Of a DNA stretch of 60,339 nucleotides, positions 1-60,339 are shown piece by piece. The translations under genes and the position numbers were made by a program. Where the stretch lies: assembly GCF_030382115.1 (NCBI RefSeq), contig NZ_JAUDRJ010000003.1:6561867-6622205 (forward strand), read 5' to 3'. Under the pieces are notes generated by a model. It saw only the letters and a program-made list of their open reading frames with translations. It had not been told where the DNA came from and did no database searches. Source of the DNA: Nostoc sp. GT001 (GTDB lineage: Bacteria > Cyanobacteriota > Cyanobacteriia > Cyanobacteriales > Nostocaceae). Each line of letters starts with the position of its first letter. The stretch's first letter is position 1.

Positions 1-10
1 TTGAAAGCGA

Positions 11-58
11 GACCTTCACTAAGTTCACACCGAAAAGTGTAAACTTGGTGAGGTCTTT
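11..58 (+). terminator. Hairpin with T-run, probable terminator of an upstream gene
   Basis: Arms 11-30 and 37-55 pair almost completely (GACCT...AGGTC outside, AAGTT/AACTTG inside), the loop is short, and TTTT follows at 55-58. This is an intrinsic-terminator shape. It sits 53 nt before the GTG of the next gene, so it could instead attenuate that gene. I looked for the yybP-ykoY manganese riboswitch that precedes some transporters of this family and do not see its conserved core. Confidence 0.5.
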
Positions 59-110
59 TGGCTCTCATCAAGCTTCACATCGGTAAACGATTCTTCAGGA
101 GCTTGAGAGA

Positions 111-731
111 GTGTTAACAGCTTTTACCGCAGGTTTATTACTAATTACAGTTTCAGAACTAGGCGATAAAACGTTTTTTATCGCTGTAATTTTGGCAATG
201 CACCACCCGCGGCGGTTGGTATTTATAGGTGTGACAGCTGCTTTAGCCGCGATGACAATCCTTTCGGTGATATTTGGACAAGCGGTATCTTTTTTACCAA
301 AAGTTTTTATTCATTACGCTGAAATAGCTTTATTTATTGCCTTTGGTATCAAGCTGTTGTATGACGCTAGTAAGATGTCCAATGCTGCTTGTGATACAGA
401 AGTTGTACAAGAAGCGGAAGCTGCGGTGAAACAAGCAGATTTGCAGTTGCCAAAACAAAAGACTGGTTTGGCAATTGTCATAGAAGCCTTTGTGTTGACA
501 TTTATGGCAGAGTGGGGCGATCGCACCCAAATTGCCACTATTGCTCTAGCAGCAGGTAATAATCCGATTGGAGTGACAATAGGTGCAATTTTAGGACATG
601 CCATTTGTGCTGCGATCGCAGTTATCGGCGGCAAAATGATTGCCGGACGCATTTCTGAGCGTCAACTCACCCTGATTGGCGGATGCTTGTTTTTAGTCTT
701 TGGTATTGTTGCTGCCATTGAAGGAGCGTGA
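111..731 (+). CDS. GDT1/TMEM165 (UPF0016) family cation transporter
   Basis: This 206-residue membrane protein has the two inverted-repeat signatures of the UPF0016/GDT1 family: ELGDKT at residues 16-21 and EWGDRT at 134-139, each inside a hydrophobic helix, separated by a hydrophilic stretch at about 95-118. Family members form six-helix exchangers for Mn2+ and/or Ca2+; the Synechocystis member Mnx exports manganese from the cytoplasm. The acidic residues of the two motifs are the expected metal ligands and both are intact. The start is GTG at 111, with AGGAG at 97-101 as ribosome binding site. Substrate specificity cannot be read from sequence. Family assignment is firm; Mn2+ transport is inferred from the family. 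Confidence 0.9.
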   Translation: MLTAFTAGLLLITVSELGDKTFFIAVILAMHHPRRLVFIGVTAALAAMTILSVIFGQAVSFLPKVFIHYAEIALFIAFGIKLLYDASKMSNAACDTEVVQEAEAAVKQADLQLPKQKTGLAIVIEAFVLTFMAEWGDRTQIATIALAAGNNPIGVTIGAILGHAICAAIAVIGGKMIAGRISERQLTLIGGCLFLVFGIVAAIEGA

Positions 732-905
732 GGGGAAGAAGCAGGGGAGCATACTTCTCTACGAGAGGCTGCGCCAACGACTGCGCTCAGTAACCAGCGG
801 GGCAGGGGAGACAAGGGGGACAAGGGGGGACAAGTCTCTCCCTTATCTCCCCCCTCTTCCTTGTCTACCTTGTCTCTTCTCCATGCCCCATGCTCAACGC
901 CCCAT
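732..905. repeat. Purine/pyrimidine inverted repeat between convergent genes
   Basis: A G/A-rich arm (AGGGG, GGGGACAAGG repeats) is followed by a C/T-rich arm (CTCCCCCCTC, CCTTGTCT repeats), giving a long imperfect foldback. It separates two convergent genes and may end transcription from both sides. The same kind of sequence lies at 18369-18410 and, in frame, inside the ABC transporter gene at 19982-20090 and 20829-20936. Confidence 0.6.
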
Positions 906-910
906 ACCCA

Positions 911-1804
911 TTACTTAGGCGTACTTTCCGGTAAAGATGCGGGAGAGGTAGCAGATTTAGGAATGGGAGAAACCGTTCCTGCCTTCTTAATTTCGTCTCT
1001 GTACTGAGCAGGTGCTAAAGCTGCGGCACTATCAAACAAAGGTTTTGCATCTGCATCTTTGCCCTGTTGTTTCAAGAGCATCGCTTTTGCCACAACGGGG
1101 CGAAAATCCTTGGGATCTTTCTTAATTGCCTGGTCATAAACAGAGCTAGCTTGAGCATAACGTTTCTGGGAAGCATGAACAGAACCTAACAGCACCTGCA
1201 CCGCTACTATATCGACACTTCCAGGCTGAATTGTATTTGCTTGGGCTGCATTAGCGAGGGTTTCTTGCAACAAACCAATGGCTGCTTCGGGTCGTTGCTG
1301 ACTGATCAATAAAGCCACCATTCCTTGCAAAGCCTTCAAATCGCCTGGTTTCGTCGACAAAATCGAGCGATAAGCTTGAGCGGCTCCTTCGCGATCGCCA
1401 ATTTGCTGTTTGGCTTGAGCTAGTAACACTGAATATTCTGACTGTTCGGGATTCAGCTTGGCTAGCTTTTCTAAAGGTTCAATGACAACTTGGATATCAG
1501 CTGGTTTAACCTCACTTTTATCTTTTTGACTCAGTAATTGCAGCCGCGCCTGTAACAGACCCTTAAGCGCAGTCTGATTTTCTGGTTCCCTTTGCAAAAC
1601 CTGTTCATAACCCCGTGCTTCGTCTTCCAGTTTTGATTTTTGGTCAGCGGAGGTCAAACTGCCTCTAGTGCTAGCGGTATTTTGGTTTGAGGGTGGCGTA
1701 TTATTAAATGCTCCAATTATGGGAATCACCGAAACACCCACAAAAGCAAGAATTGCCACCGCTAAGACGACTTGAACTATCCAACGATTGCGCGGTTGAG
1801 ACAC
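911..1804 (-). CDS. Membrane-anchored tetratricopeptide repeat protein
   Basis: This 297-residue protein has one N-terminal hydrophobic anchor (about residues 9-32) after a short basic tail. Then come a low-complexity N/T/S linker and several TPR units (about 60-265), seen as the recurring Ala/Gly/Tyr spacing, for example AQAYRSILSTKPGDLKALQG and ASSVYDQAIKKDPKDFRPV. The C-terminus is Pro/Ser-rich. TPR arrays bind partner proteins; the anchor suggests that the array faces the periplasm or thylakoid lumen if the helix is an uncleaved signal anchor. The start is GTG at 1804, with GGAGA about 12 nt upstream. It is monocistronic. The partner is unknown. Confidence 0.8.
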   Translation of the reverse strand: MSQPRNRWIVQVVLAVAILAFVGVSVIPIIGAFNNTPPSNQNTASTRGSLTSADQKSKLEDEARGYEQVLQREPENQTALKGLLQARLQLLSQKDKSEVKPADIQVVIEPLEKLAKLNPEQSEYSVLLAQAKQQIGDREGAAQAYRSILSTKPGDLKALQGMVALLISQQRPEAAIGLLQETLANAAQANTIQPGSVDIVAVQVLLGSVHASQKRYAQASSVYDQAIKKDPKDFRPVVAKAMLLKQQGKDADAKPLFDSAAALAPAQYRDEIKKAGTVSPIPKSATSPASLPESTPK

Positions 1805-2182
1805 GGTTTTGTCTTTCTCCTAAATTTTAATGACATTATCATTTACACAAATCGTAAAGTTAAAAATTTCCAAAACTTTGCGGAATACCGCCAATTGCCT
1901 GTGAATTTTATAACAATTAACTATCCACACTGCTAAAGTAAGTGATGACTTTAGGAGGAGCCGTCAGAATTGTAGCTATGATATGCTTCCGAAACTAGTG
2001 TAAAGCCGCTAAATTAGACATTTAGTGTTTATACATTAAATTTAGCGCCTTTAGGATTGTATAGAGTACCCTAGTGTGATTTTGTGAAAAGCCAATATAC
2101 TTTCATCAGTCGCACAAATGCTCTTTCCAGCTGCCTTTGTAAAATCCCACAATGGGATGTGTCTCCGCCGCAAGGAGTTTTT
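1805..2182. other. Divergent intergenic region with a stem-loop
   Basis: This spacer separates the divergent TPR and basic-tail genes. A 9-bp inverted repeat (CGCTAAATT at 2007-2015, AATTTAGCG at 2039-2047) could form a hairpin in the leader of the rightward gene. AAGGAG at 2172-2177 is the ribosome binding site for the ATG at 2183. No other gene is visible. Confidence 0.45.
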
Positions 2183-3208
2183 ATGAATTCCGACCTGATG
2201 CCGTTGCCTGAATCTTCCAATTCTTCTGCCTCTAACCAGGGCCCAACTAACGTAGAGGCAGCCGCTAATGTTCATATAGCAGCCCAGTCCTCTAAACAAG
2301 TTGACAATTTGCCTGTCAACACCAGCGAGACTGACTCAAATGGGAACTTGATTAATCGCCAGCAACCGATTCCGCCTCCCAGTGAACCGATGCAGTATCG
2401 AGCGATCGGCTTAGTCCGGGGTCGCTATCATGCTAGCAGCGAACAATTTACTCAAGGTACGTTGCTGACTCCAGATGGTGTAGAACTCAATGCCGTCCTC
2501 CTAGGCCGGATTATGAGCTTAGTCAAGAATCATCTAGACTTAGAAAAAGAACACTTGTGGGTAGTATATCCACGTACTAGACAAGAAAATGATACCTTGC
2601 ACATCCAAATCGTCGGAGTTTGGGAACCAGAAAATCTGGCTAAAAACTCAACAGATGAGGACGAATCGGATTTGGAGTTGCAAGAGTTAGAGACACTCGA
2701 TGATGGCTTATCCGAAAACTCTGAACTAAATACAACTGCCCTGAAACCTTCATCAGAAGTTGCAGATGGTGGTTTTTCTGTTCGTGGTGAAGTAGTATAC
2801 CAATCTTTTGATGCTAAAAGCTTGGTAGTCAAAATTAGACAGGCTCCACGCAAATCAACTGACAAACCCAAATATTTTAAGTTGAAATTGAGGGGTGTGC
2901 TAACCACCAAAGCAGTGGGAAAATTTTGGGACTTCCAAGCCAAGCGGGAAGCAGACGTTTTGATAGTAGAAAAAGCCGAGGCGATCGCTGATTTGCCCAA
3001 AAAACGCAAACCACCATTTAAAGGTGGGCCTCGTGCTGGTATTGGTGGTGCTGGTGGTAGAAAACCATTCCCCCCCAGACGCACTGGCGAAACCCCTCGT
3101 CCCATCAAGAAAACAAGTACAGGCGGCGACCCTTCAGTGGTGTCAAAACCTATACCAAGAACACCCACTCCTAAACCCATCAAGCGACCGAAACCGACTC
3201 AAGAGTAG
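2183..3208 (+). CDS. Conserved cyanobacterial protein with basic Pro/Gly-rich tail
   Basis: I place the start at the ATG at 2183 because AAGGAG lies 5 nt upstream; an in-frame upstream codon at 2084 has no such signal. The 341-residue product has a Ser/Asn/Pro-rich N-terminus and a conserved-looking block at about residues 65-155 (RAIGLVRGRYHASSEQFTQG onward). An acidic stretch (DEDESDLELQELETLDDG) follows, then a second folded block ending near residue 275. The strongly basic tail is rich in K, R, P and G (KKRKPPFKGG, KPIKRPKPTQ). Tails of this kind often bind nucleic acid or are disordered. I do not recognise a named family and assign no function. Confidence 0.75.
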   Translation: MNSDLMPLPESSNSSASNQGPTNVEAAANVHIAAQSSKQVDNLPVNTSETDSNGNLINRQQPIPPPSEPMQYRAIGLVRGRYHASSEQFTQGTLLTPDGVELNAVLLGRIMSLVKNHLDLEKEHLWVVYPRTRQENDTLHIQIVGVWEPENLAKNSTDEDESDLELQELETLDDGLSENSELNTTALKPSSEVADGGFSVRGEVVYQSFDAKSLVVKIRQAPRKSTDKPKYFKLKLRGVLTTKAVGKFWDFQAKREADVLIVEKAEAIADLPKKRKPPFKGGPRAGIGGAGGRKPFPPRRTGETPRPIKKTSTGGDPSVVSKPIPRTPTPKPIKRPKPTQE

Positions 3209-3220
3209 GGTATGGGGAAA

Positions 3221-3296
3221 TTCAATTTTGGATTTTGGATTTTAGATTTTGGATTAAATTCCAATCTAAAATCCAAAATCTAAAATCTAAAATTCT
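3221..3296. repeat. AT-rich inverted repeat between convergent genes
   Basis: Tandem copies of the words ATTTTGG and ATTTTAG are followed by their inverse (CTAAAATCC, CCAAAATC), forming a long foldback between two convergent genes. It may serve as a bidirectional terminator. Spacers like this are common in Nostoc genomes. Confidence 0.6.
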
Positions 3297-3314
3297 TACT
3301 CCCCACTCCCCCAA

Positions 3315-4484
3315 TCAAAAATCCGTCCGACGGTCTTGGGGTAGAAAAGATCGCTCCATCGGAATTGGAGAAACTGGTTCTGTCAGGGTAAACGTACCTG
3401 CTTCGATCCACTTTTTCAACTCTAGGGCGACTTGCCTAGAAAAAAACAAACTCGCTAAGGGGGCAGAGCGTACTGCTTTGCCCTCTATAGTTATCCGCCC
3501 AGATTTGAGTTGGGCGTAACTCACCAAACCAAAGGTGGGACGGACACGCCGGGGAATGGAAAAATCTACTATTGGGGCTACTAAGTCTTGATCTTGGACG
3601 GCGCAGTGTTCAATTACTTGTTCATTTAATACAGGTAGTGGTACACCAACCCCTAACATTAATGAGGGGCCATAACTTTTGAAGTAACACCCCCGCACCC
3701 AATGAGCATCCATTTGCTTGGCATCACCAATTAAAGCTAAAGTGGCAGAAGGCCCAATCGGTGTACGATTAGCTAAACGCTTTTGTAAGGGGAAGTGCTG
3801 AGTGCCTTCCCAAGCGACATAGCCAATACCGCCGCCTAAAAAAATTCGAGTACCTATACCAACGAGTTGCAAATCGGGATCGTTGAGTAAGGGGGAAATC
3901 GCACCTGGGTTAGAATAAACCGCATTCCCCAGACGTGGTTGTAAAGGGCCGAGATATGTAAAGAGAGGGCGATCGCCACCATTGACACCAACAATAAAAT
4001 TTTGATAAAGATTGCGCGGATTAAATAAATAAAACTGATTAATTGTGTCACTGGTAATTGTAGTTTCAAAATTTGCTCTGGGGTAACAATCTGTTACTTG
4101 TCCTTGCGCTTTCACGTGTATAGATTTACCAGCGATCAAATCTTCGATTACATGACCGCCACCACGTTCTCGCACTTCTTCCCCGTCTGTCGTCTCCACA
4201 GCGCAACTCGCACCTAAATATAAATCTACTGCCCCAAAACCAGAGTATGCTGGTACACCATCTAACCAACAACGACGAATTTTTATTGGGGGATCGGTAT
4301 GTCCCAGATTGATAATTGCACCACTTGATTCCATCGGCTCAAAAGTACCAGTGGTAATTACATCGACTTCTTTAGCAGCTTTAGTAACACCGATTTCTAT
4401 AACTCGTGCTTTTAATTCTTCAGTTGTCAACACCACCGCACGTTGGCGCTTAATTTTCTCGTTAATTTCTGCAATTGTTCGCAT
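3315..4484 (-). CDS. HcyBio (DUF39/COG1900) family protein
   Basis: The product from the ATG at 4484 is 389 residues. It matches the family typified by Methanosarcina MA1821, which takes part in inserting sulfur to make homocysteine from aspartate semialdehyde. Family landmarks visible are TTGTFEPMESSGAIINLGHT (about 44-63), DPPIKIRRCW (64-73), GASCAVETTDGEE (91-103), TDCYPRANFE (131-140) and a glycine-rich FLGGGIGYVAWEGTQHF. Cysteines are at 72, 94 and 133. At residue 52 there is Glu where, as I recall, archaeal enzymes carry a conserved Cys. An upstream in-frame codon at 4604 adds 40 residues that do not look conserved, so I prefer 4484. The role in cyanobacteria is inferred, and the Cys change warns that it may differ. 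Confidence 0.75.
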   Translation of the reverse strand: MRTIAEINEKIKRQRAVVLTTEELKARVIEIGVTKAAKEVDVITTGTFEPMESSGAIINLGHTDPPIKIRRCWLDGVPAYSGFGAVDLYLGASCAVETTDGEEVRERGGGHVIEDLIAGKSIHVKAQGQVTDCYPRANFETTITSDTINQFYLFNPRNLYQNFIVGVNGGDRPLFTYLGPLQPRLGNAVYSNPGAISPLLNDPDLQLVGIGTRIFLGGGIGYVAWEGTQHFPLQKRLANRTPIGPSATLALIGDAKQMDAHWVRGCYFKSYGPSLMLGVGVPLPVLNEQVIEHCAVQDQDLVAPIVDFSIPRRVRPTFGLVSYAQLKSGRITIEGKAVRSAPLASLFFSRQVALELKKWIEAGTFTLTEPVSPIPMERSFLPQDRRTDF

Positions 4485-5094
4485 CTTATCAGTGCTTAGG
4501 CTTCCTGGTGAGTGGGAAATGGGGATTAGGGAGTAGGGAAAAGAAATTTTTATTGCTCTTTGTGAGCGCAGATGATCGAGACTATTGGATAATTTCATCT
4601 CCAAATGGCGATCGCCAATCTCTGCGCGACAGCTTACCCCGAATAAAGATAAATTCCAAAAAATAATTCAAGTATTGCAAAATTAAAATGATAGATTTTT
4701 TGGGGCAAACAAGCTGCCTGTATCCAAAATAGTTTTGATTCTACGTAAAATTACCATAAAAAAAGCCTTGCATTATCAATCAAATGTATGTATGGTTAGG
4801 ATTAAGTGGACTTACTGGACTTAAATAATTTTACGTCAACCGAAAGAAACATTTCTGGTTTTTGTAAAGCATTATAAGCCAACTAGTCAATCGCAAAGTG
4901 GGAGTTAATCGCAGATACTAGAAAGTTTTGAGAAGGTAGAAATTATTTAAGAGCATTAATAGAAGCGAAGTATAAGCAAAAATAAGTTGCTTTATGGCGG
5001 ACTTGTTCTGACTTCTACCTCCTCAAAGCAATTCTACTTATTGCTATTGATTTGATTGCTACATTTGACCCGATAATGAATTGAGTAAGAGGCA
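4485..5094. other. 610-bp divergent intergenic region with a perfect 11-bp inverted repeat
   Basis: The spacer is AT-rich and has no gene I can support. ACGTAAAATTA (4743-4753) is repeated in inverse at 4826-4836, enclosing 72 nt that contain two TGGACTTA-like words. This could be a foldback element or the stem of a small RNA; I see no promoter that decides between these. Confidence 0.35.
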
Positions 5095-5985
5095 ATGACT
5101 ACTTCAGAATTAGCTAATCTTGAGCAAAAAAAACAAAGTAAGATTTCCGATAGGATTGAAAATTTATCCTCTTCATCAGATGAAAAAAAGTTATTTAACC
5201 TGAAGGTAATAGAGTATTTATTACTTGCAGCTTTTGTCTCTGCTGGACTTTTTATTATTTTTCTTTCAGATGATAAAACAGTTGTAATTTCTGGAGCAGT
5301 ATCTCTAACTTTTTTGTTTTTTTTGTTGCTCATCAATAGACAAGTATATCAGAACTATAAGCAGGCCGCTTATAAATCTGAACTCACCAAAAAAGCTGAA
5401 ATTTATAGTTATTTATTGACCAATCCTAATTCCTGGGATAAAGATACACTGACTCTGACAAGAGGGAAAGCTTTACAATACAGCCAAGACTTAATTGACG
5501 ATTATAAAAGAATTAGGGGTTTATCAAGGAACCTTTACTATAGTTTGCAAATTGCGACAGTGATTTTATCAGGAGTCACACCGATTTTAGTTCTGGTAGA
5601 CAAATTAGAAGCAGGACAAGCATGGCTGAAGTGGCTCCCTGTGCTTTGCCCAGCTATTGCTTCTATAGTTGCTAGTATAGTTACCTCTTTTCCTTTTCAG
5701 AAGAATTCGCTTGCTGCTAATACAGCCGTTGAATTATTAGAAGCGGAACAAGAGAAATTTATATTGGGCGTGACTCCGCCTTATCGTTGTTATGATGTAT
5801 CTGACGAAACCCAACAGCAACAAAAGGCAAGTCAGGCATTAGAATATTTTATTGTTCAAGTGAACAATATTCATCTCAACCAATTGCAACAAACTAGTGA
5901 GACGCAATCAGAGAAGACAGAATCAGCTTCATCTAATGAGTCAAACAAAGCAGAAGCAGAGGTAACAAACCAGAACAAACAATAG
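5095..5985 (+). CDS. DUF4231 / SLATT-like four-helix membrane protein
   Basis: This 296-residue protein has two hydrophobic pairs: about residues 40-63 and 64-84, then about 150-170 and 183-203. They are separated by a charged helical segment holding YLLTNPNSWDKDTLTLTRG. The C-terminus (about 255-296) is hydrophilic, rich in Q, E, S and N, and probably disordered. The arrangement and the NLYYSLQIATVILSGVTPIL block resemble DUF4231, a family related to SLATT proteins, which are 2TM predicted pore-forming effectors tied to nucleotide-signalling defence systems. Here it stands alone: no nucleotidyltransferase or SLOG partner is adjacent. A strong terminator follows. The family call is moderate; a defence role is only a possibility. 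Confidence 0.65.
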   Translation: MTTSELANLEQKKQSKISDRIENLSSSSDEKKLFNLKVIEYLLLAAFVSAGLFIIFLSDDKTVVISGAVSLTFLFFLLLINRQVYQNYKQAAYKSELTKKAEIYSYLLTNPNSWDKDTLTLTRGKALQYSQDLIDDYKRIRGLSRNLYYSLQIATVILSGVTPILVLVDKLEAGQAWLKWLPVLCPAIASIVASIVTSFPFQKNSLAANTAVELLEAEQEKFILGVTPPYRCYDVSDETQQQQKASQALEYFIVQVNNIHLNQLQQTSETQSEKTESASSNESNKAEAEVTNQNKQ

Positions 5986-6060
5986 CGGATTAGTTAATTG
6001 TTTCCATGCTTATAGTTATTCTTTCAAATAGGATTTCTTCAGACTGACTCAAAAGTATGA

Positions 6061-6103
6061 GATTCCCAACTTTTTTAAGAAGTTGGGAATCTTATTGTTT
6101 TTG
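6061..6103 (+). terminator. Intrinsic terminator
   Basis: GATTCCCAACTT (6061-6072) pairs with AAGTTGGGAATC (6080-6091) and is followed by TTATTGTTTTT. It lies 75 nt after the DUF4231 stop codon. Confidence 0.8.
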
Positions 6104-6217
6104 CACTCCAGCACTCATTATCCCAATCGTTTCAAAATTTGCAATAATTCACATAACTCGTGTCATTGAGTTTTTTTACTTTCCAGGGATTATTGTTGCT
6201 ATCATCGTTTAAGGCAA

Positions 6218-6240
6218 GAGACGCGATGAATCGCCGTCTC
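6218..6240. repeat. Short palindromic interspersed element
   Basis: GAGACG-CGAT (6218-6227) pairs with ATCG-CCGTCTC (6230-6240). This hairpin is a common dispersed palindrome in Nostoc-type genomes. It lies in the 371-bp spacer between two convergent genes, which otherwise holds only the terminator at 6061. Confidence 0.6.
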
Positions 6241-6356
6241 TACAATAATTGGTCTTTCGTCTTGACGGCGATTTATAGCATCTTTGTTGATCTAAAATTT
6301 TCATCAAAAAACCTGAACCGAACTCTATTGCCGCATTAAAAGTCGAGTGACTAATC

Positions 6357-7502
6357 TTATTTTTTCAAGATATCATCATCAATCGGGGGATTCTCATTTA
6401 TATCTGGATTTTCTGCCGTCCAATTATCATCTGTTCTAGGAGATTCAGAAACTATTACAAACTCAGTCTCTTTTTTATGATTATTTCCCCATTCATCTAA
6501 AACATCTTTAATTAACACCTCTTGTAACCAAATCTTAGCGACAACAGTTAAAGGTAGTGCTAGAAATAATCCTAAAAAGCCAAAGAACGTGACGAAAAAT
6601 AGCTGGGCAATTAAGGTTATGGCTGGCAGTAATGAGACTTGATGCGCCATGACAACAGGCGTGATGAAATTACTCTCAATCTGTTGAATAATGAAGTAGA
6701 GAATCAAGACAGCGATCGCTTTCCAAGGTTCATCCAAGAAAGCGATCGCCATTGCTGGGATTACACTCATTGTTGGCCCCAGATTGGGAATCAAGTTAAA
6801 AAATCCCGCTAAAACCGATAAAGCAAGTGCTGCCTTGACATGCAAAATTGATAAGCCAATCAGACTCATCACCCCCACTACAAAGATGGCGATGAAAGCG
6901 CCTGTAATCCATCCTTCCAAAGAGACTTCACATTTATCTAAAATCCCATCTACCCGTCGCCGATAAAATGAAGGGAAAAGCCGGACAAATACTTTGCGAT
7001 AAGCAATTGGGTCGGCTAACATCATTCCTGTTAAAACCAACACTAGCAAAATCTTGAGGACGACTTCTAAAGAGCCAGATACAAAAGCAAAGGAGTTTCC
7101 CAGTAACCGATTAGCGAAGGGCTGTACTTGTTGAATGAGGCTATTGATATCTGGAATATAAGGAACTAACTGGTCAGGAATACGAGTTCTCAGGGCATCA
7201 AGCCAACTATTAAAGCGTCCAAACCCTTTAGGAACTTGATATGTTAGTTCTTGAAACTGCTGGGCAAATGGCGGCACAATTAGCCAGAAAAAACCCACGA
7301 CACCTGCGAAAAAAATAGCTACTGCTAGGAGTACGGCGAATCCCCGCCTCATCCCAAAGCTTTGGAAGCGTTTCGCTAGGCGATTTAAGGTGGTGGCTAA
7401 CACAACTGCGGCAAACATCAGCAAAAGCACTTCCCGAATTTGCCACAGGATGTATAAACAAAGAAGTATGGCGATTAAGCCGATCCATTGACCCAGGTTC
7501 AC
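6357..7502 (-). CDS. AI-2E family (PerM/UPF0118) transporter
   Basis: The 381-residue polytopic membrane protein has about seven to eight hydrophobic segments. It has the family's layout: an N-terminal helix pair, an amphipathic region with repeated VPFAQQF/ PQLVPYIPDI-like helices (about 80-130), and a C-terminal block with the typical GFFNLIPNLGPTMSVIPA and IESNFITPVVMAHQVSLLPA motifs (about 235-295). The tail is acidic and disordered. Family members are proposed exporters of AI-2-like signals or antiporters; no substrate is established for cyanobacterial members. The start is GTG at 7502. A small membrane protein gene lies 90 nt upstream on the same strand, so the two may be co-transcribed. 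Confidence 0.88.
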   Translation of the reverse strand: MNLGQWIGLIAILLCLYILWQIREVLLLMFAAVVLATTLNRLAKRFQSFGMRRGFAVLLAVAIFFAGVVGFFWLIVPPFAQQFQELTYQVPKGFGRFNSWLDALRTRIPDQLVPYIPDINSLIQQVQPFANRLLGNSFAFVSGSLEVVLKILLVLVLTGMMLADPIAYRKVFVRLFPSFYRRRVDGILDKCEVSLEGWITGAFIAIFVVGVMSLIGLSILHVKAALALSVLAGFFNLIPNLGPTMSVIPAMAIAFLDEPWKAIAVLILYFIIQQIESNFITPVVMAHQVSLLPAITLIAQLFFVTFFGFLGLFLALPLTVVAKIWLQEVLIKDVLDEWGNNHKKETEFVIVSESPRTDDNWTAENPDINENPPIDDDILKK

Positions 7503-7592
7503 AGGCTAACTCCCAACGGTTGGCAAGATGCAATTTTCTTGTAATTCAGCTAGGTTAGCTGATTTTAGGAACTTGTGCGTAAAACTATTGAG

Positions 7593-7784
7593 TTAATTTT
7601 GTTTTTGTGCTTGAAATCGCCACAGTAGAGCGATCGCTACGATCGCAATCGGCAAGAATACTATAATTAGCGCGTTGGTTGCTGTCGCCGGAATTGGTAG
7701 ACTTGGCCCTGCATACTTAATCAATACCGATAATAAAGCCGAGAGTAAAAGCAGTTTTAGAATTAATCCTAGTTGATTTTCCAT
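7593..7784 (-). CDS. Small two-helix membrane protein
   Basis: I start this at the ATG at 7784, giving 63 residues beginning MENQLGLILK. The longer frame from 7817 adds 11 residues with no ribosome site. Two hydrophobic helices (about residues 6-24 and 34-54) are joined by the loop KYAGPSLPIPAT, and the C-terminus is basic (WRFQAQKQN). It precedes the AI-2E-family gene on the same strand. I recognise it only as a conserved-looking cyanobacterial small membrane protein and assign no function. Confidence 0.6.
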   Translation of the reverse strand: MENQLGLILKLLLLSALLSVLIKYAGPSLPIPATATNALIIVFLPIAIVAIALLWRFQAQKQN

Positions 7785-8068
7785 AAAAGTACGGCAATAC
7801 AGATTTTTGTGGTACATACAAATTTACGCTGTACCGTGTAGTTTCTAGAATAAACCCACAGATACAATCCTTGTAGTTTTCACAAAAATATAATTTATAT
7901 TACCTATCAGAAGCGAAGGATGTGAGGCGCGATCGCTATTACAAGTTGTTAGTGCTGCCTGAACCTCAGACAGCACATTATACACTATTAAAGCTTTACA
8001 GAAAGTAACCAAAGCAACCTTTGAGTAATTTAAACTAAGCACAAAGAAATGCAGAGTTTTAGTAAGCT

Positions 8069-9061
8069 TTATTTCCTCCGAACTGGCTCAATTCTATATT
8101 TAGCTTTAATCAATTCAGGCAATTCTATCAAAAGTTTTTTCACTCTAGCTTGAATATATTTAGGATTTTTAGGTACACGTTTAGCTATATATCTTAATAA
8201 AGCAATCTGATAGCCAAACTTATATTGCATTGCGGAAAATATATTGGAATTGATCTGGTTAGTGGAACCTTTGTCTAGGTTTTTTAACTTTGTTACTTCA
8301 CGATGATATATGGGATGCTCTCCCCAAACGCAGGCAAAGTGTACAAGAGCAGGAGACACCACCTGATTATATTTTTGAAAAGTAGATTTACCTTTAATAG
8401 CATCTATATTAAAAGAACCACGAAGACCTATAGGTGTTCGCATCATCTGACCATTATCTTCAAACATACTTTGATTGTGTAGCATCATAGCTAGACCAAA
8501 AATACGTTCATCATTAGGTCCATCACCACGAAATTCGCTAATACCTAGCTTTTCCCAATCCTTTGCCAATTCTAGTGCTGTTTCAAAAAAGGCTTTAGCA
8601 GTATCGTTTTTTTCAAAATAATAGAGACCTCCATTAAATCTAGGTAACTTTTTCAGATGAAACCGTTTGAGTGTGTCATTTACATCAATGAATGTATCTT
8701 TATCACCTACTTGAAGATATACATTACCTGCCACACTAAAACTTCTACCTTTAAAATCATCAAAAATAAAGTTAATATCCCTCACTGCTATGCAATCACT
8801 ATCAATACAAAGTGTATATTCAAATGGAGAATAGTCATAGAGGTGAAACTTTTGCTTTACGTTAGAACCATATTCCTTTTTAATATTTATAATGTAATCA
8901 TAAAGCTCTAGTAAATCTTTATCATTTTCACGATCGGTAACAATAGCACGTGGAACATTTGGTGAATGAAGCCGTAGAGAACGTGCTAATGACTTTGCCA
9001 TTTCTAGATAATAGGATTCTCCGTAAGCATAGGTGATAATGCCACGTTGTGAAATAAACAT
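8069..9061 (-). CDS. GT-A-fold glycosyltransferase-like protein
   Basis: This 330-residue protein begins with an open sheet strand and nucleotide-sugar-like region (GIITYAYGESYYLEMAKSLA, about 7-26). At about residues 89-97 it has the acidic motif CIDSDCIAV. A D-x-D of this sort binds the metal and nucleotide sugar in GT-A enzymes such as GT8. RFNGGLYYFEK (about 140-150) and the GDGPNDERIFG block (about 181-191) resemble acceptor and metal-binding parts of such enzymes. The C-terminus is basic and helical. The gene is isolated and AT-rich (19 of 60 bases are G or C at 8641-8700), unlike its neighbours, which hints at transfer. The acceptor is unknown; a surface polysaccharide is likely. Confidence 0.65.
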   Translation of the reverse strand: MFISQRGIITYAYGESYYLEMAKSLARSLRLHSPNVPRAIVTDRENDKDLLELYDYIINIKKEYGSNVKQKFHLYDYSPFEYTLCIDSDCIAVRDINFIFDDFKGRSFSVAGNVYLQVGDKDTFIDVNDTLKRFHLKKLPRFNGGLYYFEKNDTAKAFFETALELAKDWEKLGISEFRGDGPNDERIFGLAMMLHNQSMFEDNGQMMRTPIGLRGSFNIDAIKGKSTFQKYNQVVSPALVHFACVWGEHPIYHREVTKLKNLDKGSTNQINSNIFSAMQYKFGYQIALLRYIAKRVPKNPKYIQARVKKLLIELPELIKAKYRIEPVRRK

Positions 9062-9641
9062 TATTTTTATTAATTAACAGTATCTAAGCTTTCGTTTTCT
9101 AATCGCATTCTACCTTACACGCCAAAGTGTAGATATCTACTAATATCAATTAAGCTTAAATTCTGTGTAAAGTGTCCGTAAAGTATAGTCTAAATTTTAT
9201 TGAACCTGTTGAAACCAACCTGATTGATTGCTTTTAGAATAATATTTTAAAAGTACAGATAGGTTAAAACAAAAAGAGATGCGTGCAGCAAAAAACAACA
9301 CAGATATCGGATTTTATATTCATCCAATCCTAATTAAATGTAGAAAATGGATTTCTATTACATCTATTAACTTGATAGATATTGAAATCAGTGCCAGAAC
9401 ATAAGTAGGTCGGCGGCAATAAACAGACCATATTGGTGAGAGAATACATAATCAGGTTAAAACCCATCCATTTTGGGGCGCGGATCGAGGAATCAGGATG
9501 TGGCTAGATTAATTCCTAAAATATTAAATTTAAGCGATGGTGAGTCATCGAGCGTCAGGGGTGGTTTATTTCCACCATGCTGTACTAGTTGATTGTTCAC
9601 CTATTAAGAGATACTAAAAGCAGATACATAGGCAAGAAAAT
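9062..9641. other. 580-bp intergenic region with tandem hairpins before the aminotransferase
   Basis: No gene is visible. GTAGATATCTAC (about 9129-9140) is a 12-bp palindrome, but its half-site spacing does not fit NtcA. Near the downstream gene, CGATG (9535-9539)/CATCG (9546-9550) and GGTGG (9560-9564)/CCACC (9572-9576) form two adjacent small stem-loops, ending 66 nt before the ATG at 9642. They could form a leader structure. Confidence 0.35.
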
Positions 9642-10811
9642 ATGGAATCCCTAACCTCTCGTATGCAGGCGGTACAATCGCCAATTATTCCTGTGGTTGG
9701 GGAACTGATTAAAAACTCTCCTGGAACCATCTCTCTAGGACAAGGTGTTGTTTCTTACAACCCACCACGTGAAGCCATAGAATTTTTAGCCAAATTCTTA
9801 GCCGAACCAGCCAATAATTTATACAAATCAGTTGAGGGAATTCCCCCTTTACTGACAGCACTTGCGGGAAAATTGCAAGCCTTCAACGGGATTGAAATCA
9901 ACGGGGAAAACTGCATCGTTGTCACAGCAGGGAGCAATATGGGATTTATGAATACCATTCTTGCTATCACTAACCCAGGCGACGAAATTATTCTGAATAC
10001 GCCCTACTATTTCAACCACGAAATGGCGATCGCAATGGCTGGTTGTGGTGCGGTATTAGTGGCGACGGATGAAAATTACCAACTACGCCCAGAAGCGATC
10101 GCTCAAGCAATTACTCCTAAAACACGGGCTGTGGTGACGATTTCACCAAATAATCCCACTGGAGTTGTCTATTCTGAAGCCGCATTGCGCCAAGTAAATC
10201 AAATTTGTGCTGCTCACAGTATTTACCACATCAGCGATGAAGCTTATGAATACTTTACATATAACGGTGTAAAACACGTTTCACCTGGCTCATTTGGTAA
10301 TAGCAGCGAGTACACCATTTCTCTGTATAGCTTTTCTAAAGCATACGGTTTTGCAAGTTGGCGCATTGGCTACATGGTGATTCCCCAACACTTACTTGTT
10401 GCCGTTAAAAAAGTCCAGGATACAATTTTGATTTGCCCGCCAGTCATTTCTCAATATGCAGCTTTAGGGGCATTGCAGGCAAAAAAGGATTATTTGAAGA
10501 GTCATATAGGAGCCATTGCTCAAGTACGCCAACTAGTATTAGACTCCCTTAATCGTCTACAAGGCTTATGTAGTATTATTCCTGCCAATGGTGCGTTCTA
10601 TTTTTTCCTCAAAGTTCATACCCAGATGGATGCTTTTGAGTTAGTCAAACAACTGATCCAGGAACATAAAGTAGCAGTTATTCCAGGTACAACCTTTGGC
10701 ATAAATGACGGATGCTATCTACGTGTCGCCTATGGGGCGCTGCAAAAAGAGACAGCAAAAGAAGGTATAGAAAGATTAGTACAAGGTTTGGAAACTATAC
10801 TTAGGAGTTAG
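9642..10811 (+). CDS. PLP-dependent class I/II aminotransferase
   Basis: This 389-residue protein is a fold-type I aminotransferase of the aspartate/aromatic type. Landmarks are SLGQGVVSYNPP (31-42), the PLP-phosphate region TAGSNMGF (95-102), SPNNPTG (169-175), ISDEAYEYF (197-205, with the pyridine-contacting Asp199), and SFSKAYGFASWRIGYM (230-245), where Lys233 should form the Schiff base. The carboxylate-binding Arg is in YLRVAYG near 363. Length and motifs are complete. It could be an aspartate, kynurenine or methionine-type aminotransferase; sequence alone does not choose. The next gene, yjbQ-like, follows after 84 nt on the same strand. Confidence 0.9.
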   Translation: MESLTSRMQAVQSPIIPVVGELIKNSPGTISLGQGVVSYNPPREAIEFLAKFLAEPANNLYKSVEGIPPLLTALAGKLQAFNGIEINGENCIVVTAGSNMGFMNTILAITNPGDEIILNTPYYFNHEMAIAMAGCGAVLVATDENYQLRPEAIAQAITPKTRAVVTISPNNPTGVVYSEAALRQVNQICAAHSIYHISDEAYEYFTYNGVKHVSPGSFGNSSEYTISLYSFSKAYGFASWRIGYMVIPQHLLVAVKKVQDTILICPPVISQYAALGALQAKKDYLKSHIGAIAQVRQLVLDSLNRLQGLCSIIPANGAFYFFLKVHTQMDAFELVKQLIQEHKVAVIPGTTFGINDGCYLRVAYGALQKETAKEGIERLVQGLETILRS

Positions 10812-10895
10812 AAGTCATTCAATTCCTGTCTCACTTCGGCTACGCTCAGTAACCACCTGCCTCCTGCCTGCAATCCTAAATATAAAATTCAACAG

Positions 10896-11333
10896 ATGCC
10901 AATTATTCATAAGTTAATTGAAATTGAAACTGAGCCAAAAATTAATATTCATCATATCACCTCACAAATTCAAGATTTTATTGCCTCAACATCAATTAAA
11001 AATGGACAAGTTTTAGTATTTTCTCAACACACGACAACAGCGTTATCTATCAACGAAAATGAAGTCAGATTATTAGAAGATATAAAAGTGTTCTTGCAAA
11101 AATTAGCACCAGAATCAAACCGCTATTTGCATAATGATTTGCATTTAAGAGATGTCCCGGAAGATGAACCGATTAATGCTCACTCTCATTTAATGGCAAT
11201 AATGCTGAACACTAGTGAGATAATTCCCATTGTGGATGGGAAATTAGCTTTGGGAACCTGGCAATCTGTGTTGTTTTTTGAGTTGGATGGCCCGCGTAAA
11301 AGAACAGTATTTGTACAAATTTCTGGCGAATAA
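10896..11333 (+). CDS. YjbQ/UPF0047 family protein
   Basis: This 145-residue protein matches UPF0047 over its full length (the family is about 130-145 residues). Signatures are QHTTTALSINENE (44-56), HLRDVPEDEPINAHSHL (about 83-99) and GTWQSVLFFELDGPRKR (119-135). The conserved His and acidic residues of these motifs are intact. E. coli YjbQ has weak thiamine-phosphate synthase activity and the family is annotated as secondary thiamine-phosphate synthase, but its physiological role is not settled. No Shine-Dalgarno sequence is evident before the ATG. It may form a short operon with the aminotransferase. Confidence 0.9.
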   Translation: MPIIHKLIEIETEPKINIHHITSQIQDFIASTSIKNGQVLVFSQHTTTALSINENEVRLLEDIKVFLQKLAPESNRYLHNDLHLRDVPEDEPINAHSHLMAIMLNTSEIIPIVDGKLALGTWQSVLFFELDGPRKRTVFVQISGE

Positions 11334-11516
11334 TGCAATTTCAAACCTGCAATCCTCTCAGAACAACCTAAATCTGAGAGAATTACGAACACGACTAATA
11401 AGTACATCAGTTGAACTTACCTACAGCAATTAAAAACCTGAAAGAATGTTTTCCAGCATCACCTTCCTCTCCACAAACCAGGACTTTCGTTGTGTCAAAG
11501 GCAGAGGCCATTAGTT

Positions 11517-12569
11517 ATGAAAAATAACGATAATTTTGTATTACGTAATACTTGGTACTATGCTCTGCCTAGCGATCAAATCAAGCCAGGTATGATGATC
11601 AGCCGCATTTTCTTAGGAGAACCGGTGCTGTTAGTTCGTAGCCAGGATGGCAAAGTGTCTGCGATGACGGACATTTGCCCCCATCGTGGTGTGCCCTTGA
11701 GTTGTGGGAGATTCAATGGGCAAGAAGTTGAATGCTGTTACCACGGTTGGCGCTTTAACTCCGCTGGGCGCTGTACTGCGATACCTTCTCTTGTAGAGGA
11801 ACAGCAAATGGATTTGAGTCGGTTCGACGTGCAGTCATACACAATCCGCGAAGCCCAAGGGAATATCTGGATATATATGCCCGATCCCGATAACCCTCAA
11901 CCTGCATCTGAGATGGAAATTCCGGTAATACCAGGCTTTGGCGATCGTTCTCACCAGTTCGTAGAGGTGGTAAAATTCCCTTGTTTTATAGATCATGCAG
12001 TAGTAGGTCTGATGGACCCGGCTCATTCACCTTATGTTCATCGTGCTTGGTGGTGGCGAAATGAGCAATTACACGAAGAGGTAAAGCAATTTGATGCTTC
12101 GCCCTACGGCTTTACGATGCGACGACACCGATTACCAGCGAATGGGGGTCGGTTATACTGGCTGATTGGCGGTGGTGTCCCAGAAACGGAGATTTCCTTT
12201 CGTTTACCTGGAGTCAGAATCGAAGAAACCACCATTGGTAATAATCGAGTCGTTAATTTGACGGCAGTTACACCAATTTCAGACACAGAAACGGAGGTAA
12301 CTTTTGCTCTTTACTGGACACTTCCTTGGGTGGGATTTTTCAAGCCACTGTTACATGTGCTGGCGCGGACTTTCATTGGCCAAGACCGAACGGTTGTAGA
12401 AAAGCAGCAAATTGGTTTGAAATATAACCCTGTGCTACGGCTGATTAAAGACTCAGATATGCAGGCGCAGTGGTATTACCAGTTAAAGCGGGAGTATGCT
12501 CGATCTGTCGCTGAAAGACGAGAATTTGTCAATCCTGTCAAGGGTCAAATACTCCGCTGGCGTGCTTAA
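11517..12569 (+). CDS. Rieske non-heme iron oxygenase
   Basis: I start at the ATG at 11517 because GAGG lies 9 nt upstream; a TTG at 11490 is in frame but unsupported. The 350-residue product has a Rieske [2Fe-2S] site, CPHRG (Cys54, His56) and CCYHGW (Cys73, His76). A mononuclear-iron motif follows in MDPAHSPYVHRAWWW (about 166-180), which carries the Asp/His/His facial-triad pattern. The arrangement matches ring-hydroxylating or PaO-like oxygenases acting on hydrophobic rings. The electron donor is not encoded nearby. The substrate cannot be read from the sequence. It ends 1 nt from the convergent SDR gene. Confidence 0.88.
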   Translation: MKNNDNFVLRNTWYYALPSDQIKPGMMISRIFLGEPVLLVRSQDGKVSAMTDICPHRGVPLSCGRFNGQEVECCYHGWRFNSAGRCTAIPSLVEEQQMDLSRFDVQSYTIREAQGNIWIYMPDPDNPQPASEMEIPVIPGFGDRSHQFVEVVKFPCFIDHAVVGLMDPAHSPYVHRAWWWRNEQLHEEVKQFDASPYGFTMRRHRLPANGGRLYWLIGGGVPETEISFRLPGVRIEETTIGNNRVVNLTAVTPISDTETEVTFALYWTLPWVGFFKPLLHVLARTFIGQDRTVVEKQQIGLKYNPVLRLIKDSDMQAQWYYQLKREYARSVAERREFVNPVKGQILRWRA

Positions 12570-12570
12570 A

Positions 12571-13248
12571 TTACTCCAAAGTAAATTCGGCAAATTCTCT
12601 TTGTCCGAACAGCATATTTCGGTCTACGGCTGACAATATTTTATTATTAGCGCGTTGGCTATTTAAACTACGACCAACTAACTGCGCCACATCTGCACGA
12701 TTGATGCTACCAATAATGTGCGGATCTTCGGTTAAAACGCCATTACCCGTTGCTGGTTCTGACTTTAGTCCACCAGGACGGATAATTGTATAGGTGAGTC
12801 CACTGGCAATTAAGTGTTGTTCGGCTTTGTCTTTCTCAGCTAAAACTTTTCCCAGTACCTCTAAAACTTGGGGTGAGGCAGCAACAACACTATTGCCAGC
12901 ACCGATGGAAGATACAAGAATAAACTTTTGCACTCCAGCTTTAACTGCTGCATCGATCAGATTTCTATTACCAGGGTAATCTGGTCTTTCTACATCTGAT
13001 GGTAAACCGCCAATTGTACTGATAACGGTGTGAATAGGTGTATCTGTCAGCATTGCGCGTTCGACATCGCCAATATTCAAGGCATCTCCCTGAACTACTT
13101 CAATACCCATTGTTTCTAGTTCACTAGCAACTGCTGCTGTTCTCAGGAGTGCTTTGACTTTTAGCTGTTGCGCTGTGAGATATTGAGCAATTTCTCGACC
13201 AACACCGCGACTTGCTCCAGCTAAAAAAATATAAGATGCACTTGTCAT
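12571..13248 (-). CDS. Atypical SDR / NAD(P)-binding NmrA-like protein
   Basis: This 225-residue Rossmann protein has a dinucleotide-binding loop GASRGVGRE (10-18) and an NmrA-style Arg (LLRT, about 35-38). It also has GDALN (about 55-59), STIGG and a FILVSSIGAG strand (about 110-119). It lacks the classical YxxxK pair, as atypical SDRs do. Such proteins act as NAD(P)H-dependent reductases or redox sensors; cyanobacterial relatives are mostly uncharacterised. Its stop lies 1 nt from the stop of the convergent Rieske gene, so the transcripts must overlap. Confidence 0.85.
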   Translation of the reverse strand: MTSASYIFLAGASRGVGREIAQYLTAQQLKVKALLRTAAVASELETMGIEVVQGDALNIGDVERAMLTDTPIHTVISTIGGLPSDVERPDYPGNRNLIDAAVKAGVQKFILVSSIGAGNSVVAASPQVLEVLGKVLAEKDKAEQHLIASGLTYTIIRPGGLKSEPATGNGVLTEDPHIIGSINRADVAQLVGRSLNSQRANNKILSAVDRNMLFGQREFAEFTLE

Positions 13249-13269
13249 AATAAACTTAACTATTTACGC

Positions 13270-13398
13270 TCAATGGATTTTATCAGACAATTGCTCAAGT
13301 TCCTGAGATGCTTCTGGTTGGTGGCGAACATAAGCGTCAATAAGCTTACACTATAGCGCGCTGTTGTTAGCAATAACTCCATTGCAGGTTCCTCCCAT
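13270..13398 (-). pseudogene. Possible small-gene relic with one in-frame stop
   Basis: Read on the minus strand from an ATG at 13398, a 43-codon frame begins MGGTCNGVIANNSAL, meets one TAG, then continues as CKLIDAYVRHQPEASQELEQ and ends LSDKIH. The second part has the charged amphipathic look of a real short protein. A GGAGG-like sequence overlaps the start region. It sits directly upstream of the SDR gene on the same strand. The evidence is weak: composition and continuity only. Confidence 0.25.
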
Positions 13399-13569
13399 CA
13401 GTAGAAGTGGTAGCGAATCTGGTAAAATTCCAATCTAGCGATCGCAAATAACTGAGTAACTATAATTACAAAAATATATAAGATAGCAATTATACCTAAC
13501 CCAATGGTAGGAAGTATTTTAATCAGCAATTGTGTCAATCTAGCAAATAACTTTTCAATGGATTTACTT

Positions 13570-13965
13570 ATGGCTAAAAAATCTCAACTCAATGTAGAAC
13601 CATACCAAGATGTCAGATTATCTGCTACCACTAGAATTTGGGTAATTACAGTAGCCATTCTAGGAGTTTGCGTCCCACTATCAGCCGTTACTAGAAGCGG
13701 TGCTATTCTTCCTTTAGTTGCTATTGGTGGTGCAGCTGTTGGTACAGTTGCGGTTTGGCGTTCTGATGAGCAAAAATCCAAAACTAACTATTTGCAACAG
13801 CAGCAAATAGAACTGCTAGAACAAAGATTAGCGAATTTAGAAACAATTGTTAGCAGCGATGACTTGAACTTGCAAATGAAAATTAAACAGATCGAAGCAA
13901 GGGATACTTTTGGTGACTCTTCTGATGTAAGTACTACACCCAGACAACCAAAACGCAAAGGTTAA
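13570..13965 (+). CDS. Small membrane protein with C-terminal coiled coil
   Basis: Three in-frame ATGs exist (13504, 13558, 13570). I choose 13570, which gives MAKKSQLNVEPYQDVRLSAT and 131 residues; no ribosome site decides. Two hydrophobic helices (about residues 22-42 and 48-65) are followed by a coiled-coil heptad stretch (about 75-105: YLQQQQIELLEQRLANLET) and a Ser/Thr/Pro/Lys tail. It probably oligomerises through the coil on the cytoplasmic side. I do not recognise a named family. Confidence 0.65.
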   Translation: MAKKSQLNVEPYQDVRLSATTRIWVITVAILGVCVPLSAVTRSGAILPLVAIGGAAVGTVAVWRSDEQKSKTNYLQQQQIELLEQRLANLETIVSSDDLNLQMKIKQIEARDTFGDSSDVSTTPRQPKRKG

Positions 13966-14369
13966 AATAAGCCAATCTTCACCATTTATTTCGATTTCAG
14001 ATGATATTTCCTAGAATTATCTTTACTAGGTTATTTTTATGTAGCTATTTGCTGACTTAACTTACTGTAATCTTTTAAATCCGTCTCAAATTCAACTTTC
14101 CTTTACAGTTAGAAGTGTTTCTAGGGAAACAGTATCTCGTTATCCATCTCCGTTAGAATTGACTGATATCATCTAATTCTATATACTTCAACGCATCAGT
14201 TCATGAAATGTCTAAGTGCTATCCATCTATCTCTTTCACGGAAACATTTGTCAATGGCTGTGTTTTATTAGACTGTTAATATTACTGAATTTTTAATTAA
14301 CTAAGGTTATAAACTTGAGTAATTGCATTTGTATAGCTTACCGTAGGTATGCAATAGTTTGCCGCAGGA
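13966..14369. other. 404-bp intergenic region, little visible
   Basis: The region is AT-rich, with no gene or strong terminator. Next to the downstream start, an imperfect direct duplication of about 20 nt (TTACCGTAGGTATGCAAT and TTTGCCGCAGGAATGCAG, about 14338-14376) overlaps the ribosome site and first codons of the WD40 gene. Confidence 0.35.
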
Positions 14370-16139
14370 ATGCAGATGGATTGGATTAGCTTACTCAAAG
14401 CTCAACAAACTGACTTTCTTCAACGTGTGAAAAAACCTAAAACTTACGACTTATCTTTGCTGGAAAGTCAAGTTAAAGGTTGTCACACTGAAGTTATAGC
14501 CTTTTGGGGCGAGCCATTGGCTAGACTCCAAGAACTTTCTCGCCAGCAAGCAGAAGTTCTCGCCAAAAATCCGCCGCCAACCCCGCCGGAATATCCTGAG
14601 CCTCCTGACTGGACGATACCTTTTCCCAAATACTTCCAACAACAAGCCCAAGATTATCTTTTGCGGGAGCATATTGTTGACAGGGTGATAACTGAACGCT
14701 TGGGCAAGTTAGTAAAAAAGGTGTCACAAGATACTTTGCAAAACATGATTTTAGATGATGAGGGAAATTTGTGTGGCGAAAGTAAATTTCCTTATATACT
14801 CAAAGATCATCCTCAGATAAGTGTTCAAGTTTACGTTGCTGATGGAGAAAGTTTTAATGGTATTAAGAAAGACAAAATTAGGTGGTCTGTTACTCAAGAA
14901 GATTTAAAAAATCACCAAGTATTAATTTTTCTGTGTTTATTTTATCCATCTACAGGTAATTTAGGTTACGAGAAGCAAAGCGTAATAACAGGTTTTTTAC
15001 CTACAAATCAACTTGAATTTCCTGAACCAAAACTGTATGTCACTCCGAGTAATTTGTTATATGCAGGGGGGTTAAGTTGGTATTTAGAATCACTTATGGG
15101 TAAAAAAGACACGTCGCCAGTAATTAATGAGAGAGCGATCGCACATACAATACAGACTCTACCATCAGAACATTGTCTCAAGGCTATAGTCGGTGACTGG
15201 GAATGCTGGCAGACTTTGCAAGGACACACCAGAGGCATTAATTGCCTAGCTTTCAGTTCTGGGTGCAATAATGGCAAAGCCTTACCCATATTGGCGAGTG
15301 GTAGTCGTGGAGAAACTAAACTCTGGGATTTAAGCAAGGGTGAATTAATAGAGACATTATCAGAATATCCTTGGGTAATATCTGGGCTGGTGGATGAAGT
15401 GAATTCCCTAGCTTTTAGTTCAGATGGACAGACTTTAGTCAGTTGCGGTGCAGATTCGACAATTAAGCTTTGGCACGTAGGTGCTTTAGACTTGATAGAT
15501 ATTTTGCACAAACACAATGGGGTAGTGCGGTGTGCTGCTTTCACCCCAGATGGCAGAATGTTAGCGACGGGTGGAGATGATAGAAAAATTCTATTTTGGG
15601 ATTTGATGCATCGTCAGGTTGCGATCGCACTTTCTTTAGATGATACAGCGGCTCATTCCCTAGTTTTAAGTCGAGACGGCGAAACTCTAGTTACAGGTAG
15701 CTACCGCAAAATCAAAGTTTGGCGCACTTCACCCCAAACGGGAATCAAAAGTTTAAAAGATGCACAACCACTACACACCCTCATGGGTCATTCTCACATC
15801 GTTTGTTCCTTAGCAATCAGTGCAGATGGTAAACTGCTCGTGAGTGGTAGTTGGGATCAAACGATTAAAGTTTGGCAATTGGAGACTGGGGAATTACTTC
15901 ATACCCTTAAAGGACATCGAGATAGGGTATATGCGATCGCTTTAAGTCCCGATGGAAAAATTATCGCCAGCGGTAGTGCTGATAAAACTATCAAGTTGTG
16001 GCATTTACCAACCGGGGAATTGCTGGGTACATTTACAGGTCATGGGAATATAGTCACAGCATTAGCCTTCACAGCTTCCGGTGAAATGTTAGTCAGCGGT
16101 AGTTTGGATAAGACAATTAAAATTTGGCAACGCAGTTAA
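14370..16139 (+). CDS. WD40-repeat protein with a distinct N-terminal region
   Basis: The 589-residue protein has an N-terminal half of about 280 residues without recognisable repeats. That half has a Pro-rich segment (PPPTPPEYPEPPDW, about 66-80) and then a mixed domain. Seven WD40 blades follow from about residue 283. The clearest are those starting LQGHTRGINCLAF, HNGVVRCAAF, LMGHSHIVCSLAI, LKGHRDRVYAIAL and FTGHGNIVTALAF, each closing with a (K)(L/V/I)W dipeptide. Seven blades make one closed propeller for protein binding. Either of two near ATGs (14370, 14376) could start it; GCAGGA precedes them. Its partner is unknown, and it is 789 nt from the transporter genes downstream. Confidence 0.85.
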   Translation: MQMDWISLLKAQQTDFLQRVKKPKTYDLSLLESQVKGCHTEVIAFWGEPLARLQELSRQQAEVLAKNPPPTPPEYPEPPDWTIPFPKYFQQQAQDYLLREHIVDRVITERLGKLVKKVSQDTLQNMILDDEGNLCGESKFPYILKDHPQISVQVYVADGESFNGIKKDKIRWSVTQEDLKNHQVLIFLCLFYPSTGNLGYEKQSVITGFLPTNQLEFPEPKLYVTPSNLLYAGGLSWYLESLMGKKDTSPVINERAIAHTIQTLPSEHCLKAIVGDWECWQTLQGHTRGINCLAFSSGCNNGKALPILASGSRGETKLWDLSKGELIETLSEYPWVISGLVDEVNSLAFSSDGQTLVSCGADSTIKLWHVGALDLIDILHKHNGVVRCAAFTPDGRMLATGGDDRKILFWDLMHRQVAIALSLDDTAAHSLVLSRDGETLVTGSYRKIKVWRTSPQTGIKSLKDAQPLHTLMGHSHIVCSLAISADGKLLVSGSWDQTIKVWQLETGELLHTLKGHRDRVYAIALSPDGKIIASGSADKTIKLWHLPTGELLGTFTGHGNIVTALAFTASGEMLVSGSLDKTIKIWQRS

Positions 16140-16928
16140 ATCATGACACTCTCTACGTAGTTTGCTGCTTTACAGGAGTACAATGACTCGCTAACGTAAC
16201 TCGTAATTGTCGAGTCTTTGAGACTCGTGGACAACAAACTTTAAAAACTCTCCTGCTCAAGCCGTATTATATCATGTCAGCATAATTAGTTATGCTAACC
16301 ACAGTCATTGCACCCCACACGCCAGATGCTCCACTTGGGGAGACCCCATCGCCCTTGGCGTCTCCCCTTGGGAGAAGACCGCACTGGCTCCCCTTAATCC
16401 CCTCCCTGCTTGCGGGGAGGGGAGACAAAGCGTAGCTTTGGCGGGGGTGGGGTTCTTCGGGTTTAATAAGCAATCAAGCGGACATGATATTAGGCCTGAA
16501 ATGTCAGTTGCTATCAGCAACTAACAAACGACTAAAGGAAATTCGCCTATTATTTCTTGCTTTACTATCCGACTGTTTATTTTGTGATGAAAATTAATAA
16601 ATCGTTACTCTAGTAGCAGCTACTCGTCGCTTAGGCAAAATTAAAAAATTAAAAACCTTTATTTTCTCAGTTCTCGACCTCTCATTAGATGGTAGGTTGA
16701 TTTTTATATATAAATAATATAATCCAAGGAAAACAACAGATAGCAGCTTTCAGATAAATAGACCACGTCCTACGGGGACAATGTTGCTGTGCCAATACCA
16801 TAAATGTGGTTCAAATAAATCAAAACTGCATTTTCTTCTTTTCTCGGATCAGAGCATCTTTCATTCTCCGCGTCTTCTTCCCAGTACCCAATTCACTTTC
16901 ACCCGCATACAAATTGGGATGGTCTTCG
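16140..16928. other. Intergenic region with hairpin repeats upstream of the export module
   Basis: CGAGTCT (16211-16217) and AGACTCG (16221-16227) form a perfect short hairpin without a T-run. From about 16320 to 16465 lies a GC-rich dispersed repeat with nested palindromes (CCTCCCTGCTTGCGGGGAGG and the GGGGTGGGGTTCTTCGGG tail). 16540-16800 is AT-rich and is the likely promoter region. An in-frame GTG at 16806 would extend the adaptor by 41 residues, but that stretch does not look conserved. Confidence 0.5.
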
Positions 16929-18368
16929 GTGATTAATCAAAAAAGCAACCTATTCCGCAAAGAAGCTTTAGAGCGTATTTCTTCACCTGAAGAACTAGAT
17001 CAAATTATGCAGGTAGTCAGCCCCAAAAAGTGGCTACCTCTAGTTGCTGTTGGTTCCTTGGTGGCATCTGGGCTGACTTGGAGTTTTTTAGGTCGAATTC
17101 CAATTACGGTGATGGGTACTGGCATCATAGTCTATCCCAGTACAATTACTTCGTTTCAGTCACCGATCGCAGGCAGATTGCGAACAGTCAACGTTCGGGT
17201 TGGCGATTTTGTCAACAGAGGAGATGTGCTGGCGACTCTAGACCAAAGCGAACTCATGAAACAGCTACAGTTAGTGCGCTTAAAACTAGAGCAACTACAG
17301 CAAGAGAATCGCGATGCCAACTCAGTGCAACGACTGCGGCAGAATGCAGATAAACAGGCGCTGATACAGCAACGCCAAAGTTTGCAGCAAAGTCTCCAAA
17401 CAGTACAAAAATTCACGCCAATTTTAAGGGAAAAAGGGCTGAACTCGATCCAACGCGATCGCACTAGCCAAATACAAAGCCTACAATCTCTACGGGAACT
17501 GCTGCCGACTTTCAAACAGAGATTAGACAACCGGAAGCAGCTATTAAAAGAGGGAGCGATTTCTGGGGATACAGTCTTACAGTCACAGCAAGATTACTTA
17601 AATGCTGTCAGGCAAATTAATGAAGCCGAATCCCAACTCAAGCAATTGGATGTCAAAGAAGCAGATGCCCAACGTCAATATTTAGAAAATCTCAACTCAA
17701 TCAAAGATTTGGAAAGCCAGTTAAAGCAACTAGATAGTAAAGAAGCGACATTGGCACAACAAGATTTAGAAGCCGTAACAATCCGCAAGAAAGAAATTCA
17801 GGAAGTGCAGCGCAACATTACGCAATTGGCGCTGCAACTATCGAGTAACAGCTTAATCAAAAGCACTTACTCAGGAAGAGTGTTAGAAATCTCAGCAACA
17901 CCGGGGCAGGTTGTCTTACAGGGTACACCCATAGGAGCGATCGCCGCACAAAAGCGATCGGTGCAACTAGAAAGTGTGGCATTTTTTCCCGTCGGAGATG
18001 GTAAGCAAATTCAACCAGGGATGAAGTTACAAGTCACACCTAGTACAGTGCAACGGGAACGCTTTGGCGGTATTATTGGTGCTGTCACAGATGTCTCAGC
18101 TTTTCCCGTTACCAAAGAAGGTGCATTAAGTGTGGTAGGCAGTTCCGAATTCGTCCAAGGTTTGATGTCACAAGGGCTACAGATTTTAATTACCGCCCGA
18201 CTACAACCAGACACTTCCACAGTCAGCCGCTACAAATGGTCTTCTTCCAAAGGGCCAGAGATGAAAGTAACTTCTGGAACTACTACCTCTGTACAAGTCA
18301 CCGTCGAAGAACGTGCGCCAATTACATTTGTGCTGCCAATTTTGCGATCGTGGAGTGGGGTTTATTGA
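16929..18368 (+). CDS. NHLP-type peptide export membrane-fusion (HlyD-like) protein
   Basis: This periplasmic adaptor of an ABC peptide exporter has a cytoplasmic N-terminus beginning INQKSNLFRKEALERISSPE. One TM helix follows (WLPLVAVGSLVASGLTWSFL, about residues 37-57 from GTG 16929), then a split lipoyl/barrel-sandwich domain (SPIAGRLRTVNVRVGDFVNR and, far downstream, SGRVLEISATPGQVVLQGTP). Between them is a long coiled coil (about 105-300, Q/L-rich). The start is uncertain: GTG 16929 gives 479 residues and fits family N-termini. It resembles the secretion protein of NHLP/NHLM bacteriocin systems, and the partner ABC gene follows after 153 nt. No precursor peptide is encoded nearby. Confidence 0.85.
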   Translation: MINQKSNLFRKEALERISSPEELDQIMQVVSPKKWLPLVAVGSLVASGLTWSFLGRIPITVMGTGIIVYPSTITSFQSPIAGRLRTVNVRVGDFVNRGDVLATLDQSELMKQLQLVRLKLEQLQQENRDANSVQRLRQNADKQALIQQRQSLQQSLQTVQKFTPILREKGLNSIQRDRTSQIQSLQSLRELLPTFKQRLDNRKQLLKEGAISGDTVLQSQQDYLNAVRQINEAESQLKQLDVKEADAQRQYLENLNSIKDLESQLKQLDSKEATLAQQDLEAVTIRKKEIQEVQRNITQLALQLSSNSLIKSTYSGRVLEISATPGQVVLQGTPIGAIAAQKRSVQLESVAFFPVGDGKQIQPGMKLQVTPSTVQRERFGGIIGAVTDVSAFPVTKEGALSVVGSSEFVQGLMSQGLQILITARLQPDTSTVSRYKWSSSKGPEMKVTSGTTTSVQVTVEERAPITFVLPILRSWSGVY

Positions 18369-18410
18369 GCATGAGGGGCAGAGGGGCAGGGGAGCGGAGG
18401 GGCGCAAGAG
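18369..18410 (+). repeat. Purine-rich repeat after the adaptor gene
   Basis: A run of AGGGGCAGAGGGGCAGGGGA-like words directly follows the adaptor stop codon. It is the G-rich half of the same dispersed repeat found at 732-905 and inside the next gene. Confidence 0.5.
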
Positions 18411-18432
18411 TGGAGTTAAAAAACTTATTCAC

Positions 18433-18495
18433 GAGTATCAAAGGCTCATTAATGAGTATCAAACACTCATTAATGGAGATAAAAGGCTCATTCAC
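18433..18495. repeat. Three-unit 21-bp repeat array, sister of the array at 59468
   Basis: Three contiguous 21-nt units begin at 18433, 18454 and 18475. Their core is GAGTATCAAAGGCTC and variants, an interrupted palindrome (GAGT...CTC). The same core recurs 11 times at 59468-59698. The array lies between the adaptor and ABC genes, so it is transcribed if they form an operon. Confidence 0.75.
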
Positions 18496-18521
18496 TATTC
18501 CCAATGCCCAATTCCCTATAA

Positions 18522-21500
18522 ATGATGATTTCACTTCTTCGCGTTGCTCCTATGATATTGTGGCGAAATCTGCAAAACCTACTGAAGTCAAAAAGTAAAC
18601 GGTGTCGCACTCCAACTCTGCTGCAAATGGAGGTAGTAGAGTGCGGTGCTGCTGCTTTAGGAATTATTCTGAGTTACTACGGTCGCATTGTGCCGCTGAC
18701 GGAACTCCGACAAGCGTGTGGTGTATCCCGCGATGGAGTTAGTGCGTTAAATATTTTGAAGGCTGCCAGAAATTATCGATTAACCGCTAAGAGCTTTAAA
18801 ACAAATTTAGCTGCCCTGTCGCAGTTAAAATTTCCCTTCATTGTATTTTGGCAATTTAACCATTTTCTAGTAGTAGAGGGATTTGGTAAACAGCGAGTTT
18901 ATCTCAATGACCCCGCTACTGGACGACGCACTGTCTCTCTGGAAGAATTTAGCAGTGCTTACACAGGAGTGGTGCTAGCTTTAGAGCCGAGTTCCGAGTT
19001 CCTGCAAGGAGGACGGAAACCTAGCACTATCCTCGCTTTATGGTCGCGGTTGCGAGGCTCGATTGGGGCATTGATTTACTGTGTGCTGGCAGGATTTTTG
19101 CTAGTGATTCCGGGACTGGCCATACCTGCATTTTCTCAAGTATTTATAGACAACGTATTAATTGAGCATCGGCATGAGTGGTTACGTCCTCTAATTTTAG
19201 GAATGATTTTCACAGCCGGACTCAATGGATTTCTGACGCTGCTACAGTTACAGTTTTTGCGTCAGCTGAAAATTAAGTTGTCGGTGGGCATGGAGAGTCA
19301 ATTTCTCTGGCATATTTTACGCCTACCCATGAGTTTTTACGATCAGCGGTTTGCTGGAGAAATCAGTAGCCGCGTGCAACTCAACGACAGCATAGCCAAC
19401 ATGCTATCGGGAAAATTAGCTACGACGGTAATTGCCACAGCGTCAATATTTTTGTATGTAGGAGTGATGCTGCAATATGATGTAGTGCTAACCTTAATTG
19501 CGATCGCCTTTGTCGCTGTTAACCTTGCTGCATTACAGTGGGTGAGAGGGCGGCGCGTCGATGCCAACATCAAACTGCTCCAAGAACATGGCAAAGTTAG
19601 CGGCGTTGCAATTTCTGGTCTTCAGAGTATGGAAACACTCAAGGCTTCTGGGTTAGAGTCAGATTTCTTCTCTCGATGGGCGGGTTACTATGCCAAAGCC
19701 ATCAACACCCGACAGGAATTAGAGACAACAAACCAGACATTAGGAGTTTTACCAGATTTCTTGTCAGCGATCGCTTCTATGCTGCTTTTAGCTATAGGTG
19801 GTTTGCGAGTCATGGATGGAACCATGAGCATCGGCATGTTAATAGCCTTTCTTGGTATGATGCAAAATTTTTTCCAGCCGATAAGTAATCTTGTCAACCT
19901 GGGAAGTGACCTGCAAGAGATGGAAGGTAATTTGACTCGCCTTGATGATGTCTTGCGTAACCCCATTGATTCGCAGTTGCAGGAAAGAGGCAGGGGGGAA
20001 TGGGAGCAAAGGGGCAGAGGGGCAGAGGAGGCAGGGGGAGACATGAGAGTAAATTCTTCCTCGTCTCCCTTGTCCTCCTCATCCCTCAACCCTTTTTCCA
20101 AACTCAGGGGATATGTTGAATTAGACAATGTGACATTTGGCTATAGCAAAATTGCTCCACCATTGATTGAAAATTTTAGTCTCTCACTCCAGCCAGGGCA
20201 GCGAGTTGCTTTGGTGGGTGGGAGTGGTTCTGGTAAGTCTACCATTGCCAAACTTTTATGTGGGCTATACCAACCGTGGCAGGGAGAAATTTTGTTTGAT
20301 GGTAAACCCAAAGAGCAAATTTCTCGCCAAGTATTAGCCAATTCTATATCTGCGGTAGAGCAAGAGATTTTGTTGTTTGCTGGCAGTGTCAGAGACAACT
20401 TAACGCTTTGGGATACTACTATACCTGAAAGTCATTTAGTGCGAGCTTGTCAAGATGCAGCAGTTCATGATGTCATTCTTTCGTTGCCAGGAGGCTATAG
20501 TGCCGACCTGTTAGAAGGTGCTACCAATTTAAGCGGTGGTCAACGGCAACGGTTGGAAATTGCCCGTGCTTTGGTGAATAATCCCAGTATCCTGGTCATG
20601 GATGAAGCTACTAGTGCCTTGGATGCTGAAACCGAAAAGAATGTGACTCGTAATCTGCGTTTGCGCGGTTGCACTTGCATAATCATCGCGCATCGACTTT
20701 CGACCATCCGAGATTGCGATGAAATTATTGTCCTCGATCGCGGCCAGATAGTTCAACGGGGAACCCATGAGGAATTACGGCAGATTGAGGGGCTTTATTT
20801 ACAGTTGATTCGCAGCGAGGGAGATGAAGAGGCAGGGGAGCAGGGGAGAAGGGGAGCAGGGGAGCAGGGGAGAAGTAGTAGCAAGTCTTTCCCCTTTGCC
20901 CCTCTGCCCCTTTGCCCCTCTGCCCCTTTGCCTCTGTTAGGAGAATGCTATCGTTTTCAGGGTAATCAATCGCTACTATTAAGCGATCCGCAGACAATTT
21001 GGGTAGTAAAATCTGGTTACTTGGCGCTATTTGCGATCGCTCTCAATAATGGCATTCCCGAAGGAAGTCGTCGCTACTTATTTAGTAGTACAGCAGGGCA
21101 GGCGATGTTTGGCACTGCATCAAGTTTAGATAGTGAGCAGCATCAGATTTTAGCGGTGTTCTTTGAGGAAACAGAACTCCTGAAAGTATCGAGAACGGAG
21201 TTGAATCGGTTGTTTGCTGATACTAACAGCGAAGCAGTGGCTTTCATAGAGGGCTGGATTTATCAATTAGGTTCGGTAATTGCAGGCATCACGACGCCAA
21301 CGACACCACTATTACCCCAAGGAATTCAATACTATTCCTTAGCCAAAAACCAAATCTTTCAACCGCCTGGTCATGTATCATGGGTGCAAATCCTCCAAGG
21401 ACGTGCTAAATGGATGGGGTTTGGGGATCTGCTGTTAACTCCTGTCTCTGGGATATTACCTCTACATCCAAATATGTGGCTAGAGGCAAGTGACACAGTT

Positions 21501-23855
21501 GAATTGAAAACTGTTAGCACTTTAGAAATTTCAGATGTGAATTCCTTGTTAGGGGGTTTGTCTCAACTACAAACTTATTTCCTAAACTGCATTGAACTGC
21601 TGCAACGCCAGGAAATGAATGCAGAATTACTCAGATTTGAAGCTAGGGAAAGTCTGGAAAGACAAGTGATGCAAGAGACTTTGGCAGAACTAGCATCTGT
21701 ATTGCCACAGCCAAAGTTAAACAGGTTAAGTAGTAGTTTAGAATTCAGTATTAGCATTGATGCAAATCACCCAGATCGAGCCTTGCTAGTTGCTGCTGGT
21801 GCAGTCGGACGAGCATTAGGAGTTGAGATTCGTCCCCCAGCGGCATCAGAAGACCCGAAACGAGTGCAAGATCCTGTAGAAGCGATCGCCCGTGCTTCAC
21901 ATATTCGAGTGCGGCGGATTCAGTTGCGGGATAACTGGTGGCAAAAGGATTGCGGGCCAATGTTGGCATTTACACTTCAGGACAACCTACCAGTGGCACT
22001 GTTACCAATATCTGATACTCGTTATCAACTCTACGCTCCTTGGCAACAGAAGCGCGTCTCTGTAGATGCCCGAATTGCCGCAGCCCTCGCTCCCACTGGC
22101 TATGTATTCTATCGACCTTTACCGAATAAACCGCTGAAAACTTTTGATTTGCTTCAGTTTGCCCTCCAAGGACATTCCAAAGAACTAATTGTCATTGTAG
22201 TGATGGGAATTACCATCAGCCTTTTAGGAATGCTGACGCCTCAAGCTACAGCTATCCTCATCGACAAAGCTATCCCAGATGCTAATCGGGGGTTGTTGAG
22301 CCAACTTGTTGTCGGTTTGCTAGCTGCTGCCTTTGGCGGAATGCTGTTTCAATTAGCTCTTGGGTTTGCTACCATCCGGCTGGAAACTTTTGCCGATTCT
22401 GCCACTGAAGCCGCAGTCTGGGATCGATTGTTGAACTTAAAGGCGACTTTTTTTCGCTCCTTCTCGGTTGGGGATTTAAATTCGAGAGTCACAGCTATTA
22501 GTCAAATTCGCCAAAGATTGGGTAATACGGTATTCAAAACCATCTTTTCCAGTATGTTCTCGCTGCTGAACCTGGGACTGTTGTTTTACTACAGTATTTA
22601 TTTAGCTCTGATAGCTTGTGTAGTCGCACTGATAAACATTGCCGTCACCATCATTTCCGGTATGCTCATTGTCCGTAAAGTTCGTCCCCTACTAGAACAA
22701 GAAGGACAAATCTTTGGCGTGATGGTGCAGTTGATTAATGGAGTAGCCAAACTCCGAGTTGCCAAAGCTGAAGCTCGCGCCTTTGCTTACTGGGGAAAAA
22801 AATATACCCATCAACTGAAACTAATGTTGAGTACCCAAGGCATTGAAGATAGTCTTGCAGTCATTAATCAAGTGTTACCTGTGTTAACTACTGCGGCGAT
22901 TTTCTGGTTTGCTACTACCTTAATTGGACAGTCTCAAACCCCAGGAGCGACTAGTTTATCCACGGGCACTTTCTTAGCATTTAACGTGGCTTTTGGGACA
23001 TTTATCCACGGGGTTACGAACTTAAGCAGTACAGTAGTGGAAGTTTTGCAAGTCATGCCCTTGTGGCAAAGGACCCAGCCAATTCTCCAAGGGGAACTAG
23101 AAATCAATTCCAGTCAGGCAGATCCGGGAAGGCTATCGGGTAAATTAGTTGCAGATCGCGTAAGTTTCCGCTACCGCGATGATGGGCCTTTAACGTTGGA
23201 TGATGTCAGCATCCACGCCCAACCCGGAGAATTTATTGCCATTGTTGGGCCTTCTGGTAGCGGTAAATCAACTTTCTTGAGATTACTTTTAGGGTTTGAA
23301 TTCCCGAAAGCTGGCAGCATTTACTACGATGGGCAAGACTTAGCTTCTGTGGATGTCCATGCTGTACGCCGCCAATTAGGTGTTGTCATACAAAATAGTC
23401 GCTTGATGTCAGCCTCAATTTTTGAGAACATTGCCAGTGGCGCAGTGCTGACGATGGATGAAGCTTGGCAAGCAGCCCAGATGGCAGGTTTCGCGGATGA
23501 TGTTGCCGCAATGCCAATGCAAATGCATACAGTAGTGAGTGAAGGAGGTAGTAATCTCTCTGGCGGACAACGACAACGGCTGTTGATTGCCAGAGCGTTG
23601 GCGCTCAAACCCCGGATTTTGCTATTTGATGAAGCGACTAGTGCCTTGGATAATAGAACCCAGGCAATTGTTAGTCAAAGCTTAGAGCAGTTAAAAGTGA
23701 CGAGAATTGCGATCGCTCATCGCCTTAGTACCATTCAAAATGCTGACCGAATTTACGTACTCCAAGCTGGCAAGATAGTACAGCAAGGTAGTTTCACTGA
23801 TTTGGCAAATCAACCAGGGTTGTTTGCCCAACTCATGTTAAGACAGATGCTTTAG
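18522..23855 (+). CDS. Fused NHLP-type ABC exporter: C39 peptidase/permease/ATPase joined to second permease/ATPase
   Basis: One 1777-codon frame holds what are usually two proteins. The first half has a C39 double-Gly leader peptidase (Cys41 in VECGAAALG, His114 in FNHFLVVEGF, Asp130 in NDP), a TM domain (about 165-460) and NBD1 (Walker A GGSGSGKST about 566, signature [15 protein letters not shown], Walker B ILVMDEATSALD). The second half starts near residue 805 (LGECYRFQGNQSLLLSDPQ). It has a roughly 400-residue N-terminal region, a TM domain and NBD2 (GPSGSGKST about 1576, [27 protein letters not shown]). This matches the paired NHLM exporter subunits. Residues about 770-805 and 487-523 are repeat-encoded. 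All catalytic motifs are intact. The start is ATG 18522 or 18552; neither has a ribosome site. It should cleave leaders and export peptides; the substrate is unknown. Confidence 0.87.
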   Translation: MMISLLRVAPMILWRNLQNLLKSKSKRCRTPTLLQMEVVECGAAALGIILSYYGRIVPLTELRQACGVSRDGVSALNILKAARNYRLTAKSFKTNLAALSQLKFPFIVFWQFNHFLVVEGFGKQRVYLNDPATGRRTVSLEEFSSAYTGVVLALEPSSEFLQGGRKPSTILALWSRLRGSIGALIYCVLAGFLLVIPGLAIPAFSQVFIDNVLIEHRHEWLRPLILGMIFTAGLNGFLTLLQLQFLRQLKIKLSVGMESQFLWHILRLPMSFYDQRFAGEISSRVQLNDSIANMLSGKLATTVIATASIFLYVGVMLQYDVVLTLIAIAFVAVNLAALQWVRGRRVDANIKLLQEHGKVSGVAISGLQSMETLKASGLESDFFSRWAGYYAKAINTRQELETTNQTLGVLPDFLSAIASMLLLAIGGLRVMDGTMSIGMLIAFLGMMQNFFQPISNLVNLGSDLQEMEGNLTRLDDVLRNPIDSQLQERGRGEWEQRGRGAEEAGGDMRVNSSSSPLSSSSLNPFSKLRGYVELDNVTFGYSKIAPPLIENFSLSLQPGQRVALVGGSGSGKSTIAKLLCGLYQPWQGEILFDGKPKEQISRQVLANSISAVEQEILLFAGSVRDNLTLWDTTIPESHLVRACQDAAVHDVILSLPGGYSADLLEGATNLSGGQRQRLEIARALVNNPSILVMDEATSALDAETEKNVTRNLRLRGCTCIIIAHRLSTIRDCDEIIVLDRGQIVQRGTHEELRQIEGLYLQLIRSEGDEEAGEQGRRGAGEQGRSSSKSFPFAPLPLCPSAPLPLLGECYRFQGNQSLLLSDPQTIWVVKSGYLALFAIALNNGIPEGSRRYLFSSTAGQAMFGTASSLDSEQHQILAVFFEETELLKVSRTELNRLFADTNSEAVAFIEGWIYQLGSVIAGITTPTTPLLPQGIQYYSLAKNQIFQPPGHVSWVQILQGRAKWMGFGDLLLTPVSGILPLHPNMWLEASDTVELKTVSTLEISDVNSLLGGLSQLQTYFLNCIELLQRQEMNAELLRFEARESLERQVMQETLAELASVLPQPKLNRLSSSLEFSISIDANHPDRALLVAAGAVGRALGVEIRPPAASEDPKRVQDPVEAIARASHIRVRRIQLRDNWWQKDCGPMLAFTLQDNLPVALLPISDTRYQLYAPWQQKRVSVDARIAAALAPTGYVFYRPLPNKPLKTFDLLQFALQGHSKELIVIVVMGITISLLGMLTPQATAILIDKAIPDANRGLLSQLVVGLLAAAFGGMLFQLALGFATIRLETFADSATEAAVWDRLLNLKATFFRSFSVGDLNSRVTAISQIRQRLGNTVFKTIFSSMFSLLNLGLLFYYSIYLALIACVVALINIAVTIISGMLIVRKVRPLLEQEGQIFGVMVQLINGVAKLRVAKAEARAFAYWGKKYTHQLKLMLSTQGIEDSLAVINQVLPVLTTAAIFWFATTLIGQSQTPGATSLSTGTFLAFNVAFGTFIHGVTNLSSTVVEVLQVMPLWQRTQPILQGELEINSSQADPGRLSGKLVADRVSFRYRDDGPLTLDDVSIHAQPGEFIAIVGPSGSGKSTFLRLLLGFEFPKAGSIYYDGQDLASVDVHAVRRQLGVVIQNSRLMSASIFENIASGAVLTMDEAWQAAQMAGFADDVAAMPMQMHTVVSEGGSNLSGGQRQRLLIARALALKPRILLFDEATSALDNRTQAIVSQSLEQLKVTRIAIAHRLSTIQNADRIYVLQAGKIVQQGSFTDLANQPGLFAQLMLRQML
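19982..20090 (+). repeat. In-frame purine/pyrimidine inverted repeat inside the ABC gene (TMD1-NBD1 linker)
   Basis: A G-rich arm (AGGGGCAGAGGGGCAGAGGA) is followed by a C/T-rich arm (CTCGTCTCCCTTGTCCTCCT). It encodes a low-complexity Glu/Gly/Arg then Ser/Pro stretch between the first TM domain and NBD1. The reading frame is kept. Confidence 0.75.
20829..20936 (+). repeat. In-frame inverted repeat forming the linker between the two fused ABC subunits
   Basis: Repeated GGGGAGCAGGGGAG words form the left arm and CCCCTTTGCCCCTCTG words the right arm. The 108 nt encode a Gly/Glu/Gln/Arg tract followed by a Pro/Leu/Cys/Ala tract. They lie exactly where the stop of one subunit and the start of the next would be expected. 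Confidence 0.78.
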
Positions 23856-24218
23856 CGACTTCTAGTCAATACTTATCGGGTTTTGAAGAGAGAACAAACC
23901 TTTAACCCAAACCCAGTACACTTACTACCAGCGATCGCACAATCGGATGGTGGGGAATGGCGGAAGTTTATCTAACTTTAACAATTTCAGCCCCAAACAT
24001 TGTTAATTAACATAGTACTTATATTTACCCATTAGAGTACTAGTAGTTTCACTGCTTAATATGGTAAGATTATACGAAATACTACGCGAACATACTTTCA
24101 TAGTAAATAAAAAATAAATCTTTCCTTTCTGCTCTCTAATCTCTACTGCTATTGGATAAAGTTTCTATCCGTGATGCAAAGTTGCGGATATCGTTTCTTT
24201 GTGAAGTTGTATATATTT
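23856..24218. other. Intergenic region with a dispersed repeat copy
   Basis: 23866-23915 resembles the element at 44191-44275: TCAATACTTATCGGGTTTTG, then AACCTTTAACCCAAACCCA. The rest is AT-rich and holds no gene I can support. No clear terminator follows the ABC gene. Confidence 0.4.
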
Positions 24219-24268
24219 ACCCCCAGCTACTCAGTTTCCCCAAGTCATTTGGGAGACTGCATGGGGGT
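24219..24268 (+). promoter_or_regulatory. Two-tier stem-loop in the leader of the cytochrome gene
   Basis: ACCCCC (24219-24224) pairs with GGGGGT (24263-24268). Inside, CAGTTTCCC (24232-24240) pairs over all nine positions (one G-U) with GGGAGACTG (24251-24259), leaving a 10-nt loop. The structure ends 56 nt before the ribosome site AAGGAG (24325-24330). It could be an attenuator, an RNA-stability element or an RNA sensor; I do not recognise a known riboswitch. Confidence 0.5.
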
Positions 24269-24337
24269 CTTGTTATATGTATCTTCACACAGGATTGGTA
24301 TGACTCAGAAACAATACAAAACCAAAGGAGTAAGAGA

Positions 24338-24850
24338 ATGCGTTTGAAAAAGCTAGTCAGCTATGGAATTTTTGTGCTGATGCTCATCATCGGGTTCAGT
24401 TTCACGGGAATTGCCCGTGCTTTTGACTATCCACCCCCAACTGGGAAAGTTGCGATCGCCCAAGAGACAAGCGATCTTATGTTCAACACGTTATTCGCAG
24501 CGCTGACGCAGGAGTTCAACGAAACCACGGCGGCAAATGTGGAGCAGGGTAAGCATTCCATCTCGCTGATATTTAACGATCAGAATAAGGATATGAGATT
24601 AGTCGGCACCGTTTCCCCACTTCGGGAAAACGATCGCCCCAGCGACAACTTTGAGCGTCAGGCAAATGCGCTGGCAATGGCGGGACAGGCATACACGTCC
24701 GTCCAGCGCGTGAACAATAAATGGTACTATCGACGCTCAATCCCCCTCAGCAACTTCAGGGCGGAGTGTGCGCTTTGCCACATCAATTTCAAGCCCGGCC
24801 CCACGCCAGACCAAGTAGGCGCGCTCATGCTCAGAGTGCCAATCAAGTAG
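24338..24850 (+). CDS. Secreted single-heme c-type cytochrome, Tll0287-like (DUF3365)
   Basis: The ATG at 24338 is chosen because AAGGAG lies 7 nt upstream; the frame is open back to 24152 without a start signal. The 170-residue product has a signal peptide (basic MRLKK, hydrophobic core to about residue 25, cleavage near ARA-F). It also has one heme-binding CALCH motif near the C-terminus (about 147-151) followed by INFKPGPTPDQVGALMLRVP. Size, motif position and the N-terminal helical part agree with the Tll0287/DUF3365 group of periplasmic or lumenal heme proteins, thought to sense or carry electrons. The coding sequence is GC-richer than usual here (35 of 60 at 24661-24720). A perfect terminator follows. 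Confidence 0.75.
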   Translation: MRLKKLVSYGIFVLMLIIGFSFTGIARAFDYPPPTGKVAIAQETSDLMFNTLFAALTQEFNETTAANVEQGKHSISLIFNDQNKDMRLVGTVSPLRENDRPSDNFERQANALAMAGQAYTSVQRVNNKWYYRRSIPLSNFRAECALCHINFKPGPTPDQVGALMLRVPIK

Positions 24851-24891
24851 TAAATGACTTCCAAAAAATAAAATAATTATTGTAGAAAGTA

Positions 24892-24932
24892 GGAGTCAGC
24901 GCTGCGTCGGCAGCACTGACTCCTTATTTTTT
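24892..24932 (+). terminator. Intrinsic terminator of the cytochrome gene
   Basis: GGAGTCAG (24892-24899) pairs with CTGACTCC (24916-24923), and GCTGC (24901-24905) with GCAGC (24910-24914). TTATTTTTT follows. Confidence 0.9.
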
Positions 24933-24962
24933 AGTAAATGTAACTATGTATGATTGGAGTTT

Positions 24963-25181
24963 TTAGTCAATCGAAATCTGCTGAGGACCAGTGGCTTTGC
25001 CGTTATGCGCGTCCGTTGTATTACTGGTGTAACTATTTGAGCCGATCTGTTTATCCAGCCAGCTTTTAACGGGATCGTCTGCAAGATTAAGCCGAAGCAC
25101 ACCAGAGAAAAACCCACCCACAAATGAGACTGGATGTTGAGTTAATTCTCTGAATATAGGTGACAATTCATCAATGAACAT
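24963..25181 (-). CDS. Small conserved cyanobacterial protein of unknown function
   Basis: The 72-residue product starts at ATG 25181 with AGGAG about 7 nt upstream, a clear ribosome site. The first 50 residues (MFIDELSPIFRELTQHPVSF, then VGGFFSGVLRLNLADDPVKS) look well conserved, with a possible short amphipathic or membrane-touching helix; the tail is polar (Ser/Asn/Thr). It lies just downstream of nrdJ on the same strand, after 142 nt. I recognise the type from cyanobacterial genomes but no function is known. Confidence 0.7.
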   Translation of the reverse strand: MFIDELSPIFRELTQHPVSFVGGFFSGVLRLNLADDPVKSWLDKQIGSNSYTSNTTDAHNGKATGPQQISID

Positions 25182-25323
25182 AAAAAGACTCCTGGCACTG
25201 CCGTAAAAAATTATTACTTCTTAATTGATCGTAACGTGTTACGGCATTGGGGATTGGGCATTGATTATTCTCCTCTCCTTTACAGTTCCTAGCCCCTAGT
25301 CCCCAATACCCAGTCATTCTGCC

Positions 25324-26397
25324 TTATGAGCTTGGTTGCTGATCGGGAAACATACACTTATCAGAATCACAACCACTAGGGCCAGCCTCTGTCATTTCGC
25401 CTAAATCGTAGCGGCTTAGTACTGCACAGAAATCATCTGTTTTGCGCCGCGCTTTCACTTCTTGAGTTAAGCGATCGTAGGTTGATTTATCTATTGGTTC
25501 AAATGGCAAACGGGGGAATGATTGCAAATCGTCAAAACGGGCTAAAAGAGCCGCTGAAATATATCCTTCATCATTCTGGATGGTCTCGTAAATGCGCTGT
25601 CCCAAAGGCTCGATTTCATCAGAGCGCAGTTCCAAAGTAGCTGATGTGTTGTGAGTCACGTACCAACGTTGAACCTGGAGGACAAAATCAAATTGGGCTA
25701 AGACTGAAAACTTAGAAACATCAATTTCATCAGCCCCTGGTAAATCAGCCCAAGTTACAGAAACAGGGATTTCCACTAGCCATTCACTCACCCGTGGATC
25801 AAAGGGATCGTTAAGCAAATTGCCGTGTTCATCTTTGTCTGATTGAGAAGGAATGACGTTGTAGCCATAGTCAATACAAGCTAAAGCTACTGGATCATTT
25901 TTACCAAAGGTGATCCGACGAATGAATCTTTGGGCTTTGGGAGGATGCCATCCTGAACTAGCATTAGTTAACAAAGCCTTAGTACCACTGGGTTGGACTG
26001 TGGTGCAACGATTTGGACGCTTGAGATTGTGGCGATCGCAATAATCCCAAACCGCCCGATGTACAATATCTCTCCAAGAACTTAGATATTTCTCTTCCTC
26101 ACGCTTGAAAGCTAATCCTTGGGGAGTTGCTGGTCTTCCTGCTTCCCACCAGCGCAGCCAATCAACACCAAAAGCATGGACAAAGAAATCAAATAAACCT
26201 GTAAAAGAAACTCCTACAATTGGGTCTAATTCACGGCTGTATTGATAGCGTGGTTCCAGGAATTTGTGATTTAAAAGTGCTGCTACAGATAGCGCCCCAG
26301 CGGTGAAAGCCTCCTCTTGTTCTTTGTAGTTATGTGGGTCGATTTGATTAAGGTGAACCTCTGACAAATTGCAGTGAAAATTAGAACCGATGATTTC
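25324..26397 (-). CDS. nrdJ: Class II (B12-dependent) ribonucleotide reductase, exon 2
   Basis: This second exon continues the gene from the catalytic Glu codon GAA at 26397 (EIIGSNFHCNLSEVHLNQID) to the stop at 25324, 357 residues. FHCNL holds the disulfide-forming Cys (C419 in Lactobacillus leichmannii RTPR). Near the C-terminus GCDSDKC supplies the C-x4-C pair that re-reduces the active site. The exon has no start codon or ribosome site of its own at the boundary. Joined to exon 1 across the 312-nt intron, it gives a 766-residue monomeric RTPR-type enzyme that makes dNTPs or dNDPs with adenosylcobalamin, close to the 739 residues of the L. leichmannii enzyme. Confidence 0.9.
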   Translation of the reverse strand, partial: EIIGSNFHCNLSEVHLNQIDPHNYKEQEEAFTAGALSVAALLNHKFLEPRYQYSRELDPIVGVSFTGLFDFFVHAFGVDWLRWWEAGRPATPQGLAFKREEEKYLSSWRDIVHRAVWDYCDRHNLKRPNRCTTVQPSGTKALLTNASSGWHPPKAQRFIRRITFGKNDPVALACIDYGYNVIPSQSDKDEHGNLLNDPFDPRVSEWLVEIPVSVTWADLPGADEIDVSKFSVLAQFDFVLQVQRWYVTHNTSATLELRSDEIEPLGQRIYETIQNDEGYISAALLARFDDLQSFPRLPFEPIDKSTYDRLTQEVKARRKTDDFCAVLSRYDLGEMTEAGPSGCDSDKCMFPDQQPSS

Positions 26398-26709
26398 CAG
26401 ATTTGTTACCCTAGAGGCTTTTTATCCCCTAGTTCTACTGCTTGATTATTTGCAGTAGCTCCGCGTACCTTTTACAGATGTGATATCAGATAATAAAAGT
26501 GTTTCGGCTCCGCTCAACACAAGTGTTTTTCACATCCGCCCCCGCACTCTTGGAGAGATTATATTCTAGACACAAATTTCTAATGTTATCTAGTTTCACT
26601 CTCTACGCTGTACGGTGTCAAAGACTTTTTACTTCCTTTGATTACCACGGGATTAGCATCTCAGCTTTCCCCGTTTTTGCGAGGTTTTTAACGTGAGGCA
26701 AAATCACTT
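26398..26709 (-). ncRNA. Group I intron in nrdJ (312 nt, no ORF)
   Basis: Removing 26398-26709 joins GGT to GAA and restores NPCG-EIIG in frame. The 5' exon ends in U and the intron in G, as group I splicing needs. P1: the last eight exon bases CGTGTGGT pair with intron 11-18 GCCTCACG, with a U-G pair at the splice site and one U-U mismatch. Core candidates are ACGGG (36-40)/CCCGT (59-63) for P4-P5, GAGAG (107-111)/CTCTC (153-157) for P7, and CTAGA (117-121)/TCTAG (140-144) for P8. P9 hairpins are CTACTGC/GCAGTAG (252-258/269-275) and CTAGGGG/CCTCTAG (278-284/293-299). The R-like and S-like strands fit. P3 is not convincingly placed. No homing endonuclease is encoded. Confidence 0.88.
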
Positions 26710-27936
26710 ACCACACGGATTTAGTCCATAGCGAGCTAAACGATGTTCTAACTCATTAGCATCAAGATTTGAATAACGTTCTTCTAACCACTGTTTTGCT
26801 GTTCCTTGTTCGTAAGCTTGTAAAAATTCAACTTTCAGAGCTTGTGTTGGTAGCAAATCTATGTTTGATCGCGCTACAGCTTCACCAGCCCATTGAATCG
26901 CTCCCTCGCCACTATAATATTGTTTGCGGACAGCACCAACACATTCTTCTAAGGTTGGCTTACGGTGAAAAACTCTCGTATGATTTGCCATCCTGAGTGC
27001 ATCACGCTCTGGATCGATTCGCCAGTTGCCATTTTCATCTTGCTGCCATAAGTTATCTTTGGCGGTGGCTGCTAAGTCATCGCCAGAATCAAACTGACGC
27101 ATCCCCGCGCTCCTACGTATATTCCCTGCAACAATTGTTACCGCTGCTTGATCGATTAACAGACAGCATTCAACTGAATTTAATTGTCGTCCTACAGCTT
27201 TACTCAGGATAGAAGCACAACGCTGATAGAGTCCGGGCAATTTCACAGGATTAGCAACTCCTCCAAAGCCGTTGAGAGTTTCTCCTGCTTTTCGGACATC
27301 GCTGATATCAACTAATACTTCGACTGCTGCTGAAAACTGTTCATTAGTAGAAAGTTCTAATAGGGCTTGATATGATTCAACCCAACCTTCACGGCTATCT
27401 CCAACATGAATAGTGACGTTATTGCCTTCTATATGAGTTTCTGTATATTCACGCCGCTTTTGAACAGGAGTGCTGCCAATTTCGCCTTGGACAGTCACAT
27501 TCAGTTGATTGCGAATTGGAGGCAACTGGTTAATAAATTGTGGTTCTAGGACGGCTCCAGTGCCACAGCCCATCATTGCTAGATCCATCATTAAGCCGAA
27601 GGCACTCCAGTCTTCGAGATTAGTAGAAGTGCAATTATAAGCCCCGGAAAAGTTCTTTGGCTTGGTGATCCAATCTGTACCACCAACCCATAACCAGCGT
27701 CCACTGGGCATAGCTTTCAAGTTGCGCTGCATCTTATCCAGTGTGGCAGCTTCTTCTTGAGTTAGCTTTCCCAACTCCACTAAGCCGAGTATAGTGCGAT
27801 CGCATACCTCATCCCATGTTTCCCTTAGTCCCGCCTTTGATCGGCGGCTATAAGTTCTAAAAAATACGGGATTAGCAGCAGGTGCAGTTTCTGGAAACCT
27901 TGCACTCTGGCGTGTTCTTTCGAGATTCTGAACCAT
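26710..27936 (-). CDS. nrdJ: Class II (B12-dependent) ribonucleotide reductase, exon 1
   Basis: Exon 1 encodes 409 residues from ATG 27936 to NPCG. Landmarks are the N-terminal SGRWLWVGGTDW (about 76-87) and YNCTSTNLEDWSAFG (about 99-113, with the first redox Cys, equivalent to C119). MMGCGTGAVLEPQFI and GNIRRSAGMRQFDSGD follow, and at the end the NPC of the radical site (Asn and Cys of N-x-C-x-E). Without splicing, translation runs one codon into the intron and stops at TGA (26704-26706), leaving a dead protein lacking the catalytic Glu. The upstream 400 bp show no B12 riboswitch that I can recognise. Confidence 0.9.
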
Positions 27937-28334
27937 ATATTAAGTGTCTTGCGTTCTTCTTGCGTGCGGACAGATTATGACTATACGCCAAGTAGTTTGA
28001 GTATTAAAGATTGTCAAATTGTCCACTTTACGCTAGCTCTACGCGGCACTAATTACAACAGAAATTTATAATGTATAATGTTCTCTACTCTTGGGTAAGC
28101 GATAGATACTAAGTTGTAATTAGCACTATTACTTTTAAGTAAATTATCTCTATCACCCCATCTTCAGGCTGATTATCACTACTCAACGCTCCGCTATCGC
28201 TAACTGTACTCATGACTCTTCATTAGTTTCCCTCAACTAGCAGTAATAGTTAAATAAGTTGCGGCTGTCAGTCAAATCCAAACAATTAATTCCAATCTCT
28301 TGGGAACTATAAATTTAGTTACAGGAAATTGATT
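27937..28334. other. 398-bp divergent intergenic region between nrdJ and a small gene
   Basis: AT-rich and presumably containing promoters for both directions. I searched by eye for a cobalamin riboswitch (none) and for NtcA-type GTA-N8-TAC (closest is GTA-N9-TAC around 28096, wrong spacing). AGGA (28323-28326) serves the ATG at 28335. Confidence 0.35.
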
Positions 28335-28676
28335 ATGAATGATGAATGGGAACCTCTAAATCCTGATGATGATGTTGTGCATTTTTATCAAGAAGCATTT
28401 GAAAATTTACCCCGCACTCAAATAGTGTTTCAGTTATTCAAGGAAATCAAAAAAATTTGGGCAGAATACTGTACATCTTCAGGTTCAAGAGTATTTGGAG
28501 AAGGATTTGAATGTTGTGTTTTAATACCCGGTCAACAATGGCGGACAGGTAAAATTAGAGTGCGCCTAGAATTCTGCCCTGATGAAACTGAAGTCGAAGA
28601 TAATCGATTAGACATCAAACACGAAAACTCTCCCCTTGACGACCTTCGGCAGCAACTAAAGGAAGGTAAAAACTAA
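28335..28676 (+). CDS. Small cyanobacterial protein, possibly KGK-domain-like
   Basis: The start at 28335 has AGGA 8 nt upstream. The 113-residue acidic protein has a helical N-terminus (VVHFYQEAFENLPRTQIVFQ), then a block with ECCVLIPGQQWRTGKIRVRL followed by EFCPDE. This is reminiscent of the cyanobacterial KGK domain, whose typical sequence contains a GKxR(I/V) strand and an EFCPD motif. The resemblance is from memory and modest. The tail is hydrophilic. It may be co-transcribed with tilS, 67 nt downstream. No function can be assigned. Confidence 0.6.
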   Translation: MNDEWEPLNPDDDVVHFYQEAFENLPRTQIVFQLFKEIKKIWAEYCTSSGSRVFGEGFECCVLIPGQQWRTGKIRVRLEFCPDETEVEDNRLDIKHENSPLDDLRQQLKEGKN

Positions 28677-28743
28677 TACTCAAGTTGATATACACAGATA
28701 TAATAGAAAATTATCTGTGTCTGTGTGCGCTGAAAAAAATAAA

Positions 28744-29736
28744 ATGGTATGGACTCCCCTACATGCAAAAATTCATCGCACCATCCGATCGCGCCACTTA
28801 TTTGAGCGCAATCAACGGCTATTAATTGCTGTTTCCGGCGGACAAGATTCTCTATGTTTAATAAAATTACTTTTAGATTTACAATCCAAATGGGGATGGT
28901 ATTTAGGTATTGCTCACTGCGATCATCGCTGGCGTTCTGACTCCGAAGCTAATGCTAACCACGTCGAAAATTTAGCTAAAACTTGGGGTATATCCTTTTA
29001 TTTAGAAACAGCGAACAAACCGATAAATAGTGAAGCTGCTGCACGCGATTGGCGCTATCAAGTTTTAAGTGCGATCGCTCAAGCAAACAATTATCAATAT
29101 ATAGTGACAGGACACACGAAGAGCGATCGCGCCGAAACTCTCCTCTACAATTTAATTCGCGGTACTGGTGCTGATGGTTTACAAGCCCTAACTTGGCAAC
29201 GCCCTCTAACTACAGGCATTGTGTTAGTGCGTCCACTTTTAGAAATTACTCGAATACAAACAGAGCAATTTTGTCAAGAATTTAAATTACCAATTTGGGA
29301 AGATTCCACCAATCAAAATTTGCAATATGCCCGCAACCGTATTCGCCAAGAATTAATACCATATTTGCGAGATAATTTCAACCCCCAAGTAGAATCAGCC
29401 TTAGCCCAAACAGCAGAACTTTTACAAGCGGAAGTGGAATATTTGGAAAAAGCTGCCCAGGAGTTGCGGGATGGGGCATTGGGCGTGAGACATGAAGAAG
29501 ATTCCCTTACTGTTCTTCCCTTACGGTTAAATCGTCGGGTATTACAAAAAGCACCACTGGCGTTGCAACGTCGGGTGATGCGTCAGGTATTGCAGCAAAT
29601 ACTGACTGATGCACCCAGTTTTGAACACATCGAAAAATTAACGGCTTTAATTATAGCGCCCAACCGATCGCAAACCGATCCATTTCCTGGCGGTGCGATC
29701 GCTCAAGTAGAAGGCGACTGGATCTGTTTGAAATAG
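28744..29736 (+). CDS. tilS: tRNA(Ile)-lysidine synthetase
   Basis: This essential enzyme converts C34 of the CAU-anticodon tRNA-Ile to lysidine using ATP and lysine, so that AUA is read as Ile. The N-type PP-loop SGGQDS is at residues 31-36. HCDHRW (about 60-65), TGHTKSDRAETLLYNLIRGTGADGL (in two parts, about 122-146) and EDSTNQNLQYARNRIR (about 190-205) are all family hallmarks. At 330 residues it is the short cyanobacterial form, without the full C-terminal extension of E. coli TilS. I start at ATG 28744; an in-frame GTG at 28717 adds nine unconvincing residues. Confidence 0.95.
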   Translation: MVWTPLHAKIHRTIRSRHLFERNQRLLIAVSGGQDSLCLIKLLLDLQSKWGWYLGIAHCDHRWRSDSEANANHVENLAKTWGISFYLETANKPINSEAAARDWRYQVLSAIAQANNYQYIVTGHTKSDRAETLLYNLIRGTGADGLQALTWQRPLTTGIVLVRPLLEITRIQTEQFCQEFKLPIWEDSTNQNLQYARNRIRQELIPYLRDNFNPQVESALAQTAELLQAEVEYLEKAAQELRDGALGVRHEEDSLTVLPLRLNRRVLQKAPLALQRRVMRQVLQQILTDAPSFEHIEKLTALIIAPNRSQTDPFPGGAIAQVEGDWICLK

Positions 29737-29766
29737 TTATTTAAAGGCTTTTTGTTATCAGGGACG

Positions 29767-30066
29767 ATGCACATTATTAGTTTTAGAATCTTAAGAGAAT
29801 ATGCAGAAAACCATACAGATTGTCAGGAAGCATTAAGTAATTGGTATAAGGTTGCTACTAAAGCGAAATGGTCGAATTTAGTTGAAGTACAGCAAATTTT
29901 TATTAAAGCTGAAGCTGTTGGTAACTTTACAGTATTCAATATTAAAGGAAATAAATATCGCTTGATTGTTAGTATAGATTATGAAGGGCAGTTAATTTAT
30001 ATTAAATATATCCTCACCCATGCGGAATATGATAAGGAAAATTGGAAAGATGACCCTTACTTTTAA
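29767..30066 (+). CDS. higB: HigB-type mRNA interferase toxin
   Basis: The 99-residue protein from ATG 29767 fits the HigB (RelE-superfamily) toxin. It starts MHIISFRILREYAENHTDCQ, followed by WYKVATKAKWSNLVEVQQ and the core FNIKGNKYRLIVSIDYEGQL, and ends YIKYILTHAEYDKENWK. Basic and aromatic residues of the putative active site (Lys/Arg in KGNKYR, His in THAEYD) are present. HigB toxins cut ribosome-bound mRNA. The last 17 nt overlap the antitoxin gene, so the pair is translationally coupled. Toxin before antitoxin is the usual HigBA order. It lies 30 nt after tilS. Confidence 0.85.
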   Translation: MHIISFRILREYAENHTDCQEALSNWYKVATKAKWSNLVEVQQIFIKAEAVGNFTVFNIKGNKYRLIVSIDYEGQLIYIKYILTHAEYDKENWKDDPYF

Positions 30067-30454
30067 TCCAGATAAATATAAAGAATTATTAACAGCTTAT
30101 CTTCCCAAGCTGATAAAAAGTGAACTTGAAAATGAGCAAGCTTTAAAGATAGTAGAAGATTTAATGCACCGGGAACGCACCCCAGAAGAAGACGAACTTT
30201 ATCAGTTATTAATTACTTTAATTGAAAAGTTTGAACAGGAATATTATCAGCCAATCCAGCAGAGTAATCCTGCATCTATATTGTTATTTTTTTTAGAGGA
30301 ATCTGAGAGAAGTAGAGATGATTTAGTAGCAGTTTTAGGGACAGAAGATTTGGTTGATGATATTTTAAGTGGACAACAGAAGATAAATACAGAACAAGCA
30401 CGTAAATTAGGAGAGTTTTTTCATATAGAATCTAGTTTATTTATGGAATACTAA
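30050..30454 (+). CDS. higA: HigA-type antitoxin with HTH
   Basis: The start at ATG 30050 overlaps the toxin end. The 134-residue product has a helical N-terminal half (MTLTFNPDKYKELLTAYLPK) and a C-terminal Xre-like helix-turn-helix: NPASILLFFLEESERSRDDL, then VAVLGTEDLVDDILSGQQKI. This matches the COG5499-type HigA, in which the N-terminal part wraps the toxin and the HTH represses the operon. No operator palindrome is obvious in the 30 nt between tilS and higB, so autoregulation may act further upstream or through the coupled transcript. Confidence 0.85.
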   Translation: MTLTFNPDKYKELLTAYLPKLIKSELENEQALKIVEDLMHRERTPEEDELYQLLITLIEKFEQEYYQPIQQSNPASILLFFLEESERSRDDLVAVLGTEDLVDDILSGQQKINTEQARKLGEFFHIESSLFMEY

Positions 30455-30540
30455 CTAAGAATTTAGTTAGTACTTGGGCTTTAGCATGACTAAACCCGCA
30501 TTTCTCACAAGCTTAAGGCATTTGATGGAGCGAGGAGAAG

Positions 30541-30608
30541 TAATGAGTAAGGAGTAAGGAGTAATAAGTAATAAATTTTTACTCATTACTTATTACTTAT
30601 TACTTCTC
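30541..30608. repeat. Heptanucleotide foldback repeat
   Basis: Words GAGTAAG/GAGTAAT/AAGTAAT on the left are mirrored by ACTCATT/ACTTATT on the right, making a stem of about 25 bp between higA and the convergent hmpF. It belongs to the same heptamer family as 38148-38321 and 54568-54635, and may end transcription. Confidence 0.6.
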
Positions 30609-30689
30609 CCCGGCACAAGCGCAGGCTTTAAGAGGTGTGGTGAGAAATCCGGGTAAAGCCCCTTGTTCTCACCAAAGCTCCAGAACTTA

Positions 30690-32452
30690 TTAAGACGCCA
30701 GTAATTCCGGCTGAGGCATTAAACTCTGGAGAGTATGACGCAACTGAGCGATCGCTTGGACTTGATAATCACCAGTTTCCTGGAATTGCTCTAAAGATTC
30801 TGCAATTCCTTGCAGCTTTTGCCGTAATCCATCTAGAGAATCTTGAATTGGTTGTAGTGCTTCTTGATAAAGATTCACTCGACCAGATAATTCAGCTGTT
30901 GTTCTTCGTAGGGATAGCAAATTTTCCTCGATCGCTTTCAGTTCTTGGCGCTTTTCATCTAGATCGTGAGTTTGATTGTCAATCATTCCCTGATTTAGCT
31001 CAACACCAGAACGAATCTGCTCAATTTCACGTTCCAACTTTTGGATTTCTTGTGAATATTGTTGTCGCTGGGTTTCAATTTGTAACAGAATCGGTTCTAA
31101 ATTAATTTTGTTGTTACTTTCTTCTTCAGTAACATTATGTCCTTGCTTAAGCGTAGTAGTACAGCTTGATGTTGCTTGAGAAATTTCTGGTGCTGTAGCA
31201 TATTGCGGCGTTGCCCCACCAAACTGGAATTTAGCATCTGATAAAGGTCTTTTTCATCAGTTAGTTCTAATTCCAAATTGATGTGGTCATGGTCAGATGC
31301 GTGATTTAATTTAGTTTGAAGTTCTTCTATAGCTTCTTGTTTATATTTCAGTTCTTGTTCTTGATCGTGAACAAAGCTAGCGTCGATTTCTAATTTATGC
31401 TGCAAGTCTTGCACTATCTTTTGTAGTTCTTCTAAAGGCATTTTTTCCAAAGCCTCCATATCAGCTTGCTTGCCAAGAACTACATCACCAGATGTTGCAG
31501 CTAAAGAGTGCATCTGTTGATATAACTCTTCGGCGTTTTGTAACTGTTCTTTGACGAGCCGAGCATACTCTTGCTTACTAGTAAGGTCTGCTGTATTTAT
31601 TTGCAATTGCGCTCTTTGCTGAACTAGAGAATTTTGCGCTTCTTGCAACGCATTTTGGCGATCGCTAAAGGTTTGTGATAAACGCTCAACTTCTTCTTGC
31701 TGTTGTGCGATCGCAATTTTTTCCTCCTCCAGTTTTTGCCAATGCGGGGTAAGAGTCGCTTGCTGCTTTTCGACCAATTCAAAGGCTAGATGCAGATGTT
31801 CTCTAACTGTTTCCGTAGGATTAACACGACTAGACAAGCGGTCGAGTAACTCACTCATTACTCGACTTTGCTCCTCATCCAAAACCGTCCCTTGTTGAAA
31901 ATCCGCTTGGCGTTCTTCTAGGCGACGCTGCTCACCCCGTAAATGCTCCCAAGCGCCTTCCAACTCTTGGCGGTTGCGCTCAATTTCTCCTTGTAATCGT
32001 TCAATTTCCTGGCGGGAGGTGTCAACTTCCTGTTTTTGCTCCTCTAGATGTTGTACCTCATCCTCCAATTGTTGCAGCTGTTCCGAGCGTACCTCCATGT
32101 CCATTTCACGGCGATTCAACTCTTGCGCCTGAAATGTTAGTGACTGTTTCCACTGATCGATCTCATCTTCCTTGAGCTTAAATTTCTCCAACTGGCGGGA
32201 AAAACTCTGCAAAATGTTCACGAGTGGACGCCCTGCTTCTTGAATCCGCTGCACTTGACGATTCGGATTCAATTCAGCCAATACCAAAGCACCATCATTT
32301 AATTTGCTTGCGTCCTCAGCGGCAATCACCTCTTCCGACACAGTACTCCAATTCTGGTCAGTTCGCTGACAAGCTAGCAGTTTCAGTTCGGTTTTGCCAC
32401 CGCCACTGAGTAAACCACCTTTCTGTTTTTGTACTTCTGCTAAATACAGCAC
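30690..32452 (-). pseudogene. hmpF: hmpF, pilus-associated motility protein, with an apparent 1-nt frameshift
   Basis: HmpF is a coiled-coil protein that localises to cell poles and promotes type IV pilus extension in N. punctiforme hormogonia. The start MLYLAEVQKQKGGLLSGGGK (GTG at 32452) and the long Q/E/L-rich coiled coil fit, and the gene stands divergent from hmpA as expected. The frame ends at 31097 (451 residues). The rest continues in the -1 frame from QGHNVTEEESNNKINLEPIL to ...LMPQPELLAS, ending at 30690. The total of 1763 nt is one short of a multiple of three. The break lies around 31146-31149 (sense CGCTTAAGC; CGCTTAAAGC would repair it). Sequencing error, real mutation or recoding are all possible. 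Confidence 0.75.
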
Positions 32453-32834
32453 ACCGTTAGTCCTTTATTGATGCACTTAAAGTTCGTGTTTTGAGATATA
32501 CCTTAAATAATTCTGTTAACTTGTCTCACTGAACCAGGGTTTAGAAGAACAAGACAGACAAAACTATAGACGCAAGATGTTACGTCTTGATACTTATAGA
32601 AGCGATCTGGTCGCGCCTTTATATTTTGTACTGATGACAGTGATGATGACTTCCGTGTTAACACTAGCTTTGTCAAAGTGTATTACGAAAGATGAAGGTT
32701 TATAGCTTAATGTATTCCCTATGACAATCAGAATAGAGTAAAAATCTTTTCAATACTCCATAATCAATATTTAAAGAATAAGTCATAATTCACGATTCAG
32801 AATTCAGCAATACTTAGGAGTACTTTTTAGTTAA
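32453..32834. other. Divergent hmpF-hmpA promoter region
   Basis: The 382-bp spacer between divergent hmpF and hmpA should hold both promoters. I see AGACG/CGTCT (about 32568-32587) as a weak stem and AT-rich tracts near hmpA, but no motif firm enough to name. In N. punctiforme hmp expression is induced in hormogonia through sigma-factor control; I cannot confirm a site here. Confidence 0.4.
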
Positions 32835-34013
32835 ATGCAGGGAAATTTAAATGAAATTGATATTTGCAGTATCCTGCAATTGATTGAATTGGGACAGCGA
32901 ACTGGGCAACTATGGGTAGAAGCTTATAGCTCTCACCATAACAACAAACTGGGTGGAGATGGAGCAAATATTTATCGCCCTAAACAACAGTCTTGGTTCG
33001 TTTTTTTCCTTAATGGTCAAATTATCTATTGCCAAGAAGGCGAGAGTAGTTTATCCAGAATTAGCGATTATTTACGTCATTATCGAGTTGAAATGCGACT
33101 CACCGACAAACAAATTGCTACCCTACCACCAACCGACGCGCCAGAGTATGCCTATCTTTGGTCACTTTTGGAACGGAATATCATTAACCCAAAGATAGCT
33201 GGTAGTATCATTTACGGTTTGGTGCATGAAACCCTCTTTGACCTGCTGAGTTTACGCCAAGGTAACTTCATTTTCCATCAGGGTGCAGCACTTGCCCCGC
33301 AATTAAACACTTATGAGATTGCTCCATTGGTGACAAAAATCACCAAGCAGCTGCAACAGTGGAAGCAACTCTATCCACACATTCAGTCTCCAGAACAATT
33401 GCCAGTGCTATCTGACAAAGTTCAGCTACAATCTTCTTTACCAGAAGCAACCGTGAATAAGCTACAACATTGGGCTGATGGTAAAACATCCTTGCGACAA
33501 CTAGCTCGCCATCTCAACCGAGACATTTTGACAGTTGCTAAGGCAATATATCCTTATGTGCAACAAAGTTGGCTACAACTAGTATATTCCGAGACTAATT
33601 ACCCAAGTACACACACGGATAGCTGGGAATTGAAAGAAAAACCAATGGGGCGGATAGTATGTATTGACGATGCGATCGCCATCGGTGAGACTATAAATTC
33701 CATCCTACAACCACAAGGTTATGAAGCGATCGCTCTCACCAATCCCTTAGAAGCACTGAGTCTGGTTTTTCAACTCAAACCAGATTTAATTCTATGCGAC
33801 ATTGCTATGTCGGAATTGGAAGGATACGAGGTTTGTGCCATGCTGCGACATTCAACAGCATTTCGGCTCACACCGATTATCATGCTGACTGGGAAAGATG
33901 GGTTTATGGATAGAGTCAAAGCTAGGATGGTCGGGGCAACAGATTATTTAACAAAACCGTTTACAGACACAGAGTTACTGATGCTCATAGAAAAATATAT
34001 CAACAACCAATGA
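32835..34013 (+). CDS. hmpA: PATAN-REC response regulator HmpA (PatA-like)
   Basis: The 392-residue protein begins MQGNLNEIDICSILQLIELG, typical of the PATAN/DUF4388 effector domain found in PatA and phototaxis regulators. This spans about residues 1-250. A C-terminal receiver follows (about 272-392): IDDA acidic pair, phospho-acceptor Asp in LILCDIAMSELEGYE, and Lys in YLTKPF. PATAN domains in cyanobacterial taxis regulators act on the pilus extension machinery. As the first gene of the hmp cluster it is the likely output regulator downstream of HmpE. 261 nt separate it from hmpB. Confidence 0.88.
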   Translation: MQGNLNEIDICSILQLIELGQRTGQLWVEAYSSHHNNKLGGDGANIYRPKQQSWFVFFLNGQIIYCQEGESSLSRISDYLRHYRVEMRLTDKQIATLPPTDAPEYAYLWSLLERNIINPKIAGSIIYGLVHETLFDLLSLRQGNFIFHQGAALAPQLNTYEIAPLVTKITKQLQQWKQLYPHIQSPEQLPVLSDKVQLQSSLPEATVNKLQHWADGKTSLRQLARHLNRDILTVAKAIYPYVQQSWLQLVYSETNYPSTHTDSWELKEKPMGRIVCIDDAIAIGETINSILQPQGYEAIALTNPLEALSLVFQLKPDLILCDIAMSELEGYEVCAMLRHSTAFRLTPIIMLTGKDGFMDRVKARMVGATDYLTKPFTDTELLMLIEKYINNQ

Positions 34014-34229
34014 AAATTGGACATGGGGCATTGATTACTTCTCCCTCATCTTCTTCGTCTCCGTTGTCTATGGGGCATATAAAGAGATCAAAGATTTGTT
34101 GATCTACTAAAAGATGAGTTAAAAGATGTTATCACAGAGTCAGTTAACTGAGTGAAACGTCAATCTACGGGAAAATAGTGAAGACATAAAATTAATTTAT
34201 ACAGTTAATACTTGCGGAGGAATCAGGGA

Positions 34230-34268
34230 ATGTTCCAATTAGGAACGTCTAAATCAGGAGGTAAATAG
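34230..34268 (+). CDS. Possible 12-codon leader ORF before hmpB
   Basis: GGAGG at 34216-34220 precedes an ATG at 34230. The frame MFQLGTSKSGGK ends at TAG 34266-34268, 6 nt before the hmpB ATG. Its codons GGA GGT are themselves the hmpB ribosome site, and GTTCC/GGAAC (34232-34246) forms a small hairpin inside it. Translation of this ORF would open that site. The case is positional only. Confidence 0.3.
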   Translation: MFQLGTSKSGGK

Positions 34269-34274
34269 ACACTT

Positions 34275-34640
34275 ATGAGCACAGTTCTGATTGTGGAAGA
34301 CAGTATAGCGCAAAGGGAGATGATTACAGACCTCCTGAAAGCAACTGGCCTAACAGTTACCCATGCTAGTGATGGATTAGAAGCATTAGAGGCAATTCAA
34401 ATAGCACCTCCAGATTTAGTGGTATTAGATATTGTCATGCCCCGAATGAACGGCTACGAAGTTTGTCGGCGGTTAAAATCCGATCCAAAAACCCAAAATG
34501 TCCCAGTGGTTATGTGTTCTTCCAAAGGCGAAGAATTCGATCGCTATTGGGGCATGAAGCAGGGTGCAGATGCTTACATAGCCAAACCGTTTCAACCAAC
34601 CGAGTTGGTAGGTACAGTCAAACAACTGCTGCGAGGATAA
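34275..34640 (+). CDS. hmpB: CheY-like response regulator HmpB
   Basis: A stand-alone receiver of 121 residues. It has the acidic pair Glu8-Asp9 (LIVEDS), phospho-acceptor Asp52 in VVLDIVMPRMNGYE, Ser in VVMCSSKGEE, and Lys in AYIAKPF. It starts at ATG 34275 with AGGAGGT 12 nt upstream. In the hmp system it should accept phosphate from the CheA-like HmpE, or act as a phosphate sink. hmpC follows after 13 nt, so the two are certainly co-transcribed. Confidence 0.92.
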   Translation: MSTVLIVEDSIAQREMITDLLKATGLTVTHASDGLEALEAIQIAPPDLVVLDIVMPRMNGYEVCRRLKSDPKTQNVPVVMCSSKGEEFDRYWGMKQGADAYIAKPFQPTELVGTVKQLLRG

Positions 34641-34653
34641 GGATAAAAACAAC

Positions 34654-35184
34654 ATGGTCAGCAAACCGGACTTTTTAAGTGGCGGCGGTCAAGACCACTT
34701 TCGACCAGAATTACAAGTAGAAAGTCCTGAAGGTGAGTTACATTTGAGGTTTTACATTCCCTCGCATCAGGAGTTTGCACTACAAGCAACTGGCATCCGA
34801 GAGGTAATTGAACTAAGTCCTGATAGAATCACCCCGATTCCTAATGCTTCTCCTTTACTTTTGGGTACTCTAAATTTACGAGGTCGAGTTATTTGGGTGG
34901 CTGACTTGGGTCAATTTCTGGGGGAAGCAGGTGCATTAAACACGGATAGAGCTGAAATTTCGGTGATTGCCATTGAAGAGCAAGACACAATAGTGGGTTT
35001 AGCAGTAGAGGAAATCGGTGGTATGGATTGGCTGGATGTCCAGAATCTCATGCCACCAACTAGTGTTCCTGATACGATGGCTCCCTTTTTACGTGGAGAG
35101 TGGTCATTAGGTGCTAAAAGCAATCAGTGTCTACGACTGCTCGATCAAATGGCAATTGTACGAAGTGCTAGGTGGGCAGGATGA
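34654..35184 (+). CDS. hmpC: CheW-like adaptor HmpC
   Basis: The 176-residue protein carries a CheW fold over about residues 27-170: [20 protein letters not shown], then [20 protein letters not shown] and [20 protein letters not shown]. CheW couples the receptor HmpD to the kinase HmpE. The short N-terminal tail ([16 protein letters not shown]) is Gly-rich. The gene sits between hmpB (13 nt) and hmpD (14 nt), within a tight operon. Confidence 0.92.
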
Positions 35185-35198
35185 AATTGGAGGAGGAA

Positions 35199-38138
35199 AT
35201 GGCAGCAAGTATTGATAATTACGAGCCAACATATCAACAGGCGATGACCGCCTATGTTCAAAGAAATTATGAGGTTGCGGCCACTTTAGTTGACCAAGTG
35301 GTGCAAAATTTACCAGATGACCCTAATACTCATTTGTTGAGGGGTCACATCTACTATGTTTTACAGCACTATGATGTAGCAAAAGAAGAATATCAACAGG
35401 TGTTAGGCTTGACTAACGATCGAGAAATTATTGGTTTTGCCAAGAATGGAATTGACAATATCAATCAATATTTAGAGTCATTTAGTGGGCAGATCGATCC
35501 ATTAGAAAGTCAAGAGGAAATAAACTCTTCAGAGATATCCGATCCACTGGCATATAGGGAATCAGAATTAGAAGATTTAAGCGCTAATCAGGAGTTTGAC
35601 AGCGACAACCTTGATTTGAACTTTTTTGGAGAGCATCAAGAAAGTATGAATGGCGTTGAAGATACATCTTCAAAAAGTCCATTCGATCTGCCCACAGAAG
35701 ATAGTATTGGAACAGAAAAAATCTCAGATTCTTCTATAGCTTTTGGTGATGACCCTTTTGCCATGAATGAAGAGTCACAAGAACAAGAGTCAAATAAAAA
35801 CTGGGAGGAGAACACAGAATTAGAGTTGCCTGCTTTTTGGCAGGAAAGTATCTCAGAAGATATTTCCGAAGAATCATTAGCAAATAGTCAATTCTCAGAT
35901 AATGGGATAAATTCTCCTTACGGAGATTCAACTATTGACAATAATAACTCTTCATACTCTAACTCACAAACTGGTAATAACGAGAATAATTTCTCTGATT
36001 TGTTGAGTGAGCCAAAGTCTCCAGATCAGGCTATGGGAAATTTAGAATATAAAAAATCTAGTTTTGGAGACGAAACTTTACTGATTGTTTCAGAAGAACT
36101 AAGAAATGATTCGCCAACAACAAATAACTTGGAAAACGGCAGCCAAAATAACTTGTCTGAAACCGAATCCCATAGTTGGTTAACACCAAAACAAGTAGAA
36201 TTGGAATCAGCATTTCAGCCGAATTTACCTGATAGTAAATCATCTTTTAATAGTAATTTGCCTCAAAAGGAAAAGCAGTTTAAATCAGGTGAATTCATCG
36301 GAAAAAATAGCTTCGATGACGATGAAAATTTTGATATGGAAGCATTTGAGTCTGCCTTTGGCTCAGAGAGTTTAAACTCTTATGAAGACTCAAGTAATAT
36401 ACTAAATGGAGAAAATTCTAAGAGCAATATCGAGTTTTTAGATGACTTTGAGGAATTTGATGATTTAGGCAATATTCCAGGGTTTGACCTGATCGAAGGA
36501 GATTCTAACTTCGGTAATGTCGCAATGCATTCTGCTCCATCAGAAACTAGTGATACTGGACGCCCGCACGTAGCAGAGGCTTTTGCAAGTAATTCAGCCG
36601 ATCGCGAAGAGGAACTGTTCTCAATGACTGGTTCCCATGAAGCCGTTCCAGTCTTTAGCCAAACAGATATCTCAAAACTAGAACCCAACGTCAGCATCGA
36701 GCAAGGATGGTTAGCACCATTAGAAAATGCCTCCATCGAACGAAAACAATGGCTAATTGCTGGAAGTGTGGGCATTGTTTCAGCGCTAGTTGTAGCCACA
36801 GTTAGTTTTGTCGCGACCACATTTTCGCCACCCCAACAACGAGAATCAGTAAGAAACACAGGTTGGGCAATGTCACTAGCCGCTGGGATTGCAGGTTTTG
36901 CTACCGCAGGTTTCATGGGGAATCTGGCGCTGAAACAAATTCGGCGCACAACTGATGACCTCCAAGCTCAGTTTGAGGCTGTACGTCAAGGAAATCTGAA
37001 TGCTCAAGCTACAGTATATTCCGAAGATGAATTGGGGCATTTATCCACTGGCTTTAATGAAATGGCGCGGGTAATTTTCACAACCACAAGTGAAGCCCAA
37101 CGCAAAGCCGATGAACAAGAGGAAGCCAAAGAAAACCTGCAACGTCAGGTGATCCGCCTCTTGGATGATGTGGAAGGAGCTGCTAGAGGCGATTTAACAG
37201 TCCAAGCGGAAGTGACAGCTGACGTACTGGGAGCTGTAGCTGACGCCTTTAACCTGACAATTCAAAACTTGCGGGATATCGTTCAACAGGTAAAAGTGGC
37301 GGCGAAAGATGTAACAAAAGGTGCAACCAACTCTGAAACCTTTGCGAGAGCTTTATCTAGTGATGCTTTGCGGCAAGCAGAAGAGTTGGCAGTAACGTTG
37401 AATTCTGTACAGGTGATGACCGACTCGATTCAGCGGGTAGCAGAGGCGGCGCGGGAAGCTGAAACCGTTGCTCGTGATGCTAGTACGATCGCTCTCAAAG
37501 GTGGCGAAGCAGTAGAAAATACCGTAGCAGGGATTTTAGAAATTCGAGAAACCGTTGCTGAAACCACTCGCAAAGTGAAGCGGTTGGCGGAATCTTCGCA
37601 AGAAATTTCTAAAATTGTGGCGTTGATTTCTCAGATTGCTTCGAGAACAAACTTGTTAGCACTCAATGCTAGTATTGAGGCGGCAAGAGCCGGAGAAGCC
37701 GGACGCGGGTTTGCGATCGTAGCAGATGAAGTGCGCCAGCTAGCAGATAAATCTGCTAAATCCCTGAAGGAAATTGAACAAATTGTGATGCAAATCCAAA
37801 GCGAAACAGGTTCTGTAATGACCGCGATGGAAGAGGGCACACAACAAGTAATTAAAGGGACAAAATTGGCAGAAGATGCCAAGCGATCGCTCGAAAACAT
37901 TATTCAAGTGGCGAATCGCATCGATATTCTTGTGCGCTCCATTACCAGCGATACTGTGGAACAAACGGAAACCTCACGCGCCGTTGCTCATGTAATGCAA
38001 TCAGTAGAACTGACCGCCCAAGAAACTTCCCAAGAAGCACAGCGAGTTTCAGGTGCCCTACAACACTTAGTAGGTGTATCCCGTGACTTGATCGCCTCCG
38101 TTGAACGTTTCCGAGTGGAAACTATGGAAACCAGGTAA
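35199..38138 (+). CDS. hmpD: Methyl-accepting chemotaxis-like receptor HmpD
   Basis: The start is ATG 35199, with GGAGG 5 nt upstream; earlier in-frame codons (35172, 35181) are less likely. The 979-residue protein begins with a TPR-like segment ([20 protein letters not shown], to about 95). A roughly 400-residue acidic, Asn/Ser-rich, probably disordered region follows. Next are two TM helices (about 518-542 and 556-578), HAMP-type helices (about 580-700), and the long MCP signalling coil with the tip [20 protein letters not shown] (about 805-824). The sensory part is unusual: no periplasmic ligand domain is seen, only about 13 residues between the TMs. The TPR and acidic part face the cytoplasm. 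Confidence 0.9.
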
Positions 38139-38147
38139 AAAAGTTAG

Positions 38148-38321
38148 GAGTTAGGAGTGAGGAGTTAGAAATAAAAATCACAACTCACATCTCACAACTC
38201 GTAACTTGGAAAAAAGTTAGGAGTAAGGGGTAAGGAGTTAGAAATAAAAATCACAACTCATAACTCATAACTCATAACTCATAATTCATAACTCATAACT
38301 CATAACTCATAACTCATAACT
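38148..38321. repeat. Heptanucleotide repeat block between hmpD and hmpE
   Basis: A unit of about 70 nt (GTTAGGAGT words, then GAAATAAAAATCACAACTCA) is present twice in tandem. It ends in ten contiguous 7-nt units of CATAACT type at 38252-38321 (the first is CACAACT and the fifth CATAATT). The purine words are the inverse of the CATAACT words, so the transcript can fold back. The array stops 6 nt before the hmpE ATG and leaves no ribosome site there. Confidence 0.85.
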
Positions 38322-38327
38322 TTTGCT

Positions 38328-41300
38328 ATGCTGCCGGAACAACAACAGCGGATTTTGGGTTACTTTATCGAAGAAGCCAGGGATCACCTGAATACCATTG
38401 AGCAGGGCTTGCTGAATTTAGAGGGCACTTTAAACGACCCGGAAATGATCAGTGAAGTCTTCCGGGCGGCTCACTCCATCAAAGGAGGAGCGGCGATGCT
38501 TGGATTGACTAGCATCCAGCATACCTCCCACCGTCTGGAAGATTGTTTCAAAATTCTCAAAGATAATCCGGTTCAGATTGACCAAAAGTTAGAGTCTTTA
38601 TTTCTTGGTGTCTCTGATACCCTAAAATCGCTTTTAGAGCATTTGAGTGGGCCTTATGGTCTTTCTGAAGATGCAGCTAATACTTTGATGTCAGAAACTG
38701 AGCCAGTTTTTCAATGGCTGTATCAGCATCTGGAACTACTTGTAGAACAAGCAAAGAGTGGAGTAGCCAGTAGTTCTGACGCAACAGAACTCACAACCTC
38801 TATAGAGAATGTCTCCACACTTACAGAAATTTTCATGCGGCGAGATATTCCCGATCTGGCAGAATACACCCATCAGGAATCTCCAGACTCGGTAGCACCC
38901 CAGGCGCTAGACACTCGCGGACTCGCTACGCCAGTCACAGCTAAAGAAAATAATAACTGGAGCGAGTTTCAAGCCCAAGTGCTGCAAACACTGCGGGAAA
39001 TGTTGCAATTATTTAAGCAAACTACAACACCTTCAACTCGGCAAAACCTCCAGCAATGCTGTCACCAGTTAGTCAAACTTGGTGAAACTTGGAATTTACC
39101 CAAATGGTGTGGTTTGTGTCAAGCAGCAGCCAGTGCGATCGCAAATCCTGAAAATAGTTATCTGACTTTAGCTAAAATTGTCATTACCGAAATCAAACAA
39201 GCTCAAGAATTAGTTCTGCAAGGTAGAGAAGCCGAAATTGCAATTAGTCAGCAACTAGAAGCACTTTTAAGCTTTGCCGAAATTGAGTTATTAGAAATTA
39301 CCCCTGATTTATTTGATGAACAATCTCCGGTTTTGACAGAATCAGAGTCAATTTTATCTGGTGACATCAAGGCGTCAGCCCAGACAACTGAAGAACATAG
39401 CTACGCCAATGTCTCTGACGAACACCCCTCCCTTCACTTACAAGGAACACCACTAAATGAAGGTAGAAACACTAGTCTTACTTTCACGACACATGACGAA
39501 GCACACCCAATCAGTAACAATCTCGATCCTAATGGCCCAGAGGTAGGAATAGCTGAGTTAAATACCCTTGCCGATTTATTTGACGGTGAGACTCCCGAAC
39601 TAGATGAAAGCTGGCATCAAGAAGAAACCTTAGATATTGTTACTAACGATGACTTTGGAATTGATTTGAGCAGCACTGAGGCTGAAGAGGCTCATAACGA
39701 TTTATCTGACTTACTCTCCTTTAATGAAGATATAAGCAACGCGCTACACCCAACAAGCACAGCTACAACAGAAGATTTATCTCTGTTATTTGGCGACCAT
39801 TTCTTAGAAAAAGATAATTCAGAACCGAAAAATCAACAAACATCTGCTACACCTTTAGAGTTGAGCGATATTAACGAATTTGATATAAATTTAGACTCAT
39901 CTCCTTCCGAAATTTTACAAGAATTTATTGATATTTCTAGTGATACAAACCAGACTACTAGCGAAATTGTCGAAAATAGTGTGGTCGAAGATTTCTTAAC
40001 ACTGGGGTTAGATGATGATGAACTATTGCCAACCAGCAATGTCACTCAACCAGAAACTGAGCCGTTCACCAGTGTGGAACTATCTACTAACCAAGAAAAT
40101 AATTTTGATAACTTATTCTTAGAAACTAAAAATGCAAATTGGGTAGAAGAAATTACCCCCAGTGACTACATAGAATTATCCCAGCCAACAGACTTGTCTT
40201 TGAACAACTTGTTTGCTGAAATGGAAGAACAGCCACAACTATCGACAAGTGAACCAGAAATCAGTGATTTATTTGATACACCTCCAGTAACAGAACCTGA
40301 GTTTTCTCAATCAGAAAATGATCTGAGCAACTTCTGGAACCAGGAAACCACAGAGGAAAAGGACGAATTCGATTCCTTAATTGATCAGAATGTGGAAAGG
40401 GCGTTAGATGAAAGTTTGTTTACTGCGGGGGTTGATGACATTTTTGCTGATAATCAGCAATCCATATCTTCTCCTATAGCCAGTTTTGATATAGAAGAAG
40501 ATTTTGATATTAATTTCCAGCATCAAGAACAGCTAGATTTAATATCATCAGATTCTGGAGAGAATTTATTTGATGAATTAACATCAAGTAGCTCAACTAT
40601 TTCTCCTGTAATCAACGATACCTCCACGCCTGAAACGTCTTTGTTTGCGCAGCATTCTGGGGAAGAAATTCTCAGACCGCAACAACCAGAATCTTTAGAT
40701 TTTGTTCCAGAATTTGCTAATCAGACCCCAGAGATATCTGCTGTTGATCTGGAAGTTAATTCATTAGGCTCTTTCGATGAGAATCTGCAACTGCTGTTTG
40801 AAGATGCTGCTCCAAATGACTTGACCTATATTCAGATGGAAACCACAGAGAATACTGTGGATGAACTATCAGAAACCATCAGTTTTGGGGAAACTTCAGA
40901 TTCAGCATCACCCGAAGCACAGCCAAGTGATTTGTTCAACTCTGAAGATGTCGCTACAAATGACTTGACCTATATTCAGATGGACACCACAGAGAATACT
41001 GTGGATGAACTATCAGAAACTATCAGTTTTGGGGAAACTTCAGATTCAGCATCACCCGAAGCACAGCCAAGTGATTTGTTCAACTCTGAAGATGTCGCTA
41101 CAAATGACTTGACCTATATTCAGATGGACACCACAGAGAATACTGTGGATGAACTATCAGAAACTATCAGTTTTGGGGAAACTTCAGATTCAGCATCACC
41201 CGAAGCACAGCCAAATGATTTGTTCAACTCTGAAGATGTCGCTACAAATGACTTGACCTATATTCAGATGGACACCACAGAGAATACTGTGGATGAACTA

Positions 41301-44024
41301 TCAGAAACTATCAGTTTTGGGGAAACTTCAGATTCAGCATCATCTGAAGCACAACCAAGTGATTTGTTCGGCTCTTTCGATGAAAATTCACAACTGCTGT
41401 TTGAAGATTTAGCCATAAATGACTTGACCTATATTCAGATGGAAACCACAGAGAATACTGTGGATGAACTATCAGAAACCGTCAGTTTTGAGGAAACTTC
41501 AGATTCAGCATCATTACAAGCACAGCTAGGTGATTTATTCGACTCTGAGGATGTAGTTACAAATGACTTGACCTATATTCAGATGGAAACCACAGAGAAT
41601 ACTGTGGATAAACTATCAGAAACTATCAGTTTTGAGGACAATTCAGATTCAGCCCAGACAAGCCCAGAAGTTTTAGAGACCGAGGAAACTAATAATTTAG
41701 AAACTACCTTTGAATTAACAGAAAACACAGTTGTTGAAAATAATTTATTGTTTACAGAAACCGCTGAGATTGTTGCTCAAGAAGATGAATTTGCAGACTT
41801 GGCAGCATTATTAGGAGAGGAAGTAGCACCCATCCCCAAAGTTAAGAAGATACCAGAAGTAGATTTTGCTGCCCTGGAAGACTTACTAAGTACAGATAAT
41901 AACAACGATGTCTACCGCCAACGCCAGCCTTTCAACACTCAACCAGTCTCAGCTAAAAATGCTATTCCATCACCAGCCATCAAAGATGAATTTGGTGACT
42001 TAGAGAAATTGCTGGCAGAAGCGAATCAAACAATATCCCATTCTACTGTAGTAAAATCGAACACCAGCCAAGCTACCCGTCCCTCTAGTCGTAGGGCTGC
42101 GAGATTTGAAGAAACTATGAAGGTTCCAGTTAAGCAACTGGACGATATGAGTAATTTAGTTGGGGAGTTGGTGGTAAATCGCAATACCTTAGAGCAGGAT
42201 CATGAACGGCTACGACAGTCATTAGATAACTTGCTGATTCAGGTACAACAACTCTCAGATGTAGGTGCAAGGATGCAGGAGTTGTATGAGCGATCGCTAC
42301 TGGAAGCGTCTCTATTAGCTGGACGCAAAAAGAAAGACCCCGACGGCTTCCAAGCCCCTGATTCCAATGCCGATCGGGGTTTTAGCGAACTAGAAATGGA
42401 TCGTTTTACTCCCTTCCACACACTCTCACAGCAGATGATTGAACGCATTGTCCGAGTGCGTGAGTCGGCTAGTGACATTGATTTTGTTACCGAAGAAACC
42501 GAACGAGTCGCTAGGCAGTTCCGCCAAGTAACCACCCAGCTACAAGAGGGATTAACTAGAGCGCGAATGGTTCCCTTTGCTCAAACTATCGATCGCTGGC
42601 GGCGAGGAGTCCGCGACAACGCTATCAAGTGCGGCAAACAGGTAGAGTTGGTGATTGAAGGTGGCGATACCTTAATCGACAAGATGATTTTGGATCATCT
42701 GACCGATCCGTTGACTCACATGTTGAATAATGCGATCGCTCATGGTATTGAGACACCAGAAGAAAGACAAGCTGTTGGTAAACCACCTGCGGGAATCATT
42801 ACTATCCGTGCCTTCCACCAAGGCAACCAAACGATCATATCTGTAGGCGATGATGGCGCAGGTATCGATTCCGCAAAGGTTAAGGCTAAGGCTGTGAAGA
42901 TTGGCATGATTACAGAAGCGCAGGCAAAAGCCATGTCTCGTCTGGAAGTCTACGATCTACTGTTCCAGTCTGGTTTTACGATTAAAGACCAAGCCGATGA
43001 AATTTCTGGTCGTGGCGTGGGTATGGACGTGGTGCGCTCCGAAATTAGCGAAATTCGGGGAACAGTTAACACCGATTCTGCGATCGGTAAGGGAACCACC
43101 TTTACTATTCGTTTACCACTGACTCTGAGTATTTGTAAAGCTCTCTGCTGCGTCTCCGATCGCTCCAGGATCGCCTTCCCAATGGACGGTGTAGAAGATA
43201 CGCTAGATATCCCAGTCAAAAATATTCAGCATGATGCCAATGGGCAATCATTTATTTCCTGGCGCGATACGGTGCTACCATTCCGACCCCTGAAGGAACT
43301 TTTAACCTTCAATCGCCAAATCAGTCGCGGTAATGTCTATGGCGGCACCAGAGATGATGACATGGTTTCTGTGGTTGTGGTGCGATCGGCAAATACCCTG
43401 ATTGCTCTACAGATCGACTTGGTGTTAAGCGAACAAGAAATTGTAATTAAGCAATTTGAAGGGCCAGCACCTAAACCCATTGGTGTAGCTGGTGCTACAG
43501 TTCTGGGTGATGGTCGGATTATGCCCATTGCTGACGTGCTAGAAATAATTGACATCTTCCAGGGACGGATTTCTACACAAGCTGGTGGCAATTCTTGGCA
43601 ACAGAAACTTACTCCTCCTGATACCTCTCCTGCAAAGATTGACCCGACAGTGCTGATTGTCGATGACTCAATCACAGTCCGAGAATTGCTATCCCTGACA
43701 TTTAACAAAGCAGGTTATCGCGTAGAACAGGCGCGTGACGGTCAGGAGGCTTGGGATAAACTCCGCTCTGGTCTGCCTTGCGATATCGTCTTTTGCGATA
43801 TCGAAATGCCCCGTTGCGACGGTCTGGAATTGCTCTCTCGCATCCAGAAAGACTCTAACCTTAACCACTTACCGATCGCAATGCTCACCTCGCGCGGTGC
43901 AGACAAGCACAGACAAATTGCCGCTCAACTCGGTGCTAGTGGCTACTTTACCAAGCCCTATCTCGAAGAAGCTCTACTTGAAGCCGCAGCGCGAATGCTC
44001 AAAGGAGAGAAACTCGTTAACTAA
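38328..44024 (+). CDS. hmpE: CheA-like hybrid histidine kinase HmpE
   Basis: The 1898-residue kinase starts with an HPt domain (phospho-His49 in RAAHSIKGGAAMLG). A second helical region follows (about 205-330), then a linker of nearly 900 residues rich in Asp/Glu/Ser/Thr with 48-residue repeats. The CheA dimerisation domain (VPVKQLDDMSNLVGELVVNR, about 1265) and HATPase come next (HMLNNAIAHG, DDGAGID, GRGVGMDVV), with a CheW-like domain and a C-terminal receiver (VLIVDDS about 1773, Asp in FCDIEMPRCDG, Lys in FTKPY). All catalytic motifs are intact. It should pass phosphate to HmpB/HmpA. No ribosome site precedes the ATG, which directly follows a heptamer array. A terminator follows at 44137. 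Confidence 0.9.
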   Translation: MLPEQQQRILGYFIEEARDHLNTIEQGLLNLEGTLNDPEMISEVFRAAHSIKGGAAMLGLTSIQHTSHRLEDCFKILKDNPVQIDQKLESLFLGVSDTLKSLLEHLSGPYGLSEDAANTLMSETEPVFQWLYQHLELLVEQAKSGVASSSDATELTTSIENVSTLTEIFMRRDIPDLAEYTHQESPDSVAPQALDTRGLATPVTAKENNNWSEFQAQVLQTLREMLQLFKQTTTPSTRQNLQQCCHQLVKLGETWNLPKWCGLCQAAASAIANPENSYLTLAKIVITEIKQAQELVLQGREAEIAISQQLEALLSFAEIELLEITPDLFDEQSPVLTESESILSGDIKASAQTTEEHSYANVSDEHPSLHLQGTPLNEGRNTSLTFTTHDEAHPISNNLDPNGPEVGIAELNTLADLFDGETPELDESWHQEETLDIVTNDDFGIDLSSTEAEEAHNDLSDLLSFNEDISNALHPTSTATTEDLSLLFGDHFLEKDNSEPKNQQTSATPLELSDINEFDINLDSSPSEILQEFIDISSDTNQTTSEIVENSVVEDFLTLGLDDDELLPTSNVTQPETEPFTSVELSTNQENNFDNLFLETKNANWVEEITPSDYIELSQPTDLSLNNLFAEMEEQPQLSTSEPEISDLFDTPPVTEPEFSQSENDLSNFWNQETTEEKDEFDSLIDQNVERALDESLFTAGVDDIFADNQQSISSPIASFDIEEDFDINFQHQEQLDLISSDSGENLFDELTSSSSTISPVINDTSTPETSLFAQHSGEEILRPQQPESLDFVPEFANQTPEISAVDLEVNSLGSFDENLQLLFEDAAPNDLTYIQMETTENTVDELSETISFGETSDSASPEAQPSDLFNSEDVATNDLTYIQMDTTENTVDELSETISFGETSDSASPEAQPSDLFNSEDVATNDLTYIQMDTTENTVDELSETISFGETSDSASPEAQPNDLFNSEDVATNDLTYIQMDTTENTVDELSETISFGETSDSASSEAQPSDLFGSFDENSQLLFEDLAINDLTYIQMETTENTVDELSETVSFEETSDSASLQAQLGDLFDSEDVVTNDLTYIQMETTENTVDKLSETISFEDNSDSAQTSPEVLETEETNNLETTFELTENTVVENNLLFTETAEIVAQEDEFADLAALLGEEVAPIPKVKKIPEVDFAALEDLLSTDNNNDVYRQRQPFNTQPVSAKNAIPSPAIKDEFGDLEKLLAEANQTISHSTVVKSNTSQATRPSSRRAARFEETMKVPVKQLDDMSNLVGELVVNRNTLEQDHERLRQSLDNLLIQVQQLSDVGARMQELYERSLLEASLLAGRKKKDPDGFQAPDSNADRGFSELEMDRFTPFHTLSQQMIERIVRVRESASDIDFVTEETERVARQFRQVTTQLQEGLTRARMVPFAQTIDRWRRGVRDNAIKCGKQVELVIEGGDTLIDKMILDHLTDPLTHMLNNAIAHGIETPEERQAVGKPPAGIITIRAFHQGNQTIISVGDDGAGIDSAKVKAKAVKIGMITEAQAKAMSRLEVYDLLFQSGFTIKDQADEISGRGVGMDVVRSEISEIRGTVNTDSAIGKGTTFTIRLPLTLSICKALCCVSDRSRIAFPMDGVEDTLDIPVKNIQHDANGQSFISWRDTVLPFRPLKELLTFNRQISRGNVYGGTRDDDMVSVVVVRSANTLIALQIDLVLSEQEIVIKQFEGPAPKPIGVAGATVLGDGRIMPIADVLEIIDIFQGRISTQAGGNSWQQKLTPPDTSPAKIDPTVLIVDDSITVRELLSLTFNKAGYRVEQARDGQEAWDKLRSGLPCDIVFCDIEMPRCDGLELLSRIQKDSNLNHLPIAMLTSRGADKHRQIAAQLGASGYFTKPYLEEALLEAAARMLKGEKLVN
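40818..41660 (+). repeat. 144-bp tandem repeats inside hmpE
   Basis: The word NDLTYIQM recurs six times; copies of its GAC codon lie at 40818, 40962, 41106, 41250, 41421 and 41565. Spacings are 144 nt except one of 171. The central copies are almost identical at DNA level. They encode a 48-residue acidic unit in the kinase linker. Confidence 0.92.
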
Positions 44025-44136
44025 ATCAACCAAAAGACTTCGATTTTAGGGAAAACTCTACACGCTTTTACCTCGATTAAAGCTGATACTAGTTTTTAAT
44101 AGTACAATTGTTCTATAATCAAAAATAGCACGTATT

Positions 44137-44165
44137 GCCCCGTCAGAAGCCGGGGCTTTCTTTTT
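44137..44165 (+). terminator. Intrinsic terminator of the hmp operon
   Basis: GCCCCG (44137-44142) pairs with CGGGGC (44151-44156); TTTCTTTTT follows. It lies 113 nt after the hmpE stop. Confidence 0.9.
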
Positions 44166-44190
44166 GAGAATTAGAGTGTATACCCCAAGT

Positions 44191-44275
44191 CTCAATACTT
44201 GTCGGGTTTTGGGGAAAAGGGCAAAGAAAAAACCTTTAACCTTTCCCCTTTAACCTTTTCCCCAAACCCAATTCT
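44191..44275. repeat. Dispersed foldback element
   Basis: CTCAATACTTGTCGGGTTTT starts the copy, and TTTGGGGAAAAGG is mirrored later by CCTTTTCCCCAAA. A shorter relative lies at 23866-23915. It occupies the spacer between the hmp terminator and the peptidase gene; the rest of that 339-bp spacer has no gene. Confidence 0.5.
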
Positions 44276-44363
44276 GAGTTCAAAATCCAAAAACCGAGTA
44301 GTATTGCCCCAAGTCTTGGGTCTATCTTTGTAGTATGTAAAGAAGTACTTTGACCTAAGAGCT

Positions 44364-46430
44364 ATGCCTTCTTCTGAAAATCTCACTTACCCAACCAGCC
44401 ATAAGAGCAATCAAGCTGATAATTACCACGGTACTTCAGTTGCAGATCCTTACCGTTGGTTAGAAGATCCTGACTCTGAAGAAACAAGAACTTGGATTGA
44501 GGCACAAAATCAAGTTACTTTTGGCTACCTGAGTGAAATTCCTGCTAGGGAAAAAATTAAACAGCGCCTCACCAAACTTTGGGATTATGAAAAATATGGT
44601 ATTCCTTTTAAAGAAGGCGAACGTTACTTTTATTTCAAAAATGACGGATTGCAAAATCAAAGTGTCCTTTACACTTTGAAAACTCTCGATGACCAACCCC
44701 AAGTTTTACTCGATCCCAATAAACTCTCAGAAGATGGCACTGTTGCTCTTTCAGGATTGTCAATTAGCGAGGATGGTAAACTTTTAGCTTATGGTCTATC
44801 CTCCTCTGGTTCTGATTGGCAAGAGTGGAAAGTACGCAATGTTGAAACTGGTGAAGACCTCCAAGACCACCTGAAGTGGATTAAATTCTCTGGCGCATCT
44901 TGGACACACGATCATCAAGGTTTTTTCTACAGTCGCTACGATGAACCGAATGAAAAAACTCGATTAGAAGATGTCAACTATTATCAGAAGCTCTACTATC
45001 ATCAACTGGGTAAACCTCAATCAGAAGACGTACTAATTTACCATCGTCCTGACCAAAAAGAATGGGGGTTTAGTGGTGGCGTTACTGAAGATGGACGCTA
45101 TCTAATAATTTCCATTTGGCTAGGTACGGACTCTAAAAATTTGGTTTTTTCCAAAGATTTAACTAACCATAATACAGAAGTTGTAGAACTAATTAAACAA
45201 TTTGAGGCAGATTACAGCTTTATCGACAATGATGATAGCGTGTTTTATTTTCGCACAGATTTAAATGCACCTCGGGGAAGAGTTATTGCGATTGATACGA
45301 AAAAACCTGCTAAGGAAAATTGGCAAGAAATTATTCCTCAATCAGCAGAAACGTTGGAGAGTGTTGGCATACTTAATAACCAATTTGTTGCTGATTACCT
45401 CAAAGATGCTCACAGCCAAATCAAAATTTTTGACCTCAAAGGTGCATTTATTCGAGAGGTAGAACTACCAGGACTCGGTTCAGCCGGAGGCTTTGGGGGC
45501 AAGCGTTATGATACTGAAACTTTTTATAGTTTTACCAGTTTTACCATACCAGGCACTATTTATCGCTACGACATGGTGACAGGAAAAAGTGAGATTTTCC
45601 GTCAACCAGTGGTCGATTTTAATCCTGATGATTATGAGACAAAACAAGTCTTTTATCACAGCAAAGATGGTACTAGAGTCCCAATATTTATTACACACAA
45701 AAAGGGTATTAAATTAGATGGAAATAACCCTACTTATCTCTATGCTTATGGTGGTTTTAATGCTTCAATGACACCCGGTTTTTCTGTGAGTCTATTGGTG
45801 TGGATGGAGATGGGTGGTGTCTATGCGATGCCTAATATCCGCGGCGGTGGAGAATACGGCGAAGAATGGCATCAAGCAGGAATGAAGGATAAAAAGCAGA
45901 ATGTCTTTGATGACTTTATTGGCGCTGCTGAGTGGTTGATTGCTAATAAGTATACTAAAACTGAAAAGCTAGCGATCGCAGGTGGTAGTAACGGCGGTTT
46001 ATTAGTGGGTGCTTGTATAACGCAACGTCCCGATTTGTTTGGTGCAGCAATACCCGCCGTCGGCGTCATGGATATGTTGCGGTTCCACAAATTTACCATC
46101 GGTTGGGCTTGGACTTCTGAATATGGTTCTGCGGATAATCCAGAAGAGTTTTCAGTACTGTATGCTTATTCGCCATTACATAAAATCAAACCAAATACAG
46201 CTTACCCAGCAACCTTAATTACCACAGCCGACCATGACGATCGCGTTGTCCCTGCTCATAGTTTCAAATTTGCCGCTGCTTTGCAAGAGGCTCACACAGG
46301 TGAGGCGCCAACCCTAATTAGAATTGAGACGAAAGCCGGACATGGTGCGGGTAAACCCACGGCTAAAATTATCGAAGAAGCCGCAGACAAATGGGCTTTT
46401 TTGGTACGTGTTTTGGATGTTGAAGTTTAG
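44364..46430 (+). CDS. Prolyl oligopeptidase (S9A)
   Basis: This 688-residue cytosolic serine peptidase cuts after proline in short peptides. The N-terminal beta-propeller (about 75-400) starts after YRWLEDPDSEETRTW, a family hallmark. The alpha/beta-hydrolase domain carries the nucleophile Ser542 in GGSNGG, Asp near 626 in DHDDRVVPAHSF and His near 660 in KAGHGAG. NIRGGGEYGEEWH also fits. There is no signal peptide. It is complete and of family-typical length. The gene stands alone between a terminator and a convergent kinase. Confidence 0.95.
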   Translation: MPSSENLTYPTSHKSNQADNYHGTSVADPYRWLEDPDSEETRTWIEAQNQVTFGYLSEIPAREKIKQRLTKLWDYEKYGIPFKEGERYFYFKNDGLQNQSVLYTLKTLDDQPQVLLDPNKLSEDGTVALSGLSISEDGKLLAYGLSSSGSDWQEWKVRNVETGEDLQDHLKWIKFSGASWTHDHQGFFYSRYDEPNEKTRLEDVNYYQKLYYHQLGKPQSEDVLIYHRPDQKEWGFSGGVTEDGRYLIISIWLGTDSKNLVFSKDLTNHNTEVVELIKQFEADYSFIDNDDSVFYFRTDLNAPRGRVIAIDTKKPAKENWQEIIPQSAETLESVGILNNQFVADYLKDAHSQIKIFDLKGAFIREVELPGLGSAGGFGGKRYDTETFYSFTSFTIPGTIYRYDMVTGKSEIFRQPVVDFNPDDYETKQVFYHSKDGTRVPIFITHKKGIKLDGNNPTYLYAYGGFNASMTPGFSVSLLVWMEMGGVYAMPNIRGGGEYGEEWHQAGMKDKKQNVFDDFIGAAEWLIANKYTKTEKLAIAGGSNGGLLVGACITQRPDLFGAAIPAVGVMDMLRFHKFTIGWAWTSEYGSADNPEEFSVLYAYSPLHKIKPNTAYPATLITTADHDDRVVPAHSFKFAAALQEAHTGEAPTLIRIETKAGHGAGKPTAKIIEEAADKWAFLVRVLDVEV

Positions 46431-46458
46431 CAACTTTGTCGGGTGGGCATTGCCTACC

Positions 46459-49400
46459 CTACGAGACTAAACTAACTATCGCCCTCACTAACTTCTGTGG
46501 CTCTACAGGTTTTGTAATGTGAGTTTGAAATCCTACCTGGAGCGCTCTTTGCTGGTCAATTTCTGCGGCATAAGCAGTCAGTGCGATCGCTCGGATGGTT
46601 CCTCCTTGATTGGCTGGGCGAGATCGAATCTGCTGCATCAGCATATAGCCGTCCATCTGTGCCATACCTATGTCACTCACTAATACGTCAGGAGTGAACT
46701 GCTCTAGAGCTTGCAAAGCTTCTAAAGCAGAAGCGACGGCTGTTACATTTGCACCGCATTGTGACAGCACAAGTGCTTGAAACTCGCGAGTATCTGCCTC
46801 ATCATCCACCAGCAAAATTTGAACGCCCTCTAAAGGCACTTTTGCTTCTGTCTGAGTGTGGATTGGCTCGAATGCGTTGAGCTTTGCTCTTGCGTGCTGC
46901 ATGAGGGGCAATTGGATGATGAAGGTTGCGCCTTGATTCTCACCCTGACTTTCTGCTGTCACCCTGCCCCCATGCATTTCGACAATTTGCCGCACGATCG
47001 CTAGCCCCAATCCCAACCCGCCAAATTTGCGTGTCGTTGAGCCGTCTTCTTGGCGAAAATATTCAAATACATGGGGCAAAAACTGTGGATTGATGCCCTT
47101 GCCAGTATCAATTACCTGAATCTGAGCTAGCCCGTCGAGTTGCCGCAGTTCAACAGCCACTTGTCCGTTGTTAGGTGTGAACTTAACCGCATTGGTAAGC
47201 AAATTCCACATCACTTGTTGCAAGCGAGCTGCATCGCCATAAATCGGAGCGATCTCAGTATCAAGCTCAAGAGCGATCGCAATATTTTTTGCTTCTGCTG
47301 CCAAACGCACTGTTTCAACGGCAGCATAAATCACAAAGGTCAAACTGACCGGAGCCGCTGTTAAGCTGAGTTTGCCCTGCATGATGCGGGAGATGTCGAG
47401 CAAGTCTTCGATTAGTCGCGTCTGTAAATTGGCATTGCGCTCAATAATTTTCAAGGCTTCGGCTCTTTGGGTTTCTCTCAGTTTGCCGTTTTGTAGTAAC
47501 TGCGTCCAGCCCAAAATCGGGTTCAAAGGCGATCGCAATTCATGAGACAGCACTGCCAAAAACTCATCTTTGATCCGATTGGCGCGATCGGCTGTTTCTC
47601 TTGCGGCTTGTTCGCGGACAAGGAGTTGTTCTCGTTCTGCCTCAATGCGTTTTTGCTCAGTGATATTGAGTACAGTACCGACAAAGCGTTGTGGATTGTC
47701 GGCAGCATCAAAGTAAGCCTGTCCTCTGGCTGCAATCCACCGTTCAACCCCATCCTGAATCCCGATCGTGCGATATTCTACGTCATACTTGCCGTTGCTT
47801 TTTGGGTTCAAAGTCCTTTGCAGCAAATGTTCTAGTCGTTCGCGATCGTCAGGGTACAGTCCGGCAAAAAAGACCTCAATGCTGCTCTCGGCTTCTGGTG
47901 GTAAACCATGCATGGCTTTGCAACCTTCATCCCAAATCAATTGGTTGGTGATGAGATTCCAGTCCCAGGTGCCTAATTGGGCAGATTCGATCGCCATACG
48001 GAAGCGGTTTTCACTGTCGCGCAAGGCTGCTTCAGCGCGGGCGCGTTCGACCGCCGCCCAAGTGCGCTCGGCTACTTCTTCGGCTAGGGACACCTCGTCC
48101 GGTGTCCAAGCTCGTGGCCCGGATGTGTGAACTGCCAGCCCCGCTACGAACTCGCCCCTCTTGATCAGCGGTATGCCGATGTAGGCACCGATCTCAATGG
48201 CGGCGTAGGCTGCTCGCTCTGGCGGGGACAGGTTGGGATCGGCTTCCACATCGGACGCGGACACGGCGCGACCGGTGCGGTAGGCTGCGAGCAGCTTGGG
48301 ACCGAACGAATCAACCGGGTAATTGCCAGCGAGTGCTGCGGCTCCATTAACATAGTCACGCTCAACGACGTAATCAGCACCGCGAACCTCGAAGTACGCC
48401 ACCCGATTCGCGCTGAGATATTCGCCAAGCACACGGCTGGCCGTAGCCTGAATCTCTATAGGGTCGGCAAGTGGGCGGAGTGCGTCGGAGAGAGAGACGC
48501 GGAAAGCATTAAATTCGGCAGTTCGCCGCGAAAGTTCTTCTGAGAGTTTGCGTTCGCTAATATCTTTGAAGACAATGGCAACTTTTCGCGCCTCCGGCTC
48601 ACCCATACGACAGGCATAGACATCGAACCATCGGTTCATTGCAAGAGAGCCATTTTCAAAGCGAGCAGGTTCACCCGTTAGAGCAACTTGACCGTAAATC
48701 TGAATCCAATGGTCTTCTAAATCTGGAACTAACTGACGCGCCGTTTTCCCGACTGCTTGTCGAAGTCCCGTTTGTTGCTCAAAGGTGGGATTGATCTCTA
48801 AGAAACGGTAGTCGCTGGCGCGTGGCACACTGCCACTCGGTAGATCATTTTCTTCAAATAATACTTCAATAATGCAGAAGCCTTCGTCGATCGACTCAAA
48901 CAAAGTCCGGTAGCGTTCTTCGGATTGACGCAGGGTTGCGGCAGTTTGAATCTGCTCGGTAACATTCTTGAAATAAACAGTGATACCGTTTGGGGCGGGG
49001 TAGGTGCGAACTTCGTACCAGCGATCGCGATCCGGGTAAAACGCAGTCATTGACGCAGCCACACGATCGCGCATGGCGCTCCAGTGAATCTGCTCTAACT
49101 CGTTGCCAATCAATCCTGAATATTCTTCCCATAAAGTCTTGCCAATTAAATCCCCTGCCACACGATCGAGCAGCATTTCGGCAGCTTGATTCACATAGGT
49201 AAACATCCAGTTCTCATCCAGAGCAAAGAATGCGTCTGTAATACTCTCCAGAATATTCCGGCTCTTTTCCTCACTTTGGCGCAAGGCTTGCTCTACCTGT
49301 TTGCGTAAGCAAAGCTCGTTGGAGACATCAGTAATGTCTCGCGTCACACCTGCCACTGCGTCTACTGCGCCGTTTATACCTAAAAGTGGGACAAAAATGT

Positions 49401-50568
49401 ATTCATAGGTGCGTGTGCCGATTGCGCTAGTATAGGGCGTTTTATCCTTGAGCGGCTGGCGCGTGGCGATCACCTGTTGAATCTGTTGCTGATGTCGGGT
49501 CGCTAAATCGGTTGGATAATCCAGCTCAAAAAAGTTCTTTCCCAAAGCTTCATCTGAAGTTTTTTGCCAAAGATTGAGCAGTGCCGGGCTGATATACGTG
49601 AACCGTCCCGCCAAATCAAAGGTGTAAATAAAATCGGGAATTGCAGCGACGATCGCGTCAAACTTTCGCAATTGCCGTTCGAGTTCGCTACGGCTCTCGC
49701 GTAATGCTGCTTCAGCACGGGCACGCTCGACGGCGGCCCACGTCTGCTCTGCTGTTTCCTCGACTCGTTTCACCTCGTCTTCCGTCCACTGGCGAGGCTC
49801 TGCCTGATGCACCGCCAGCAACGCGACAAATTGATTGTTCTTAATCAGCGGCACATCAATATGCGCGGCAATATCAATTGTTTGATATATTGCCCTCTGG
49901 CTGGCTGTGTATTTAGAGTAGTTGGCCACATCGGAAACGATCGCCGTTCGCCCCGCTCGATGGTCATCTGTCAGGTTGCGCCCAAAGTCTTCTAGATGGT
50001 ACAGTCCGCTCAGTTCGGCAACGCCGTTCGTATAGTTTTTATGAACGATCACCTCCTTGCCATCCGGTAACACTTCAATGTAAATAACGCGGCTTGCGCC
50101 TAGAGACTCGCCCAGAACAAAGGCAGCGATCGCCTGAATCTCGTTAGCATCAGTCAACGGGCGTAGCGCATTGGTGAGCTTGACTCGAAACGCATCGGCT
50201 TGGGCAGCTTGATGCGAGGCATTGGTTGATATGCACTCCGGTAGCAGATCGGATTCTAGCTGCTGGACACGATCTAGTTCTGTTAATAGGATCTGCACAG
50301 CCGTTTTTAGGCTATCCGACCAGGTTTCGACGGCCCCTAGTGACGTTTGCGACCAATCGTGCGATCTCAACAATGCACCTATCTTGCCGCCACCAACAAA
50401 GAGGTTTTCAGCCTTGGTGCGATCGGCAGCCCATCTCTGGCGGTATCGTATTTCCCGTTCTAAAGCCTTAACTATTAAATCATTAAATGATTCGCTACCT
50501 TCCTTGAGTTTCTTGGCTTTTGCAAGCAAGTCAGGCGGAAAACAGATTGTTAAGGCTTCGCGTTCCAT
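46459..50568 (-). CDS. Hybrid histidine kinase with RHH-like N-terminus, two GAF and several PAS domains
   Basis: I start at ATG 50568 (1369 residues); a frame from 50703 adds 45 unconvincing residues. Order: a segment EALTICFPPDLLAKAKKLKE then GSESFNDLIVKALEREIRYR (about 4-43), shaped like a ribbon-helix-helix domain; GAF1 (about 122-285); PAS domains (about 300-680); GAF2 (about 690-850), similar to GAF1; a PAS/PAC (about 860-980); HisKA with LSHELRSPLNP (His near 1008); HATPase (NLLTNAVKF, DTGKGI, GLGLGLAI); and a receiver (LLVDDEADTREF, SDIGMAQMDGY, ITKPVE). No TM helix, so it is a soluble multi-input sensor. The GAF2 coding region is GC-rich (43 of 60 at 48241-48300). The ligand is unknown. 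Confidence 0.88.
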   Translation of the reverse strand: MEREALTICFPPDLLAKAKKLKEGSESFNDLIVKALEREIRYRQRWAADRTKAENLFVGGGKIGALLRSHDWSQTSLGAVETWSDSLKTAVQILLTELDRVQQLESDLLPECISTNASHQAAQADAFRVKLTNALRPLTDANEIQAIAAFVLGESLGASRVIYIEVLPDGKEVIVHKNYTNGVAELSGLYHLEDFGRNLTDDHRAGRTAIVSDVANYSKYTASQRAIYQTIDIAAHIDVPLIKNNQFVALLAVHQAEPRQWTEDEVKRVEETAEQTWAAVERARAEAALRESRSELERQLRKFDAIVAAIPDFIYTFDLAGRFTYISPALLNLWQKTSDEALGKNFFELDYPTDLATRHQQQIQQVIATRQPLKDKTPYTSAIGTRTYEYIFVPLLGINGAVDAVAGVTRDITDVSNELCLRKQVEQALRQSEEKSRNILESITDAFFALDENWMFTYVNQAAEMLLDRVAGDLIGKTLWEEYSGLIGNELEQIHWSAMRDRVAASMTAFYPDRDRWYEVRTYPAPNGITVYFKNVTEQIQTAATLRQSEERYRTLFESIDEGFCIIEVLFEENDLPSGSVPRASDYRFLEINPTFEQQTGLRQAVGKTARQLVPDLEDHWIQIYGQVALTGEPARFENGSLAMNRWFDVYACRMGEPEARKVAIVFKDISERKLSEELSRRTAEFNAFRVSLSDALRPLADPIEIQATASRVLGEYLSANRVAYFEVRGADYVVERDYVNGAAALAGNYPVDSFGPKLLAAYRTGRAVSASDVEADPNLSPPERAAYAAIEIGAYIGIPLIKRGEFVAGLAVHTSGPRAWTPDEVSLAEEVAERTWAAVERARAEAALRDSENRFRMAIESAQLGTWDWNLITNQLIWDEGCKAMHGLPPEAESSIEVFFAGLYPDDRERLEHLLQRTLNPKSNGKYDVEYRTIGIQDGVERWIAARGQAYFDAADNPQRFVGTVLNITEQKRIEAEREQLLVREQAARETADRANRIKDEFLAVLSHELRSPLNPILGWTQLLQNGKLRETQRAEALKIIERNANLQTRLIEDLLDISRIMQGKLSLTAAPVSLTFVIYAAVETVRLAAEAKNIAIALELDTEIAPIYGDAARLQQVMWNLLTNAVKFTPNNGQVAVELRQLDGLAQIQVIDTGKGINPQFLPHVFEYFRQEDGSTTRKFGGLGLGLAIVRQIVEMHGGRVTAESQGENQGATFIIQLPLMQHARAKLNAFEPIHTQTEAKVPLEGVQILLVDDEADTREFQALVLSQCGANVTAVASALEALQALEQFTPDVLVSDIGMAQMDGYMLMQQIRSRPANQGGTIRAIALTAYAAEIDQQRALQVGFQTHITKPVEPQKLVRAIVSLVS

Positions 50569-50942
50569 AGCAATGAGTGTAACCAGATATGGATAATATT
50601 TATTGTATTGTGCCCGTAGAATAGTCCGACTAGGTTTGCTTCCACTTTTTTTATCTGCAATTAGAGGGTGAGTTTGAATATTGATAGATGAGTTAAAATT
50701 CAATCAATTACTCACTCTAAGCAAGTATTAATTATGAAATGTAAAGAAGTTTGCGAACACAAACAATTATAATATTTACCCTTGCAAATCGAATTAAATG
50801 AATGGGGTAAAATCGTCATGATTACAGTCAAAATTAAACATTATTTTATCAAAGAATAATTCATTACTTATTTTTAAAATATATCTTAAAAGTATTGATA
50901 ATCTTTAGTTAAAGATTGAATAAAAATAAACTTTACTTAATT

Positions 50943-51077
50943 TTAGGTAAAAAGTGGCTTGCTAATAAAGCTTGTCGTTGAGTAACTAATGCTGACATTC
51001 TTACCTTGAAACTGGTATAAATTTGGTACTACTTCTGAAGCATTAGCTGATAATACAGGTATTGCTGTTAACAGCAT
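50943..51077 (-). pseudogene. Truncated secreted-protein relic
   Basis: Minus-strand reading from ATG 51077 gives 44 residues: a signal-peptide-like start MLLTAIPVLSANAS, then EVVPNLYQFQGKNVSISYST and a short tail ending PLFT, then TAA. The same frame is open upstream to 51114 (PLIESFTLG), suggesting a lost start codon. After the stop nothing continues the protein. It looks like the N-terminal stub of a cell-envelope protein gene. It is not long enough to identify. Confidence 0.4.
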
Positions 51078-51136
51078 ACCTAATGTGAACGATTCAATTA
51101 AGGGATCTGCGGGTTAATAGTGTCCCAGACAGGAGG

Positions 51137-51215
51137 GTTTCGACACTTCGACTGCGCTCAGTGCATCGCTGCGCTTAACCCTCAGATGTCGAGAGTTGAG
51201 CGCAGTCGAAACTCG
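51137..51215. repeat. Imperfect inverted repeat, dispersed cyanobacterial type
   Basis: GTTTCGAC...TTCGACTGCGCTCA on the left is answered by TGAGCGCAGTCGAAAC on the right, a stem of at least 13 bp around a loop of about 36 nt. The same GCGCTCAGT words appear near 783 and 10843. Confidence 0.6.
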
Positions 51216-51660
51216 GTTTATTGGTACTTTATTTTCACGCAAGTCCCTAAGTTTCTTGTTTGCATACCTAAAAAAGTTTTTGCTAGTTTGACCGAGATAC
51301 TTACCCGAATGAGATGACAATAGGTATCAAACCAATTTTAAAAGTAGATATGACTACAATCGTGTAAAATGGAACACATTGTAATGCTTGTTAATCTATT
51401 TGCAATAATTTCTAATATTCTGTAAAAATTTGATCTACGAACCTGATAACCCTTGAGGAGTTTTAAAAAATACACTCAGATATGGTATAGGCAAAAAGTA
51501 GTGCAGCAATAAGTTTATACATCATCTCCTGCCACATTTCTTTTGAGGCGATTTGATTGCATTTTTGTCTTATCCCTCCATAACTAGCAACTTGAGTTAG
51601 ATTTAGATTTTGAAATACCCTTTGGGGTTTTATTTTAAAATTGGAAATTTTGTATTGCTT

Positions 51661-54477
51661 ATGAAACGGCGACCATACATGCTTCTAGGATTTTTCCTCA
51701 GCCTTGTTTTAACTATCGTGCCAATGCCTGGCAATTTCACTAATGCTGCAACACCAACAGCAGTCACACCTGTCTCTGCTCTCTCATTCACCCAAGGAGT
51801 GCAAAAAACGGTATTAGACAACGGCTTAATGGTACTAACCAAAGAAGTTCATACTGCTCCTGTGGTGAGTGTGCAAGTTTGGTATAAAGTTGGCTCACGC
51901 AACGAGGTGAAGGGAGAAAATGGTATTTCTCACCAGCTAGAACATTTAATGTTCAAAGGTACAAACGACCGTCCAGTACAGTTTGGACGGTTGTTTAGTG
52001 CTTTGGGTAGCCAGTTCAATGCTTTTACTAGTTATGACGAAACAGCTTACTTTGGCACAGTGCAGCGAGACAAATTAGAAGCACTGCTGACACTGGAAGC
52101 CGATCGCATGGAAAACTCCTTAATTGGGCCTGAACAACTCACCAGTGAAAAGCGGGTGGTGATCTCCGAGTTACAGGGATACGAAAATTCACCAGGTTAT
52201 CGTCTGAGTCGGGCAGTGATGCGGGCTGCTTTCCCTAATCGAGCCTATGGCTTATCGGTGGGAGGCACAAAAGCCGATGTAGAGAAATTCACGGTGGAGC
52301 AGGTACGGAATTATTACCAAACCTACTACAGCCCAGAAAATGCCACGTTAGTGATTACCGGAGATTTTGCCACAAAACCCGCACTCAAAGTTGTCCAAGA
52401 AACTTTTGGTAAGTTATCGCAACGAGCAAAAAAGAATACGGCAGTTGATAATGCAACCAGAGCACTCGATCGTTTCTTAGCATCTAATTCTATCGCCGAC
52501 GCTTCCCCGTCTACCCCTATTGCTAAAAAAGCACCGATTGTCCTTAAGCAACCTGGAAGTGCAGCACTATTGCAAGCGGTCTATCCTCTGCCAGATATCA
52601 AACATCCTGATGTCCCAGCAATTGATTTGATGGATGCCATTCTTACAGGTGGACGTAGTTCTCGACTGTATCAGGCTTTGGTAGAATCTGGACTCGCTAG
52701 TTCAGTGAGTGGTGGTGCTGCCGAACTCATCGAACCGGGTTGGTATGAAATTGATGCTACAGCGGCTCCTGGTCAAGAGTTGGGGAAAATTGCCCAGGTA
52801 CTCCAGGAATCTTTAACAAAATTGCAACAGCAGCCTGTCACCTCAGAAGAGTTGAAGCGGGCAAAGACGCAACTGCAAGCCTCATATATTTTGGGTAATC
52901 AAGATATCACGAGTCAAGCTAATCAACTGGGATATAACCAAACGATCGCAGGGGATTATCATTTTATTGAAAGGTATCTGGCTGCGATCGCGAAAGTGAC
53001 TCCTGCTCAAGTCCAAAAAGCAGCGAAAACTTACCTCAATCCGGCTCAACAAACTATCGGCTTCTTTGAGCCAACTCAACCAGATGGGAAACCAGGAACT
53101 TCTAGCGCTGGTTCTGGACGCACGGTGGAAAATTTCAGCCCTGGTAAGCCTGTAGATCCAGCAGAACTAGCAAAATATTTGCCACCTGCTACATCAGAGA
53201 CAGATTCTAATAAACAATCGCTACCAGAAGAGTTTACCTTAAAAAATGGTTTGAAGGTTTTGCTGTTGAGCGATCGCAATCTTCCCACTATTAACCTGAG
53301 CGCACAAATTGACGCTGGTGCTGAATTTGACGGCAATCAAAAAGCTGGATTAGCGAATCTAACTGCAAGCAACTTAATGAATGGGACGCAGACTAAAAAT
53401 GCTCTGACTCTAGCAAAAACCTTAGAAGACCTGGGAGTCGGTTTGAGCTTCAGTGCTAGCCGTGAAGGAGTTAACGTCAGCGGTGAGGGGCTTTCAGCAA
53501 ATTTGCCAATATTGATTCAAACTCTGGCAGATGTGTTAGAAAACGCCACTTTCCCCGCCGATCAGTTAGAACTGAGTCGCCAAAGAGCGTTAACAAGTCT
53601 GAAAGTCCAACTGGATGACCCTAGAGGTTTGGGAAGACAAGTATTCCAACAGGCAATTTACCCTGAAAATCATCCATTCCACAGCTTTCCCACAGCCGAG
53701 AGTTTAAAAACTATTACTCGTGATGATTTGCTTGGCTTCTACCAGACACACTACCGACCGGATACCACGACGCTCGCAATAGTTGGAGACTTTGATTCAG
53801 TTAAGGTAAAAGCTTTGCTAAATGAGGTATTTGGTAAATGGCAAACCACAGGTAAGCCACCTGTTCTCAAAATACCAACCGTACCATTTCCGAAAACTTT
53901 GACACAACTAAACAAAGTAATTCCCGGTAAAGCTGAGGCTGTCACCTACATCGGCTACAACGGCATCTCTCGGAAAGACCCACGTTATTATGCGGCACTG
54001 GTGCTAAATCAAATTTTGGGTGGTGATACCTTATCGAGCCGCCTGGGTACGGAAGTGCGCGATCGCCAAGGTCTAACCTACGGTATATATAGTGGTTTTG
54101 CTGCCGGAATCAATCCGGGGCCCTTCTTGATTCAAATGCAGACTGCTCCTCTTGATGCCCAAAAAGCGATCGCCAGTACTCTCGCATTACTAAAACAGTT
54201 ACGCGAGCAAGGAGTGACTGAGGCTGAATTGAACGCAGCAAAACGCTCAATCACTAATAGCTATCCTGTGGATTTAGCTAATCCTAGTGATGTATCAAGC
54301 ATCATTTTGGATAATTCTGTCTTAGGGCTTTCACGCTCAGAAATCCGAGAGTTTCCCCAACGGATTCAAGCAGTCACTATGGCTAATATGCAACAGGCAA
54401 TTGAAGATTTAATTAAGCCAGAAAATCTGGTGATTGTCACCGCCGGGCCTGGAGATACAGTACCCAAGGGCAGTTAA
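51661..54477 (+). CDS. Two-domain M16 zinc peptidase, secreted
   Basis: I choose ATG 51661 because MKRRPYMLLGFFLSLVLTIV starts a good signal peptide (cleavage near residue 30, TNAA-T); the TTG at 51610 would bury it. The 938-residue product is a tandem M16 pair. Domain 1 has the inverted zinc motif HQLEH (His91, Glu94, His95) and a third ligand Glu near 170 (VVISELQGYE). Domain 2 (from about 535, TLKNGLKVLLLSDRNLPTIN) has the fold but NLTASN where HxxEH should be, so it is the inactive partner half, as in processing-peptidase-like enzymes. It likely degrades or processes peptides in the periplasm. A terminator follows. Confidence 0.92.
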   Translation: MKRRPYMLLGFFLSLVLTIVPMPGNFTNAATPTAVTPVSALSFTQGVQKTVLDNGLMVLTKEVHTAPVVSVQVWYKVGSRNEVKGENGISHQLEHLMFKGTNDRPVQFGRLFSALGSQFNAFTSYDETAYFGTVQRDKLEALLTLEADRMENSLIGPEQLTSEKRVVISELQGYENSPGYRLSRAVMRAAFPNRAYGLSVGGTKADVEKFTVEQVRNYYQTYYSPENATLVITGDFATKPALKVVQETFGKLSQRAKKNTAVDNATRALDRFLASNSIADASPSTPIAKKAPIVLKQPGSAALLQAVYPLPDIKHPDVPAIDLMDAILTGGRSSRLYQALVESGLASSVSGGAAELIEPGWYEIDATAAPGQELGKIAQVLQESLTKLQQQPVTSEELKRAKTQLQASYILGNQDITSQANQLGYNQTIAGDYHFIERYLAAIAKVTPAQVQKAAKTYLNPAQQTIGFFEPTQPDGKPGTSSAGSGRTVENFSPGKPVDPAELAKYLPPATSETDSNKQSLPEEFTLKNGLKVLLLSDRNLPTINLSAQIDAGAEFDGNQKAGLANLTASNLMNGTQTKNALTLAKTLEDLGVGLSFSASREGVNVSGEGLSANLPILIQTLADVLENATFPADQLELSRQRALTSLKVQLDDPRGLGRQVFQQAIYPENHPFHSFPTAESLKTITRDDLLGFYQTHYRPDTTTLAIVGDFDSVKVKALLNEVFGKWQTTGKPPVLKIPTVPFPKTLTQLNKVIPGKAEAVTYIGYNGISRKDPRYYAALVLNQILGGDTLSSRLGTEVRDRQGLTYGIYSGFAAGINPGPFLIQMQTAPLDAQKAIASTLALLKQLREQGVTEAELNAAKRSITNSYPVDLANPSDVSSIILDNSVLGLSRSEIREFPQRIQAVTMANMQQAIEDLIKPENLVIVTAGPGDTVPKGS

Positions 54478-54520
54478 TTACCAAAAACTTGGGTCTGTTC
54501 GCGAAGCGTCTCGTAGAGAA

Positions 54521-54546
54521 GCCCCGTCCTTTGAGGACGGCTTTTT
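54521..54546 (+). terminator. Intrinsic terminator of the M16 peptidase gene
   Basis: CCGTCCT (54524-54530) pairs with AGGACGG (54534-54540), then CTTTTT. Confidence 0.85.
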
Positions 54547-54567
54547 ATCATCGTTGACAGGACTTTA

Positions 54568-54635
54568 AATGAGTAATGAGTAATGAGTAATGAGTAATGG
54601 GTATCTACTCATTACTTATTACTTATTACTTACTC
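54568..54635. repeat. Heptamer foldback repeat
   Basis: Four AATGAGT-type units are followed by ACTCATT/ACTTATT units in inverse. Same family as 30541-30608. Confidence 0.7.
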
Positions 54636-54720
54636 CAGAATCACCGACCCTTCTTTCTCGGTGAGTATGTCAACTCAGATACATAGCAATGGGATTCGAT
54701 TTGTAAAAATCGCAATAACA

Positions 54721-54753
54721 AGATCCCCGATTTCTTAAAGAAATCGGGGATCT
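54721..54753. terminator. Perfect 15-bp palindromic hairpin, likely bidirectional terminator
   Basis: AGATCCCCGATTTCT (54721-54735) is exactly complementary to AGAAATCGGGGATCT (54739-54753), with the loop TAA. It lies just past the stop of cysA (minus) and downstream of the M16 gene (plus). It is of the same type as the hairpin at 6061. Confidence 0.75.
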
Positions 54754-54766
54754 CATTCTGCCTGCT

Positions 54767-55783
54767 TCAAATTGAATAAGACACTGGAAAGGACTTTGCA
54801 TCCTTTGGCTTTACATACACTCGCTGTAGAGGTTCTAACTCTAAGTCATTAAAGCGATCGCGTGTTAAATGCGCCATCAATACTTGCCCGTCATCGAAAG
54901 TTAATTCCACCTGAATTTCCCAACCCAAATGTATCAATCGGCTTACTGTCGCAGCCGTAGTCGTACCGTTAGCAACCTTTTCAAAAATCACATCTTGCGG
55001 GCGCAAAAATACTTCTGGGTGTGGTGCATCAAAGCCGCTACTTTGAAAAATCTTCGAGGTACTGGGTAACACATTCACCGGACCAATGAAGCTCATTACA
55101 AATGCGGTGGCAGGATTATCGTAAATTTCAGCTGGTGTCCCTACCTGTTCCACACGTCCTTTATTCATCACCACAACCTCATCGGAAACTTCCATTGCTT
55201 CCTCTTGGTCGTGGGTAACGAAAACTGTGGTAACATGAACCTCATCATGGAGGCGGCGTAACCATGCCCGTAAATCTTTGCGGACTTTAGCATCAAGTGC
55301 GCCAAAGGGTTCATCTAGCAATAAAACTTCCGGTTCTACTGCCAATGCCCTCGCTAAAGCTACTCGTTGTCTTTGACCACCAGAAAGTTGTGATGGATAG
55401 CGATCGCCTAATCCATTCAATTGCACCAATTCGAGTAACTGTTCTACCCGCCCCTTAATCTTCTTGGGCTGTGCCTTACGAATTTCTAAGCCAAAGGCAA
55501 TATTTTGCTTAACAGTCAAATGCTTAAATAGGGCATAGTGCTGAAATACAAAGCCAATATTGCGTTGCTGCACGCTTTGGTATGTAGCATCTTTACCAGT
55601 AAGCAGAATTTTGCCCCTATCTGGCATTTCTAAACCTGAAATTAACCGTAATAGCGTAGATTTACCCGAACCCGAAGGCCCAAGCAACGCAACTAGCGAA
55701 CCACTCTTAATTTCCAGGCTAACCTCATCAACTGCCTTGAAACTCCCGAATTGTTTGGAGACATTTTCAACTACTATGCCCAC
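54767..55783 (-). CDS. cysA: Sulfate/thiosulfate ABC transporter ATPase
   Basis: The 338-residue ATPase has Walker [10 protein letters not shown] (35-43), Q-loop [11 protein letters not shown], signature [15 protein letters not shown], Walker [21 protein letters not shown] and the H-loop [11 protein letters not shown]. The C-terminal regulatory/TOBE-like part includes FIGPVNVLP and [15 protein letters not shown]. These are characteristic of CysA, which powers sulfate and thiosulfate uptake with CysT, CysW and a binding protein. The start is GTG at 55783. The partner permease genes are not in this window, so it is an orphan ATPase here. It might serve molybdate or another oxyanion, but the C-terminal motifs favour sulfate. 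Confidence 0.88.
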
Positions 55784-55920
55784 TGCTGCTATACCTCTGC
55801 AACTAAATCTACAGATCCTTGGTAGGATTACTGTGTCTTACATATACCATACATAATTATTGATAGATAAACAAAATTTAGCCTCTACTTTTCAGCACAC
55901 ACTAAATGCCCCATGTCAAC

Positions 55921-56047
55921 TTAGGGACTTCCAAATAAAAAATATCCCAAAACTGACGCAAAAATCCTTTCTATTTCTTCTTTCTCTGTGTTCTCTGCGC
56001 CTCTGTGGTTCGTTTATTTGGATAATTTATTTCTTAGAAGTCCCTTA
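55921..56047. mobile_element. MITE-like foldback element abutting the HEAT-NACHT gene
   Basis: The left end TTAGGGACTTCCAAATAAA and the inverse of the right end (TAAGGGACTTCTAAGAAATAA) match as terminal inverted repeats. Inside, CCAAATAAA is mirrored by TTTATTTGG. The interior holds the common cyanobacterial words TTCTCTGTGTTCTCTGCGCC and TCTGTGGTTCG. It is about 127 bp and has no ORF, so it is non-autonomous. Its right end supplies the TAA stop of the adjacent gene (56045-56047). Confidence 0.6.
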
Positions 56048-59000
56048 CCTAGTTCGCAACAACTGCACAAAGGTATTACTCACCGTATTGTCTTTGGTAT
56101 CGGCGGCGTATTGAATCAAATCTTCTCGCAGTTCTTTGGCTGCATCTAAAGGAAGTAAGGTTGCTAACAAGAAATAAACACCACGAAAACGCGGATCGCC
56201 CATTCTATCAACTAATAGTCCTTCGGCGGCATCAGTTTCGCCGAGAAAGTTTTGCACCAAGAAGAAATCCATGATTTTATCGTGGCGGAAGTACCATTCT
56301 TTCTTGGCTTCGCCTTTTTCATCTTGCCACTGACGGCTGACTACCATTTTGTATTTCTCGTCTTCTAAAGACATGGCAACTTGGTGAAAATCATCTGCGG
56401 GTAAGGCTTGTTTGTCATCGAGTCGCATTTGGTAGACGGCGGCGGAAAATCTTTTGAGGGGAAATTCTTGTTTCCATTCTTGCTGGTATTCTGCCGCCAT
56501 CAGGTTGTATTGCTGTTCTTGCAGGCGAAACAAGTTTGGCTGTTTATCTTGTGATAGCATCAGCGCAACCACTGTTAGATCCATTGGATTGGAAAGAATT
56601 CGGCGGACAGCATCTAATTCTTCTTGGGCTTGCTGGTTATTGAGGACTTCTTTTAAATAATTGGTGCAGGCTTGGGCATAATCAGCACCTTGAATTTTGG
56701 CATCTTTGGGGAGTCGCGGCTGACGGGAGATCAAAAACTCTTGAATTTGTTGTTGTTCGAGGGGCTGCAAGTAGTAGGTTTTGGCTGTTGAGGGGGGTGT
56801 CCACTCTAGGGGCTGGGTAGTCATGATAATGTTGCCCCGGAAATAGCTTTCGACAAACTGGCAGATTTTGGCGCGGGTTTCGGCGGTGACTTCGTTGAGT
56901 CCGTCGATGCAGATATCTATCGCGCCACTGTAAATTAGGTTTTTCAGAAAGCCGGCATCTTGGGCTTGGCCGTGTAGCTTGTCTTGGATGGCTTCAATTA
57001 CGCCTTTATGACACTTTTGGGCGGGGAGATAAACGACGATGCGCTGGGAGTTTTGCAACAGATGACGGAGAAACATCGACTTGCCTAAGCCGGAATCTCC
57101 TTCTAAGATAATTTGTCCTTGAATACTGGGTAAGGCTGCGGTAATTGGCAGGATGTCTCCTGAAGTGGGAACTTTGACTTTAGATTCTGGGAAGTATGAT
57201 TGGTCATAAAAATTATCTAAGCCGGCATCGGCTAATAGGGAAGGTTTGAACGGTTCAAATAATTTGCGCCGCAAGGGTGGAAACCAGGTGAGGAGAAAGC
57301 CGACATAGCCGACGCCAAGAATGCGCCTCACCCAAGGGTTCCAGAAGAAGATGGCTTGGACTTGGGGAAATTTGGGGTAGGCAAAGATGAGGGCTAGCCA
57401 AAAGGTAATGTGAATAAGGATGGTGTTTCTGGCTTTGAGAAACCACTGCCTATATTCCACATTATCAATTACTGACTGTAGTGCATCGGCGTGAGTGGAC
57501 TTAACGTTTTTGAGGTTGCTCTTATGAGTTTCCAGTAAGTTAATATCCTTAGCTTTCCAAATAATTTGTTGGTTGGCAGCAACTTCAGAAATTTGTTGTG
57601 CCAGTTCTCTTTGCAGTTTTGGTAAAGATTTACAATTTTTCCAGGCTTTTTGGAAAACTTCCATTGCATCCACTCCCTGCTTATATGATGGTGGTTTCTC
57701 TGGGGGCATTTTAGGCTCACCAACCCATTGCATAAGAGTTTCTACTTGTGATTCACCACCTCCCAAAAAATGAGCTACAAACCTGATTTGACCAACCTCA
57801 GAGGGATAATAGTGAACTGAATCTAGAACTTGCACAACAACAGGCAAATCTTGTTGCCCTAGTTTCATGAGTGCCTGTGCTGCTGCATAACGGACACCAG
57901 AGTCAAAATCTTCTTTGAGCAGTTTAGCAACTCGTGGAGCTTGTTCCTTGGCTTGCATCTGCCCTAGTGCTTGTACTGCTGCATGACGGACACCAGAGTC
58001 AGGATCTTCGAGTAGTTTAGCAACTAGTGAAGTTTGTTCCTTGGCTTGCATCTGCCCTAGTGCCACTGCTGCTGCTTTACGGACATCAGAGTCAGAATCT
58101 ATGAGCAGTTTAGTAACTAGTGGAGTTTGTTCCTTGGCTTGCATCTGCCCTAGTTCCTCTGTTGCTGCTTTACGGATATAGGCTTCAGGATCTTTGAGCA
58201 GTTTAGCAACTAGTGGAATTTGTTCCTTGGCTTGCATCTGCCCTAGTGCTTGTACTGCTGCATGACGGATAACACCTTCAGAATCTTCAAGCAGCTGGAC
58301 AAGTTTTGGAATTTGTTCCTTGGCTTGCATCTGCCCTAGTGCCTGTATTGCTGCATAACGGGTATGAGTGTCAGGATTTGTGAGCAGCTGGACAACTTGT
58401 GGAATTTGTTCCTTTGCTTGCATCTGCCCTAATGCCTGTATTGCTGCACCACGGACACCACCGTCAGGATTTTTGAGCAGCTGGACAACTTGTGGAGCTT
58501 GTTCCTTGGCTTGCATCTGCCCTAGTGCTTGTACTGCTGCATGACGGATATAGGCTTCAGGATCTTCTTTGAGAAGTTTAGCAACTAGTGGAATTTGTTC
58601 CTTGGCTTGCATCTGCCCTAATGCTTGTATTGCTGCATAACGGGCATCACCGTCAGGATTTGTGAGCAGCTGGACAACTTGTGGAACTACTTCCTTAGCT
58701 TGCATCTGCCCTAGTGCCACTGCTGCTGCTTTACGGACATCAGAGTCAGAATCTATGAGCAGTTTAGCAACTTGTGGTGTTTGTTCCTTGGCTTGCATCT
58801 GCCCTAGTGCCTGTGCTACTGCACTACGGACACTAGAGTCAGAATCTATGAGCAGTTTAGCAACTTGTGGAGCTTGTTCCTTGGCTTGCATCTGCCCTAG
58901 TGCTTCTGCTGCTGCTTTACGGGAGACTGCTGAATCTTTATCCTGTAACTGTTTGACAAACTGTTTTACAAGTTCATCATAGTTTTTTATCTGGAATTTA

Positions 59001-59221
59001 AGGTTATCTAGCTGATATTTCTGTAAGTTTTGGGTTGCTGTAGCTCTAACTTCGGGTATTAGGTCTTTTAGGGCTGCTACGATACCGTTAATCTGCCATG
59101 CTTCTGGCTTAGGTTTTTCTTCAGCGCTCACCCAAGGTAGAGAGAGGAGGAAAGTTAGGAGTAGGGTGAAACAGAAAAGGAAAAAGAGCGATCTGCTGGT
59201 GTGGCGTGGAGTTATGAGCAT
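56045..59221 (-). CDS. HEAT-repeat, membrane-spanning NACHT-type NTPase
   Basis: The 1058-residue protein has an N-terminal hydrophobic signal or anchor (about 11-33, ending VSAEE). A HEAT-repeat array (about 45-490) contains 11 copies of LGQMQAKE on a 31-residue period. Two hydrophobic segments follow (about 595-612 and 627-645), then a P-loop NTPase: Walker A GDSGLGKS (about 706-713) and Walker B IDICIDGLNEV (about 766-776), in the NACHT style. The C-terminal helical region ends NTVSNTFVQLLRTR. NACHT proteins are STAND-type switches; some bacterial ones defend against phage, others regulate. HEAT arrays bind proteins. The stop codon is contributed by a MITE-like element. There is no effector domain I can name. 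Confidence 0.85.
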   Translation of the reverse strand: MLITPRHTSRSLFFLFCFTLLLTFLLSLPWVSAEEKPKPEAWQINGIVAALKDLIPEVRATATQNLQKYQLDNLKFQIKNYDELVKQFVKQLQDKDSAVSRKAAAEALGQMQAKEQAPQVAKLLIDSDSSVRSAVAQALGQMQAKEQTPQVAKLLIDSDSDVRKAAAVALGQMQAKEVVPQVVQLLTNPDGDARYAAIQALGQMQAKEQIPLVAKLLKEDPEAYIRHAAVQALGQMQAKEQAPQVVQLLKNPDGGVRGAAIQALGQMQAKEQIPQVVQLLTNPDTHTRYAAIQALGQMQAKEQIPKLVQLLEDSEGVIRHAAVQALGQMQAKEQIPLVAKLLKDPEAYIRKAATEELGQMQAKEQTPLVTKLLIDSDSDVRKAAAVALGQMQAKEQTSLVAKLLEDPDSGVRHAAVQALGQMQAKEQAPRVAKLLKEDFDSGVRYAAAQALMKLGQQDLPVVVQVLDSVHYYPSEVGQIRFVAHFLGGGESQVETLMQWVGEPKMPPEKPPSYKQGVDAMEVFQKAWKNCKSLPKLQRELAQQISEVAANQQIIWKAKDINLLETHKSNLKNVKSTHADALQSVIDNVEYRQWFLKARNTILIHITFWLALIFAYPKFPQVQAIFFWNPWVRRILGVGYVGFLLTWFPPLRRKLFEPFKPSLLADAGLDNFYDQSYFPESKVKVPTSGDILPITAALPSIQGQIILEGDSGLGKSMFLRHLLQNSQRIVVYLPAQKCHKGVIEAIQDKLHGQAQDAGFLKNLIYSGAIDICIDGLNEVTAETRAKICQFVESYFRGNIIMTTQPLEWTPPSTAKTYYLQPLEQQQIQEFLISRQPRLPKDAKIQGADYAQACTNYLKEVLNNQQAQEELDAVRRILSNPMDLTVVALMLSQDKQPNLFRLQEQQYNLMAAEYQQEWKQEFPLKRFSAAVYQMRLDDKQALPADDFHQVAMSLEDEKYKMVVSRQWQDEKGEAKKEWYFRHDKIMDFFLVQNFLGETDAAEGLLVDRMGDPRFRGVYFLLATLLPLDAAKELREDLIQYAADTKDNTVSNTFVQLLRTR
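57890..58925 (-). repeat. 93-bp tandem repeats coding the HEAT array
   Basis: The plus-strand word CCTTGGCTTGCATCTGCCCT recurs about every 93 bp (96 where a codon is added), 11 times with few changes. Near-identity at DNA level, including third codon positions, indicates recent duplication or gene conversion. Confidence 0.92.
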
Positions 59222-59467
59222 AAATCAGGGCAAGGCGGCAGATTACACGCGGCTATGAGTATAATAACAACCTTGCAATTCCTAATTCCTGATTGAGAAA
59301 GTCAGATTTTCTTTGGGTTTTTAGGTTTCTATTTGTGGGAGCTTTCCAAATTTTGAAATTTACTACTATGGTGCGTTCAGATAGGAATAAGAGAATGAAG
59401 AAACGAACCGCAAAGGACGCAAAGGACGCAGAGTAAGAGAACAGACTTAATGTTGATCTTTGCTCAT
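59222..59467. repeat. Spacer with an interspersed repeat related to the MITE interior
   Basis: At 59399-59433 GAAACGAACCGCAAAGGACG and GCAAAGGACGCAGAG are the inverse-orientation relative of the interior of the element at 55921-56047 (CGAACCACAGAGGCGCAGAG when read on the other strand). The HEAT-NACHT gene is therefore bracketed by inverted copies. The rest is the promoter side of that gene. Confidence 0.5.
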
Positions 59468-59698
59468 GAGTATAAAAGACTCGCTCACGAGTATCAAAGA
59501 CTCATCCGCGAGTATAAAAGACTCGCTCACAAGTATAAAAGACTCATCCGCGAGTATTAAAGGCTCTCCTGCGAGTATCAAAGACTCATCCGCGAGTATT
59601 AAAGGCTCTCCTGCGAGTATCAAAGACTCTCCCGCGAGTATCAAAGACTCGCCGACGAGTATCAAAGACTCTCCCGCGAGTAAAAAAGACTCATTCAC
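59468..59698. repeat. 21-bp tandem array, 11 units
   Basis: Eleven contiguous 21-nt units have the core GAGTATCAAAGACTC (variants ATAAAAG, ATTAAAG) and a 6-nt variable end (GCTCAC, ATCCGC, TCCTGC and others). The core is an interrupted palindrome GAGT/ACTC. Because 21 is a multiple of 3 and no stops occur, both strands stay open: plus reads SIKDS(L/S/P)(T/A) heptads from an ATG at 59466, minus reads (E)SLILA(G/D)E heptads. Neither start has a ribosome site. There are no spacers, so it is not a CRISPR array. Confidence 0.9.
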
Positions 59699-59794
59699 CA
59701 GTTGAGCAAACAGAAAGGGGAAAAGAAAAGGATTTGCATCTACCTTTAACTTTTCCCCTTTCACTCTTCCCCTATCTCTGGCAAAGTTTACAGC

Positions 59795-60271
59795 CTATGA
59801 ACCAGAAGCAGTTTTAGCAGGTTTACTTTTAATAGCTTTAAACCGTTCCCCTAACTGTTCGGCAATAGTTTTTAACCCTGGAGTTTTCTTAGCAGCAGTC
59901 TTGACGTAATCGTAAACTGTCAAACTGCTGCTCATTGTCTCACTACCGACAGCCATTAAGGTATCATCTACTTGTTCTGTCAGTTGTCGCAGTCCAATCA
60001 GAAGTTCGCTAAGAGTTGCGGCTAGTTGATAATCGCGTACAAATTCATCTACATCAAAGCTGGCTGGTAAAATATCTCGGTTAGATTGGGCAGCAGTCAG
60101 GCTAGTGTTAACAAAAGCTAGGCTTTTATCGCCCATCTTAAATAACTTGCGTCGTTCTTCTACACTCAGAGTCACAAGAAAAGGTAACTTTGCTTGGATA
60201 GTCGCAAAGGCTGCTTTAATTTCTTGGATATCTGCTGGGGTAAGGGAGCCTGTAATATTTTGGTATGCCAT
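59795..60271 (-). CDS. Conserved helical protein of unknown function
   Basis: The 158-residue, mostly alpha-helical protein starts MAYQNITGSLTPADIQEIKA at ATG 60271. Blocks include LPFLVTLSVEERRKLFKMGD (about 29-48), SLAFVNTSLTAAQSNRDILP (about 49-68) and a C-terminal YDYVKTAAKKTPGLKTIAEQ. There is no signal peptide, TM helix or catalytic motif. The spacing of hydrophobic residues suggests a helical bundle. I have an impression of similar proteins in other bacteria but know no function. It is monocistronic, with GCGATCGC near the window end upstream. Confidence 0.7.
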   Translation of the reverse strand: MAYQNITGSLTPADIQEIKAAFATIQAKLPFLVTLSVEERRKLFKMGDKSLAFVNTSLTAAQSNRDILPASFDVDEFVRDYQLAATLSELLIGLRQLTEQVDDTLMAVGSETMSSSLTVYDYVKTAAKKTPGLKTIAEQLGERFKAIKSKPAKTASGS

Positions 60272-60339
60272 TGGTTATTTACTGTGGTAAATCTGTTTGT
60301 TATGATTCCCACTGATAAATGCGATCGCACAGTATTTAA

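Follow-up and report, generated by a model that had tools for sequence, protein, structure and literature searches.

A 312-nt stretch of DNA interrupts the only nrdJ gene of a Nostoc-like cyanobacterium, and it is nearly certain to be a group I intron that is spliced as a first-pass annotation had proposed. The window analyzed is a 60,339-nt stretch from Nostoc sp. GT001, and all of the features described below lie on its minus strand. The borders of the insert, its helices including a P3/P7 pseudoknot, selection on silent exon sites and the need for removal are shown by comparison with related genes and inserts, and we infer that the RNA is self-splicing, with guanosine as cofactor.

Exon 1 of nrdJ (26710..27936, 409 codons) ends in AAT CCG TGT GGT (NPCG), and exon 2 (25324..26397, 357 codons plus stop) starts with GAA ATC ATC GGT (EIIG). 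The intron between them (26398..26709) has an in-frame TGA as its second codon and a G at 26398 as its last base. Both exons are open, and both match TIGR02505 RTPR above the cut-off. From residue 404 onward, the joined NrdJ aligns with residue 404 onward of the Lactobacillus leichmannii RTPR (1L1L), with NPCGE on NPCGE. In RTPR numbering the insert thus follows G409, between C408 and E410, which bears out the placement between radical Cys and catalytic Glu that had been claimed from the letters alone; the next Cys of the query, C418, aligns with C419 of 1L1L. The alignment to intron-less nrdJ genes of relatives that had been suggested as a check was run. Since relatives with an empty site read NPCGE uninterrupted, the junction is fixed, and the exact borders of the 312-nt intron, 26709-26398, are those claimed. 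As had also been stated, the window copy holds no homing endonuclease gene: the largest ORF that lies entirely within the insert on the sense strand has 37 aa, and a 65-aa ORF on the opposite strand has no Pfam match.

The secondary structure was drawn by hand from the window copy and mapped onto 30 aligned same-site introns, which were hand-picked for diversity from the 59 inserts of 520 nt or less among the 63 distinct inserts found. Of 2247 cells across the 30 introns, 95.5% are paired; the figure is 79.0 ± 0.5 in shuffles, none of 500 of which reaches so high a value, and 36-45% when the structure is slid, a control in which its derivation from a single sequence works in its favor. Changes on both sides are seen in 45 of the 77 pairs, and these compensatory changes are independent of that bias. 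Folding was called for in the first-pass annotation, and the RNA of the window insert folds better than its shuffles (z -3.14, 0 of 100).

In P1, the exon side CGUGUGGU (26710..26717) pairs with the internal guide GCCUCACG on the intron side (26692..26699), and 7 of the 8 pairs are standard. One of them is the U.G at the 5' splice site, which is found in 30/30 introns. The guide pairing and its splice-site U-G had been proposed before and hold, but the U-U mismatch at the fifth position, invariant in 30/30 aligned introns, had gone unmentioned. P10 pairs GUGAUUUU on the intron side (26700..26707) with GAAAUCAU of the 3' exon (26397-26390), and its sixth position is unpaired in 9 of 46 alleles; covariation in P10, which was expected to be decisive, rests on few changes in the tree and is not.

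The core helices P3 to P9, part of which had been named in the earlier reading, are present in the window copy and supported across the 30 introns. P3 joins CCUCGCA (26678..26684) to UGCGGGG (26540..26546), with 100% of cells pairing and both-side changes in 6 of 7 pairs; in the same-site intron of locus L071, it reads CCGGGGA/UCUCCGG instead. P4 and P5 occupy 26647..26674 (P4 26674-26670 with 26651-26647, P5 26666-26664 with 26657-26655), P4 being 100% paired with compensatory changes in 4 of 5 pairs, and are followed by P6 and P6a at 26614..26646 (P6 26646-26644 with 26616-26614, P6a 26641-26636 with 26623-26618). P7 joins C(A)GCGUA, with a bulged A (26604..26610), to UACGCG (26462..26467), and is 100% paired with both-side changes in 3 of 6 pairs. 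Its G-C pair beside the bulge, which we take to be the putative guanosine site, is the same in 30/30 introns, and the P3/P7 pseudoknot pairs in all 30. Between P7 and P3 lie the extra stems P7.1 and P7.2 at 26553..26603 (P7.1 26603-26599 with 26557-26553, P7.2 26593-26589 with 26570-26566), a region (helices 10-12) in which 95.7-100% of cells pair, with compensatory changes. Stems in this position presumably mark subgroup IA, and the intron is probably of this subgroup, a type also present in phages. P8 (26477..26536; 26536-26530 with 26483-26477) pairs less well in its upper part (72.7%, few cells), and P9 and P9.1 complete the 3' part at 26411..26458 (P9 26458-26452 with 26441-26435, P9.1 26432-26426 with 26417-26411). 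The P8 loop contains a repeat-like stretch of 27 nt (26499..26525) that is partly absent from 288-nt relatives, has two copies with 3 mismatches elsewhere in the genome, and gives short matches in some other genomes.

The Rfam group I covariance search, which had been proposed as a check, returned nothing for the window copy at the gathering cut-off or at E<=10, and no group I match at eight same-site loci (L005, L018, L023, L024, L026-L029). A full-length RF00028 match is obtained with the same-site intron of L071 (30.7 bits, E 3.5e-4), and that of L080 also matches (24.1 bits, E 0.035), both below the cut-off of 50; no RF00028 match is listed at E<=1 for L113. The best Rfam line in the window insert, SAM_alpha (20.3 bits against a cut-off of 36, E 0.037), overlaps P1 and was rejected, and with this sole weak line set aside the Rfam search found no riboswitch family in the insert. 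A custom model, R1, was built from the introns of 12 relatives, close ones included and the window excluded, and returns exactly 26398-26709 in the window at 282.5 bits. R1 matched 31 of 339 genomes of the phylum, and five R1 loci (L143-L147) are group I above the Rfam cut-off, three of which (L143, L146 and L147) match part of R1 only.

The exon codons that pair with the guide are frozen. CCGTGTGGT is found in 46/46 intron alleles versus 6/24 empty alleles of the nrdJ locus set, 8 of these 24 empties holding an intein-like insert eight codons downstream of the intron site. The guide-paired codons CCG TGT GGT (Pro, Cys, Gly) are kept in every intron allele (46/46), with a third-base entropy of zero, against 1.95, 0.95 and 1.33 bits, respectively, in the 24 empties. 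The preceding Asn codon and the following codons vary in intron and empty alleles alike, and upstream codons -12 and -14, invariant in intron alleles, are nearly invariant in empties too. In an exon-1 tree made by a quick method from the 70 rows with both traits, P1 codons excluded, the P1 codons follow the intron in 9.2 on average of 12 independent intron-differing pairs and oppose it in 0 (median p 0.0039); the Asn codon, as a control in the same test, gives a median p of 1. Co-conversion during homing could also carry P1 codons along with the intron; however, it should reach the neighboring codons too, and those vary. The comparison shows selection on the silent exon sites that are predicted to pair with the guide.

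The 81 nrdJ rows compared are the best 80 of 582 confirmed relatives plus the window, and are therefore biased to close relatives. By motif, 46 have an insert between NPCG and E and 24 do not, a count that leaves out 11 rows (9 lack the 5' motif and carry their insert around C408, and 2 lack the 3' motif); by alignment, 46 rows carry the intron and 17 are empty, while two groups of 9 have, respectively, an intein-like insert ahead of C418 and an insert around C408. Of 59 genomes, counting that of the window, 33 gave intron matches, or 29 when 4 genomes with short repeat matches alone are removed. Across the order, 131 of 243 genomes yielded nrdJ, in some of which it is uninterrupted at the site. 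The same-site intron is common in Nostocales. The introns at this site in further Nostocales and in certain other filamentous cyanobacteria (for example, L038, L056, L071, L080 and L113) share the junction, guide, core and 3' end with that of the window, and differ from it in the P7.1 to P8 loops.

The rarity implied by the first-pass annotation does not fit these counts (29/59 genomes, 46/81 rows), and the kind of intron has already been published for Nostoc punctiforme. Going by its title, a 2007 paper by Meng, Zhang & Liu (J Bacteriol 189:2150) reportedly describes an insertion sequence element inside the RIR intron of N. punctiforme PCC 73102; the window intron has no such element. The kind is thus known since 2007, and the window intron is a further case. 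The two share genus and gene function, each being a group I intron of a chromosomal ribonucleotide reductase (RIR) gene, and are likened here by gene, not by insertion site, following the passages on the N. punctiforme RIR intron in PMC1995217 and PMC12702839, which cite Meng et al. 2007. Cyanobacterial ribonucleotide reductase introns are also listed in PMC3984707, and PMC2795772 reports that entries for ribonucleotide reductases contain more than 100 curated group I introns.

Other inserts occur in the same gene. An intein-like in-frame insert before the Cys aligned with RTPR C419 is seen in L039, L041, L048, L054, L055, L058, L064, L066, L109, L111 and L117, its intein-like nature having been judged by eye in L039, L111 and L117. 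L111 and L117 hold both elements, the intein-like insert lying eight codons past the intron site. In L005, a group II intron end (2513-2652, minus strand; RF00029, 49.7 bits, cut-off 40) is located upstream of the group I intron, near the point where the exon-1 match of the L005 nrdJ breaks off. In several genomes of the order, the best nrdJ match begins no earlier than about residue 273-274 and has a long open frame, an indication that the gene may have another insertion site farther upstream.

The statement that there is no endonuclease to explain the spread of the intron is true of the window copy and not of its lineage, as endonuclease-like genes, of two types, are present in four relatives with the intron at the same site. 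The introns of L063, L072 and L076 have an ORF with NUMOD3 above the cut-off and Phage_endo_I below it, and these ORFs match endonuclease I chains at E 0.03, more weakly for L076. The L075 intron has a GIY-YIG ORF (E 2.3e-10). By eye, the ORFs are positioned in P8 in L063, L072 and L076, and in the P7.1/P7.2 region in L075. In the endonuclease gene and the first 170 nt of the intron, L063 shares 89-94% identity with L072 and L076, against just 78-79% in exon 1; L062 is closer to L063 by exon 1 (87.5%), yet its intron is only 77% alike in the first 170 nt. As the likeness of intron and endonuclease exceeds that of the exons, the L063 intron appears to have been transferred horizontally. By parsimony, the intron state has to change 18 times on the 81-row tree, and 16 of these changes are forced by starred branches. 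The intron lineage is one that, judging from these genes and trees, has spread by homing, and the window copy lacks the endonuclease gene.

The window P8 loop may be a relic of the 3' end of an endonuclease gene. Its peptide resembles the ORF ends of L063, L072 and L076 (p 0.002-0.009), as do the P8-loop peptides of L038 and L052 (p 0.0007-0.003) and L060 (p 0.015-0.027), the likeness being weaker in L022 (p 0.10-0.22) and L019 (p 0.07-0.11). The shared loop could instead predate the endonuclease, because the ORFs of L063, L072 and L076 extend through the 3' portion of the ribozyme as well. By eye, L084 appears to have a clearer remnant.

All 46 inserts contain an in-frame stop by codon 7, 39 of them at codon 2, and because of these stops the intron must be removed; the length is not divisible by 3 in 22/46, and the terminal G is found in 46/46. 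A TIGR02505 search of the window's genome returned the two halves of nrdJ only, and PF02867, PF13597 and PF00268 gave no matches there, PF02867 being a weak test that misses nrdJ itself. Thus nrdJ appears to be the sole ribonucleotide reductase of the organism and, since no other was found in the genome, splicing is probably essential. In the proposed reaction, the guide would pair with the last codons of exon 1 to form P1, the core would bind guanosine in P7, and cleavage would follow the final U of exon 1. The intron's terminal G would be bound next and the exons joined, with P10 holding the 3' exon, restoring NPCG-EIIG.

It is conceivable, though improbable, that the intron is kept as a switch, its splicing coupling dNTP production either to guanosine or to translation through the 5' splice site. 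The intron does interrupt the only ribonucleotide reductase found, and the codon-2 stop of 39/46 alleles is compatible with ribosome stalling that helps splicing, as discussed for other introns in PMC3984707. However, the insert holds no recognized riboswitch family, 10 of 35 same-genus genomes gave no intron match (some of these assemblies are fragmented), and the 18 changes on the tree are those of a selfish element rather than of a switch. It is still harder to credit that the window carries a group I intron so decayed that it has lost splicing, leaving nrdJ a pseudogene. Such decay would agree with the failure of Rfam to recognize this copy and with the repeat-like insertion in its P8 loop, but the core helices are preserved, neither exon has lost its open frame or its above-cut-off match to RTPR, and the guide-paired silent sites are kept; moreover, nrdJ must work, as the genome offers no other ribonucleotide reductase. 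There is next to no chance that the insert is instead a group II intron, an intein or some other element. Relatives do have a group II end and intein-like inserts in nrdJ, and Rfam calls no group I intron in the window, but an intein is ruled out by the in-frame stop at codon 2, group II is represented by a single line in the insert (13.1 bits, E 4.8), and the P3/P7 pseudoknot, terminal G and splice-site U.G are group I features.

The group I intron of nrdJ has relatives outside this gene. Full-length R1 matches occur in the phage records MT835539 (L148, E 2.4e-49) and Staphylococcus phage 6ec (L149, E 1.7e-28), the latter flanked by the genes for an HNH endonuclease and the tape measure protein, and blastn against phages gave partial matches. 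The two stretches are like R1 over their whole length, and may well be group I introns; they are not annotated as introns, and Rfam does not list them at E<=1. There may also be a resemblance to the T4 td intron. In cyanobacteria, R1 matches over its whole length inserts in rtcB, which encodes the RNA ligase RtcB (L137-L142, E 2.3e-17 to 4.8e-12). These are R1-like, as is the nrdJ intron, and likewise sit at a conserved motif, following GSLGGG and preceding NHFIE; the 5' exon is seen in 6/6 and the NHFIE of the 3' exon in L137, L138, L139 and L142. PF01139 was tested on the L142 exons, and LAGLIDADG_3 ORFs are present in the inserts of L140 and L141. Inspection of L138 and L142 by eye suggests a GGGGU/GCCCC P1 and a terminal G. 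Among the matches listed, titles and the starts of abstracts indicate no published rtcB group I intron, which is weak evidence of absence. That cyanobacteria harbor a phage-type branch specialized on catalytic-residue codons (nrdJ between NPCG and E, rtcB between GGG and NHFIE), with nrdJ splicing as a rate-setting control of dNTP supply, seems to us improbable.

The rtcB inserts may add to the list of host genes. In relatives, intein-like inserts fall within codons 408-418 of the loop that the intron interrupts, at about C408 and ahead of the residue aligned with C419, so that this loop lends itself well to comparisons of self-splicing elements. The freezing of the guide-paired silent codons is clean evolutionary evidence that pairing in P1 is important in vivo. 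As the insert splits the apparently sole reductase of the organism between two catalytic residues, DNA synthesis in this cyanobacterium probably depends on a ribozyme.
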